NCBI GenBank assembly: GCA_963556145.1
Contig: OY744473.1
Coordinates: forward strand, 310,001 to 374,000
Length of the DNA stretch: 64,000 bases
Source: Hygrocybe punicea
Lineage: Eukaryota > Basidiomycota > Agaricomycetes > Agaricales > Hygrophoraceae
Reading direction: 5' to 3'
A model generated the notes under the pieces. That model saw only the letters and a program-made list of their open reading frames with translations, was not told the origin of the DNA and did not search any database. This document shows, one piece after another, positions 1-64,000 of this stretch. The position numbers and the translations under genes were made by a program. Numbering within the stretch: position 1 is the stretch's first letter; every line of letters starts with the position of its first letter.

Positions 1-931
1 TCAATGACATATCGAGGGGCGGTGTCTTGTCCTGTGTGTGGAACAACGTGGTCCACCTGATGTCGGTATTTGTCCAAGAAAGGGTATCATTGTAAACGAG
101 TGTGGGAGGTATCAAGATCATAGATGGAAAAGGATAAATGAATGTGGGTCCAGGTTTCGAGTCATGGCATGAGTGACAAGCTGTGGGAATAAGATGTCGG
201 GTACTGCAATGAAGCAACGTTGTGTGAACAATATGCGATAGGGGTTGGTTCACTGTTTGGGAAGTCGTATGGTCTGTGGTTGAAGTCCAAAAGAATGTGC
301 TTTGGCGATGGTCGGATTAGAGAGAACAGTGAAATGTCTTGTGATCGGGGATTGTTCAGGGCATGCGTGCAGGTGAGGAATGTCGTCGGATAATCAGGGA
401 GGATAATGGTAGGCACGGAATACGAAAGTGGAAACCATATATCCAGGTATGGCAATTGTCAATTACGTGGTGAGATATTGTCGAGGTGGAAGTCGGAAGT
501 ATCGATGGCAGAAGGGTTTCAGTACCGATGCCAAAGATAGATCATAACAAGGTAAAAACCGATGAGGAAGGTGATGGCGATGCTGCCAATGATGATTACA
601 GTAATTAGCTGTGTCGGGAGTACAGCCATTGTAAATCGGTTTGTCGTGGGATGAAGTCAACAATATGTCAGTGCGAGGGAAAAGACAATAGCAATGATGT
701 CCGTTGGCAAGGAGACTATTCGGGTACAGCAAGGTAACGTGGGGATGTGTCCATGGTCGGTCTGGATTGTTCTAGAAGAAAAGATGAAAAGAGAACAAGA
801 ACGAGAATAAACAACGATGTCCAAAAGAAGACAAAAGGTAAAAGGAAACGAAAAAAAAGGTGTGATAAAGTGGAATTGTCATGGTGGGTAACGGAGTTGG
901 AATCGGAGTTGCGGAGTTGAAAAACGTAACA
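1..931 (-). mobile_element. Partial LTR of the 38.7-44.9 kb LTR family, cut by window start
   Basis: This is an antisense copy of the 1600-bp LTR that flanks the element at 38692-44935. Read on the minus strand it begins TGTTACG at 931 and runs leftward past the window edge, so whether it is a solo LTR or part of an element cannot be decided. It is clearly diverged from the young LTRs but keeps the same reading frames, including a 97-codon frame at 162-455 and a membrane-peptide frame near 540-650. No TSD can be tested because the other end is missing. Confidence 0.85.
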
Positions 932-1393
932 TTCTGTTTGTAATTCATCCTTGAGTCTCATTACTCTCTGATCACTTGATTGTTGTCTGGAGTCATCCCT
1001 AAGATGTCCCATAACAATGAAGCCATTTGACTCATGTAAATGCTGAGGTGAGCTAGATGCCTTTCATTATTTCTTTCATTTACTTATGACTTTTGTAGTC
1101 ATTTGTTATGCATTCTAGGACTCAGCATTTGTGTGAGTCAAATGGCTTATAGCAGGGACCATTCAGACTAGTATCCAGTTTTTTTCAATTTTGTTTTCAA
1201 AGATTGAAAGAAAATAATTATAGACTTTCTTAAAGTGAGTGACTCAGAATACTAAGGAATGGTGTCCCGGGTCTTGATGCCATGCCGCGTCGGACTTGAC
1301 ACGGCAGATCCGAAAACTAGCTGATCACTCTCGGTTTCCATATCAGCAGTGTTGATTCTGTTGAATTCTGGGGTGTACCTTCACACTTCCATG
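932..1393. other. Unassigned spacer between LTR and hAT element
   Basis: About 460 bp with no convincing coding frame, RNA gene or repeat that I can match elsewhere in the window. The last 8 bases (1386-1393, CTTCCATG) are the left target-site duplication of the hAT element. Confidence 0.5.
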
Positions 1394-1498
1394 TAGTGCT
1401 GTTCCAGCCCGGCTTGGCCTGGAAGCCATTGGCCTGGCTTCAGGCAGCTCCGGCTTTGTGAATCCTCAGGCCAAGCTGGGGTTGCCGGCTCCGGCTCA

Positions 1499-1867
1499 TA
1501 GTGTTGCCACGGCTATAGCCAATGTTTTTTGAAAAATTGCCTTTTTAGGCTAGTAAAATTAGGCAATTATGAAAATATTTGAGGAGATGGGCAAAGCCAA
1601 AAGCTGGGGGGTCACTTAACGGTGCTAAGAATTTGGTGCCCAATCTTCAGAGTTATTCAACCATAGCTGTTGAGCCTAGCCAGTTACCATCCAACAGCTA
1701 TCCCTGAAGAACCCTGAGAATTGAGCCCCAAATCCTTAGCACCCTTAAGTGACCCCTCAGCTTTTGGCTTCGCCCATCTCCTCAAATATTTTCATAATTT
1801 TGCCTAATTTTACTAGCCTAAAAAGGCAATTTTTCAAAAAACATCGGCTATAGCCGTGGCAACACTA
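1499..1867. mobile_element. hAT-type MITE with about 140-bp inverted repeats
   Basis: A near-palindromic 369-bp element. It begins TAGTGTTGCCACGGCTATAG and ends with the inverted form. The two arms of roughly 140 bp pair almost throughout, leaving a short loop around 1640-1720. It is flanked by perfect 8-bp duplications CCGGCTCA (1491-1498 and 1868-1875), the hAT hallmark. It has no coding capacity. The same TAGTGTTGCC terminus occurs on the larger element at 53948-54943, so the two may share a mobilising transposase. Confidence 0.9.
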
Positions 1868-1899
1868 CCGGCTCAGGTCTGGCCAGCTTTGGCTTAGGC

Positions 1900-2090
1900 C
1901 TAGTCTCGGTTCCAGACGTTCTAGTCGCAGCTATTTGGTAGCTTACGTCAGTTCCGGAGTTATCCTTGTTGGAGCTCCAAATATAGTCCTGGACGTTGCG
2001 AGTAGAACGTCTGGTGACATTCACTTGGACGGGTGTAGGTCTTCAGCATGTGACCGCTTACATAGAGATTAGATAGTACTTTACTTTGCA
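1900..2090 (+). repeat. Left terminal inverted repeat of the RecQ/DUF6589 element
   Basis: Pairs with 7266-7456 in inverted orientation. The inner 75 bp, around GTCTTCAGCAYGTGACCGCT and GATTAGATAGTACTTTACTT, is almost identical in both arms, while the middle is more diverged. The helicase start codon lies 9 bp inside, so this arm probably also acts as promoter and 5' leader. Confidence 0.85.
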
Positions 2091-2099
2091 AGATACCCC

Positions 2100-4533
2100 A
2101 TGTCCCAGAACGACCGAGCGCAAGAAATCCTCAAAAATGCTCAAAAAGAAGCTGCAGAAAGCCATAGGTATAACAGCCAGGCTACGCGAGACTCCATCAA
2201 AGCCAAATTTGAAGCTACTTTCAATGGAAAATCACCCTACGAATGGCAGATCGACACTACCGAGGCGATCATTCTCGGTTTGGACTGCATCGTGATTGCA
2301 GGGACCGGCACTGGCAAGACGATGCCATTTGTGATGCCCCTGCTTCTTAACGAGAATAAAGATAAGTCAGTCATCATTATCTCGCCACTTAATCAGCTGG
2401 AAGCTGAGCAGGTACGTCAAAACTGTTGCATATATTTTGTTACTTACATCTTTACATCGTTGCAACAGGCAGAGAGATTTAAAAAAATAGGATTGATGGC
2501 TAGCGCTGTAAATGGAGAGACTTACACACCAGAACTCCATAAGGTAAGTCATTCCAAAATAGATCTTTATTTTTACCCGAAAATCTTCCAGGAGATCGAG
2601 AGCCGCCAAGTGTGAGTGCTTGTCACCTCTCCGGAGATGTGCATTGAGCACGAAAAATTCTCAAAAATTCTACATACACCCGAATACTGCAAAAATATGG
2701 TCGCTATCATTGTCGACGAAGCCCACTGCGTTTCTCAATGGGGCGAAAGTTTCCGAAAAAAGTTCGCTGAGCTTGGCAAACTACGGTCCTACGTTCCGAG
2801 CCATGTTCCATTTTTCGCCACCTCCGCAACACTCCCTCCACAAATCCTCGAGGACGTCAAATCCAAACTTTGTTTCTCTCCTACCACCACCTTCATCATC
2901 AACCTCGGGAATGAACGAGTGAACATCACCCCGATGGTTTGCTGGATGAAGGGCGGCGCCAAAGACCTGGCTGCCCTTGATTTTGTTGTCGACGAAGCCA
3001 AGGCCGGCAAGCCTCTCATACGAACCGTCATCTTTTTCAACAAGTGCGAGATAGCCTTTCAAGGCTTTTCTCACCTCCAAGATCAACTTCCAGAAGACAT
3101 GTTTGATCAGATCGATTTCCTGCATGCGGCCCGTACCAAGCGCGCAAAGAACAAAATCATGGATGAGTTTCGATCTGGGAAGCTCAAGATTCTCTGTGCA
3201 ACCGATGCAGCAGGAATGGTAAGTACTTTTTATTACTCACTCTCGTCACTTATGCGGCCCTCTTAGGGAATGGATATTCAAGATATGGAGCGCATTGTTC
3301 AATTTATGATCCCCAACTCCCTTTCAGTTTGGATTCAACGAGCTGGACGTGTGGGGCAATCCGGGGATCAATCGACTGCTATACTCCTTGTCGAACCCTC
3401 TGTTTTTCAATTGAAGAAGAAGAGGGGAGTAGCCGAAGAAATAGAGGATGCAGAGGACGAGGATGAGGAAGAAGACGACCAACGGCCTGAGACCGATCCT
3501 ACTGACTACACGCCCGACCCGCGCTACAAGAAGAAAGTAGAAGGTGGAATGCGAAACCTGGTTGAGGCGGTGGATTGCAGGCATGCCAAGAGTAATGCCT
3601 ACTTCAACAATCCACCGAGCGCAGAAGGTATTTATTTTATCTTCCGTTAAAGTATGTATATTAAGTTTATTTATCCCAGTTCCCGATCGTCTCTGCTGCG
3701 ACAACTGCATCCTCAAGAAATCTGCTGATGGACAAGTCCTTACATCTGCTGCTACAGAATTTCTCGCCCTTTGCACACGCATCGAATCACGAGTCTTACC
3801 GCAGACCATACAACACTATGGCGAGGAAGTACGTGAACATGATTCAGGTGTGGAAGCTGGACAAAAGAAGAATCGCCGCCTGGGTCCTCGCACGAAAGAG
3901 CATCTAGAAGCCTGCCGAAATTCTTTGACTCACTGGCGATCTACTACGTGGAACAACCGTTACAAGTATTGCGCTTGGGGCCCACTATCGTTGCTCCCGG
4001 ACACTGCCCTTATGAAACTCGCCACTCTTGCTCGCATCAAAACTGTTGCCGATATCAAAGAAGAGATTTCCGATTGGGGTTGGGCAGACAAATATGGAGA
4101 TGAGGTATTGCAGCTCCTCAAGCCCATTGACAATGCTTGGAATGAGGAAAATGAGTGGGAGAAGGCTGAGAGGAAGGCCAAGCGCGCTCGTGAAAGTCAG
4201 GAAAATCAGGTCCGGCGATACGAGGAAAGACTTGCAGCAGGTCGTGCAGCCACAGCCCAACGAAGGGCTGCTGCTGCTGCTACAGCTGCTGCTAACTCAT
4301 ATGCGTATCAACCCGTGCTTGCCCCCATATATCCACCACCCCAACAATCATCTGCAGCTTACCCTCCTACCGGATCCTTCGCCAGTGCACCATTTCCCCA
4401 AGGCCAAGGCCCACATGTTACCTCTCCTTTCGCAACATTTCCACTGCCTTATCAACAGACTCAATCACACCCTGTTCAATACCCTGTCGCGTACTCGAAT
4501 TTTATGTCTCATTTCCCATTACATACTCCGTAG
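2100..4533 (+). CDS. RecQ-like SF2 DNA helicase, one premature stop
   Basis: Five exons are inferred: 2100-2411, 2469-2543, 2592-3218, 3267-3627 and 3680-4533, all with GT-AG introns of 48-57 nt, giving 742 codons. Helicase motifs appear in order: Walker A GTGTGKT (residues 68-74), DEAH box (171-174) followed by CVSQWG, ATSAT motif III, FFNK and ATDAAGMGMDI, and a motif VI-like QRAGRVGQ. A CCDNC cysteine cluster follows exon 4. The tail has a Lys/Arg/Glu-rich probable coiled coil and then Pro/Gln/Ser-rich sequence. The product would unwind DNA in the nucleus. Codon 137 is TGA (2613-2615) in otherwise conserved sequence, consistent with CGA mutating to TGA, so this copy is probably inactive unless read through. 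The first intron is a multiple of three and stays open, so its removal rests on splice signals and family fit. It converges on the DUF6589-like gene within the same TIR-bounded unit. Confidence 0.82.
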
Positions 4534-4560
4534 AATACATGTATGTATCGACGTGATGAA

Positions 4561-7255
4561 TCAATAATCATTCCAATCCTCACTGACTGATTTACGGAAA
4601 GATTTCCGAGTCTGAGCGACCCAGTTTTGCATAGTTTTATACAACTTTCCTCCATCCGACCCTTTCCCGATGACATCCGTGACTTTATCCTTGGCATCAA
4701 GCTTCCGACCTGATTTGTATACGTGTATCTTTGACTGTGCGTAAGAGGCTTGCAGACAGGTGACGTCTTCCTCTTTCTCTGGGGACGTGTGCGACTTTCC
4801 TCGGCAAAAATGGTTTATGTCCTCTTCAACATGGTCCTTGACCTTCCGCTGGGTCGGAATTGACGCAGAGATCTTCCCGATATAATCCCATTCAGCATGG
4901 GGACCAATGATGGCAAAAGTGTGCTGAGACAAACAATATAGTCAGACAAACATAGAGTGAAATAGACAGTACCTTGATATCCCGGACATTGTGTTCTTGG
5001 AGTAAATCAATTGGAAGAAAACTGTCCTTCCTTCCTGTCGTGTTGACAAGCCAGCAGTAGTTTCGTATGAAGTCTCTAATAGATTGTTCCAAGTTGTCAG
5101 TTACAAGAGATACAAACTGCAACAACATAGTACTTTGAGTCGCTAGGCCATTCCCGGTGCAAATCCTGAAGAAGTTCGAGAATTTCAATCGCATAATTCT
5201 TGTTGTTGCCGCCAACGAAATGGAAGAGTAATCTTGGCAGCAAATTCTCCAGCCTCCCCACATCGCTGACTTTGATTGCGTTGTCGAACTCCAGGTATTC
5301 TAGTAGGTCCCGAGCCATCTGCACAGATTGAAATAGTGGCTCATCTTTCGTTGACTTCTTTGCAGCCATTTTCAAGAGTGCACTTGAGGATGCGAAGTTG
5401 TCGACTATGCAAGTTGCCAGAAGACGAAGACGGTCAGGGCTTTGTCCCCTCAAAGCTTCCAGCTTATCGACCTTGCCAACGACACACCAGAGATCCCGAA
5501 AGCGAGCTTCGGCGATGTGGTAGAGTGCTTCTTTGATGTGATGATGGAATGCCCCTTGCACTGATGTAGTATTGAGTCCTTTTCTTTTTAGCAGATCAAT
5601 TGCGTGCACAAGTCCGAAGCCCAGCTGAGTTCCATAGTACTGAGTAAAGAGAGATGTTTCAACCGTGATTTGCGCATGAAACCAGCCAAAGACAGTCCTC
5701 AAAAAGTCAAGCCGGTCACAAGAGTTCAGATCCATACAGCGAAACCGTTGGAGACCACGGATACGGGAGACAGTGAGTTGGTCGCCAGCCCAGACAATGG
5801 TATCTTCTTCTCCCATGCGCTTTTGTTCTTCAGGTGAGTCCAGATGGAGTTGTCGCCACCATTCATTGAGAACGCGATCGTTGCCTTCATAGGATGCTTC
5901 TTCCATGTGCACCGTGTTCAGCATATACTGACAGACTGTATGTTGAGCTCCAATTGGCAACTGCTTGACAGGAGGTGGGGGTTTGAAGGTGGCGTGGTCT
6001 TTTTGGCTGTAGGTGTTGAAATCGAAAGCTGGTGCACCAGTCAAGAATGACAAGACACGATGGATAGCGGATGCACGTAGATGAGGCCCTGCGAGTTCAT
6101 CAAGTTCAAGTACGTCTATGAAACTGATGGGATTCCGAGCTCCAACGGCGATCTGGGATTGTAAAGCATGGTTGTTTGGTCGTATAGCAAGTGGGTCTTT
6201 GATAATAAATATTGTAGCCGCAGTGCCACTATCGAAATGACTCTTATTTTCAAGTCGTTGCGAGTAGGCTCGGAAGGGGATGTTGATATTGTCGTGTGCG
6301 CCATACCATGGGTATTTTTTGATGTCTTCTTGCAGATGTCGGTGCGAATCCTTTGAGAGCGATTCCACACCTCGGTATGCCCATTTTTGACTCATAGTGA
6401 TACCGAGAGCGTGAAGGGTGTCGAATCCCTTGGTTGCAAGGCCACAACTCTTAAAATAGATGGTTAAGAGCTTGGGTATCTTGCAACAGTTCCGGGAACG
6501 AGAGAATAACGCCATCGAGATGATCATTAGGACTACCTGCAGACGAAAAAATGTTTAGTGCCTAACCAGTACAATGAATGATAATTTCAGACTGAGTTAG
6601 GATCCTTCACAGTGTTCCCCGATTCTTGCTTCCGTGTTGAAGCCGTGTGGTGAATGAGTTTCCAGACAGTTGGCACCCTTTCCTGGACTTGCGGGACCAG
6701 ATCTCGAAAGCTGACAGAGAGAATAGTTTCCTCTGATACGTCTTTTTTCGGTAGGGCCATCAGAGGTTTGAGATTTGAGAGCTCGACGTCAAGTATTTGA
6801 CAGACAGTGTCGACAGCCCAGCTGTTCATGGTATCTTGGGCAGCTCTTGTACGAACACCTTGTCCATGAGAGCGGCGTGGGGTATGCCAGGCTGCCAGAA
6901 TCTTCGGTAGTTCCTCACTAGCCATCAGTGCAGTCCTAGCAAACTTTACACGGCCATCTTGCTTAAGTTTGGGGTCGTTCCAACTGAGAGCATACAGAAA
7001 AATGGGTAGGTTGAGCTTTAGCGTTGCCATGAGATTCAGTACTTCCAATACACGTTCATGAATGTCACCCATTTTGTCAAGATACTGCCAGTAAGCCTTA
7101 GTTTGTTTCCGGTGTGGGTCATTGTGATTGTGCTCCAGGACTGGTTCCTCGCCAAATAAATCATCGTCAGAGGTGTCGGAGTCGCCAGAGTCAGAATTGG
7201 AACCAAAGAAGTCTTCGTATGTCAAGATCAGACTGGGTTCATTGACAGGAAACAT
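4561..7255 (-). CDS. DUF6589-like protein, candidate mobility protein
   Basis: Inferred exons on the minus strand are 7255-6593, 6536-5134, 5075-4973 and 4923-4561, joining without a frame break into 843 codons; the intron sizes are 56, 58 and 49 nt. The N-terminus is acidic and Ser/Asp-rich (residues 18-35). The core contains GDQLT near residue 472, then DRLDF, FGWFH (about 504-508), LLKRKGL and EARFRDLW. The C-terminal part has YCWLVNTTGR and LPIDLLQEHNVRDIK. I recognise this as resembling the fungal domain of unknown function DUF6589; its biochemical role is not known to me. The conserved acidic residues (GDQ, DRLDF, EARFRD) could form a metal-dependent nuclease or transposase site, which is inference only. 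The gene starts inside the right TIR and is intact here, unlike its helicase partner. Confidence 0.78.
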
Positions 7256-7265
7256 GGTATATGAG

Positions 7266-7456
7266 TGCGACTATGGTAAGTAAAGTACTATCTAATCTCT
7301 ATCTAAGCGGTCACGTGCTGAAGACCTACACCCGTCTAAGTGAATGTCACCAGACGCTCTACAGAGCAACACCAAAAATGAATTTGGAGCTCCGACAAGG
7401 AAAACTCCGGTCTGACATAATAATGCTCATGTAGAGCGCTCTGGGAACGAGACTAG
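7266..7456 (-). repeat. Right terminal inverted repeat of the RecQ/DUF6589 element
   Basis: Inverted partner of 1900-2090. It ends CGAGACTAG at 7456 and is followed by the duplicated target CTTAGGC. The DUF6589-like start codon lies about 10 bp inside, so transcription of that gene probably starts in this arm. Confidence 0.85.
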
Positions 7457-7513
7457 CTTAGGCCATGGCTTTTACTGTCTTAAAAAATTTCAATAAAGAA
7501 AAAGAATCTAGTG

Positions 7514-10500
7514 TTAATCAGAATCATTGTCATCAGTACCTAAAGCCTCATCATCATCATTTTCGATCAGCAGTTCATCCCAACCCTTCTTGTCTGATCC
7601 GTCTTCCTCATCATCCAGGCCGCCGTCAGTCTCTTCCTCTAACTCAGCTTCCACAATTGAAGATGGGGCTACTTCACGGAACAACAGGTCATGTCGAATA
7701 GCACATTTCACACATTGCAAAGCCTCCATAATGTCCCCCTTCAAGCAGCTCCGCCGTTTGCTAACAGTAATCCCACCCTGTGAGAAGGCTTGTTCACTTG
7801 AGACAGAGGAGGCCTTAATGGAAAGGTAATCTCGAGCCAACGAGGCCCAGGCCGGATGGTAACGGTGGGCATTAAACTGTAAAATGAGATGAGCTTCGTG
7901 ACAGAAATGGTATTCTCAAGCCACTCACCCCCCACCATCTAACTGTCGACCAGCCTTTGGGCACTTGTTCCTGAATATCCAGGTATGTGTGGAAATCCCA
8001 CAACCAGGGCCAGTTGGGATCCTCCAGTGTAGCAGGACCTGCTACCAGGCTGGTGTCCTCGTCATCGGAGAGCTCTTGCAAAAGTACATGTATCTTCTTT
8101 TTTTTTGCCTGGCTTGCTTGCTGTGCGCTGACATCACCCGTCAATATCAAATATTGCTCCTTGAACTGAGCAATATAAATTAATATCAATCAATTAGTGG
8201 AACATTAAACTTACAACGTCCTTGGCACACCGTATGACATCATCTTGGAGGTCTGCCGGCCAGTGCTTCTTGAAATATCCTAATTTCTCCCTGGGATCAA
8301 GGACTAGAGAATGTTAGTTAAGCATGAACAATACACAAAGAAACATGGAGCGTATGCATTGCCATGATGTAGGCAGGGGAATCCGTAGTCTTTTCATAAT
8401 ACTCATCAATTTTTGTACAAGTGGCGTTCAAGGCAGCAATGAAGGGGTCATATTTTGAACGCTCAGCTTGAGTGGACCATGCCTTGTGTAAGGCTTCAAG
8501 CGCAGGGATTGCAAGGTGGAGGGTGGCAACTTGATCAGAGGAGAATGATTGTTGGGCATTGTCGGCATGCTGGATGGGTGTCAGAGAGAACTGCATTCAA
8601 CCAAAAGGGAACATACACTGAGAAGACCGAGGAACAAGTGCACTCGCTCCCACTCCTTGGCAGTGAGCTTCAACTGGTGTATTTTGTCACGTTTCATGGA
8701 ATCCGACTCTTCATAGCGTAGTTCATCAACAAAACTTTCAATGTACTGTTGGGAATCCTTTCAATAATGAACCTTGTGAAGACACCTGTACTCGTACCTT
8801 TTTGTTTCGTTCAGCCCAGTCCAGCATTAAGTACATCGATGACCACCGGACCTTCATATCTAATATCAGTTGCACAGGACGCACAACTTGGGCTTTCAAC
8901 TGAATAGTCTTCCACATTTCCTTTCACTTCGAAGATGAACGTTCCTAAGAAGCTTGGATGTCAGTATAGCAGTACATCGCTACAGGGTGTGCAATACCTT
9001 GACTGCGATGGCTCGAATTAACCCCACCTCATCCTGAGACGTTGGTATGTGAGCATCCGGATTCTTTGGGTCGAAATGAGGTGACTTGCTGTAAGTAGTG
9101 ATCAACGCCTGTGTTGCCAGGTTAATAACATGAGCGAGACAGCTGTGTATATAATCATCAATAAAATAATTGGCAATAAAATAATTGGCGACATATTCTA
9201 GACTTACTTGATTTTCTTCTGGCGCCATTGCCATTTTTTCCCCGTAGCTGCCTTCAACCGTGCAGCCATCTCCTTCAGCATCATTGAGTTATTTGATGCA
9301 TTGTCACAAGTGACATGGCCAACCTGCAAGGAGGACATAAGCACCGGCAGGGATGTGGAAGTTGCGGCTGACAACTTACCTTGTGCTCAATTCCAACACG
9401 TTTTGCTATCTTAAACAGAGCCTGACCCAGGCATTCACCATTGTGAGCGTTGCTGACCCATGTGAATCCCAAGAGGCCACTCTTGAGTCCCAATGTGAAG
9501 GACTCGCCTCCTCAATCCAATGTCCCATCACGGCAAAATATCCGTCTGTGTTTCCCGCCTGCCATGCATCACACGTGAGGTTCACTTCTCCAGTAACAGT
9601 CGGACCCTTGAGACAATAAGATGAGAAGAAATGTCACATACGAGGAGTCAAAAGGTCTTCCGCTTACATTGAGTCGAGCCTTCAGATTCATAAGGTGGTC
9701 TTTGAACATCCTCTTGATTTCACCTCGGGTTGCCTTCTGGCCTGGGATCTTGACGCCTTTCATTGCATGGGAGGCAACATCAATCATCTCTTTAAATTTT
9801 GGGTGGTCGAGGGCTTGAATTGGCTACAGGGCAAAAATCAATAACAAATCACATATGAGAAAAGGACCCTACCTGGTCTGTTGATATGAGCCACTCAATG
9901 GCAGCTTGCCGAAACAGTTTGTTGGAGTAAGGGATCACTTGTTCTGACATTTTTTTTTTGGTGAGGTCACGATCCAAGGTTCGGGTGGCCTGTTCGGCAT
10001 CCGCTTTGCATTTCTTGATATCTCCTGGCAGCTTTGATTCATAGTTGGCAACCTTTGCCCAATTGCGATATGCACCCTGGAGAAAAGGTTAGAAAATGAG
10101 CGGAGACACAGAAGAAAGCACGAACAGAGTGGCGTGCTTCCAGATGGTGGCGTGAGGTCATGACTTCGTCGACAATACTCATCTTGGTTCTATAATGGAC
10201 AAAGGTTTTACTATGTAAAGAAAGTAGAAAACACATGCAACCTACAGGCAGAGTTTGCAGGTGCAACACTTTTTCTTTTTCCATTGATCTCCCTAGTCAC
10301 GCTGGCATGGAAGAACTCCTCAACATCATGCCATTTGTCTTCGTGCATTGGGATGTTTTCATGGATATCCTGGACATCAACATCCAGGAGAAAACCTTGC
10401 TCGTCGACAGCTTGTGGATTACCTAGAGTAGGCTGCCTTTTGTTGGCTGCAGCAATGGCACTTAGCACAGACATATAAATAAAAAGTTGAAATCATACCT

Positions 10501-11356
10501 TGTGTGGGCTCATCCTCATCTTCGCTCATGCCATCCTCATCTTCATCAATAACAACGGAAGTGGTACGCTTGGGCTGTGAGGTAGATGCCTCCGCATTGG
10601 TGGCGATGCGTGGCTTTTTAGCTGCAATAACATCAATGAGGGAAAGCAAAACAAACGAGTCTGAACTTACGTCTCTTAGGCTGCTCTTCTACATCTGCAT
10701 TGGTCTTGTCATCAGCCGAAATGTCAACGACAGCTGACATGTTACGTTTCAAGGATGGTATTGTCGGCGTGTTGGGAGGGGGGGGAGAAGCAGAAGATGA
10801 TGAATGAGAGGTCGGCGGGGAATGATCTTGCTGGTGGGACAAGAACTCCTGGACCGCTTTGCGTTGGAAAGATAATTGAGCTTGCTCAACATTGTCGGTA
10901 TCCCTTAGCTTCGATGTGGGATTGGTCCAGCGAGACGGTCGTTTGTGGACAACATTAGTACTTCTAATATACGGTCAGTATAATGTAATAAATGCACAGA
11001 ATGTTGATGTACGTGAGGTACATGAGTTCATTTTTCAAATGTAATAGTTTGATCTCGATGAGATCTAAAGGAAAGCCTGCACCCCAATCTAATTTGGACA
11101 GATGTGAACAAACGAGGCCCAACCCGAGCTTTCCCTGGTGGATGTGGAGTAGGCGACCATCAGCGTCACGACAATCTTCTGCAAATAAAGCATTGAAGTG
11201 CGAGTTGAAGGTCTCAAACTCGGTGTCACGTTCCGGTTTGTTCATCATGGTCCAGATTTTGTTGGCGGTCGACCCATTTGGTACAGAGGATGGTAGAGAG
11301 TTGGAAAGACAGATAATGTCCTTGACAACAAGCTTGATGGCAGGGACAGTCGACAT
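7514..11356 (-). CDS. hAT family transposase, multi-exon
   Basis: The chosen start is the ATG at 11356, which opens a continuous exon of about 130 codons (MSTVPAIKLVVKD...). The gene ends at 7514. Pieces in order include an acidic/Ser-rich N-terminal region (about 10960-10420) and PYSNKLFRQAAIEWL (about 9900). The AWQAGNTDGYFA-type catalytic region follows (about 9560), then the HVINLATQ motif after a clear GTAAGT...ACAG intron (about 9205-9145). The C-terminal hAT dimerisation domain (7840-7514) carries SSVSSEQAFSQGG and KRRSCLKGD, followed by an acidic tail. It would cut and paste elements with 8-bp TSDs. It is the only autonomous-looking hAT gene in the window and could in principle serve the several hAT-type MITEs. 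I did not resolve every exon, so intactness is unknown; an intron near 9150-9200 carries a short AATAATTGGC-type duplication. Confidence 0.85.
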
Positions 11357-11780
11357 GGATAAACACTGTGAATGGGACGCAAAGGCCAGGCTAAATAGAT
11401 AAAAGAGGAGCCGTAGAGGGCCATATTGAAGGCACTTCAGTGAGACAGAGAAGCGATTCATCAAGGGAGGGAGATGTATGACCAGACATGGGAGTTGGTT
11501 GGGAACGCTCAAAAAGGTCCTGATCTGAAATAAACATAAACAAAGTCCAATATCCTCAGTTTTCATTAGTACTGTTTTGTGCTTATAATATGTACAGTAG
11601 GGGTTGAAGTACAGTACTGAAGCCATGGCCTAAGCCGTCGGCTTTGGCTTTCAGAAATCCCAGGCTGGGCCAAAAGCCATCCCAGGCCACGACTTTGGCC
11701 CGGCTTAGCCCGACCTATTTGGGCTTGGCTTGGCCTGGCTGCCGGCCTGAGGCTGGGCCAGGCACAGCACTACTTCCATG

Positions 11781-13245
11781 CACCCCTTTCCAGAATGCCC
11801 CAAGTTCGTAGCACCTTCAATGGATGCTGGAACAGAGCTACACACACATCTGCATTCACTATAATTTGATATCAGACATGATTGAAATGGTTTACAGTCT
11901 TCAATGGCTCATTGATACGGCCATGTCACCTGAGAAGCCCACCTAAGCCCACTCCTTAGAGGTTACATACTATCTTGCTAACCTCTCTAACTTGAGGGTA
12001 TTTATCTTAGCTACACGCCTAAACAAGCTCAGTGCTGGAACTGGAATTTAGTTTGGTTCCATGACACAGTCACATGGGAGTACTGATCTAATACTATGGA
12101 CGTTATGATAAATCAGTACTGAGCCTCCACCCCTGGTTCAGTACTGGTCAACTGGCTCACTTGCCCTTTAGTTTCAATTTATATTACATTTATATTTATT
12201 TATTTTCCATATTACGGATAAATGGGATACATATTATTTATTATTCTGGGGCCATTTATACAGTACATTTTGCTACCGCTGTCGTGCTGCTGCTGCTGCC
12301 ACCACTACTTACAGCTACCACCGCTGCTGCCTTGCCACTGCTGTTACTGTTGCCGTGCTGGTCATCTGCGTCGCTGTTGTTGTGATGGCCATCTTGTCTG
12401 TGGTTGTGGTTATCACTGCCATTGTTGGTGTCATTGTTGTTGGTGCTGTTGTTGTTGTTGTTGTCACCATTGTTGTTGTTGTGCTGTGAGGAGTAGAGGC
12501 AGGTGGGGGGATGATGAGGCAGTGATGTCGAGGTGGTGGAGAGAAGTTGAACTGTAGACAAACAAGACCAAAGTAAAGATATGGAATTTTGCCACGGTAA
12601 GCAACAAACAACGCCAAAGGAAAGACTTAGAGAATTTCGCCAAGTAACAACAGGACATGCTTCATATTAGATTTATGACATAGGCTTTTAGAGAGCCTTA
12701 GAGAACTAATGATAAACAGATGTTTATATCTGCTTATAAGAGCTAGGAAGACTCAGTTAAGGCAGCAGGGGCTCAGAAACTCATATTTAACACTACAGTG
12801 AATTCCAAGGCCAAATCCTAAGGCCTGATCCAGTGCTGAGTTGAGAACTGATCAGCCCCTGGTTCGTATCACTCGACTGTCATTATGGAAGGCCTAAAAT
12901 GAACCGAGCAAAGGGCTAATTACTGACTGAGGCCCAGGCCTGAGCCGTGCCTGTGAACTGAGGGATGATCTGCCAATTTGTCATATCCCCAGCTCAGCAT
13001 TTGTCTGGGATCGAATTTGTGCCACATCACCCATGTTTGACCAAAACTTCTATAGCCCTAATCTGGTACTATGACCAATTGGCCATGTAGTGCCTCCTAC
13101 AATAACTCTGCAATAACTAGTAGCAACTTAGCATCTATTCACTAACCCCAAGGCCCGAACATTGATGTCCTGTCACTACAACCTGCTCACCGTTGTCCCC
13201 ATTAGGACATACAGCACTTTCTCCAAATGTAGATATTTGGTCACT
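11781..13245. repeat. Old dispersed repeat with an internal insertion
   Basis: 11925-12010 and 13085-13245 match, in inverted orientation, two adjacent blocks at 36580-36815. About 1.07 kb (roughly 12011-13085) is present here and absent there, so it is probably a further insertion, but I could not find a convincing TSD. No gene is recognised. Confidence 0.6.
12280..12500. repeat. Low-complexity GCT/GTT-rich tract
   Basis: Runs of GCTGCTG and GTTGTTGTT trinucleotides. Open frames on both strands here encode Asn-, Thr-, Leu- or Cys-rich homopolymers and are compositional artefacts. Confidence 0.8.
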
Positions 13246-14066
13246 AGTGATGGTACAGTTCGGTTCTGAACCTGGGTTTGAACCTGAACCTACATGAACC
13301 GAACCTAAGTTCAGTTCAAGGTTCAGGGCAATGCCTGAACCGAACCTAAGGTTCAGTTCAAGGAGGGAATCATGTGAACCTGGTTCGAACTGGTTTGAAC
13401 CTAAACCTAATCTTTCATATATTAGTCTAATTTCTGCTGAGTAGAGACTTAGTTTTGGTCCAACTATTTACTGACTTGAAATTTCAGCACTATTAATAAC
13501 AGAATCTAGATTAGTTAGAGTTTATACTGTTGTAATTAGTGCTTCTGTAACAGGAATATCTGCAAACTTAAATATATTTTAAAATGTACAGTTGAAATTC
13601 AGCCTAGGATGCCATGTTGTCTGATTCAGTTAGACTGATTGCAAGGTCTTTCCTTCCTGTTAAAATACTGCAAAACATTTGCAATGACCATCTGAACAGT
13701 TTTCCAGGATATTTTATGCTTACTGTGCTTTAGACACATCTAACACAAGATTCTATTGATTCAGTCACAGTGAACATGGACACAGTACATGTAATTGAAG
13801 AGTCAAACCATTAGCACAACAACAATGTAGAGTGGTAGGAAATAAAGGAAAAATTTGGATTGAGAAAATTGATTAGCTAGTATACTTGTATTTTCACAGG
13901 TTCAGTTCAGGTTCAGCCTGACCTGAACCTGAACTGAACCTATCTGAACCTGAACCAAAAGTTCGGTTCAAGGTTCAGCATATGAGCTGAACCAAACCTC
14001 AGGTTCAGTTCAAGGTTCAGATTTTTTTGGCCTGAACCGAACTGAACTGAACCTTACAATCACCAA
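13246..14066. mobile_element. hAT-type non-autonomous element, 8-bp TSD
   Basis: An 821-bp insertion flanked by perfect TGGTCACT duplications (13238-13245 and 14067-14074). The inverted sequence at 36540-36600 carries the same locus with one TGGTCACT and no insert, so an empty site confirms the boundaries. Subterminal regions are filled with many copies of GGTTCAG/CTGAACC-type motifs in both orientations. The central AT-rich part has no gene. Confidence 0.88.
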
Positions 14067-14283
14067 TGGTCACTGTTGGCTGCCCATATTTGGACATATC
14101 AAGCCAACAAACCCTCATGTGTGCTCAACATCCCGCTCACGTGCACTCACCATCCCACCTTCTGAGCTTGTCACCCTGCTCTCCAAGCTCATCATCCTGC
14201 CCTCCAACAATTTTATACCTACCTCCCCTCACATACTTCACACACCCTTAGATATCATGCCAGCCATGCCATAATGAAAGTCT

Positions 14284-14595
14284 CTAGAGATACAAAATTT
14301 CATATATAGCCCGACTTATCTCCTCTTCGTCGTCCTCATCATCATTCTCATTCTCCCCATTCCACTCCCCATCCTCATCTTCCCCATCAACTGTGTGGTA
14401 TAGCTCCTCAGCGCAAACATCCATGGACTGTCTCTCAGCCATGTCACACTGTTTGTTATTTCTTCTGCACTGATACCTGGGGTTAGGCTGCCAGTGAAGC
14501 CTTTGAGCTTCGTGATTTTTGCAAGGCAGTGATTGTGGTGCTTCGTGAAATGCCCTCACTCCCTCCTGAAGATGGTGATGTGGTGGGCTAGGCAT
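14284..14595 (-). CDS. Short hypothetical ORF, acidic C-terminus
   Basis: 103 codons with a His/Gln-rich N-terminal half, a CKNH...CRRNNKQC cluster that might be a degenerate zinc-binding segment, and a C-terminal run of Glu/Asp/Asn. It ends 30 bp before the Gypsy LTR. I do not recognise a family. It could be an exon of a gene truncated by the retrotransposon, or a chance frame. Confidence 0.3.
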   Translation of the reverse strand: MPSPPHHHLQEGVRAFHEAPQSLPCKNHEAQRLHWQPNPRYQCRRNNKQCDMAERQSMDVCAEELYHTVDGEDEDGEWNGENENDDEDDEEEISRAIYEILYL

Positions 14596-14625
14596 GCATC
14601 ATTTTCTTGCAGTGCAGCCTGCTGC

Positions 14626-16031
14626 TGTCATGACCCCAAGTGTTTTTGGGTGTAATGTCATGGGTTTACCATCGGACCATGGACTTAGATATTTAAGTGC
14701 AACACTATGGATGCACACCTACACTCATTAGTACCCATTCTATGCCTTTCCACATTACGCATGCTAGTGAACAGACACAAATAGCATATATGCTTACCTT
14801 TATATCATTTATTATGGCTTCACTAGTAATGCCCAGACCTAGCCGTTTATGTATGGTGCATAGAGGCACATCCCCCACTCATTAGTATTTACTATATATT
14901 TCTCTGTATTGCGTGTGCAAGGAGACAAGCCCAACTAGCATTGTTACCTATATTAGCAGTAATGGATTGATTACAAATCTTGTTTACTTGTATTGATCAA
15001 AAGCGGCTCAGCTAGATAATGGGAAATGATTAGATAAGATGTGAACAAGAGGATGATAAGATAATGATAAGATAGGATGCATCAGAGAGTGATTGTGATA
15101 GTCTGCTTACATAAAGACAATGGTCTATTGTTCTGAGCAGTCTATTGTTCTAAACAGTCCAAATGGAGATAGAGCCCATTGTTCACAGCCTCTTTGATGC
15201 CATCCATTGTTCTCATGACTCAGTCCTATTGTTCTCACTTTCCCATTGTTCTCAGTCCCCCATTGTTCTCCAACAGTATAAATAGGGCCCCCAAATTCCA
15301 GTAGTCAGTAGGATTTCCCCCCTCACCACTCAGTAGTCACTCTTAGTTGGGTTCACACAGTGTGATCCCTCATTCTCTTAGTACTAGTAGTTACTCATTG
15401 TAGTAGCTAGTGCTTGCAATCCAGTCTAGTTCACTCTTATTCTATCATTCTCTGAGTTCCCCTTGTCATCAAGGAGAATTCACCCAGTTCACTCAGTTCA
15501 ATCAATTCATTAGTCAGCATTAGTCAGCTAGATACATTTCTAAGGTTAAGGTTTCATCCTAAATAGATACACTTCTAAGGTTAAGGTTTCATCCTAAACA
15601 AAACAGAGTATTCAAAAGGTATTAAAGATATCCCTGAACTAGTAGCCAATGTGCGTTTGAAGCTTCGGATTTAAGTCAGATATTATCATACCCAGAGATA
15701 CTCTTGATTGAATAGGCCCTGTAGCCAAAACCATCCATATTCAACTGGTGAATATTGTTATCAGTATTCATTAGTTCATATTTTTATATTCCAGTAGTGA
15801 ATATTATTATTTCCAGTACATCACACACCCAATTGCTATTCATACCTACTCAAAGTCTCAATTCTTAATTGAAGAGACCTCACTATTACATTCTATTGAT
15901 TCATATAGTACATATACCCACAAACCCCTTCCTGATAGGTTATTTAGATATCAAAAACCCACGAACAACAAGAAGGTACCTGAACAAAGTCAACTCCGGT
16001 AATTCTTGGTGAAACAAACATTCACATAACA
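14626..16031 (+). repeat. 5' LTR of the Gypsy element
   Basis: 1406 bp, TG...CA bounded. It contains a tandem CCCATTGTTCTC-type repeat near 15210-15275, a TATAAATAGG promoter-like box near 15280, and a duplicated TTCTAAGGTTAAGG block near 15538-15600. Its partner is 31996-33384. Confidence 0.95.
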
Positions 16032-16035
16032 AAAT

Positions 16036-16053
16036 TGGAGCCCACCGCGAGGG
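16036..16053 (+). promoter_or_regulatory. Putative primer binding site
   Basis: TGGAGCCCACCGCGAGGG begins 4 bp after the 5' LTR. It starts with TGG, as expected for pairing to a tRNA 3' CCA end. I have not identified the tRNA. Confidence 0.6.
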
Positions 16054-16098
16054 TTTTAAATTTAAATAACCCAAGCATTTCTATACCTCTAATACACA

Positions 16099-19000
16099 AT
16101 GTCTACAAGCACCAGTACTCGTACCCCAGACATGATGCCCCTACTAGGGCAGAAGTCTGCCCCAGCTAAATTCAAAGGAAGCTATGAAGAAGTCAAGAGA
16201 TTCTTAAGGCATTACAATCAAATGTGCAAATCCTATGCTGTTTCAGATAAAGAAAAGTGTGAAAGGATTGTAGATTACTGCTCTACCAAAGTAGTCAAGC
16301 TCATTGAAGCCCTGGAGAGTTACATATCCCAGGACTGGAATACTCTTGAGAAAGATATTACTCGCTACTTTGATGCTGCCCTAAAGGAAACAAGATACAT
16401 TGTTAGAGACCTCATGACCCTTGCACGCATTTGGAAACTTAAGCAGATCAGAACTCTCACCAAATGGAAGCAATATGAACGAAGGTTCATTACTATTGCA
16501 GGATGGTTAGAGAGCAAGAAGAAGATCTCTGCAGATGAAAAGGCTGCATACTTCTGGCATGGAATCAACAAGAACCTCAGACACATCATTGAGACACGTC
16601 TCAACACTGGATCAACACCTTTAGATGTCACATCTCCGTTCCCTATGAAAGATGTCATTAAGGTTGCAGAAACTCTATTTGAAAGGAATCGGTTTGACAT
16701 GAACCTAGCAGATTCAGATTCAGATATACCAGGGAGACTAGACAACTCTGTTTCAGAAGACTCTGATACAGATGATTCATCAGAGTATGATACAGATAGT
16801 GACTATGAAGCCTGCATCAAGAGAAAGAAAGCTAGCAAGAAGAAGAAGGCATTTAAATCCAAGGCATATGATTCAGATGATGAACTATTTAAGAAGACAG
16901 TAAGGAAAGAAGCTGAGAAGAAAGATAATGGCAGGAAGGGGACAGACAAGAAGTCTACCTCCACATCATCATCACACCAGAATGAAGTAGAGTCTTTAAT
17001 CAAACAAATGGGAAAGCTTTCTTTGGATGATATTAAGTATGGACTAGCATACTATAGAGCCTTGAAGCTAGACCCAGACATTGCTCATTGTATTAGCCCA
17101 CCTGAGCTGAAACAACCTCAGCAAAGGCAAGCACAGTCACAGCAAACACAAAGACCTCCCTTCAAAATCTCAGCTGCCAATAGTGTTGGCCTTCCACCAA
17201 ACCCTTCTACTAGTTCGTTTACCCCTACCAATTCATTCACTCCTTCCAATGAACCAAGAGGACCCATGACCTGCTATGGTTGTGGAGGACAAGGACATGG
17301 AATGCAAACATGTTTCCAGATCAATGAATTACTCAAGACAGGCAAGATAACCAAGGATGGTCTTGGAAGGATTGTTTATCCAGATGGCTCAATAATTCGC
17401 AGAAATATGGGTGAGACATTTGTACAAGCAATTGATAGACATGTAGCTGAAAAGGCTAGCAATGTTCAATCACACTTCTATGTATTACAAGATCAATTCT
17501 CTGATTACTATCAATCTGATGCTGAAGAAGATTTTGAAGCATATACTATACCTACAATCAAGGAAGAAGAAATACAAATCCTGCCTGCAGTCAGAGGACC
17601 ACAGAAAATTGGTGCAGCAAGGAAGGAAGTATTAGATGGAGTATATCCTCCCACAGGTATTAAAGCCAAGGGAAAAGAGAATATAAGGCCCAACACAGTA
17701 CTGCCACCAATTCCTAAAGGCCCAGTCAAACCCGGCCCTCTTTCAGCACAGAAGCAAGCTCAAGCACATGTACCCGCACCATTACCTTTTGCTCTCAAGA
17801 AGACAAACCCATTCCATCCTACAGAAGAACTGCATACAAAACAACCTGTTCCAATGGATATAAGAACCCCAATACATATTCCTTCAGACACAGATTCAGA
17901 TATGGAGATGATAGATCCTTCTCCAACAAAGCCAGCCAAGACTCATATACAAGGACACAAGGCAAACATAGATAAGAACAAGATCATGGCTGAAAGACAT
18001 AATGCCATAACTCGTCCAAAGCCCACTCCCAGACAATCTGAAATTTCAGTCAATATTGGAGAAACTCAAGTTGTCAATCAAATCCTTGACACACCAGTTA
18101 CCCTGCGCGTTCGTGAAGTATTAGCTTCTTCCAAGGAATTATCTGAGCAATTAACAGACATGATCAAGAGAAAGAATGCAAAGGTATCTGCCATTGCAAG
18201 CTCATTCATAACCAAGGATCACAGAGTGTTAATCAGGCTTCAGATGGAATGTGATAGAAGACCTATTGAAGCCATCATTGACACTGGATCCCAGTTAAAT
18301 GTGATTAGTAAAAGAGTCTGGAAAGAAATTATCCAAAGACCTATGGATGTAGGAAAAATTCTCACAATGAATGATGCTAATGGAGGTGAAGGAACATTAA
18401 AAGGATTAGTCTCAGAAGTTCCATTGACTTGTGGTGGTGTCCTCACTTATGCTAATCTTTACATAGGAGAGACAGTGCCATTTGATTTATTACTTGGAAG
18501 ACCATGGCAAAGAGGCAACTATGTTTCTATTGACGAAAGAATAGATGGTACATATTTAGTATTCAAGAATCCTGAAGATTTGACAAACAGATTTGAACTA
18601 ATGGTCACACCAAGCCATTCTCAAGTTAATCACATCAGAGGAGCTACTACTGCCCATGCCTCAACATCCTATTTATGCACTTTACCTATGGAACTTGAAG
18701 AAACCACTACAAATCCTTTAACTAAGTCTTATGAACAAAATAAGGCATTAGTCCGCTATAATCCGCAATTTCAAACTCCGCTTAAACCGAATTATTTTAC
18801 CGAAATGATTACATGCTTACAGGATAAGCCTTATTGGGATAAGGATAAGTCTGAAGTAAAAGGAGATAAAAGTATCTCATGCTTCAATATCCCCAAAAAT
18901 GCATATGATGGCTCGAAACTTTTTGCATTGTCCATAGCCCATTGTGATGACATGAACAATGAAGAATCTGAATTTTCTAAAAGGAGAAAGATAAGAAATG

Positions 19001-19259
19001 GATTTTCACACCAGGGAAATTTAGATAGGAATTGCTATAAAAACTCTGAAGAAATGGGAGAGACAGTAGCCATGTCTGCTGCACAAACCCCCCAGATCCC
19101 ACCTTTTATGATCAATAACCACCCTCTTCCTCTCCCTGTAGAAGGGATCCACTCCAATGGTCATCCAGATGCTGGCCGACTTATCACTTCCTTTTTGGGA
19201 AATTCCCTTGATTACCAATCTCCCCATTTAAGTAAATTTTTGATTGCTGCCACTGTAGG
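16099..19259 (+). CDS. gag: Gag-protease polyprotein, segment 1
   Basis: The ATG at 16099 opens the first 1053 codons of the Gypsy Gag-protease frame. The N-terminal 200 residues are the helical Gag region (YDKFKGSYEEVKRFL-type). It is followed by an Asp/Ser-rich and Lys-rich linker, and a CCHC zinc knuckle at C392 (CYGCGGQGHGMQTC). The retroviral-type aspartic protease follows, with catalytic D728 in IIDTGSQLNVIS and the flap-side LLLGRPW. The frame is interrupted at 19260 by a hAT-type element. Deleting that element with one TSD joins it in frame to 20613. A frame read on into the insert stops at 19284. Confidence 0.92.
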
Positions 19260-20604
19260 TAGTGTTTTAAAGTCCAGTCCATAGGACCGGAAAAAAACCG
19301 GAACTGGACCGGACCCAACCGCAAAAAAACTGGACCGCCGGTTGCAGTTGGGCCACTTTTGGGAGGTTGCCGGTTGCGGTTTCCCGATGTGGACGAAGCT
19401 TACGCAACCGAGTTGTAACCGGTTGTAACCGGTTACAACCGGATTTTTTCAACACCACTACAAGGTCGACCGATGGTGGCAAATGACGACGATGGCAGCA
19501 AAACGGCGGCATCACGAGGGAACGCAAAACGAGAAAAGGCAGCGGGGGTTGGCGCGCCCATCCCGCTGCAGAAGGTAAGTGGTTTCAATCGTGGTTTATT
19601 GTCTATTCTACACTAACGCGATGACAACAACGACGGAGAACGGCAACAACGACGACGGACAACGATGGGACGTGGGGAGAAGGGCAGTGAGGGGCCGGTG
19701 CACCCAACCCCCGTTGCAGTATGTAAGTAATTTTTTTTTGTTTTTTTGTTTTCTCAGCTACTAATTACACAAACGACGACAACAGCAGTACCAACACAAA
19801 CAACACAAGCACCTGACGAGGACGACAGGCGGCGAGGACGAGGATGACAATGACAGCCACCACCACCACCACCCCGACAACAACAACAACACCCATGGCC
19901 CTCCAAATGGGACGACGACAATAACAACATCAACCACGAACATCACCACCACCACCACCACCACCATCACCACCACAACGCAGACAATGACCGTCACAAC
20001 CACGACCACCACGACCGCAACGACAACGACAACCATGACCACGACCATGACGACGGCCATGGCCATCCCACCACCAACCCCCAACATACCTCGCGGATGC
20101 GCACCGCCACGTCAATCGACGTTGGCGCTGCAACCGCGAGGTAACCGGGACTCGGAGGATGGCCGTGTTGGGCACCCACCACAACACCAGCAACAGGGCC
20201 GCCAACGCGCCAACGCGTCCACAACCACCCACGCACCCAACAGAGCGGCCAACGCGTCTGCGCCTACCCGTGCGCCCAACGCGATCACCGACGTGCTCAT
20301 AATCGTGGCCGCCAACTTGATTTATTAAAATTTAATACATTAGTTGTTATTTATTGTTAATACATTAGTTGTTATTTATTGTATTTACTTCGGTTCTGAC
20401 CGGTTTCAACTGGTTTAGCAACCGGTTAATGGAAGGACCAGTTAAATCGGGTTAGAAGACAGCAACTGAACCGCAAGAGACCGGTTCTGAGCGGTTGAGT
20501 CTAGGTTGTGCCATCTTGTGGTGTTATGGCAACCGGTTCTGGTTGCGGTCTTTTGAAAATTTGTCAAAAAACCGGACCAGACCGGACCGGACTTTCAAAC
20601 CCTA
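19260..20604. mobile_element. hAT-type non-autonomous element inside gag
   Basis: A 1345-bp insertion with perfect 8-bp TSD ACTGTAGG (19252-19259 and 20605-20612). The ends TAGTGTTTTAAAGTCC and, inverted, TAGGGTTTGAAAGTCC match at 18 of 21 positions. Subterminal zones are packed with CCGGTT/AACCGG and GGACCGG motifs. The centre is low-complexity ACAACG/CCACCA sequence giving long but meaningless frames on both strands. There is no transposase. Its presence breaks the Gag frame. Confidence 0.93.
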
Positions 20605-20612
20605 ACTGTAGG

Positions 20613-22761
20613 ATATAGGCTTTCTCCGGGGATTGATTCCCTTGGTGTTCCTTTTGAGCACGGAATTTTATTAAATGCTTCTCTAGCTACAATAAATTCT
20701 CCAAGTGTCCCCCCCTCTTTAAGGATGGGACATTTAGTTTTTCAATTTTACCCATTTGCTAACCCTTCTACTGAGGAGAACTTTTCTCCTCCCCCTGTCC
20801 CTCCTCCTTACATAGAGGACTTTTATTCTTTCCCAGTGACCACTCGTGACCCTCGCACGCGCCCCGGCGACATTATTCCACCCTTAGAACCGCCCCATAA
20901 CCCCGTTAACTTACCGGTCACGCGGATTCCCACGGTTGGCTCTTCTGTCCCCGCTATCACGCTCACTGGCGAGGACGACCGCGAATCGTCGTTGACCGAC
21001 GACGAGGCGCGCGGTTGGAGCCCAATCGAAGGCTGGGAATGGGACTACGAGGTGGGAAAGATCCCGCTTCATCTGTTCACTGACAAACGACTTCCACTAC
21101 AGTACACGGAGCGTGGCCGTAGACGCCCCTCCCTGACTACTACCACGCCTCCGGAAAATACCTCGACCCTCGCAGATGGTACCACGGACCTTTCCGTGAC
21201 CACGGATAACAATTTCTTTCATTTCCGGGGATCCGAAGTCCACTCAACGGCCCCCACCAACAACATTCACCATTCCGCCCTCGACATCAGCCGCGACCCG
21301 TTCAAACATACAGATCATGACGGATACGAGGCAGGTGATGAAGGGGAAGTAGAATGGCCAGGTTGCACGGTGTGTACTAGGCACCCCGCTCACGAAAAAT
21401 GCCCGGATTTTACCTCACTCACGAAAAAGCCTTCTTTTGACAATTATACGGCCCCGGCGGCCACCGTTCAGCTTGCAATACACACGGAACCCATGAACGG
21501 CCACAACGCCATCCCTGATAGTGACCCCCTCGACGTTATTATCCCCACTTCTCCGCGCTCGCCGTTAGTTGCACCCCTCCTCGAATCCACTAACTATATA
21601 CTGGGAAATCATGAACGTAGCGCCCCGGCGGTGCTCGTTTATGACCACGGACTCCCACCTGGTCTCAATATGCCGCTTGATGCCCATTTACGCGACACTT
21701 TGCCCGGTCTCATCAATCACTACCCCACTTCCGCGAAAACCCCCGAATTCGTTTTCCCTGCTGATGACGACTGGGACTGGCCCGTCGGCCAGGTCAGATA
21801 TATCAACCCCGTCGTGCTCGAACCGCCCCGCATGCTTTACAACCACGCAGAGGTAAACTACGCATTTCCACCCCCTCCTCATGCCGAATTGGGACACGAG
21901 CCGATTTCCTGGCCCCCCAGCGATCCGGACCTCTTATCAGACGTCTCCAACCATGCCACCCCTGGTTCCGATGTAGGAAACATTTGGTTCCCTGCTACTT
22001 CTTATTTGCCTACTCCCCCTTTTACCCCTTTTAATAGTAGTGAAAATTTTGTACCTTTAGTCTCTAGCTCCCCTTCTATGTCTTTTGATGATCTATATGG
22101 TGATTTAGAATATTCTCCTAAGTCTCCTATCTTTGAGGAAATTTTGCCAGATTTAAATAATAATAGTGATGATTATTTATATTCTTCAAATAAATACATA
22201 GATATTAAAGATACTTCTATGTCTGTAGATTCTCAATCATCTTCTTCTGTTTATTCTGGGAGTGACTCTGAAAATAAGGCTGTCAAGATCCTAAGCCCCA
22301 AACCAGATCCACTCACCATCATTATTCCTCATACCACTTCCATAAATTCATCTCTACCTCAGCCTTATCAGGAACCTGGATCTAGGACTAGACCTATCAG
22401 TGTGTCCTCTTCTGAGGACATTAATTCATCTTCTGATGAATCCATGGACACAGACTCAGATGAAGAATTAGAATGGTTCGCTTGGACTAGGTCTGATTCC
22501 CCAGATTCAGAAGCAATAACAGAATTTAATTCAGACCTCAGTCAGGCCATTGAAGAAGCCCAGCAGCCACTCGATTCCCCTCCAGGCTTGATATCACTTT
22601 CGCCTACACCACCCCCACTTGAAGATATACCTTTGTTACAATTGCCACCTGTCTCAGACAATACTTGGTCCTTGCCAGAGGGTGAGGAAATCAATACCCC
22701 CTCTGATGAATATGCCAGACTCCCATTTGATCGTGCCAATGCCTTAAATGCAGGAGAACGC
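20613..22761 (+). CDS. gag: Gag-protease polyprotein, segment 2 (acidic tail)
   Basis: This continues segment 1 in frame after the 19260-20604 insert is removed. It is about 716 codons rich in Pro, Ser, Asp and Thr, with repeated EDD/SDSD acidic clusters and one CTVCTRHPAHEKCPDF segment that resembles a zinc-binding motif. I recognise no enzymatic domain. Codons 21000-22000 are much more GC-rich than the flanking parts of the same frame. Interrupted at 22762 by a solo LTR. Confidence 0.75.
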
Positions 22762-25443
22762 TGTAGATGGCGGGTTCTGTGTGGCTTCGGAACTATATAA
22801 AGAAATATGATCCTAACCAAGGGGTAGTCAGCATAGAAGTGACTGTGGATAAGTCAGTGTCGGGAATAGTAGTAAAAGTAAAGGAATGTAAGTAAAAATA
22901 AAGCCGCCGCGTAAAACTGGACTAATAACGACGAAGCCGGCGATGAACGGAGTGAAAACGGACAAATAATAAAGAACCCGATGATGCCGATGGTGTCGGG
23001 TACGGCGGGTCGGGTCGGGTCGGGTCGGGTCGGGTCGGAAACGATGAACGAATATACGGAAACAACGATAAAGACGACGAAGTGAACTATAAAAAGCTAA
23101 GGATCTACGTGGACGAGCATTTGAAGGGATTAAAAGGTGATTCTGACTAAAGGGAAACAGGGACTAATGGTATCTTTTTTTGTACGGTGGAGTAGTTGTG
23201 CCTGGTCCATCACGTGACTTAGGTCTCACGGTTGGATCCCTTATGTAGGATTCCCTGTCTTAGTCTTAGTCCATCTCATGATATCCTATCCGATTCCGTC
23301 GTGACTTCCCCATTCGTGTGTGAGCAGCCTCGGACCCACTCCATCGTGGTGATGAGAGCACGATTCGACCCACGCAGCTAGACGAGACCACCACATTCCA
23401 CTTGCACCAAGACTTTTGCACAGATCCAGTGATTTTTCGAGAACAGAGAACCCCCCCGAGACCCCACCCACGCGATTCCCCGCAGCACCCCCATGAAAAA
23501 CCCTACAGAAGACAGTCTCCGAAAGCCCCAGTACCTCGTTCGCATCCTGCTACATGCCCCGCGACCACCCTCACGACTTTTCGCCCATCTTCACCATTCC
23601 GCACAGCCACCTCGCGCAGCCACGTCACCAACTGCATCCACCAAGAATCCGCCCACCCACGCGCACCCACAGCACCCTACCCTCGTTAAAACACCCCCAA
23701 GAGGTTGCTGAGCCGGACGACGTATCCAACAACGCCGTCGCGCAGCCAGGCGCACCCTCGATATCACAGTCCCCGTGTTCAACTTACCCTTTTTCATTAG
23801 GACACCCACAGGCGCGCTAATCAACACACAGACGCTCACGGTACCCCCGCGTTTGCACGAAAGCCCCACCTACCCCGTCCTAACCTGCGCTGTCCTCACC
23901 AACCCCGTTCCCACCCCCAACCATCCTTTGCCACGTCGCCCAACCGCCACGTCACCAAGTCGACTGGCGCACCTCGCCCGCGTCGGTACCTTCTTCCTTG
24001 ATCCCATGGGCCCAGCACAACACGCCCGCGCCAACTTTCTCGCGTGTAGAGCACTAGCACGGCCGCAACAGCCCATGCCCACGCGAATGACGCATCTGGC
24101 CCCACCCAGCACAACTCGACGACATACAACCCAACCACGCGCCCACAACCCCCACGCCGACTCGTTTCACGGCCCCATACGCCCATTCCCAACGCGATCA
24201 AACGCCCCCACGCAGGAACCGGGCGGCAAAGTCGCCCCAACACGAGCGGCACACCCCGCCCCACCATACCCCGTCCACACACGCACGGCCCCGCGTCCCA
24301 CACCCCTACACCTTCACGCACCACCACAACGGCCCATCCCCGCGATACGACAACCCCATACGACGTATCCGATGACGCAAGTCCATCCGCACCAAGCCCA
24401 TGGCCATATCCCCCACGGCCCCATGCACGGAACGTACCACGACGGCCGCACCCCAAACGGACACGTTCGCGGCCTCGCCCATGCATCGTATGGCGGCCCC
24501 ATGCACCCTCGCGTCGACCCATGTCCAGAGACCCACCTGCCGACCCCGCGCCGTGCCGTACCGCTTCCATTTCCACGTTCTACCACTTTGTCTCCACCTT
24601 TTTTTCACCATGACCCACCGTTACTAGATTCATATGGGGTAGACTAGTTTACACCTGCTTTTTGCTTCTTTGTGTGCTTTGCTTTGCATTCCCTTTCTGT
24701 TTCTTTTTGCTTTTCTTTCAGCTGTTTCTTTTTGTCTCTTTTGTTTTGTTTGTCTTTCACTAGCGATGAGGGCATCGCTACGGAGGAGAGGGGCACTTGG
24801 AGTAGTTGTGCCTGGTCCATCACGTGACTTAGGTCTCACGGTTGGATCCCTTATGTAGGATTCCCTGTCTTAGTCTTAGTCCATCTCATGATATCCTATC
24901 CGATTCCGTCGTGACTTCCCCATTCGTGTGTGAGCAGCCTCGGACCCACTCCAACGGTCATCGGGGACCGTTTTTATAGTACAGGAAACAGTAATCTACT
25001 TTCGGACATGTCTACTTCGGCCGATGGTAAGCTACAAAGAAAGGTTGGAATGGGGATGTGGAAAGGGGGGTTGCAAAGCAACGAAGACAGGAAATGGAGG
25101 GGAAAACAAATATGCAAGGAAAAGATCTAGAAAGTCCTACATATCTCCGAAAGGACGAGGGGATGCATAAATAAAGTAAATCCAAAGTCAGGGATTGAGT
25201 CCGAAGAGATCCATCTCCTGGAATTGGAACTCCGAGGCGTTTGAGGCTGCCAGATTTAGCCCAAAAGCGGCCGTCACAAAGCGGCATGTGTCGGGTTACG
25301 TTGGTCACGTCGGGTCACGTCACGTCACGTCACGTCACGTCGGGTTACGTCGGGTTCGAATGCAAGTCGAATGGCGGCATCGGGTTGGTCCGGATTCGTG
25401 ATATATCGATGATACGGACTCAGAGGGACGTCGACCCTCTACA
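22762..25443 (+). mobile_element. Solo LTR (family B) inside gag, with a nested miniature LTR element
   Basis: Starts TGTAGATGGCGGGTTC, ends CTCTACA, and is flanked by the 4-bp TSD ACGC (22758-22761 and 25444-25447). Its sequence matches the solo LTR at 52919-53445, which lacks about 360 bp of it and shows the uninterrupted form at the nested insertion. Without the nested element it is 912 bp. It includes a (CGGGT)n run at about 23008-23036 and a (CACGT)n run at about 25315-25340. Confidence 0.9.
23188..24953 (+). mobile_element. Miniature LTR retrotransposon (TRIM-like), 156-bp LTRs
   Basis: LTRs at 23188-23343 and 24798-24953 (TGGAGTAG...CACTCCA) and 4-bp TSD ACGG (23184-23187 and 24954-24957). 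Just inside the 5' LTR is TGGTGATGAGAG, a plausible primer binding site. Just inside the 3' LTR is GGAGGAGAGGGGCACT, a polypurine tract. The 1.45-kb interior is extremely C-rich on this strand and encodes no recognisable retroviral protein. The long frame at 23775-24647 is Pro/His/Thr-rich and probably only reflects the lack of stop codons in C-rich DNA. Same family as 49739-52083 and the solo LTR at 58179-58330. Confidence 0.9.
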
Positions 25444-25447
25444 ACGC

Positions 25448-26119
25448 ATTTCGCCCTTACCTCCCTCCAAGGATCCCAGATCCCCATTCAGTGTCAGATC
25501 AGGCCCATTATATCCAGAATCCAATCTACTCACTCAGCTTCGCATGGAAGCACCTCCTATTCACCCTCAATCACCCATTCAAGTGTATTCCTTCACCATC
25601 TCCAATGCTGGCTCCTCTCATCAGGACTTAGCTGCTGCAAGAATCTTAACAGCTGAGCCAGACCACATGTCTACATTTGATGTTCACATCAGTTTCCTCA
25701 AAGCTATTAGAGGATCCTTGGTTGAAGGCATTTGCAGAATTGGATTCAAGCTAGCCACCCCTGACTGGAGGGCCCTCATCAATGAAAGGCCTTCAAATGA
25801 CCCCGTCCGCTATTATTTCAACCACAAGTGTTTACTATTTCGGTTTCTGGAAGAAGGAGTTTCTGAAGGACTACCTGAACCTGCAACAGAGCATTTTAGG
25901 CCCCTTCACTTCACAGAGTCAAACCCTCTCCTTGAAGAAGAAGAAATCACCTTCCTCAAAAATTCCTCTATCATCTTTCGCTCCAATCGCCGCATGTTAC
26001 TCTCTGATGCTATCAATGCAGTCTTGGATATGTGCTTTCGCCGCCCTGAAGCAGTGGCAGATTTGCTTAAGGAAGGATATTTTGATCCTCCCAAATATCT
26101 CAAGTCCACAATTACTTAG
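25448..26119 (+). CDS. gag: Gag-protease polyprotein, segment 3 (C-terminus)
   Basis: Continues segment 2 in frame once the solo LTR and one TSD copy are removed. It ends at TAG 26117-26119. The three segments total 1993 residues. This part contains a globular-looking region (TFDVHISFLKAIRG, LATPDWRALI, LSDAINAVLDMCFR). I recognise no domain. Confidence 0.75.
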   Translation: MSPLPPSKDPRSPFSVRSGPLYPESNLLTQLRMEAPPIHPQSPIQVYSFTISNAGSSHQDLAAARILTAEPDHMSTFDVHISFLKAIRGSLVEGICRIGFKLATPDWRALINERPSNDPVRYYFNHKCLLFRFLEEGVSEGLPEPATEHFRPLHFTESNPLLEEEEITFLKNSSIIFRSNRRMLLSDAINAVLDMCFRRPEAVADLLKEGYFDPPKYLKSTIT

Positions 26120-26225
26120 TGATTTGTTTACTCTTGCAACAATATTTTTGCCCCTATGTCAAACCTCTCTTCTTTATATCTGTCTGTACTACATTTTATT
26201 ACTTGATGTGATAGTGTACAAGTTT

Positions 26226-26969
26226 ATATTTTCAAAGACTATTCAGGATTTGACATCCTTAGCCAGCCCTAGTATACCTGTGTACAAACAAACTGAACTG
26301 ACAAATATAACTTCTGTCAGACTGTATGAAGAGGACCCTCAAAATTCTAAGCATGAAGATAAGCCACTAGAACAATTCAGTGTATACTATGAGACTATTA
26401 AGGATAGCCAAGAAACAACTATGCCTATTTTAGTCTACCCAGAAGATGAAGACAATCAAGATTACAATCTTAATGAAGTACCAAATAAGCAAGAAAGTGC
26501 CTCAGAAGAAGCAGACTATTACTACATTATAGGAGAAGAAACCTTAATATGTGAAGAAGGAGACATTCTCATATCCCCTTGTGAAGAAACAGATAGTCAA
26601 GGATATCCATTAACACTTACAGCTTACAAAAGAGTGGACAAAAAAGTAAATCCTGTCCCTGGAACCTTTCCAGAAGATGCACGTGTTACAAGGAAATTTC
26701 CCTATGACCCTCTTTCCACATTACCACCACTTCCTATGATACCACCAGACTTCATACCTACAGAGAAGCTTACATCTGAACGTCTGAAGATACTCAAGAT
26801 AAACAATGATGGATTTCTTTGGCCAGAAGAAGAAAAATTATTTACTCACCTCTTGTCACTTAACCAAGATGCTATTGGCTTTGAAGATACTGAAAGAGGC
26901 ACACTTAAGGAATCTTACTTTTCACCATACATCATCCCTACTGTCCCACATGTACCCTGGGCATTTTGA
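26226..26969 (+). CDS. pol: Pol N-terminal segment up to in-frame stop
   Basis: A frame one register away from gag, rich in Glu/Asp/Pro, ending at TGA 26967-26969 immediately before the conserved NIPISPGLREKV segment that leads into RT. The downstream RT frame is the same frame, so this is one Pol broken by a single stop. Coding-like composition begins about 26226; the true start is not visible. Confidence 0.7.
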   Translation: MFSKTIQDLTSLASPSIPVYKQTELTNITSVRLYEEDPQNSKHEDKPLEQFSVYYETIKDSQETTMPILVYPEDEDNQDYNLNEVPNKQESASEEADYYYIIGEETLICEEGDILISPCEETDSQGYPLTLTAYKRVDKKVNPVPGTFPEDARVTRKFPYDPLSTLPPLPMIPPDFIPTEKLTSERLKILKINNDGFLWPEEEKLFTHLLSLNQDAIGFEDTERGTLKESYFSPYIIPTVPHVPWAF

Positions 26970-27005
26970 AATATTCCTATATCACCAGGACTTAGAGAAA
27001 AGGTC

Positions 27006-29456
27006 ATGGATGTTTTGAAGAGAAAAATAGATGCTGGTGTGTATGAACCAAGTCAATCCTCTTATAGGTCAAGATGGTTTTGTGTAAGCAAGAAGGATGG
27101 AAAACTTCGTATAGTCCATGATTTGCAACCTCTCAATGCAGTTACAATACGTGATGCAGGCCTTCCTCCAATACTAGATGAATTTGTAGAACCTTTCGCT
27201 GGTCGCCAATGCTATACAGTCTTCGATTTACTATGGGGATTTGATGCTAGGAAAGTACATCCTACATCTCGTGACCTCACTGCATTCATGACACCACTGG
27301 GATTACTTCGTCTCACATCACTTCCCACTGGATTCACAAATTCACCTGCAGAATTCCAACGTTGTATGTGCTTCATCCTTCAAGATGAAATCCCTCATAC
27401 TGCAAATAGCTTCATTGATGATTTACCTATAAAAGGACCTTCATCCATTTATCCTGATCAAGATGGAAGACCAGAAGTTTTACTAGAAAATCCAGGAATC
27501 AGAAGGTTTATTTGGGAGCACGCTCAAGATGTACATCGCATTATGCATCGCCTTGCTTGTGCAGGAATGACAATATCAGCTAAGAAGACACAACTTTGCC
27601 ACTCAAGTGTTGTGATCGTAGGACAGAAATGCACTCCGGAAGGACGTTGTCCTGATGATAGTAGAGTACAAAAGGTTTTGGACTGGCCCCCACTCAAGAC
27701 ACCCAAGGATGTTAGAGGCTTCCTAGGTCTCTGTGGAACAGTTCGCATTTGGATAGAAAATTATTCTGCACTAGCCAAGCCACTAGCAGAGTTATTCCAT
27801 AAAGGAGCAGAGTTTATATGGGATGAAAGAAGACAAGCAGCTTTCCAGGCATTGAAAGAAAAGGTTTCTTCAGCACCTGCACTCCGCTCTATTGATTATA
27901 CATCAGATAGACCCACATATTTATCAGTAGACAGTAGCCATATTGCTGCCGGTTTTATTTTATCACAAGAAGATGAAAATGGAAATCATCGCCCTGCTAG
28001 ATATGGTTCAATACCAATGAGTGAAAGAGAATCCAGATATTCACAGCCAAAACTGGAGTTATATGGACTATACCGTGCATTACGCCACTGGAGACTGTAT
28101 TTAATAGGAATAAAGAATCTACATATAGAGGTAGATGCCAAGTTTATAAAAGGCATGCTCAATGAACCAGATTTACAGCCCAATGCTGCCATAAACAGAT
28201 GGATTCAAGGAATTTTATTATTTGACTTCAAGCTTATTCAGGTACCTGCAACCCAGTTTAGGGGACCAGATGCACTTTCTCGCAGAGAGCTTGCAGATAA
28301 TGAAGAAATTGAAGAGCATGATGATTCATGGCTAGATGATATTGCCTTGCTTGTTCATGTTCCTGATCCACATGAAATAAGAAAATTTAGCTTCACTGTC
28401 CCTACCAAATTGCCATACAAGGCTACCACACTCCCTTCAAATAATGAAATTAAATTCCAACAGGACAAGATACTCATTCAAGTAAAACATTTTTTATCCA
28501 CATTGGAAATGCCTTCAACAGATACCTTGCAGGCAAGAAGAAGATTTCTGAAGAAAACTGGACAATTTTATTTAAAAGATGATAAACTGTTTAGAAGAAA
28601 TGGCCAGAAAATGCCTTCATTAGTGATTATGAATGCAAAGAAAAGAATCGCTATTCTCACTCAAGCTCATGAAAACCTAGGTCATAAAGGAGAACAAGCT
28701 GTGTTTGACTTAGTCAAACTTCGATTTTTTTGGCCTCATCTCAGAACAGATGTCCATTACCACATTTCATCATGTCATCAGTGTCAAATTAGGAGCTTGA
28801 AGAAAATCGAAATTTCCCCTACAATTTCTACCCCTACAGCAATTTTTCAAAAGGTATACATTGATGTAATGTTTATGCCACCTTCAGGAGGCTACCATTT
28901 CATTGTAGCAGCACGTGATGATTTATCAGGAGCAACTGAAGTAAAAGCTCTAAGATCAAACAATTCACACAACTTAGCAAAATTTTTCTGGGAACAGATC
29001 TATTGTCGCTATGGTGCCATTGAACATGTAGTTACTGATAATGGAGGAGAAGTCAAAGGAGCATTTGAGTCTCTGCTTAGAAGACTAGGAATTCCTCAAG
29101 TTCGCATATCACCCTACAATAAGCATGCAAATGGTGTAGTAGAAAGAGGACATTTTACTCTACGTGAAGCCATAGTCAAGTCCTGTGAAAAAGATAAGAC
29201 TGGAAAAATCAAGAATTGGCACAAGCACGTAGAGTTAGCATCATTTGCAGACCGAATTACAGTCAGCAGTGTTACTGGATACTCACCTTATTATCTACTC
29301 CATGGCACTCATCCTATACTTCCCTTTGACCTAACAGAAGCCACATTCATGGTTGAAGGTTTTTGCTCAGGACTTTCTACATCAGATTTGTTAGCACTCC
29401 GCATACGTCAGCTTGGAAGACATCAAGACAGACCCTCGTTACCTTGGCCCATATGA
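27006..29456 (+). CDS. pol: Pol: reverse transcriptase, RNase H, integrase
   Basis: An 816-residue open frame. RT has RSRWFCVSKKDG, LPTGFTNSPAEFQ and the active site FIDD (residues 136-139). RNase H follows with LSVDSSHIAAG. Integrase has the HHCC zinc domain (GHKG...HQCQIRS) and a D620, D678, E713 catalytic triad (the last two separated by 34 residues). It would copy element RNA to DNA and insert it. The start given is the first ATG after the premature stop at 26967; the real protein begins upstream. At its end a deletion fuses LRIRQLGRHQ to a downstream portion in another frame, so the last residues before 29456 are out of frame. Confidence 0.95.
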   Translation: MDVLKRKIDAGVYEPSQSSYRSRWFCVSKKDGKLRIVHDLQPLNAVTIRDAGLPPILDEFVEPFAGRQCYTVFDLLWGFDARKVHPTSRDLTAFMTPLGLLRLTSLPTGFTNSPAEFQRCMCFILQDEIPHTANSFIDDLPIKGPSSIYPDQDGRPEVLLENPGIRRFIWEHAQDVHRIMHRLACAGMTISAKKTQLCHSSVVIVGQKCTPEGRCPDDSRVQKVLDWPPLKTPKDVRGFLGLCGTVRIWIENYSALAKPLAELFHKGAEFIWDERRQAAFQALKEKVSSAPALRSIDYTSDRPTYLSVDSSHIAAGFILSQEDENGNHRPARYGSIPMSERESRYSQPKLELYGLYRALRHWRLYLIGIKNLHIEVDAKFIKGMLNEPDLQPNAAINRWIQGILLFDFKLIQVPATQFRGPDALSRRELADNEEIEEHDDSWLDDIALLVHVPDPHEIRKFSFTVPTKLPYKATTLPSNNEIKFQQDKILIQVKHFLSTLEMPSTDTLQARRRFLKKTGQFYLKDDKLFRRNGQKMPSLVIMNAKKRIAILTQAHENLGHKGEQAVFDLVKLRFFWPHLRTDVHYHISSCHQCQIRSLKKIEISPTISTPTAIFQKVYIDVMFMPPSGGYHFIVAARDDLSGATEVKALRSNNSHNLAKFFWEQIYCRYGAIEHVVTDNGGEVKGAFESLLRRLGIPQVRISPYNKHANGVVERGHFTLREAIVKSCEKDKTGKIKNWHKHVELASFADRITVSSVTGYSPYYLLHGTHPILPFDLTEATFMVEGFCSGLSTSDLLALRIRQLGRHQDRPSLPWPI

Positions 29457-30066
29457 AGTTGTCAGACAAACAAGAAGAGGAACTTATGTTTTAAAAGAAT
29501 TAGATGGTGCTGTGCATGCTGAGCATTATGCAGCATTTCGGATTTTACCATACATTTCTCGAACTGACCCTATCCTTTATGAAATAGCAGACCAGGAAGA
29601 TGAAGCTGCTGAAGTAGAGGATTGCTCAGTAAATCAGTTAATATCTCTTAGATCAGGAGACATCACAGATATTATTCTTGCCATCAAGCCAGAATTTGCT
29701 GCACACATTGCATCACGCACAAAGAATTTTGAATTTAGAAAATATCAAGTTCCAGCCACTGTCTGTCACATGTGGCTTTATGAAACAACGCCAATCAGTT
29801 CCATTACAGGTGTCATTACAGTTGGTTCAGTAAAAGTACCAGGAGAAGTCAATGACCCCTCAGGTCTTGGCAATGAAGACTTTGATGCAGGTTTAAAGTT
29901 GTCAAAATATGGTTATCCTATATATCATCTTCATCAGTTACCAGTACCACTATCCGCAGACCTACTCCAGAAAAGATACAATACTATTATTCCTCACCAC
30001 TATTGTATAGCCCCACACTCATTCATTCAAGAATTTCCTTTTTCTGCATTGATTCCAATATTCTAA
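29413..30066 (+). CDS. Pol C-terminal remnant with ASCH-like domain
   Basis: 217 codons in the frame offset from the integrase ORF. Residues 8-50 (PRYLGPYEVVRQT...KELDG) are the SH3-like end of fungal Gypsy integrases. Residues 87-195 resemble the ASCH/PUA-like RNA-binding fold: ILAIKPEFAAHIASR, then NFEFRKYQ, then MWLYETTPISSITGVI, then an EVNDPSGLGNEDFDAG segment. The domain would bind RNA in known relatives; its role in a retrotransposon is unknown to me. The frame offset and missing spacer before it show an internal deletion in Pol. In an intact relative I would expect it fused to Pol. Confidence 0.7.
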   Translation: MEDIKTDPRYLGPYEVVRQTRRGTYVLKELDGAVHAEHYAAFRILPYISRTDPILYEIADQEDEAAEVEDCSVNQLISLRSGDITDIILAIKPEFAAHIASRTKNFEFRKYQVPATVCHMWLYETTPISSITGVITVGSVKVPGEVNDPSGLGNEDFDAGLKLSKYGYPIYHLHQLPVPLSADLLQKRYNTIIPHHYCIAPHSFIQEFPFSALIPIF

Positions 30067-31179
30067 TACCTTTGGTGACTGAATATTCAGTTATATCCAA
30101 GGCCCCTATCCCTCATGTGATTTCCCGCTGCACACCCTCTTTTTCTATGCCCCATGCATTTTTATTGGCCGCTATTTTTACCTATGCACATGATTTCCCG
30201 TCACGCACCCTTTTTTTATGCTATCTAAACTGATTAGATAAATTTTATTTGTTTTATGATTTGCTGGTCATTTTTAAGTCAGACACACAAAGAAAATATA
30301 TATAACACTACAAAGTGATAATACAACCCCTCTCATCTAATAGTTGATGGACCCATTATATGAATACAATGATAATATATATAAAAAGACAAAACAAAAC
30401 AAAACAAAACAAAACAAAACAAAACAAAATGACAAGACATAATGAAATAGAAAATAGAATAAAAGGAAATACAACTGGTGTATGAATAGAAAGATAAAGA
30501 AATGGACGAACGACCGGTGACCCTCCACTCCCAGTAGTCCAGCAACTGAGTCCCACCCGAAAAATATAGCGCTCGCCCCTAGTTGAAACGGAGTGATGCT
30601 CAACATCACCCCCGGCCCGTCCATCCTCCAGACGAATTCGTTGTCAAATGATTGCAGCAGATAGTAGTAAGGAACGGCTAGATTTAGACCGTCTTATCTA
30701 CATGCCAATTATTCAGTAATGGTGAAAATTGAATATAAATATAAGAAGTTACTTAGCAGTTTTTCTTGAGTTTTTTCTTGAAGGGAGGATGGAGTGACCA
30801 TTCATAGCGTCGGATAGATTTTTTTTTTTTTACGATTTATTGCATAGTGGCATAGCAAGAAAAAGGAGTGGAGCACTACAGAACCATAGTGGCAGACTAG
30901 AGGAAAGAAAAGACGGATCGTGCAAATGTACAGCTATGACCCTGGAAAACACGTGACCGGCACATGTTTTCTCATGTGACCTGAGTAAACGGTCTAGACC
31001 AAATAAGCATTGGTACTATTGCAGATCTGTACCCGATACAGCTTCAAGACCCTGAAGAACCAAGGGAATGGTAAAATCCCGATTTGATCGATCATACAAC
31101 CTTAAATCAAATTTGAAATACATCATCCCAATATAGCAAGGCCAGGGCTAGTTTAGTTCTGGACCCACAGGGACCTATT
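30067..31179. other. Non-coding 3' region of the Gypsy element
   Basis: No convincing frame. Contains an (AAAAC)n microsatellite at about 30388-30428. The next ORF begins at 31180. Confidence 0.6.
30388..30428. repeat. (AAAAC)n microsatellite
   Basis: About eight tandem AAAAC units inside the Gypsy 3' region. Confidence 0.9.
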
Positions 31180-31908
31180 GTGACACAGCGTCCCACATTA
31201 GTATTGCTTGACCCACCATTCCGGTTCCCCCACAAATATTTTCCCTTAACGTCTCCTGTTACATCAACTGCACCGCTATTCCACTCAGCGCTTCAGCACT
31301 ACCAGACGCCCACATACCGTAATCCATATCATACTATGACATCATACTCCAGTCCTTCACCTTCTCCATCTATGGATATTCCTCTACGCCGTCTCGATTT
31401 ATCACGCTTATTTGATACTCCCACCAAATACGATACGGACTTCTTTACCAAACCAACTAGACCTGCTCGGACACCACCGCTACCCCCTTCGGAATCTGAC
31501 GAATACATCGATTTCGAATCTGTGAACGTACGAGGTGTTGACTGTCCGCCGCCGGACGATTTCGACTTTTTCATGGATAGTCTTCCCAACTTTCCTATGC
31601 CACCCACCACTGTCCCTTCGCAATCCATACCCTTAGACCCGGAGTTTAGAGAATGGTTCAAATCGCCTCCTTCATTTTCCACAAATCGTAATCACCCAAC
31701 TTCCTCTCGCCGCAATTGTTTCGAACGCCCTGCAATTCCGGCATTACTTCCTAAGCCGCTACAAAAGAAGCGCACTCGCCCTAAGTACCACCTCAAGGCG
31801 CTATTAAATGCTACGAAGAAGAACATGGATCGGTTAAAGGCAGAAGGAGTTGATGTACAAGATTGGGAGGAATTCTTTGGAAAGATGAAGAAGAAGTTAA
31901 AAGAATAG
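31180..31908 (+). CDS. Accessory ORF of the Gypsy element, unknown family
   Basis: 242 codons, with an alternative ATG (residue 52, MTSYSS...). The core at residues 105-170 has DEYIDFESVNVRG, PPPDDFDFFMDSL and EFREWFKSPPSFS. The C-terminus is Lys-rich and probably helical (KKNMDRLKAEGVDVQDWEEF). The core is clearly related to the ORF at 41742-42233 in an unrelated non-autonomous LTR element, so it is a real, selected protein. No domain is recognised. It sits between pol and the 3' LTR, where env or accessory genes of other LTR elements lie. Confidence 0.75.
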   Translation: MTQRPTLVLLDPPFRFPHKYFPLTSPVTSTAPLFHSALQHYQTPTYRNPYHTMTSYSSPSPSPSMDIPLRRLDLSRLFDTPTKYDTDFFTKPTRPARTPPLPPSESDEYIDFESVNVRGVDCPPPDDFDFFMDSLPNFPMPPTTVPSQSIPLDPEFREWFKSPPSFSTNRNHPTSSRRNCFERPAIPALLPKPLQKKRTRPKYHLKALLNATKKNMDRLKAEGVDVQDWEEFFGKMKKKLKE

Positions 31909-31995
31909 TAATAATGTAAAAGCTTCTTCTCAGATTAAAAAGTTGTTTTCTTTTGGTTTCAACTGGGGACAGTTGATTTAATTGTGTTGTGTGGA

Positions 31996-33384
31996 TGTCA
32001 TGACCCCAAGTGTTTTTGGGTGTAATGTCATGGGTTTACCATCGGACCACGGACTTAGATATTTAAGTGCAACACTATGGATGCACACCTACACTCATTA
32101 GTACCCATTCTATGCCTTTCCACATTACGCATGCTAGTGAACAGACACAAATAGCATATATGCTTACCTTTATATCATTTATTATGGCTTCACTAGTAAT
32201 GCCCAGACCTAGCCGTTTATGTATGGTGCACAGAGGCACATCCCCCACTCATTAGTATTTACTATATATTTCTCTGTATTGCGTGTGCAAGGAGACAAGC
32301 CCAACTAGCATTGTTACCTATATTAGCAGTAATGGATTGATTACAAATCTTGTTTACTTGTATTGATCAAAAGCGGCTCAGCTAGATAATGGGAAATGAT
32401 TAGATAAGATGTGAACAAGAGGATGATAAGATAATGATAAGATAGGATGCATCAGAGAGTGATTGTGATAGTCTGCTTACATAAAGACAATGGTCTATTG
32501 TTCTGAGCAGTCTATTGTTCTAAACAGTCCAAATGGAGATAGAGCCCATTGTTCACAGCCTCTTTGATGCCATCCATTGTTCTCATGACTCAGTCCCATT
32601 GTTCTCAGTCCCCCATTGTTCTCCAACAGTATAAATAGGGCCCCCAAATTCCAGAAGTCAGTAGGATTTCCCCCCTCACCACTCAGTAGTCACTCTTAGT
32701 TGGGTTCACACAGTGTGATCCCTCATTCTCTTAGTACTAGTAGTTACTCATTGTAGTAGCTAGTGCTTGCAATCCAGTCTAGTTCACTCTTATTCTATCA
32801 TTCTCTGAGTTCCCCTTGTCATCAAGGAGAATTCACCCAGTTCACTCAGTTCAATCAATTCATTAGTCAGCATTAGTCAGCTAGATACATTTCTAAGGTT
32901 AAGGTTTCATCCTAAATAGATACACTTCTAAGGTTAAGGTTTCATCCTAAACAAAACAGAGTATTCAAAAGGTATTAAAGATATCCCTGAACTAGTAGCC
33001 AATGTGCGTTTGAAGCTTCGGATTTAAGTCAGATATTATAATACCCAGAGATACTCTTGATTGAATAGGCCCTGTAGCCAAAACCATCCATATTCAACTG
33101 GTGAATATTGTTATCAGTATTCATTAGTTCATATTTTTATATTCCAGTAGTGAATATTATTATTTCCAGTACATCACACACCCAATTGCTATTCATACCT
33201 ACTCAAAGTCTCAATTCTGAATTGAAGAGACCTCACTATTACATTCTATTGATTCATATAGTACATATACCCACAAACCCCTTCCTGATAAGTTATTTAG
33301 ATATTAAAAACCCACGAACAACAAGAAGGTACCTGAACAAAGTCAACTCCGGTAATTCTTGGTGAAACAAACATTCACATAACA
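31996..33384 (+). repeat. 3' LTR of the Gypsy element
   Basis: 1389 bp, the partner of 14626-16031. It lacks one 17-bp repeat unit near 32600 and carries a handful of substitutions, implying an old but not ancient insertion. Confidence 0.95.
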
Positions 33385-33739
33385 CCGTGCACACTGTCAA
33401 CTCTTCTTGTGGGAATCAGTTCAATTTCAGATCACAGCAAGGGCAAGTCAAAACAGTTGATAGTGGGCTGGCATTGGTACATACAAAGCGAGGTAGTTAC
33501 AAAACACACTAGTACTACACTACCTGCAAAACACAATCATTGGGCCCAACCTAACCCTCACTGCAATGGTGACATGGTGATCTCATGTTTCACGTCACCA
33601 GCCATGTACCCACAGACAAACAGGTGATCGGCTTCAGCAAGGCTGCATGCGCGCTCAATTATGGGGTTGGAGGTGTGACCAATGGCAGAGCGAGTGTGTG
33701 TCCTGCACTGTTAGCATGTGATAGGCCATTTCATTCTAG

Positions 33740-34200
33740 TATTTACTTTCCGTGATAGACACCCGGGAAGATGCCCTGCAGAACCACCCAATATGACTCT
33801 TTGTCACATTGCCCAGCTGTGTGGGGGCCTGGCGAGGGTGGTGTTGGCATCATCACCACACTCTGGATGCTTTGGGGTGTGTGTTGGGGAGTGCAAGGAG
33901 CCTGATAGGAGATACTACCTGTAGTTCCATTAGCAACAGCAGTCTCCCATGCTACCTGTGCTGCATCGATGGTGTGATACCCATGGTAGTCAGCATTGGG
34001 GAAGCCACTTGTCATTGAGGAGCAAGCATTCCTGTCTTTAGGGTTAGCAAGGCATCCACGTCGATAACCTGAACTCACCAAGAATGAAAAACACCATTTT
34101 CCTTCTGTTGAAAATTATGTATGCTGCGTCTTTTCTGGTCCTGGGGCTGTCGAGTCTCATCAGTGGGATGGGAGTGCATTGAAGTGCCTGCTGTGTGGCG
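33740..34200 (-). pseudogene. Fragmentary gene with RNase H1 N-terminal (viroplasmin-like) motifs
   Basis: On the minus strand, two pieces resemble the hybrid-binding domain found at the start of RNase H1 and in caulimovirus viroplasmin. One is SGFPNADYHGYHTIDAAQVAWE (about 33950-34010) and the other YWVVLQGIFPGVYHGK (ending about 33755). The second is followed directly by a GTAAAT splice donor, and a GTGAGT...CTAAC...AG intron precedes the first (about 34025-34075), so the gene was spliced. The upstream Ser/Thr-rich frame reaches 34583. I cannot assemble a complete product. It lies next to, and is partly overlapped by, the plus-strand gene at 34506. Confidence 0.4.
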
Positions 34201-34505
34201 ATTTCAAAAACATCTTCAGCTACAGGAAAGTTCATACCGCTGTCCGGTGATGTTAGAGATGCGGTGGATGAGGTTAGGATAGAGGATACAGAGGTTGGAG
34301 ATGACGGAGAGTCTAGAGATGGTGACCTTGATGGTGCCAGGATTTGAGACTGCACATTCCCAACATCCAAAGTTTCTACATGACTGGTCAGTAAAAGTGT
34401 AGAGGCATTGTGGAAACACGTACCGATTTTCATAGCGAATGGAAGATGAGGAAATACTGAGCATGTGGTCTTGTTGACCATAAAACTTTTCCCTGCATTC
34501 CATTC

Positions 34506-36045
34506 ATGTCTCCCCCTCAAGAGGGCTCTGGCACCTGGGCTGAGCAGAACCCCACCAAGGACATCATCAATCTTGGGCAGCACACAAAATTATCTGCTAC
34601 AACAGCCATGCAGAAACTTGCAAATGAGTGGACGAAGATAAAAAATGCAAAGCTCCAGGCCGATATTGATGCCCTAGTTGATGAACTCGACATCAAAATT
34701 GAAGAAAATTGCATGTACGCACAGTTGGAAAGTCAAGTACATCCAGCGGATTGTCAAAGCCAGCACACCATTTACCAAAAAATGAGCTCTGTCTTTGCAC
34801 AATGCTCTCGTGCATTTTAAATCAGCGGAATTGAATGAAAGTACATGATTTCGTTCCACTTCTGACAATGTTTGCTTATGATGCAGAATTTTAGACCTGC
34901 CTGCTGGCAAGCAACTCTGTCTTGCAGAACTCCAACGGCTTGCCAAAGAGGACCCTAACCTTCAAGACATGACACCGGAAAAGAAAGACAAACTAATTGC
35001 TGGTCTTGAAGAGTATCGCGCCACGAAAGCATTTGGTGCCCGCCCTTCTAATGTCTCTGCAGCAAAGGACGTTCGGGCCACAGTGGATCGGATCAGCTAT
35101 GAGGTCAGTCACGTCATGTTCAACATTGCACAATGAAGTTGAACCCCCAGACAGCTTGATAACCTTGCTGAATGCACCAGCACACATGCTATCGCATTTG
35201 TTACTCATGGACATGTCAACGACATGATGGAGCCAGAGTGGCTGGAATCTGGGTGCTCAATGGATTTCCTCCAGGAGACCTACAACATGGATCCCTGGGA
35301 CATCACACAATCGTTTGAGCAGTGGGCATGCTCTTGTGCTAAGAGTCAGTGACTTTTTTTTTTACTACTGCAGATGGCCTAATAATGTAACAGATGGTGA
35401 AGCCCGTGACACATTAGCATTGGTTCATGCTGAGTGCACAAAAATGATTCTGTTGGGCCTCAGTAAGTTGATCCACTGGCTGTTTTTACAATGTTTGACT
35501 GATACCCCGACAGGATTTGCTACCAAGGCTAAGGATATGGTTATGAACTACGTAAACTACGAGACCTCCATTTTCGAGTGCCACAAAGTCAAACTAGTTG
35601 GCAGGATCTTTTCACAACTTGTCAGTCCCTCCAAAATTGGCATGATGGGTGACATTCGAAAACTCCGAGATGCGCTCAAGTTGGGGTCATGCAAGTGGGT
35701 CTGGTGTTGAAGTGTGAGGTAGTGCAGCATGTTGCTGAGCTCAAGGACTGGCAAACTCAAGGTGAGGTCATCGGGAAGAAGTGCAAGGAATGGAGCGACA
35801 AAGGGAAGAAACACCCACACAAGCCCACCCATGACAGTGATACACCCGGCCCTGGCAGCGACAATGGCAGTGATGTAGAAGAAGATTGCCTGCAGAAGAA
35901 GAAAAAGAAGTTGGTACTGAGCAAGAAGTTGAGTGGTCATGGGAGGAAAGCCTCAAAGGCTGTTGGTCAAAGGAAGGTAAAGCGGGCCCCTGTGAAGAGC
36001 AAGGCAATCGTCTTGGATACTGAGGATGAGAGTGGGGATGATTGA
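34506..36045 (+). pseudogene. Degenerate spliced gene of an unknown basidiomycete family
   Basis: Exon-like blocks in order are MSPPQEGSGTW (34506 on), VKYIQRIVKASTPFTKK (about 34733), and ILDLPAGKQLCLAELQRLAK (34890-35103). The blocks NLAECTSTHAIAFVTHGHVN (about 35158-35345), NNVTDGEARDTLALVHAEC (35390 on) and RFATKAKDMVMNYVNYE (35515 on) follow. GT-AG introns separate several blocks (for example about 35104-35149 and 35464-35514). The C-terminus (35700-36045) is basic with an acidic end, KKKKKLVLSKK and VLDTEDESGDD, suggesting a nuclear protein. Defects include TGA at 34783-34785 within KK-ALSLHNALVHFKSAELNE and register shifts near 34720 and 35695. I recall similar hypothetical proteins from mushroom-forming fungi but no function. 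Confidence 0.6.
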
Positions 36046-36315
36046 GTAAGTCCCTATGAGCTCAGGTATATTCCAGCCCTTCTGGTTATTGAATGGCTAG
36101 CTGATGCCTCCCCCAGTGATTGTCGATAGCCCTGCTGCCCAAACCATAACCCAGATCACTCACCCCCATGCCCTGCCAGTTTCGTGTCTGAAAATCTCCA
36201 ACCCCCCTCTCTGTTCCCTCTCTTCCTCCCCTTACCATATATACCAGTTTCTTGAACCAACATGTAATTGTGATATCAATTCATGTGTGGTTTCACAATC
36301 CATCTAGTGATAAGG

Positions 36316-36815
36316 TACATGAAGATGAACTACAAGTCTGCCCTCTAGATACACCGAGAGGTCATGAAATGTTGAGCTTAGTGGGATCATGAACTTGGAG
36401 GGTGGGATGATGAGCTTAGGAGGCGGGATTATGCGCTCAGAGGGCAGGATGACAAGCTCAGAAGGTGGATGGTGAGCGCACATGAGCGGGATGTTGAGTG
36501 CACATGAGTGGGATGTTGAGCGCATGTGAGGGTATGGTTGGCTTGGTGTGTCCAAATATGGGCAGCCAACAGTGACCAAACATCTACATTTGGTGAAAGT
36601 GCTGTATGTCCTAATGGGGACAACAGTGAGCAGGTTGTAGTGACAGGACATCAATGTTTGGGCCTTGGGGTTAGTGAATAGGTGCTAAGTTGCTACTAGT
36701 TATTGCAGAGTTATTGTAGGAGGCACTAGATAAGATAAATACCCTCAAGTTAGAGAGGTTAGCAAGATAGTATGTAACCTCTAAGGAGAGGGCTTAGGTG
36801 GGCTTCTCAGGTGAT
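36316..36815 (-). repeat. Old dispersed repeat, empty-site copy
   Basis: Inverted copy of sequence at 11925-12010 and 13085-14260. It carries the uninterrupted target TGGTCACT of the 13246-14066 element and lacks the 1.07-kb segment found at 12011-13085. Confidence 0.8.
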
Positions 36816-36819
36816 TTGT

Positions 36820-37561
36820 ATGTATACATTTATAACCACCACATTTTGGGTCTAGCAAAAATTCGTCATTCATGAATGTAGTATGTGAGTGTTCAAAATC
36901 ATCATATGATAAATCAAAAGAAGATGTTGAAGAACTCAAAGCTGAGAACAAAGAACTATTGCTGCTAATTGAAGGAGAAGAGGAGGGAGTAACTGGATAG
37001 GTAGTATCTGGAAACAAAACACTTTCTATATTGGAGGTACCAGGTGATTGATTTGAAACATTAGATAGTGGTTCAGATGTATCCAAGTCAACCTTCTGAT
37101 CAATTGAAAGGTGGTATAATTCAATAGGTGAAGGTGAAATATAAACTTCAACAGGAGGATCTTCCAAAGGAACTTTATCATGTTCAGTCTGAGGAGAACA
37201 AATAAATCCAGAAGTAGCAAGAATGTTCTTCCAGCATAGCAGCGACATTACTTTGTGTAGCAGAATGATCTTGAGTGTATATCTCTTTCACATGGAGAGG
37301 AAGAGGATGGTTATCAATTGTGAAGGAAGAAATGTTAACATGGTCTGTGAGTGAATGTCCTGGTGTTGGAGGAATTGTAGATGTATCTTCTGGCTCAATG
37401 AAGGTGGTACATACATAGAAGGCTGAGGTACGAGCAGTAGTAGCTCCTTTGATGTGATGAACTCCAGAATGGTTTGGTGTGACCATTAGTTCAAATCTGT
37501 TTGTCAAATCTTCAGGATTCTTGAATACTAAATATGTGCCATCTATCCTTTCATCAATAGT
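36820..37561 (-). pseudogene. gag: Gypsy gag/protease fragment
   Basis: On the minus strand the sequence begins IDERIDGTYLVFKNPEDL and continues TNRFELMVTP, closely matching Gag-protease residues after the protease of the 14.6-33.4 kb element, then drifts into a Ser/Asp/Pro-rich acidic tail with FTIDNHPLPL. It is a truncated piece of a related but distinct Gypsy copy. It joins old LTR sequence at about 37562. Confidence 0.85.
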
Positions 37562-37574
37562 AAGTGTATGCTGT

Positions 37575-38691
37575 AATGCGCAAGTGCGCAGTCTGGCAAG
37601 TGCAATGCACGGTTGGGTAGAAGAGGGGTATCGTCCGATGTGGGATTGGTGAAGGGAGTGTCTTGAGGTAGTGTGGATATAACGGCAAGGTTGGTATGAA
37701 ACAAAACAAAGGAATGTATGGAGGAAAAACCAACCAGGACAGTGGGCTAGTTGAGGTCAGAAATGTGAACACCATAAGCTGTACTGGATGACGATGTCTG
37801 TGTCAATGACGTATCGAGGGGTGATGTCTCGTCCTGTGTGTGGAACAATGCGGTCCACCTGATGTCGGTATTTGTCCAAGAAAGGGTATTGTTGTAAACG
37901 AGTGTGGGAGGCATCAAGGTTATGGATGGAAAAGGATAAATGAATGTGGGTCCAGGTTTCGAGTCATGGCACAAGTGACAAGCTGTGGGAATAAGACGTT
38001 GGGTGCTGCATTGAGGCGATGACATGTGAACAATACACAATAGGGGTTGGTTCACTGTTTGAGAAGTTGTATGGTCTGTGGTCGAAGTCCAAAAGAATGT
38101 GCTTTGGTGATGATCAGATTGGAAGGAACAGTGAAATGTCTCGTGATCGAGGATTGTTCAGAGTGCACAAGCAGGTAAGGAATGTTGTCGGATCATCAGG
38201 GAGGATAATGGTAGGCACTGAAGATGAAAGTGGAAACCGTATATCTGAGAATGACAATTGTCAATTAGGTGGTGAGATATTGTTGAGGTGGAAGTCGGAC
38301 GTATCGATGGCAGAAGGGTTTCAGTGCCGATGCCAAAGATAGATCACAACAAGGTAAAAACCGATAAGGAAAGTGATGGCAATGGTGCCAATGATGATTA
38401 CGGTAATTAGCTGTGTTGGGAGTACAGCCATTGTGTATCAGTTTGTTGTGGGATGAAGTAAACAATATGTCAGGGCGAGGGAAAAGACAATAGCGATGAT
38501 GTGCATCAACAAGGAGACTATTCAGGTACAGCAAGGTCATGTGGATGTGTCCATGGTCAGTCTGGATTGTTCGAGAAGAAAGGATAAAAAGGAAACAAGG
38601 ACAAGAATAAACAATGATGTCCAAAAGAAGACAAAAGGCAAATAGGAATGAAAAAAGAATGTGTGGTAATGTGGAATCGTCATGGCAGGTA
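37575..38691 (-). mobile_element. Older antisense LTR, interrupted by the 38692 element
   Basis: Antisense and diverged copy of the 1600-bp LTR. It lacks the last several hundred bases at the left. The sequence stops at 38691 and resumes after the young element at 44936-44981, ending GTAACA. The young element therefore transposed into this LTR. Confidence 0.88.
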
Positions 38692-38980
38692 TGTTACGTT
38701 TTTCAACTCCGCAACTCCGATCCCGACTCCATTACCCGCGATGACGATTCCGCTTTACCATACCTTCCTTTTTCGTTCCCCTTTACCTTTTGTCTTCTTT
38801 TGGACATTGTTGTTTATTCTTGTCCTTGTTCTCTTTTCTTCCAGAACAATCCAGACCGACCATGGACATATCCCACGTGACCTTGTTGTACCCGAATAGT
38901 CTCCTTGCCGATGGACGTCACCAACATTGTCTTTTCCCTTCGATATCTTGTTTACGCTATCCCACGACAAACCGATCACA

Positions 38981-39151
38981 ATGGCTGTACTCCCGACACA
39001 GCTCATTACCGTAATTGTTATTGGCAGCATTGCCATCACCTTCCTGATCGGTTTCTACCTTGTTATGATCTATCTTTGGCATTGGCACCGAAACCCTTCC
39101 GCCATTGATACTTCTGACTTCCACCTCGACAATATATCGACACGTAATTGA
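38981..39151 (+). CDS. LTR-embedded small membrane peptide frame, 56 codons
   Basis: ATG at 38981. Residues 8-33 are a strong single transmembrane helix (LITVIVIGSIAITFLIGFY...), followed by a short polar tail ending at TGA 39149-39151. The same ATG and helix are present in the antisense LTR copies at 1-931 and 37575-38691. Differences among them fall mostly at third codon positions and leave the peptide nearly unchanged. The identical copy in the 3' LTR is at 43625-43795. In the two older copies the peptide ends about 18 codons earlier, where TGA stands for the CGA of this copy. Function unknown. Confidence 0.5.
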   Translation: MAVLPTQLITVIVIGSIAITFLIGFYLVMIYLWHWHRNPSAIDTSDFHLDNISTRN

Positions 39152-39448
39152 CAATTGCCATTCCCGGATATTTGGTTTCCATATTCATACCCTGTGCCCA
39201 CCATTATCCTCCCTGACGATCCGACGACATTCCTCACCTGCATGCGAACTCTGGACAATCCCCGATCACAAGACATTTCACTGTTCTCTCTAATCCGACC
39301 ATCGCCGGAGCATACTCTTTTGGGCTTCGACCACAGACCATACGACTTCCCAAACAGTGAACCAACCCCTATCGCATATTGTTCGCACGACACCGCTTCA
39401 ATGCAGTACCCGACGACCTGTTCCCACAGCTTGTCACTCATGCCATGA
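39152..39448 (+). CDS. LTR-embedded frame downstream of the membrane peptide
   Basis: In the same frame as the membrane peptide, right after its TGA, 98 codons remain open to TGA at 39448 (PTIILPDDPTTFLTC..., FSLIRPSPEHTLL). The equivalent frame is open over its full length in the copy at 162-455 and broken once, by a CGA-to-TGA change, in the copy near 38100. There is no ATG at its start, so expression would need readthrough, frameshift or splicing. A further 60-80 codons, conserved in the next register (PGPTFIYPFPS, LSWTNTDIRW), follow in all three copies. Confidence 0.4.
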   Translation, partial: QLPFPDIWFPYSYPVPTIILPDDPTTFLTCMRTLDNPRSQDISLFSLIRPSPEHTLLGFDHRPYDFPNSEPTPIAYCSHDTASMQYPTTCSHSLSLMP

Positions 39449-41268
39449 CTCGAAACCTGGACCCACATTCATTTAACCTTTTCCATCTATAACCTTGATA
39501 TCTCCCACACTCGTTTACAATGATACCCTTTCTTGGACGAATACCGACATCAAGTGGATCTTCTTGTTCCACAAACAGGACAAGACACCGCTCCTCGATA
39601 TGTCATCAACAGACATCGTCATCCGGTACAGCTTGTGCTGTTCACATGTCTGACCTCGACTAGCCCACCGTCCTAGTTGGTTTTCCTTCCACACATTCCT
39701 TTGTTTTCTTTCATGCAAACCTTGCCACTACATCCACACCACCTCAAGACATTCTCATCACCAATCCCACACTGGATGATACCCATCTTCGACCCGACCG
39801 TGCAATGCACTTGCCAGATTGCACAGACCCCGAATAGGCAATTCTGCACATCACATGATCCGATGACAAATCATCCGAGTCATCTGGACCTCACCTCTCC
39901 CTCAATGACACCCGGGCCTCCAGTTGGATCGCGAGAACATCGACATGAGGACGCCTCATGTGCGCCTCATGGTGAACACATGGTAGAGTTGGACATGTTA
40001 TGGCTTCATGGTTGTATTTCTATTTACCTCCCCTCAAGACCAGTCACTATATATACTGTTCTTGTTGTTGGTTCGGACTTTTTCTTCTTTTCCTTTCTTT
40101 ACGTTTAGTCTGGTTCTTGGGGCAGACCCCCTTGTCTTGGGTAATCCCCACGGCTCGCAATGACTGTAGACCATGAACCCCCCCCTTGTAGCAGTGTTAT
40201 CTAACAATGAAACTGCTGTTCTCCCCTCTGGAAACCGCCCCCCTGTTAAGTTGATTGTTGCCGGAGCCCGCTGCAGAAGCGATCCGTAACAAAAGACTAA
40301 ACGTTTCCCAACTCCCCCGACATTCAACTTTCGACATGAACGAACGAACCCCCTCCTCTCTCCCGAATCTCTCCCTCGTCCTCCCCTACACCCTCTTCCT
40401 CTCCTTCTCCTCCCGACTTTATCCATCCCTCAACCCTGACCCCACACGAATGGACGAACGAATGATGCTAGCCTGTTACTGATGCAGACCTGAAATCTGT
40501 TGATGTACACTAGCCACCCGGACCCCGAATGATTGTTGAATACTCCGAATGGTCAACCTCAAGACTGCCGCCCTGCGAATTATTTATGGTTGATCCATAA
40601 TAATTGCTCAAGCCCAATCCTGGAACCCGAATCGAAATAAACCCCTGGCTAACGTCACCACTGTCATTCCGCTACTTCAATACGATAATTACGACATGAA
40701 ATGACGCAATGGACAAGACTTGTCATTGCCCCAGATGCAGAAGGATACTGCTAGACAAACCAATCGCCTTAGGTATCCCACCTTCATGAATCAAATATGT
40801 TTTGGTTGTACCAGACATATTATGACTCCCTCTCCCTGGACGAACTGAAAATCACCGAACCCTTCAAGCCGCCTTCCTACCCTTCCTTCCACCTCCTCCC
40901 TCCCATCTCCCACCAAATGCAGAAAGCCCAGAGAAAGCCAGTACGCATACGAAACCCCGAATCCTGTGATGACCTGTACATGTTGTAACAAAGAGAAGTG
41001 GTTGATCTTAGTAGTCTGTTGGAACAGATGAAAGGGGACCCTCTTTGTTTGACATGGATGAACAAATGACCAAGACTATAATGATTGTCATGAACGGAAC
41101 ACATACGAAACGCCACTCCTTACCGATTTGGATAGCGCGGATCGGCATATCAGGTGATATCCCGCTACACACCCTCTTTTCTAGAAGTTTGATCCCCGAT
41201 CATACATACGAATCCACGAGGCAACCAAGACCCTGGTACATGAATCGATCACTGGAAACTCCGACACG

Positions 41269-41745
41269 ATGCTGACAACGAGGCATGGTAATTACCGAAG
41301 ACGGAAAACTTCTTTAAACCACCCACCTGTCGTCACCCTGGCCAACCTCTGCCCTCCAGACCATCCCTACCCATGGCCTGACCGCCGGTCCTGGAGTGAC
41401 CCCTACGTTTGGTGTTTGCTCGACCGTCCTGACGACTGGGTTGACTATATCAGTTGGAACGATCCTCGTATCCCCCACCTGGTCACCATCCACGATATTT
41501 TCCTCGGTCCTATCTTACAGGAACTACATCGACTTCGCAACCGTCTACGGCCTACCGCACAAAGAAATCATCGCATCCAGACCCTCATCCACGAATTACA
41601 AGTTCTCCTCGATTTTGACGTACCATTCCATCGACTTGTTGTTCGGATCCCCGCTCCTCATCTTGCACCCGTACCCCAGAATCATCGTGACACACGTATC
41701 ATCCAGCATCCTCGACACCGTCCCCACCGTCGACATCGACAATGA
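41269..41745 (+). CDS. Internal ORF 1 of the young LTR element
   Basis: 158 codons with a Trp/Pro/Asp-rich N-terminal half (PYPWPDRRSWSDPYVWCLLD, DDWVDYISWNDPRIPHLV) and a helical segment (ILQELHRLRNRLRP), ending in a His/Arg-rich stretch that may be out of frame. No family is recognised; a Gag-like role is possible but unsupported. Its stop overlaps the start of the next ORF by 4 bp (ATGA). Confidence 0.45.
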   Translation: MLTTRHGNYRRRKTSLNHPPVVTLANLCPPDHPYPWPDRRSWSDPYVWCLLDRPDDWVDYISWNDPRIPHLVTIHDIFLGPILQELHRLRNRLRPTAQRNHRIQTLIHELQVLLDFDVPFHRLVVRIPAPHLAPVPQNHRDTRIIQHPRHRPHRRHRQ

Positions 41746-42233
41746 GTCTCGACGTACCCTTTATCTTCGATGATCTGGACAATGAGCTATATTTTGGTGC
41801 AGTGAACATTTGCGGTGAAGAACATCCGACTCCCCCCATTGATGACTTTGATGCGTACATGGACAGTCTCACTGATCTCCCGACACCCCCTCGAAAAGTA
41901 ACCCACCGACTGCATATAGAGATGGATGATGAATACCGAGCATGGTTGTATTCTCCACCTCTTGTCTCGCTCCAAACCCAGTCACGTCGCCGCTCTCCAC
42001 TTCTTCCCCAATCCCAGAAAAAGAAACTCGACCGTGCACACCGTTCTGACGGCCATAACATGCAGAACAAACGCTCGAGACATGGGACCAAAGAACCCGA
42101 TTATCATCGTCATGCCTTATTTCGTGCAATGCATGAGCGTATGGTGAAGGGGAAGGAGAATGATATCCATGGATTGGATTGGAGATTGATGTTGTTTGTG
42201 AAAGGATACACCCCCGTCATGTATGATTCGTAA
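41742..42233 (+). CDS. Internal ORF 2 of the young LTR element, shared accessory protein
   Basis: 163 codons. The region NELYFGAVNICG, PPIDDFDAYMDSL, EYRAWLYSPPLVS aligns with the accessory ORF of the Gypsy element at 31180-31908 (F/Y..VN..G, DDFD..MDSL, E.R.W..SPP..S). The C-terminal half is basic and then has WRLMLFVKGYTPVMYDS. The two elements have unrelated LTRs, so this conserved protein is probably useful to retrotransposons of this host. Function unknown. Confidence 0.7.
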   Translation: MSLDVPFIFDDLDNELYFGAVNICGEEHPTPPIDDFDAYMDSLTDLPTPPRKVTHRLHIEMDDEYRAWLYSPPLVSLQTQSRRRSPLLPQSQKKKLDRAHRSDGHNMQNKRSRHGTKEPDYHRHALFRAMHERMVKGKENDIHGLDWRLMLFVKGYTPVMYDS

Positions 42234-42378
42234 AATGGACTTTCCCTTGTATATAAACGACCTCGACATTATTCACACCAACGAAAACACCCAGAAGAAG
42301 AAACAGAATACCCAGAAACAGAAGAGAAGAAACAGAAATGGAATGGACAGATGGAACATGACCATAGAGAAACATGTA

Positions 42379-42445
42379 GCAGGTTCTCTCACCAGCTATA
42401 CAAATAAGAGACGAAGCAGCAGGTTCTCTCACCAGCTATATAAGT
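42379..42445 (+). repeat. Tandem duplication of about 36 bp
   Basis: Two copies of AGCAGGTTCTCTCACCAGCT followed by ATA-rich sequence, just after internal ORF 2. Confidence 0.8.
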
Positions 42446-43335
42446 AAGAGATGAATATCCGAAATGATATAAAATCTATGACCTCCAGACGCATGCATGA
42501 TCGCTATAAGCCGTGGAATGAACCTTGATGTCTATGGACACCAGAACCGAACCAGAAGGATACTGGTGATCAAACCAATGACCTCCAATCCCACATAGGA
42601 AAGGAACCCGATGTGCTACTGACCAATATGGCAGTGATTGCACCAGAAAAAGAAACAGTGAAGAATGAATCCCCATCCGAAATCCTTTGCCAATGTACAA
42701 CTTGGAACTGGCAACTCTTTCACCTTCCTTATCCCGAATTCCCAAACATCTTCTGACCGACACCAGACCCTGTTGCATTCATGGAATATGAAGAAATCTC
42801 GCACACCATTTGAGTGTAGGAAATCCACGATCAGTCAACAACACCGATATCCAAAACGATATAAATCTATGTCCATTCAAATGTCCGTAATGACTATAAA
42901 CTTCTGACACCCAGAACTCTCTGACATCCAGAACTCCCTCATCCCAAAAATGCCGACCACCTAATTCTCTTTGAACCGAAAACCCTGAATGAACACCTGG
43001 ACCCCGAAAACCCTTACCTCCTTTCAACCCGACACCCTTGACGACTTAATAACGAAATAACAATGATCTCTGAATATCCACAATGACAAAAAACAATTGG
43101 ACGAACCCGAATATATTTCTTTTTAACCCTTGTAACTCAGTAATGTCTTCATGATTCATGATTTAATGACCTTTGGACTGACATTTTTTCCTCCTTCATG
43201 TTTTTGATTTCTTGCCGACCTTGATCATGTCGTTAAACTGTCTGTTCTTTCCTTGTATTTTTTTCCTTGTTCTTTGTTTCCCTTGTTCTTTGTTCTTCCG
43301 GTTAATCGGGACGATTCCCCTTGTTCCGGGGGTAT

Positions 43336-44935
43336 TGTTACGTTTTTCAACTCCGCAACTCCGATCCCGACTCCATTACCCGCGATGACGATTCCGCTTT
43401 ACCATACCTTCCTTTTTCGTTCCCCTTTACCTTTTGTCTTCTTTTGGACATTGTTGTTTATTCTTGTCCTTGTTCTCTTTTCTTCCAGAACAATCCAGAC
43501 CGACCATGGACATATCCCACGTGACCTTGTTGTACCCGAATAGTCTCCTTGCCGATGGACGTCACCAACATTGTCTTTTCCCTTCGATATCTTGTTTACG
43601 CTATCCCACGACAAACCGATCACAATGGCTGTACTCCCGACACAGCTCATTACCGTAATTGTTATTGGCAGCATTGCCATCACCTTCCTGATCGGTTTCT
43701 ACCTTGTTATGATCTATCTTTGGCATTGGCACCGAAACCCTTCCGCCATTGATACTTCTGACTTCCACCTCGACAATATATCGACACGTAATTGACAATT
43801 GCCATTCCCGGATATTTGGTTTCCATATTCATACCCTGTGCCCACCATTATCCTCCCTGACGATCCGACGACATTCCTCACCTGCATGCGAACTCTGGAC
43901 AATCCCCGATCACAAGACATTTCACTGTTCTCTCTAATCCGACCATCGCCGGAGCATACTCTTTTGGGCTTCGACCACAGACCATACGACTTCCCAAACA
44001 GTGAACCAACCCCTATCGCATATTGTTCGCACGACACCGCTTCAATGCAGTACCCGACGACCTGTTCCCACAGCTTGTCACTCATGCCATGACTCGAAAC
44101 CTGGACCCACATTCATTTAACCTTTTCCATCTATAACCTTGATATCTCCCACACTCGTTTACAATGATACCCTTTCTTGGACGAATACCGACATCAAGTG
44201 GATCTTCTTGTTCCACAAACAGGACAAGACACCGCTCCTCGATATGTCATCAACAGACATCGTCATCCGGTACAGCTTGTGCTGTTCACATGTCTGACCT
44301 CGACTAGCCCACCGTCCTAGTTGGTTTTCCTTCCACACATTCCTTTGTTTTCTTTCATGCAAACCTTGCCACTACATCCACACCACCTCAAGACATTCTC
44401 ATCACCAATCCCACACTGGATGATACCCATCTTCGACCCGACCGTGCAATGCACTTGCCAGATTGCACAGACCCCGAATAGGCAATTCTGCACATCACAT
44501 GATCCGATGACAAATCATCCGAGTCATCTGGACCTCACCTCTCCCTCAATGACACCCGGGCCTCCAGTTGGATCGCGAGAACATCGACATGAGGACGCCT
44601 CATGTGCGCCTCATGGTGAACACATGGTAGAGTTGGACATGTTATGGCTTCATGGTTGTATTTCTATTTACCTCCCCTCAAGACCAGTCACTATATATAC
44701 TGTTCTTGTTGTTGGTTCGGACTTTTTCTTCTTTTCCTTTCTTTACGTTTAGTCTGGTTCTTGGGGCAGACCCCCTTGTCTTGGGTAATCCCCACGGCTC
44801 GCAATGACTGTAGACCATGAACCCCCCCCTTGTAGCAGTGTTATCTAACAATGAAACTGCTGTTCTCCCCTCTGGAAACCGCCCCCCTGTTAAGTTGATT
44901 GTTGCCGGAGCCCGCTGCAGAAGCGATCCGTAACA
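43336..44935 (+). repeat. 3' LTR of the young element, 1600 bp
   Basis: Identical, as far as I could compare, to 38692-40291. It is preceded by GTTCCGGGGGTAT, a weak polypurine tract. The embedded frames recur at 43625-43795 and 43796-44092. Confidence 0.95.
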
Positions 44936-44981
44936 AGGTACCAGAGTTGGAATCAGAGTTGTGGAGTTGAAAAATGTAACA
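44936..44981 (-). mobile_element. End of the older antisense LTR
   Basis: The remaining 46 bp of the LTR at 37575-38691, ending in GTAACA, displaced by the young element. The first 5 bp are its TSD. Confidence 0.85.
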
Positions 44982-46671
44982 TGTTCCCAAGGAACGTGCT
45001 GAGCTTTGGTTTGTGGAAAAGCTACTTATAGCTTGCATCCATCACAACTGTTGTTTTGTACAAGTTGCTTCAGGAATGAGGAAGATGACATCACATGTTG
45101 TTGCATTTCAATCACCCATTCCAAAGATTTACCAGGCACTACCTCCACCTGTTGACGATCTTGATGATGTCCTAGCCATTTTATTAAGCCAACAGAAAAG
45201 GACTTTTAACGAACACCCTTACTGATGCAAAGGAATCATGTTGCAGGGGCACTGGAATGGCTAAGGCCCTGTTCGGCTGGGATTATAATCTGAGATTATT
45301 CAAATTTTACTGCCAAAATGAAATAATCAGCTTTCAGATTATTCACTGATTGTTTGCTGTGGCAATTGGCTGATTTGGTGTTACTAGTGTGACCAATGAA
45401 CCAAATCAAGGTAAGGTCTTAAGTCATCAAATCACGTGTTGGTTGGTTGTCATCAAGGCATGTGCTGACTGGTGACGTGGCATTGTTTTCGCAGTAAGGA
45501 ACTCATGCTGCAGGGTACAAATATGCATTATAAAATAATAGCATACATCACAGGACTAATGAAGCTCATCTAGCATAGTTCAAGTAGTGAGGTTGAGTGA
45601 GGAATTCTCCATTGATTTCCTTGTGGCTGCTTTCAGATTATTTGGCCTAATTGGGTTAGAGACAGTCTATTCTTAGTACTAGCTTAGTCAGCATGACTGC
45701 TCATCCAGCAGTTATTAATCTCCCATACAAATCTACTACAAAACTTGGTGTAGCCTTGGTTAGTGCAAACTAATATAGGATAACTCTTTTTTTCATCCAA
45801 AAGCCTGTGGTATGTGGAGTTTAAAGTATTGACAGAATGATTACTAAGCTACCAGAATAGTCATGTCGATTTCAGCTTTACAGTCAGCTGATCAGCAAGA
45901 TCCAAAAGAGGAAGTGTGACTTTGCACACGTTTGGATAGTGTAAATAATCTCGTGAATAATCTCAGATTATAATCCCAGCCGAACAGGGCCTAAAGCTCA
46001 ACCACATTGACTACCATAATTTGGATATATCTGATGAGAATCTTGTGAAATATTCTGAGGATGGCCCACCTGTCTCCATTGAATATTGCCATAGAGAGAC
46101 AAATAAAGTACCAGAGGGTACAAGTGTATTTGACCATGAAGATGAATATGTTACTGGGCATGGTGACTGTCCATTCATTGTCCATGGTTTGGCTGGTGAG
46201 GATCTAGATACCAAAACAATTAACTCACTTAAAGGAATTGTACTCAGGCATCATAATAATGGTGATAAGATGTTGGCAATTGGTCATTCTTCTGAATATG
46301 TGTCTATTTACCAAAATCCAGGAATTTATCCACAGATGTTTCCTTGGCTATTTCCATATGGATTGGGTAACATAGGTTCTACTTCCTTGTCTGATGCAGA
46401 ACACAAGTGACATCTTCTGATGTACCATGATAAACACTTTCAAACAGACATATACTTTCCATTTGTTGCCTGTAGTCATGCTCAAGTAAAGGCCAGCTCA
46501 ACTGGTGGGTTTTTGCTTGCAGACAAGGCAAATTTTCATAAAATATCTAATCATCTGTTGAATGTTGATCAAACTGTCTTGTCTTCTTTGGCTAAGAGAT
46601 TGTCAGAGGGAGAAGTTGTGAAGCCAGTTAGTCAAGAAGAGCAAGATTGTTACCGAGTAGTTCAAGACAAG
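44982..46671 (+). pseudogene. Helitron replication/helicase protein, N-terminal remnant
   Basis: Coding blocks are SHVVAFQSPIPKIYQALPPP (45090-45225), then a break by a MITE at 45265-45991, then KLNHIDYHNLDISDENL (45995 on). TGHGDCPFIVHGLAGEDLDT, NPGIYPQMFPWLFPYGLG and, after a TGA at 46408-46410, LMYHDKHFQTDIYFPFV follow. This is the Helitron_like_N region preceding the Rep/HUH domain. The Rep and helicase domains are absent, since the sequence is cut at 46672 by a hAT-type element and not resumed. Stops in place of the Arg codon after AEHK and at the LTR-proximal end confirm decay. The left end is truncated at the old LTR. Confidence 0.85.
45265..45991. mobile_element. PIF/Harbinger-type MITE
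   Basis: 727 bp with perfect 38-bp inverted repeats beginning GGCCCTGTTCGGCTGGGATT and a 3-bp TSD TAA (45262-45264 and 45992-45994). Both features are typical of Tourist-like MITEs of the PIF/Harbinger superfamily. No transposase frame. It splits the Helitron protein between ALEWL and KLNHIDYH. Confidence 0.93.
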
Positions 46672-47584
46672 TAGTCATATGCATGGGTCATGGGTACAGG
46701 TCCGCGTGGGTACAGGTACGGGTAGCCAAATCAGGACCCGTGATTTACCTGTACCTGTGCCACAGGTCCATGGGTTTTTCATGGGTAGTGTCACAATCCC
46801 GTGACATGCAGCTTGATCTCGACTACATGGCAACAGCAAGACCAGACAAAAAACAACAGCAACAAAACGACGATGGATGAGGCTAGGAGACGAAAAGAGC
46901 AGTGGGGAGTGGTGCACCCCCACTGCACTAGGTATTTATTAATATAGTTTTATCATACTGACTATTATAATAACCAGACAACTACACAACAACCACAACA
47001 ACGAAACCGACAACGAGGACAGGAAAACGAGGATGGGGACAACGAGGATGGAGACAACGAGGATGAGGACCGCAACCGCAACCACGACAACAACAACCAT
47101 GACAATGGCAAGCCAAGACCATCACAAACGACGGTGACAGCAAGCCACAATGATCGAAAATGACACAAGCACAGTGGCAATGGACAATGAAGGCAAAGAG
47201 AGGAGCTGCAGGGGTGGCTGCAACAGGTAAGTACTTTATTGTTAGTTTACATTTTTACTGACTACGCTCCCTCACCTAGTGGGCCAACGACGAACACCAT
47301 CATGCCAGTGGCAACCACCCCAAACCCACCTCGTGAATACATGCCGCCATGTCAATTGACATTGGCACTGTGTTCACAAGGTTACATGGGGAGACGGGAT
47401 ACCCACCCAATCACCTCACAAAGGTGCACCGCGACATCAATTGACGTTGGTGCTGTTTTCGCGAGGTGATGGGAGGTGGGGCCACCAGTAGCACAGACCT
47501 GTGGGTAACCCACGGGTACGGGTTTCCATGGGTATGGGTACGGGTAGCCATGGAATACCCATGGGTTACCCGTGCCAATCACTA
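46672..47584. mobile_element. hAT-type non-autonomous element, 8-bp TSD
   Basis: 913 bp flanked by perfect AAGACAAG duplications (46664-46671 and 47585-47592). It begins TAGTCATATGCATGGG and ends, inverted, TAGTGATTGGCACGGG. Subterminal regions are filled with GGGTA(C)-type repeats in direct and inverted form. The interior has low-complexity ACAACGAGG sequence. No coding capacity. Confidence 0.88.
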
Positions 47585-47619
47585 AAGACAAGCCCTTTCA
47601 GCGTATCTTTCCCATGATA

Positions 47620-48240
47620 TATGGGTCAGCCGGGATGGACAATTCCCACTGGGAGTGGGCCAGCCAATCTCAGCTGAACAAAACTTTTTTCCAGAGCAGA
47701 TGGCTTGGCCAAGGGGTCCATGTTCCAAGGGACATGGGTTGGCCGAAGCAGAGGGATATATTGGCTGGCCATGGAACATGGGTTGGCTGACAAGCCTGGG
47801 TATTTTGGCTGGCCATGGAACATGGATTGGCTGACCAGTCTGGGTATTTTGGTTGGCCGTGGAACATGGGTTGGCTGACCAGTCTGGGTATTTTGGCTGG
47901 CCATGGAACATGGATTGGCTGACCAGCCTGGGTATTTTGGCTGACCATGGAACATGGATTGGCTGATTTGGATGTGTATATTTGCTGGCCATGGAACATG
48001 GGTTGGCTGAAGCTTTTGGTATATCAGCTGGCAATAGGACATTGGTCGGCCAAAGCCAGTGGATACACAGGCTGGCCAATATTAGGGATATATCAGCTGT
48101 CCATGGAACACCAATTGACAAAAGCTTGTGGTATATATACTGGCTGGCCATCAGACACAGGCTGGCCAATCCTAGTTGGTATATTGGCTGATCATGGAAC
48201 ATGGGTTGACTTCTCCTTTGAGTATGTTGGCTGGTCATAG
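47620..48240. repeat. Minisatellite, about 44-bp unit
   Basis: Repeated units containing GGCTGGCCATGGAACATGG and TTGGCTGACCAGYCTGGG, clearest between 47760 and 48000 and more diverged to 48240. Because 44 is not a multiple of three, each strand gives staggered long frames rich in HVPWPAK-like repeats; these are artefacts. Confidence 0.9.
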
Positions 48241-48615
48241 GCTGCTGCCACTGCTGCTGCCGTTACCATTGCTGCTGCCACTACTGATGTTGCTGTTGCT
48301 GTGGTGGCTGCTGCTGCTGTTCCCACTGCTGCTGCTGGCCATTGCTGCTGCTGCTGATGGCCATTGCTGCTGCTGCTGCCATTGCCATTGCTGCTGTTTC
48401 CATTGCCGCTGCTGCTGCCATTCCCAGTCCTGGTCCCACTGCTGCTGCCATTCCTGGTCCTGCTGCTGCTGTTGTTTCCAGACCCAGTTATGCTGTTCAC
48501 AGTCTCAGTCCCACTGCTGCTGCCATTGCTGTTGCTGCCATTGCTGCTGCCACTGCCGTGGGTGCTGTTGCCACTGTGCTGCCAGTTCTGTTGCTGCTGC
48601 CAGTGCAGTAACAAC
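48240..48615. repeat. CTG/GCC trinucleotide-rich low-complexity tract
   Basis: Dense CTGCTGC repeats produce poly-Leu, poly-Ala, poly-Cys and poly-Ser/Asn frames in the six readings. No gene is supported. Confidence 0.9.
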
Positions 48616-49195
48616 TGAAAAGCATAATTTGACTAGTGATCACATTCATTTGCATAGGGCACATTTGACGCAGTGGTGGATGGGACATCTGAGGTTACTG
48701 CCTTGGCCGTGGTGTTGATGTTTGCATTCGTTCAAGTGCAGATGTGGGTGCATATCATCTCAGCCTTGTGGGTGTCATATTTGTGGTTGTGTTTGTGGTC
48801 TGGTGGTGGCGATGGTGTTGGGGTGGGTAACTGGTAGTACTGTGTAGCATTTTAGCAATAAGAATAAAAACCTTACCAAGTGGCAGTGGGGGTAGGCGCA
48901 CCCCTTCCCCACTATGTATTACTTGCAGTGGGGGTGGTGGTGGGTGATGGTACATCACAGAGCTCTGTTGGTGTTGTAGTTAGAATCATAAGAAGTAAAA
49001 ATGAAACGTACATGGGCAGCTGGGAGTACCCAGCTGCCATTTTTCTACTCATTTGGTGGATGATCTGCATTGTTGAAATCAATCATGGTGATGATGACTA
49101 TGACATAGTTTATAAGTATATTATAACAGAGTAGTGATGTGACAACACACTGTAAGACCCAGAAGGCAAAAGGCAGAAATTGGCACATGGGATAG
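48616..49195. other. Unassigned spacer
   Basis: GT-rich and TGGTGG-rich sequence with no recognised gene or repeat boundary. Confidence 0.4.
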
Positions 49196-49234
49196 CCATG
49201 AAGACAATGGGATAGCCGTGAAGACAATGGGAAG

Positions 49235-49410
49235 ACCAGGAAGTTTGTGTGAAGCCCTGGGAAGTTTACATGGAACCTTGGGAAGTTTGGATGAAGCATT
49301 GGGAAGTTTGGTTGATGCATTGGGAAGTTTGGTTGAAGCATTGGGAAGCTTGCATGGAGCATCGGGAAGTTTGGATGAAGTCTTGGGAAGTCTGGCTGAT
49401 GACCAGGAAA
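49235..49410 (+). repeat. 21-bp tandem repeat (seven-residue periodicity)
   Basis: About seven units of TTGGGAAGTTTGGWTGAWGC. The unit is exactly seven codons, so the frame at 49218-49436 reads LGSLDEA, LGSLVDA, LGSLVEA and similar, a heptad pattern. No homologous gene is recognised around it. Confidence 0.85.
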
Positions 49411-49444
49411 TTAGCCTCAGCTGTGGAATTTTATGAAAAAATTG

Positions 49445-49738
49445 ATAAGTACATTTCACAGTCAATTCATCTTATTTAACAAGAATGCTACTTGAATGTC
49501 AAAGACAGTGCAGACTTTTCTTTTGACTTTTGCCAAGTTAAGAAAAAAGTAATTAATGTCATTGGAGAATAGGGTGTTTATGTCCAAAGGCGACCCTCAT
49601 ACTAACTAGCACTAGTGTCTTACTTGGTCACCCACCCCTTCCTCTGACCCCTTTGTACTGTATGGCACCACACCATTTCTTTCTCGTGTAATATATCTGT
49701 TTTTTCTGGGCCTCGCCACTGCTCCAGGACAAGGCCGT
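49445..49738. other. Unassigned spacer before the miniature LTR element
   Basis: No gene recognised. It ends with CCGT (49735-49738), the left TSD of the next element. Confidence 0.4.
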
Positions 49739-52083
49739 TGTAGTAGTTGTGCCTGGTCAGTCACGTGATCAGGTTCCCACGGTTTGACCTAGTCAGTAGC
49801 CTTCCAGATGTAGTAGTCAGTCCATCCTTCCTATCCAGTCGACCTTTCCCTCGAGTCCTGCGTGAGCCCCCGGAGTGGTACCTCGGTACCACTCCAACGT
49901 GGTGATGAGAGTGACCTTCGACCCACGGATCTCTTCTTCTCTGCGTCTTCCTCTTTTTCTCGCGAAACGACTTTTTTCGGCCTCACCACCCACCGCTGCG
50001 CAACTGCGGATTTTCCCTTCATTCACGGCCGTACAACACTCCAGTTACCCCCCGGCATTCGTGTTCAGCCCAATAGGGCCCCGCGTCGCCCCCCGTTGAC
50101 CCAAAAACCCGGCCGCGACCCCTTTGAACACCCAAGCGGCAGGCCACGTCACATTTTCAACCCCCCCGTTTTTCATCATTTCTTTTGTTTTCTTTCGTCA
50201 TTTCTAGCCCCAGGCAGGCTCATCCGACCCTACGGACCCTCGTTCGACGTACCGGAGCTCCGCGCTCGCCTACGCCACCCCGAATCCACGGTCGCGGACC
50301 TTTTCAGTCGCGCCACGGATCCACCACGTTTTCCCCGTTGGACCCCCGTTTCTTCGTGTACACCAGCCCAACCCACACTCACTCGACCTCCCGTGCCCGC
50401 GTTCCACCGGCCAGAACCACCCGCTGCGCTTCGTTGCCCCAAACGAAGCTGCCCCGCCCTTTTTGGTCAGACCACGGATCCGCCACGTCTTCCCCGTTGG
50501 ACCCCCGCTCTTTTGCGTACCCCAGCCCCAGGGGCATTCATTTGAGCCCCGGACCCTCGTCTGACGCCCTAGAGGCCCCCCGTTCACCGTCGTCACCCCG
50601 AACGAGCCGTCCCTGGCGTTTCATGCCCACCCAACGCCCAACACGCACCGTGCCACGTCAGCATTCCGCGACCCCGCTTCCCGTGGATCTCCACCCCAAC
50701 CCACGCTCATCCAACCCCCGGCACCCACGTTCCACATGCCAGAGCCCCCCGTTGCGCTCCGTTACCCCAAACGAGACCGCCCCGCCCTTGGTGACCCAAC
50801 GACCTCGCCACGTCACCATTGCGCCGCCCCGTTCTGCCAGCACAACCGGCCCCAGACCAGCTCACCAATCTCGCGGCCCACCCCCCAGAGCACCCTGCGT
50901 CTCGCTAACGCCCCGAACGAGCCCCCACCGCCGTTTTTGGTCACACCACGGATCCGTCGCGCCCCCCCGTTCTTTCGTGTACCCCAGCCTCACACGGACC
51001 CATTCGACCTCCCGTGCCCTCGTTCCACCGGCCAGGACCCCCCGTCCCCCTCCATTGCGCCAAACGAGCCCCCGCCGTCGTTTCCAGACACCTGGGCCAG
51101 GCGCCACGTCACCATCGCGCGGCCCCGTTCTGCCAACATACCCAGCTCCAGACCGACTCACAAAGCTCGCCGCCCACCGTTCACCATCCCGGAGCACCCC
51201 ACCTCGATCCAATACCACCGTGCCCACCGTTCCCAGACCCCCACCGCATTCCGCCACGTCACCATCTCTCGGCCGGATTCTTGCACCATACCCGGCTCCT
51301 CGAGCCCTCGTTCAGCTCCCCGCAACCTCGTTCTCGACCCTGGCGACTTCCCCGACCCGTAGGGACCCAAACGAGTCACCGCCGCGACCACTTAGCACCC
51401 CAGCGCTAGTCCCCTCATATCGAGAATCCCCGATGCCACCGCATGGCCCAATGCACCCGTATGCTTTCCCTTTCCCCCGTTTACACCGTACCTTGTCCCG
51501 TCCTATCCCCTTTCCCCACCCTCGACATTTATTGGATATTCGACCTATCTACGAACCATCACTGCTCGACAGCACCGTACCTATTTACTTTCGCACGAAC
51601 CACCCAGTCTATTTTCGGATCACAAGAACTCACACCCTGGGCTACAAGAACTTATGGTTTTGAACGTTTTTATCCTACCCTGCGATGTGAGTCCCAGAGG
51701 CATTCGAGGATGGAGGAGCAGAGCAGAGTTACAGTTTGGTCATCTACCACCCCCAACGATCTTGGAGGACGATACGGTCCCGCCTCACGTGTAAGGCCCG
51801 GGGCATCGTGAGGGACTGGGAGTCGTGACTGGAGAGTTTTTTTCTTGGTCAGTTTTGTTTTGCTTTTTGTTTTCTTTTAGTAGTGGTATGGTGACGAGGA
51901 CGTCACCATGAGGAGGAGGGGCACTTGTAGTAGTTGTGCCTGGTCAGTCACGTGATCAGGTTCCCACGGTTTGACCTAGTCAGTAGCCTTCCAGATGTAG
52001 TAGTCAGTCCATCCTTCCTATCCAGTCGACCTTTCCCTCGAGTCCTGCGTGAGCCCCCGGAGTGGTACCTCGGTACCACTCCA
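49739..52083 (+). mobile_element. Miniature LTR retrotransposon (TRIM-like), 158-bp LTRs
   Basis: LTRs at 49739-49896 and 51926-52083 (TGTAGTAG...CACTCCA) that look identical, and 4-bp TSD CCGT (49735-49738 and 52084-52087). TGGTGATGAGAG follows the 5' LTR and AGGAGGAGGGGCACT precedes the 3' LTR, the same signals as in 23188-24953. The 2.03-kb interior is strongly C-rich on this strand and made of degenerate modules of about 180-200 bp (CACGGATCCGYCACGTCTTCC, GTTGGACCCCCG, CCAAACGAGCC). The 492-codon frame at 50185-51663 is Pro/Arg/Thr/Ser-rich, has no retroviral motif and is probably compositional. Confidence 0.9.
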
Positions 52084-52113
52084 CCGTGTACACTTATACT
52101 TGCACAAAACTTA

Positions 52114-52787
52114 CAGCATATTTCATAAAGGTAGGCCACAACCAGAAAAAAAAAAAGTTGACTAAGCTCAGTCACTGCCGGGTAGTGGCTGTGGCTGAGC
52201 TACAGAAACTACATTTCTTCAGTGAGAACAATGCTATCTAATCCCAATAGTAGTCCCAGCCTTAAATAAATATATATAGACCTGCTGAGGACAGTTTGTT
52301 CAGGAAAAATTGTGTTGTATAATTCTGGTGAGGTTTGAGCCACCTATACTAGTTTAGTCCAAAAAAGGAAAACCTAAGGTCCAATTTCATAAAATATTTA
52401 CAATGACCCAGGGAGTATTCCAAAACTTCTTTAAAAAATCCAGTAGTAGTAAAATCAACCTTTCAATCAGATAAGATGAAATACAACAAGATTTTAGATG
52501 GTGATAGTATCTAAATGCACATATCAATGAGCCACACTACCTAAAATAAAAAGCTTCTCTTCAAGAAATTACCTGACAATGCCAATGGGTATTTTTTCCT
52601 GTAAGAAATGCTCTCAAAGGGTCTACATATACTTATTTAAGGCTGGGACTACTATTGGGATTAGATAGCATTGTTATCACTGAAGAAATGTAGTTTCTGT
52701 AGCTCAGCCACAGTCGCTACCCAGCAGTGACCGAGCTTAGTCAACTTTTTTTTTTTTGGTTGCAGCCTACCTTTATGAAATACACTG
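52114..52787. mobile_element. Tc1/mariner-type MITE with long inverted repeats
   Basis: Starts CAGCATATTTCATAAAGG and ends CCTTTATGAAATACACTG between TA dinucleotides (52112-52113 and 52788-52789). The arms of about 175 bp pair closely, including an A-run/T-run and CTCAGYCACTG. TA targets with CAGT-type ends fit Tc1/mariner. No transposase. Confidence 0.88.
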
Positions 52788-52815
52788 TAAGTGCTTGATT
52801 AGTAAAACATTTTGG

Positions 52816-52843
52816 ATCTGCAGACAAGGGGGAACCGGGATTC
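52816..52843 (-). repeat. 28-bp tRNA-derived repeat tail
   Basis: Exact inverted match to 59565-59592, which lies just downstream of a tRNA B-box-like sequence. Probably a truncated SINE-type fragment. Confidence 0.5.
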
Positions 52844-52918
52844 AAAAAACTGAACATGGGTTAGTAAATTTTTTTGGCGATGATAGGGACCCCACCCCCC
52901 CTGTATTTCTATATATGG

Positions 52919-53445
52919 TGTAGATGCGGGTTCTGTGTGGCTTCGGAACAATAATAAAGAAGATCCTAACCAAGGGGTGTCAGCATAGAAGTGACGGTGG
53001 ATAAGTCAGTGTCAGGAATAGTAGTAAAAAGTGGAAATGGAAGTAAGAACGTAAGCTGCCGTGTAAAACTGGACAAATAACGATAAATCCGGTGATGAAC
53101 GGAGTGAAAACGGGTAAATAACGATGAACCCAACAATGTCGGGTATGGTGGGTCTGATTGGGTTGGGTCAGAAATGATGAATGAATAATGGAATGATGAT
53201 AAAGACAACAAAGTGAACTACGAAAAGCTAAGGTTTTACGAGGACGAGCATTTTAAGGGATTAAAAGGGCGATTCTGACTATAAGAAAACAGGGACTAAG
53301 GGTATCTCTTTTTGTACGGTCGTTGGGGACTGTTTTTATAGTACATGTGTGTGTAGTCTACTTTCGGACATGTCTATTTTGGTGGGTTTGTCCGGATTCG
53401 TGATATATCGACGGTACGGACTCAGAGGGACGTCGAGTCTCTACA
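52919..53445 (+). mobile_element. Solo LTR (family B)
   Basis: Starts TGTAGATGCGGGTTCTG, ends CTCTACA, with 4-bp TSD ATGG (52915-52918 and 53446-53449). It is the shorter relative (527 bp) of 22762-25443, lacking about 360 bp of its 3' part and the nested element. Confidence 0.9.
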
Positions 53446-53947
53446 ATGGTAATTGTATATTATATAATATCCCAGGAAGGGAAGCCTTGATCATCACTTC
53501 CATGCTCATTTTGCCAGCCTCATGTGTGCATGTACATCACACTTCCAGTTCCATGGTGTGTACTCGAAATTGAGGCATTCAAGGTGGAACTATGACAAGG
53601 TATTAGTAAGACTCCACTCATGCAGACATTTACTCACCCATTGAGTTTCACAGCCCTGTTGAGCACACATTCCGGCTCTGCCGCCCTCAATATCCTCCTG
53701 ACTCACTGGGATCCCACAAATACACACATGCACCTTGGTCATGTCACGTGTTTTTTGAGAGCACCCTGAACGAGTTGGCCTTGCAGTGATGGTAAAGTCC
53801 AATTGGGCTGTGGCAATCAGACCTTGATGATCTGGCTCGTTGATGTCTTTGGGCAAAGTAGTGTGGTTATTTGGTTGATAATTTTGACGATCTGGCTCGT
53901 CGACCTCTTCGGGAAAAGTAGTGCAATCCTTCAGTTGATAATCCTCA

Positions 53948-54943
53948 TAGTGTTGCCGAAGTTCAGTTCGGTCTGGTTCTGACCCTTTTTGGCGGAACCG
54001 CGAACTGAACTTCAGGTCCAGTTTGGCACATGGCCAAACCTGACCCGGACGGCGTCGAACTGTCTCTCCGCGTTCGGTCTGGGTTCAGACGCAGTCTGAA
54101 ACCCAGACCGAGGTTGGCTCACCCCGTGAGCTCCGTTCTCCTCATGAATGGCAGGCATGTATCAATTGATACGGCGCTACACTACACGAGGAAGTTGGGC
54201 TGTGGGGGAGCCGTCCGGCGCTGCTGCTGCTGCTGCTGGCCGTCGTGGTTGTCGTTGCCATTGTTGTTGCCGCCACCGGTGGTGGTGGTGTTGCGGCTGT
54301 CCTGCGTTGGATGGCTTGATGCAGCAGCAGCAGCTGCTGCTGTTGCTGTTGCCACTGCCGCTGTCACTGCTGCTGCTGCCGTTGCTGCCGGTGCTGCTGC
54401 TGGCTGTTGCCGTCGTCATTGCCTGGTTACCATTGCCATTGCCATTGCAGTTGCCGCCGCTGGTGGTGGTGGTGGTGGTGGTGGTGTTGCAGCTGTCCCA
54501 CATCCGTTGGCATTGTGATGGGGTTGGGGTTGTGTGCTCGCGATGTGGTTGCAGTCAAGTTTCCTGTCGCAGATAATATTAGTAAAGCTAAGAGAAATTA
54601 CCAGACTTACCGGTGTTCATGAACGCGACATTGAGTCGCATTCATTGGCCTTGCATTGCGGTGTTGGTGAAGAGAACCTACGTGTGATGGTCACATGATA
54701 CTGTTTACCACGAAAAAGTAAGTAAAGAAATATGAAAAACAAATGAAATAAATCCCTTAAAAATATCCGCGTTCGCGGTTTGGACGTGGTTTGGAGCCGT
54801 TCAGGAAATCTGGCAGGCCTCGAAACCTGGAACTGAACCCGCAGTCCGGTTCAGCACTTGGCTGAACTTAGACTGAACCTAGGGTTCGGTTTGGGGTTTG
54901 AACCAGGTTCGGCTAGGTTCAGAACCGAACTACGGCAACACTA
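53948..54943. mobile_element. hAT-type non-autonomous element, 8-bp TSD
   Basis: 996 bp with TSD AATCCTCA/AATCCTCG (53940-53947 and 54944-54951; 7 of 8). It starts TAGTGTTGCCGAAGTTCAG and ends with the inverted TAGTGTTGCCGTAGTTCGG, the same tip as the MITE at 1499-1867. Subterminal GTTCGGT/ACCGAAC motifs recur. The interior has CTG-repeat low-complexity DNA that yields poly-Ala, poly-Leu and poly-Ser frames. Confidence 0.9.
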
Positions 54944-57900
54944 AATCCTCGTCGTCCTCACCATCTTGATCAGACACCTCTGCCTTGCAATCTTCTTCTA
55001 GAGTCTCTGCGGTGTCATCAAGAGGGATGTTGGTGGCTGCAAATGCTGCATCATCAGCAGGCTTGTCGCTGCGTTTGGGAGATTGTCAGAGTAGGGACAT
55101 GCTTAGAATAGGGACTTGCCTTATAACTAACTGTGAGCTATGTGCCTCAGATATGGGCAGAGGTGCTGGGCAAGACCATTTCTTTTTCTTCATCCTCGGC
55201 TTCTTCCATAAAGTTTCCATGGAGGCCTTCTCCGCAGCAGATATCTTGAATGGTTGTTCATATGATGCCCATGCCATCATTGGATGCTTATTCTGAAAAT
55301 GTATTTTCATGTTGTATTTCCAGACAGCGGCATCCTTTGAGGGGCAGAGTGGGCAGAGCACCAGCACATTGCTGCAAGGAGCTGAGTCGGATGATGTTGA
55401 AGCAGACTGGTAGGAAAATTTGACTAGATTGGGACAATGAAACCGAACCAAGTCCACTTGGAGTCCACCACCTGATCCCTTGCCTTTGTGCAAATACAAT
55501 ATACAAGTTGAGTCAGACCGTAAGCAGAAACCACAGATCTCAGTGATGTGACTGACAGTCGGATCAAAGAGTATATGTGCACCGATGTGTTCCAAGACAC
55601 ATTGACCTTGTTTTCTGTCCCACTCGTATGTTGGTCGGCACTTTGGACAAGAATCCAAATCATTGAGTTGTCTATTAGTGACATCTGACTCACAGAGAAA
55701 GGTGGCCCGTCCTAATTCAAATCACAAGTTCAACAATTGTCACAGATTAGCAAAGGCAGATACAGCGCACCTGCAGCCCTATAAGGGAACTCATCTGATT
55801 GAGGGATCACCAGGAGAGAAGCATAGTCACAGTCAGATGGTGCAATTCAAGCATAGAGGGTTGCTGCCAGCAACCGCAACTCATTGCTTGAGAACAGATA
55901 GGTCAGATTCCCTGGGTCCTGAGTAGACAAAGTAGGGTTGATGACTTCAATCAAATGACCAGATGTCTTGTGAATCGACATCAGCTTTCGTGTCCACATC
56001 CAATCCGCCCCAGCTGAATTGGACGATGACTCAACCTCAATGAGTCATAGAACCTGGAATGTGATGGATACACTTTTCTCCACTAAAAGCTCTGGTGAGA
56101 TATGAGGTACCGATTGCAAGTCAAGAGAGATCTTGGTCACTTGAATGATCGCAAGGAAAACTTGATGGTCACATTTGAGCAGAGTGGCCGTGGGCTCATT
56201 GATAAAGAGGTTCGGTCCACTGAAGACTGAGTTGACATCAATAATATTGGGAGATGTGGTAGATGTAACAACAAATCGAGAGAGACCGGCAACACATTTG
56301 AGGCAATCAGTTGACCCCAGATCAGTCTTGTACTTGAAGTATTCTCGAAGGATACGTGCTTTATACACTGGCTTGCTGTTGACTTCTACAAATGGCTTGA
56401 AAGAGATCGTGTTCACCATAGTCTCTTCAATGGTGACTTGATCCTCAAGGTCAAGACCATCGTCGATGCTGGTCAATGCAGGTGGAGCAACCATGATGTC
56501 CTCATTATCAGCATCCTCATCCTCATTATCTAACTCGCCATCACGATGATAGCGGGGACAAGACATCAACACAATTTTCTTGTAGCATTGAAAAGACCTC
56601 ACAAATATTCAGCATCGCCATGGTCTCTTCAATCAACTGGCGTTCCTCATTCCAAGATGTGATTGGGAGACCCTGGGACACACAAACGTCGCCAGTCCAC
56701 GAAGCAGGATTAATGTGATCAGCTTTGGTGGACATGCTGTCATTTTCTTGAAAGGATGGAAGCTTTAAACGCCAAGGACCATGGTCCCACTCTGGATGCT
56801 CTGTCAGGATATTGGAAACTTCCATGATGCTGGATATGTGATTGGACAGTTGCAGAATGTCGGTGTTGGCATCATTGCCAATCATGGTCCGATAGATGCC
56901 AAATGAGACCTCCAGACGATCTGTGCCGAGTAAGATGATCCAGAACTTGCTGTCTGGATGATCAACTTTCGTTTGGCGACGCAAAAGAAGACATTCTTGA
57001 TCATGATCTGGATGTCGGTGTAAAGAATTTTGGGCATGAATTGGGAGCGGCCCAGAGGGGCCATGTATAGAAACATGGCAAGATGAGCGGCGGCACTGAG
57101 GTATGAGAGCTGAGTATAAAGTGAAAGTGAAACCTGTACATATGGAAGTAAGAGAAAGCGAAAAAGCATTCCTAGGGTGCTAAGTGCTTGGCATGCTGTT
57201 GAAAAACCAGGGTAATCAGTTCCATTAGGCAGGCACAGCGACCAGATAGCCTGGAGGAGAATGAATACAAGACCAACATCTTGTTTGTCGGTGGTAATTG
57301 ACTTTATGAATTGGCATACTGTCGGATTGTAGATGCCAGCTGAGAAGGGATGGGGTGATGTGGATGCCATGAACCATGGTTCCCTTATCACAGAGCAAAA
57401 GATTGTGAAGCCTCTTGAATATGTGCTTGTAGTCTTTATCTGCCGTGAGATCGTTGTCGCCTACTAACTTGTTGAAGAGCCTGAGATTGCCGAGCAATGG
57501 ATAGATGTTGGACAAGGGTGGAAGCAGGATCTTGTGGGTTAGTTGAGCAAGGGCGGCCCCACATCTTGATTCGCCATCGGACGCAAGAGATATCAATTGA
57601 GAGCCAGGTATCTTCTCTGCTCTAGTTTTGCAGGCACCGATGACTGTCTCAATCAGCATGGCATGGCAAATTGAGTTCTCTCGTTTGCAAGTGCCTGAGA
57701 TCAGAATTGGTCATGAGCCATATACACGTGTATTGCCTGATAACGATCCGATGGCTGCAATTGTTGCCTGTCGACAGTTAGTAGATGGCTAAACCCCAGC
57801 TCAGCAATGGACATACCTCTGAAGCAAGATGGACTTCATTCTTTCCAATGGCCTCGCAGAGCACTTCCACCTCCTCTAGTGTACAAAACTCAAGACCCAG

Positions 57901-58178
57901 ACTTTGGCCATGTTCCTGACAGATACCTGCAAAGTGATTTGTATGATCATCCCAGCAAGGTTGACGTTCAACTGCAATTTCGTCAAACATCAAGATATAA
58001 GCAGTAGCATCAACCTGGGCAGGTTCTTTGAATGAAGCATCCAGATTGTAGAGGACATCTTTGGCAGTGGGGAATGAGGAACTGGCTTGGAGTGGATGAT
58101 TCGTGGTATGTCGCCTCAGAGTACTCACTCCTGGGTTACCCATGGATCGATGAGCACTCTTGGCTATTCGTGTACTGC

Positions 58179-58330
58179 TGGAGTGGGTCCGAGGCTGCTC
58201 ACACACGAAAGGGGGACAACGGAATCGGATAGGATATTGTAAGATAGACTAAGACTAAGACAGGAAATCCTACATAAGGGATCCAACCGTGAGACCTAAG
58301 TCATGTGATGGACCAGGCACAACTACTCCA
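58179..58330 (-). mobile_element. Solo LTR of the miniature LTR family
   Basis: 152-bp antisense match to the LTR at 23188-23343 (TGGAGTAG...CACTCCA). The flanking tetramers are CTGC (58175-58178) and CCGC (58331-58334), 3 of 4 alike. It interrupts the zinc-finger gene. Confidence 0.9.
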
Positions 58331-59544
58331 CCGCCAAGCTTGAGAAACAGCAAGCTACGCAGCATCTCCTCCTCAGTAAAGTTCTTCGGTTTATACAAAC
58401 CTTGCACTGCCTTATCAACTAACTTCAAGATTCCTTTTACACCAGCTTTGTTGTTCAGCCCTGCCCTCAGCAATGCATCAATATGTTGTATGTTTCCATG
58501 CCCAATTGCCATGATCAGCTTCTTCTGGTCATCCAGCACACTAAGTTTTCCTTTCAATCTTCAAGCTGCGTTCATCTTGCCAACTCTCATGATATCGATT
58601 GCAGCTGCTTTCTGATCAAGAATCTTCCTGAGGCTTGCAAACGGATGGTAAACAAAGGGTGTGCTTTCGTGAATGCCTGTCTCCATTCGGTTGAGGATGC
58701 CAGTCAGATGGCCGTTACTGTGTAAGTCTTTGCATTTCGAACAGCTTGGACAATCACCGACAAGAGAGCACTGACACTCTGTTGATTGAAGGTACAGCTT
58801 GCCGTGATTGATATATACATTCCAAGGTAAGGCGCAATGGTCGTGGATGGCAAATGGATATGCCATATAGGGCATCATGTTAGCGGGAATAGGTATGTAT
58901 GTTCCATGGCATGGTTTGGCACTGACTTGTCCCTGTCCCAGGATTGTGATGTCGTCCAAACCATCAGCAGCATCATGTCCAGGTTCCTTGCCAGGAACAT
59001 CAGCCAGGGAGTCGACATCAATCACTTTGTGTGGAACCTCAGGACTGCTTGGTGTTGGTACACTATCTGGAGCTGCCTGGGCTGGAGGTTGGCTGTCTAA
59101 TGTGGCTTGGACAAGATGTGATGTGGAATTGTGTTGCACCAAGGGTGCAGCTGCCTGCTTTGAGATACCCATATCAAACAAAGTGCATGTCCCAGTTTTC
59201 TTCATATTTTTCTTCACTGACTGCAAGCACTTGGATTTCCCTCGGTGCTGCTCCAAGCTAGCATGACCCCCATACCCCACCATGATCAACTCATGGCATT
59301 CAGGGCACTCGAGCTTTGAGCTGGCATTGAACTTTTCCTGTAACAGCCTGAGTATCAATATGGCAATTAGATGTACAGATTTGTATCAATTATTTACGTG
59401 CCGTTTGGCTTTTTTGATGCATTTTCCAGGCTTGGTGTTATTTTTGAGGTCAAGGGATAGAGAACGAGTCAACAAGTTGTATTTGCTGCCTCCACAGCCT
59501 TATAATGGTGTGCCACCTGTCTAAATAAGGCCAAAATTCTACGC

Positions 59545-59592
59545 TCACCTCGGGTGCTGGGTTCGAATCCCGGTTCCCCCTTGTCTGCAGAT
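59545..59592 (+). repeat. tRNA-derived fragment with B box (SINE-like)
   Basis: GGGTTCGAATCCC at about 59559-59571 is a perfect polymerase III B box with T-stem pairing, followed by CGGTTCCCCCTTGTCTGCAG. No convincing A box or acceptor stem lies upstream at the right distance, so this is not an intact tRNA gene. The 28 bp after the B-box core recur inverted at 52816-52843. Confidence 0.5.
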
Positions 59593-59898
59593 CTCAAAAA
59601 TTATTTGGTTTTCAGTGTGAAATTGTTTTTTTTTTCTGAATACTATAGGGAAAATAACTGCTTTCACGCAAGCAACCTTCACGAACGCCGTTCAAAACCT
59701 CTTATACATTCTGAATGGCCCGCGTCACAGTATGCATCCATGTAGCCGTGTGAACCCGGCAATCTTTGTTTTGACTATTCCAACATATTATAGCAAACCG
59801 CACGCAAATCCACTGGAGGTGCGTCGAGGGTCGATGCCAGTCACAGCAGCCACTGATTTTCAGCTGGTCATTGATAATCTGCTCTACATACCCGTATT

Positions 59899-60150
59899 GT
59901 GCATTGTGCAGGTAAAGCTCCGCGTAAGGAACTAGCAATCAAAGCTGCTAGGGAGCCTTTCTTGGGTCCTGCTCCGAGTCATGACCTCGAGCGCGACGAT
60001 AGCGATTCCGACCTACCGAATGTGGAGAGTTTACAAGATGCCTCTGGTACAGAGTATGTACTATGTCCAATCTTTATCCAACCCGGTGGTTTATGTTTGT
60101 CTGGCAGTACCACGGGCAAGAACGGAGAAACTGCGGTTACAATGACGTAG
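59899..60150 (+). CDS. Short frame with a histone H3 tail-like segment
   Basis: The residues GKAPRKELAIKAARE match histone H3 positions 13-27 (GKAPRKQLATKAARK) at most sites, keeping the equivalents of K14, K18 and K23, with Glu at the K27 position. They start right after a TGCAG acceptor-like site at about 59910, a natural exon boundary. The rest (SHDLERDDSDSDLPNVESLQ) is acidic and not H3. No preceding MARTKQTARKS exon is visible. It could be a captured H3 exon, a pseudogene piece or a gene using an H3-mimic. Confidence 0.4.
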   Translation: MHCAGKAPRKELAIKAAREPFLGPAPSHDLERDDSDSDLPNVESLQDASGTEYVLCPIFIQPGGLCLSGSTTGKNGETAVTMT

Positions 60151-60557
60151 ACCTTCCAGCTCTATTGATGAGAGCTCAAGTGGGTGCAAGTATAACTACC
60201 AGCGGTACGTAGAAAACATATCAGAAGCTGCCAACTTTTGGATGCTCGGTATATTAACAGTCATTTCGGGAACACATTCAAAGGTCTCACCCAAGTTTAC
60301 TTTTGGTGTCATTTCATTCGTCGCTGTCGACAGTTCTGTAACTTTCCATAAGAAACTCATTTCATGAATGGTCCAATAGTGCCTCACGCAAACATGGAAG
60401 TGTACAAAAGTTCCCTCAAGAATCTACTCGGGAACAACAAAAACATCATCCCCATCCTCATGGTACACCAGTGTCGCATCACTCCTGGTAACTGGTTTGT
60501 CAGTGAAATTCAGACTAGGGATGGTATTCGTACCGTCTCTCCGCCCCCTGCCAGATA

Positions 60558-62865
60558 TTTAGAAGAAATTTATGGAAATGACAGTGGCATTACGTACATT
60601 TTCCACCCAACTGACTTGAGCCTTCAATTCAGTGAGGCCCAAGTGCAAGATGATCTTATAATACAGAGTGTAATATGTTCCCCACACGCCCAACTGGGGT
60701 GATAGACCGTTCGCTAGTTCAGATGTGTCCGCCTTGACTGTGCATAACGTTTTGAATGCGGCTGTGACACGGTGAGCCGATCATCCGCAAGTTAGAATTG
60801 TATGATACATGCCTGGTTCATCGCTAATCCATTCTGGATTCTGCGAGTCACCAGCGTAGTAAAGGATATTCTCAGATAGACTGCATAGTTGAAGGCTATC
60901 TGAGCATGTATAATTGTATTCGCGGCTAAACTCCTGAGCATCGGCCACGCGGACTCCCTATACGGCTCATAGTCATCGAATCTCTACCCACAAATTTGCT
61001 TAGAGTGGGCGCACCTTGGGCAGTATTACGTCAAAACACCCATAAAGATATTCGGGTGCAGAATGACCAGCGCGGGAGGTTCTGGCCCTTGCCATATGTT
61101 GGGCATCGTTGGAGTCGAAAGGGATGCAGCAGTCTGCGCCATAAAAAAAGGAGGAAACACGAACCGAGACCATGCGGTCAAGGTAAAATGAGACAGCCCC
61201 ATCTGCAACTGCTTTGTTTCTGGCCGAACTAGATTATCGGACACTGCACTGCGAGAACGTTTGTTATTTGGAGGACTTACACATGATCATCCGGTCGACA
61301 GCATCCAATTTCGCGCTGTTCAAGGTAAGCCTGGAGGTTAGAATAAAGCCAATTACTGGCTGCAAATCCGCCGACAAGGAGTATGGCCTTGACCTCCGTT
61401 AGGACAGCGGCGCTGCAGACACTGATGAAGAACGTACCGACACAGGGTGCTGAGCTGCAACCAATTGCTTCTCGATGGCACCAAAGGTGGCGTGTATGGA
61501 AGGCTCAAAAAACGTAGCCACTATCTCCCTATCTCAAAGCAGTCAACCATGAATGTGGCAAAATAATTTTTACCATACATACCCCGGTAATTTCAGTCGA
61601 CCATTCGCAATTCCGAACTGAGGGTCCTTATCACGACGAGCCCCGAATTTGATGAAACATGGCTCGTCTGGACTTCTAAACAATCGTTTCGTAGTTTTGT
61701 CAAACACCTCAGCGATATCGTTGATCTGTTCAGCAGTTCCATATGAGGATCCTCGAAGCTTGCCTAAGGGCATTAAAGTGTGAGTTAATGGGTAAGTTGA
61801 CGTGGGTGGATGAAACAATTAACCTTTCAAGAACTTCCGTGCTCGCCGAGTGACATAAGTAGATCCTTGAAGAAGGCCTATATAATATTATTCAGACGAG
61901 TGTCTTGTGAATCGATAATTGTGACTCACACTCAGAGGGGGCAATCTCCTCGAAAAGCTGTTCCTCGACGTTCATGCGATAAGCGCTGAGGTCCACGGTT
62001 CCCCCACCGGCGTCGACAATCATAACACCTTTCCCGCTCTGATGGATAGTATGAGCTATGCTTCATCTCCGGACTGATAAGAAACACAAACTTTGACCAA
62101 ATCTGACGCAAATCCGCCACTAAGGCAAAAATGAAGACAAGCCTCTCCTTCCGTTACGAACAGGAGTCGTGAATGACCATCATGGTCGTTGGGAATGAGG
62201 CCACCGGAAACGGCAGCACGTCGCATCTGACTTTGCTGAAGTCCTCTCCAACCATTAGGGTGACTCAGCACAAATTGAGTGTCTTGCGCTAAGGATTGCC
62301 ACAGATCGCCGCCACTTGCGTGTGTTTCCTGGATATATTTTCGAGCGCAACAGTGCAGATATCGCAGGAAATCGCCGAAAACATCCACAACTGTCTTATT
62401 TGGTGGTAGTGGCGGGAGTGAGTCATCGTTAATATCTGGCGTTAGATGCCTTGGACGAAGATGCAGTTTAAACCTGGCGAATGCAGTTAAGCAAGACAAT
62501 TTTCGACCAGTGGAGCAAGAATACCATTCGGCTTTGAACCAGCCTTCGTTCTCCGCATCATCCAAGACTCTTGGCTGCAGTGCCTCCGCCCCGAAAGCGC
62601 GGGCCTCGCCCTGATCATCATAGTAGATGATGGTCGGAATCTTGGAGTTCCCAGCGCTCTCCTGTCCGGGGTACCTGAAATACATTATCAGAACGCAGGC
62701 TTTTCCACTAACGAAGGTCGATTACCGTGTGACGCTGCGTATTTCTGGCACTTCGCCTGGATCCATGATGGTGTATGAAGACCCACTGTAGGTAGTTCCG
62801 ACGTCGAAAGCCAGAACAAGCTTGGGTTTGGAACCATCGTAGGTCTTTCGTTCCTTGACGGACAT
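60558..62865 (-). CDS. Hsp70-like ATPase, spliced
   Basis: Start ATG at 62865. Exon 1 is 62865-62726 and exon 2 is 62674-62092, with further exons to a probable stop at 60558. Exon 1 has the actin/Hsp70 phosphate-1 motif AFDVGTTYSGSSYTI (about residues 20-35). Exon 2 starts RYPGQESAGNSKIPTIIYYD. The third exon has VDAGGGTVDLSAYR, the phosphate-2 loop, and a late piece reads LGLTELKAQVSWVENV. It belongs to the large Hsp70-like family of fungi, in which relatives bind ATP but often lack a classic substrate domain. The frame at 61240-61420 (ATFGAIEKQLVAAQHPVSV) fits, but I could not join all exons cleanly, so a frameshift there is possible. Confidence 0.75.
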
Positions 62866-63735
62866 GATAGGGGAATCTTGTAGAGTTGTTTACAGTTCCC
62901 AGTGATATACACCCGGCGCGTCCACAGTATCGATACGCCGTTAGTGACAGTCAAAGGGAGAACCAAGACGTGTTTACATCGAGGCTGCAACCCTGCGCGT
63001 TTCAGCTATCTGTGAAGGTTTTGAAGAGAAGCCACCTGTTTTGAGCGTGGTCGTAGGAAGGCAGCGCCCAGTCAGCATGTTGAGCGTATCGATATCTCGA
63101 ACCAAGGCCATTTGCTCGGGGTCTGTTAACCCGGTAGCCTTGCATGTTTGCCGGTGTCATGACCATGATGCTGCGATCCGGGCCACACTCGCAGTCCAGT
63201 CGGCAGTGTGCTGCTAGGACTTGGGACTGGAAGTGCAAAAGACACAGGGAAGTTCTTGGTTGGGACACTTCGAGTTACCACTGGGTTTACATTTCGTGCC
63301 GCATTCCTCATGCTCAAATGTCCTTCTTATCCTTACGCTCAAACCCGTCCCCAAACCAGGTATCCGCCTGCGCAGCTCCCCGGCTAGTATGCCCAATTGA
63401 AGCTTCTTGAAGCTGCACGCCTCTAGTGCATTGCTTTCGAACACGCCAGCAAGTCGTGCTATTCATTGGATTATTCAGACTGTTTTCAGTCGCGTTCAAA
63501 ACAGGTCTAGATTCATCTCCTTTAACGGGAGCCACATGTTGATGAGCTGCGCAGGATCCCTGGGTTGGAGTCTTGAGGTGTGCTTGCCTCGGCTCTTCCT
63601 CCGAGCGCCCATTGATGGGGTGTTGTTGACACCTTCACATTCATACGATCATGCCGTTTGAGTTCACTTTCCCACTCGGTGTGTATATCACACTCAGTGG
63701 GCGGAGAACTGCACCAACTCTACGAGATTCTCCTC
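62866..63735. promoter_or_regulatory. Divergent intergenic region between two Hsp70-like genes
   Basis: About 870 bp between the two start codons, which face away from each other. No convincing gene inside. It presumably holds both promoters; I see no clear heat-shock-element array. Confidence 0.45.
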
Positions 63736-64000
63736 ATGTCCGTTAAGGAACGAAAGGCCTACGATGGCACCAAACCCAAGCTTGTTGTGGCCTTCGATGT
63801 CGGAACTACCTACAGTGCGATTTCTTACACAATCCTGACACCAGGCAAAGTGCCAGATATATGTAGTGTGACGAAGTGGGTGAACTCGTCGCAGGAAATA
63901 CAGCATGCCTGACAATGTATCGCAGATATCCTCGTCAGGAGAGCGTAGGGAACTCCAAGATTCCGACCATCATCTACTACGATAATCAGGGCGAGGCCCG
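63736..64000 (+). CDS. Hsp70-like ATPase, 5' part, runs off the window
   Basis: Exon 1 is 63736-63875 (MSVKERKAYDGTKPKLVVAF, then DVGTTYSAISYTI). A 50-nt GT-AG intron follows (63876-63925), then exon 2 from 63926 with YPRQESVGNSKIPTIIYYDN. Exon length, splice phase and sequence mirror the divergent copy at 62865, so the two are paralogues from a local inverted duplication. The gene continues beyond 64000. Confidence 0.85.

Follow-up and report, generated by a model that had tools for sequence, protein, structure and literature searches.

A probable AcademH-like DNA transposon of Hygrocybe punicea carrying a DUF6589 gene, its putative DDE transposase, and a RecQ-like helicase gene

The window analysed here is a 64,000-nucleotide stretch of the Hygrocybe punicea genome (assembly GCA_963556145.1, contig OY744473.1, positions 310,001 to 374,000, forward strand), and it contains a transposon of 5,555 bp at positions 1901-7455. 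We consider it likely that the element is an AcademH-type DNA transposon, 5.6 kb long, in which the DUF6589 protein is the DDE transposase and a RecQ-like helicase is a helper. The features of the element and its right flank are as follows (window coordinates, strand, feature, basis):

1892..1900, no strand, left target site duplication (TSD) GCTTAGGCC, 9 bp; comparison of the two ends and empty sites
1901..2086, plus, left terminal inverted repeat (TIR), first bases TAGTCTCGG; alignment of ends
2100..4533, plus, RecQ-like helicase gene in five exons, DEAD and Helicase_C; predicted from sequence
4561..7255, minus, DUF6589 gene, putative DDE transposase of 843 aa in four exons; predicted likewise
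4994..4996, minus, codon of the putative catalytic Glu (QEHN); conservation
5781..5783, minus, codon of the second putative catalytic Asp (GDQ); conservation
6291..6293, minus, codon of the first putative catalytic Asp (HDN); conservation
7278..7455, minus, right TIR, last bases CGAGACTA; alignment of ends
7456..7464, no strand, right TSD GCTTAGGCC, 9 bp; comparison of the two ends and empty sites
7517..7915, minus, frame with the C-terminal dimerisation region of the struck hAT transposase; Dimer_Tnp_hAT

The preliminary description of this region had proposed inverted repeats of about 190 bp, a target duplication of 7-8 bp (CTTAGGC) and a clean insertion into a hAT element. Inverted repeats are indeed present; they are imperfect, about 180 bp long and end in TAG...CTA, with 158 of 200 columns matching in a global alignment of the outer 190 bp of each side. 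The 300-bp ends gave a best local score of 194, compared with a maximum of 51 among 500 pairs of random 300-bp stretches of the window. The duplication is also real, but its length had to be revised: we tried lengths of 7 to 11 at the window element and found a match only at 9, so that CTTAGGC is the core of the 9-bp GCTTAGGCC, and a duplication of 7 or 8 bp was dropped because a 196-bp derivative elsewhere in the genome (see below) and the empty sites both give 9 bp. A Dimer_Tnp_hAT match (E 3.7e-12) identifies the right flank as part of a hAT element, and the segment 7465-9000 is copied elsewhere in the genome at 93–97% identity (eight of the 44 other matches listed). As empty sites we took six hAT copies whose match starts at most 4 bases from the junction; they are paralogous copies within the same genome, as opposed to the same locus of another strain. 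The site was single in all six junctions (GCTTAGGCC in five and GCTTAGGCT in one), and both adjoining sides matched, bearing out the duplication as well as the clean insertion. Farther left of the junction two of the copies diverge and a third has a short gap. The same flank holds a fold-back element at 1499-1867, 16 bp ahead of the left TSD of the transposon, with ends TAGTGTTGCC...GGCAACACTA, flanked at 1491-1498 and 1868-1875 by the 8-bp duplication CCGGCTCA; by its look it is a hAT-type MITE.

Two convergent spliced genes start at the inner edges of the TIRs, just as had been described: the ATG of the RecQ-like gene lies at 2100, 13 bp inside the left TIR, and that of the DUF6589 gene at 7255, 22 bp inside the right TIR. 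The RecQ-like gene has predicted introns at 2412-2468, 2544-2591, 3219-3266 and 3628-3679 (from sequence and homology) and a stop at 4531-4533. A Pfam scan found DEAD and Helicase_C domains, with Pif1 absent from the matches of the eight pieces scanned; the top NCBIfam match of the two main RecQ-like pieces was TIGR00614 (recQ_fam), under the curated whole-protein cut-off, and solved relatives of the gene are BLM, RECQ5 and WRN. The spliced frame contains DEAHCVSQWG and QRAGRVGQSG, which we take to be helicase motifs, and a Cys-rich stretch that presumably corresponds to the RecQ zinc site; the RecQ family consists of 3'-5' helicases. An in-frame TGA at 2613-2615 interrupts the frame of the window copy, and this copy, if still mobile, would therefore need helicase from elsewhere. 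Far the closest among the relatives listed is the metagenome protein P0121, 93% identical to the helicase exon over 80% of the exon.

The DUF6589 gene is intact, with predicted introns at 6592-6537, 5133-5076 and 4972-4924 (again from sequence and homology) and 843 codons without a stop. An apparent frameshift near 5100 was dropped, the intron at 5133-5076 giving a continuous 843-residue frame. The main exon matches PF20231 with an E-value of 8e-88, Pfam gave no family besides DUF6589 for this exon at E-values up to 1, and a search of PDB sequences with a DUF6589 profile found no match. The fold comparison that had been suggested for DUF6589 was run on the predicted structure of a relative, and the best alignments were to DDE transposases (the first 31 rows, including Hermes, RAG1, the P element and others), with Hermes as the closest fold; Foldseek alone gave too weak a result. 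Alignment of DUF6589 relatives showed a D-D-E triad to be kept, although rival third acidic residues are also conserved (E652 in 43 of 44 and D626 in 44 of 44). We picked E696 as the Glu for its position close to the beginning of the helix that follows a long helical stretch; judged by the end offsets of the alignments to Hermes, RAG1 and the P element, it also lies presumably about where these proteins have their Glu. Given the predicted DDE fold of the relative and the conserved triad, DUF6589 is very probably a transposase. The proposal that it is the catalytic one is thus upheld at the level of prediction, by fold, triad, an intact gene between TIRs and 9-bp TSDs that recur in the genome.

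Further copies were sought in the whole assembly (92.2 Mb, 42 contigs). Used whole as a DNA query, the element matched a derivative of 196 bp (C36:4022865-4023060) that consists of the two ends only, 98–99% identical, and has its own 9-bp TSD CCAAAGACC; the recurrence of the TIR that had been anticipated is therefore seen in this genome, and the derivative is too short for either gene, which implies mobilisation in trans. Genome-wide we counted 35 occurrences of the terminal motif TAGTCTCGN{2,5}CAGAC versus 7 for a reversed control, and the motif TAGTCTC yielded three end pairs flanked by duplications, all 9 bp long, from 31 merged stretches of which many are only partial elements. Of 14 loci traced to their ends, these three among them, seven have an exact 9-bp TSD (the window element, the 196-bp derivative, C35:2201399-2206821, C6:2721457-2728125, C34:4657519-4662996, C35:1275456-1280958 and C35:926146-931610) and one has a TSD matching in 8 of 9 bases (C7:5729554-5734889). 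The other six comprise five in which one or both ends were not found (C3:508, C3:666, C33:863, C40:522 and C1:541) and one with two plausible ends and no TSD (C33:3795905-3807688). The last of these holds a DUF6589/RecQ pair in a span of about 11.8 kb and may be composite or the product of a nested insertion.

The DUF6589 proteins at C34:4657519-4662996, C35:1275456-1280958 and C35:926146-931610 are only 26–28% identical to that of the window, so the 9-bp TSD and the TAG...CTA termini are common to distant lineages. This divergent lineage (L065, L066 and L067) has other TIRs (TAGACCGGTGACC or TAGACCTGTGACC, and TAGCCTCGTGACC) and a TSD length that is still 9 bp; its ends were taken from bounded windows around the inverted repeats with lengths of 7 to 11 allowed, which gave one 9-bp pair each. 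When the search for duplications was widened, chance pairs outscored the true-looking pair in L065 and tied with it in L067, and the TSDs of these two loci thus rest on where they lie, at the inverted-repeat edges. Lone terminal motifs were found at C41:2924692, C7:3040310 and C35:4391505. At C41:2922039-2925456 (L049) a RecQ-like gene lies beside a terminal motif with no DUF6589 match within 10 kb, and this locus is possibly a transposase-less derivative. In another DUF6589 family, two separate loci (L018 at C33:1291408 and L019 at C40:5223040) are 99% identical over 3.3 kb, the similarity ending inside the gene in the C33 copy; judged by sequence, this suggests recent movement or duplication.

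The two genes are linked well beyond the window, as the preliminary description had expected. We merged 82 matches to a RecQ-like exon piece into 73 loci and 103 matches to PF20231 into 72 loci, both being lower bounds, and found a RecQ-like locus within 10 kb of 54 of the 72 DUF6589 loci, 51 of these pairs being convergent and three in the same orientation; the element group accordingly accounts for many of the RecQ-like loci of the genome. Random placement gave a mean of 1.25 and a maximum of 6 pairs (1000 trials with uniform placement, in which the clustering of transposons is not modelled). Unpaired were 18 DUF6589 loci, with no RecQ-like match within 10 kb, and 20 RecQ-like loci, the latter of which may in part be the host's own helicases. 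Across 37 pairs, the identities of the DUF6589 and RecQ-like proteins to those of the window element were correlated (rho 0.91, each gene represented by a single identity value hand-picked from search lists); rho was 0.87 in the 22 pairs of at least 40% identity and 0.04 in the 15 pairs below. Outside this genome, four contigs of at least 5 kb were apparently common to the DUF6589 and RecQ hits when matched on size alone, the comparison being of 69 contigs, drawn from a listing of 120 out of 359 DUF6589 hits, with 19 contigs from 66 RecQ hits; a control that jittered sizes gave a mean of 0.13 shared contigs below 20 kb and never four in 5000 runs. The DUF6589 relatives named among those 120 are fungi, e.g., Hermanssonia, Trametes and Tricholoma, which we take to be mushroom-forming. 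The helicase had also been proposed to be an obligatory partner. Linkage and co-divergence support the part of this claim that has the two genes travelling together; that the partnership is obligatory is unproven, because a quarter of DUF6589 loci (18/72) have no RecQ-like gene nearby and the helicase of the window carries a stop.

These results suggest a mechanism in which DUF6589 would act as a DDE transposase of RNase H-like fold, its second Asp and its Glu being separated by a large helical insertion. Its fold, triad and duplications are consistent with a protein that would bind the TIRs, excise the element and join it to the target with a 9-bp stagger. More tentatively, the RecQ-like protein may help, either unwinding the ends or acting on gaps or intermediates to process them, and it might have been retained because it is co-mobile with the transposase. 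A stricter version, in which both proteins are needed, DUF6589 being active only where its co-mobile RecQ has opened the ends or processed the gaps, and the helicase setting the 9-bp stagger, strikes us as rather doubtful; if true, it would be a two-enzyme mechanism unlike ordinary cut-and-paste. The co-diverged transposase/helicase pairs, some with exact ends and TSDs, form a natural set for studying the role of a helicase in transposition.

The preliminary description had inferred a class of DNA transposons that bring their own helicase; such a class is not new, since AcademH and KolobokH are already in print. AcademH, whose hosts are fungi or animals and whose helicase belongs to superfamily II, is said to go back to work by Kojima (2020, Mob DNA 11:15). 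In the excerpts available, AcademH has a TSD of 9 or 10 bp (PMC10045372), fungal Academ copies have DEAD and recQ_fam domains (PMC6416283), and a 2024 screen found AcademH in low copy in Basidiomycota, Ascomycota and Mucoromycota (PMC10799480). We filed the element as AcademH-like because its encoded helicase (with an in-frame stop in the window copy), fungal host and 9-bp TSD fit these printed statements, a likeness by description as opposed to transposase sequence; a DDD/E transposase is a further probable point in common, here from the predicted fold of a relative and the D-D-E triad. Comparing helicase, TSD length, host and transposase type from printed descriptions, we found no difference. 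The alternative that survives best, though we think it improbable, is that DUF6589 transposases form a separate, unnamed superfamily resembling AcademH only by helicase and 9-bp TSD: the likeness comes without a sequence link to Academ, and the name DUF6589 was not found in the literature searched, where PF20231 turned up only unrelated work. Against this stands the agreement in helicase type, TSD length and host.

A KolobokH-like element, in which a RecQ helicase accompanies a transposase of the Kolobok superfamily, would share the RecQ helicase, the fungal host and a DDE transposase with ours, but we judge it very unlikely. As far as the excerpts of PMC9587614 go, KolobokH encodes a RecQ helicase and is known only from fungi, and in a red-algal Kolobok RecQ is encoded on the complementary strand, an arrangement shared with the window element. 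The same excerpts, however, give Kolobok a 4-bp TTAA TSD and RR...YY ends, whereas the window element has a 9-bp, non-TTAA TSD and TAG...CTA ends, and on TSD and termini we rejected this reading. The gene layout agrees, the KolobokH helicase lying downstream of the transposase domain (PMC9587614) and ours being a separate convergent gene, although this is the weaker argument given the red-algal case. The conserved His of DUF6589, which lies in GWFH or GLFH, was also counted against Kolobok.

Still less probable is that a non-autonomous element from some other superfamily, e.g., MuDR, has captured host genes and has its transposase elsewhere; IS256/MuDR duplications of 4-10 bp (excerpts of PMC10045372) would accommodate the TSD length. 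The 51 convergent pairs, the co-divergence and the predicted DDE fold of DUF6589 argue against capture. A Helitron-like reading, with the helicase as mobility factor and DUF6589 as accessory, is hardly credible and was rejected: helicases are central to Helitrons, and both are helicase-carrying fungal transposons, but Helitrons have neither TIRs nor target duplications, both of which are present here, and have a PIF1 domain in the excerpts available, where ours is RecQ-like with no Pif1 among the Pfam matches of the eight pieces scanned, and DUF6589 has a predicted transposase fold.

Returning to the AcademH-like reading, the neighbouring groups differ from the window element in other ways. 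AcademX likewise belongs to the Academ superfamily and has an accessory enzyme next to its transposase, but by the excerpts available that enzyme is a nuclease, not a helicase, and the TSD is 3 or 4 bp. hAT (Hermes), RAG1/Transib and the P element provide the best-matching folds for the predicted structure of the DUF6589 relative, whereas at the sequence level the main exon matches DUF6589 only in Pfam and nothing in the PDB. hAT and P elements make 8-bp duplications, and neither is known to have a RecQ partner. What the window element adds to the known AcademH is the recognition of DUF6589, until now a Pfam family of unknown function, as the probable cutting enzyme, which would give this family a probable catalytic identity.
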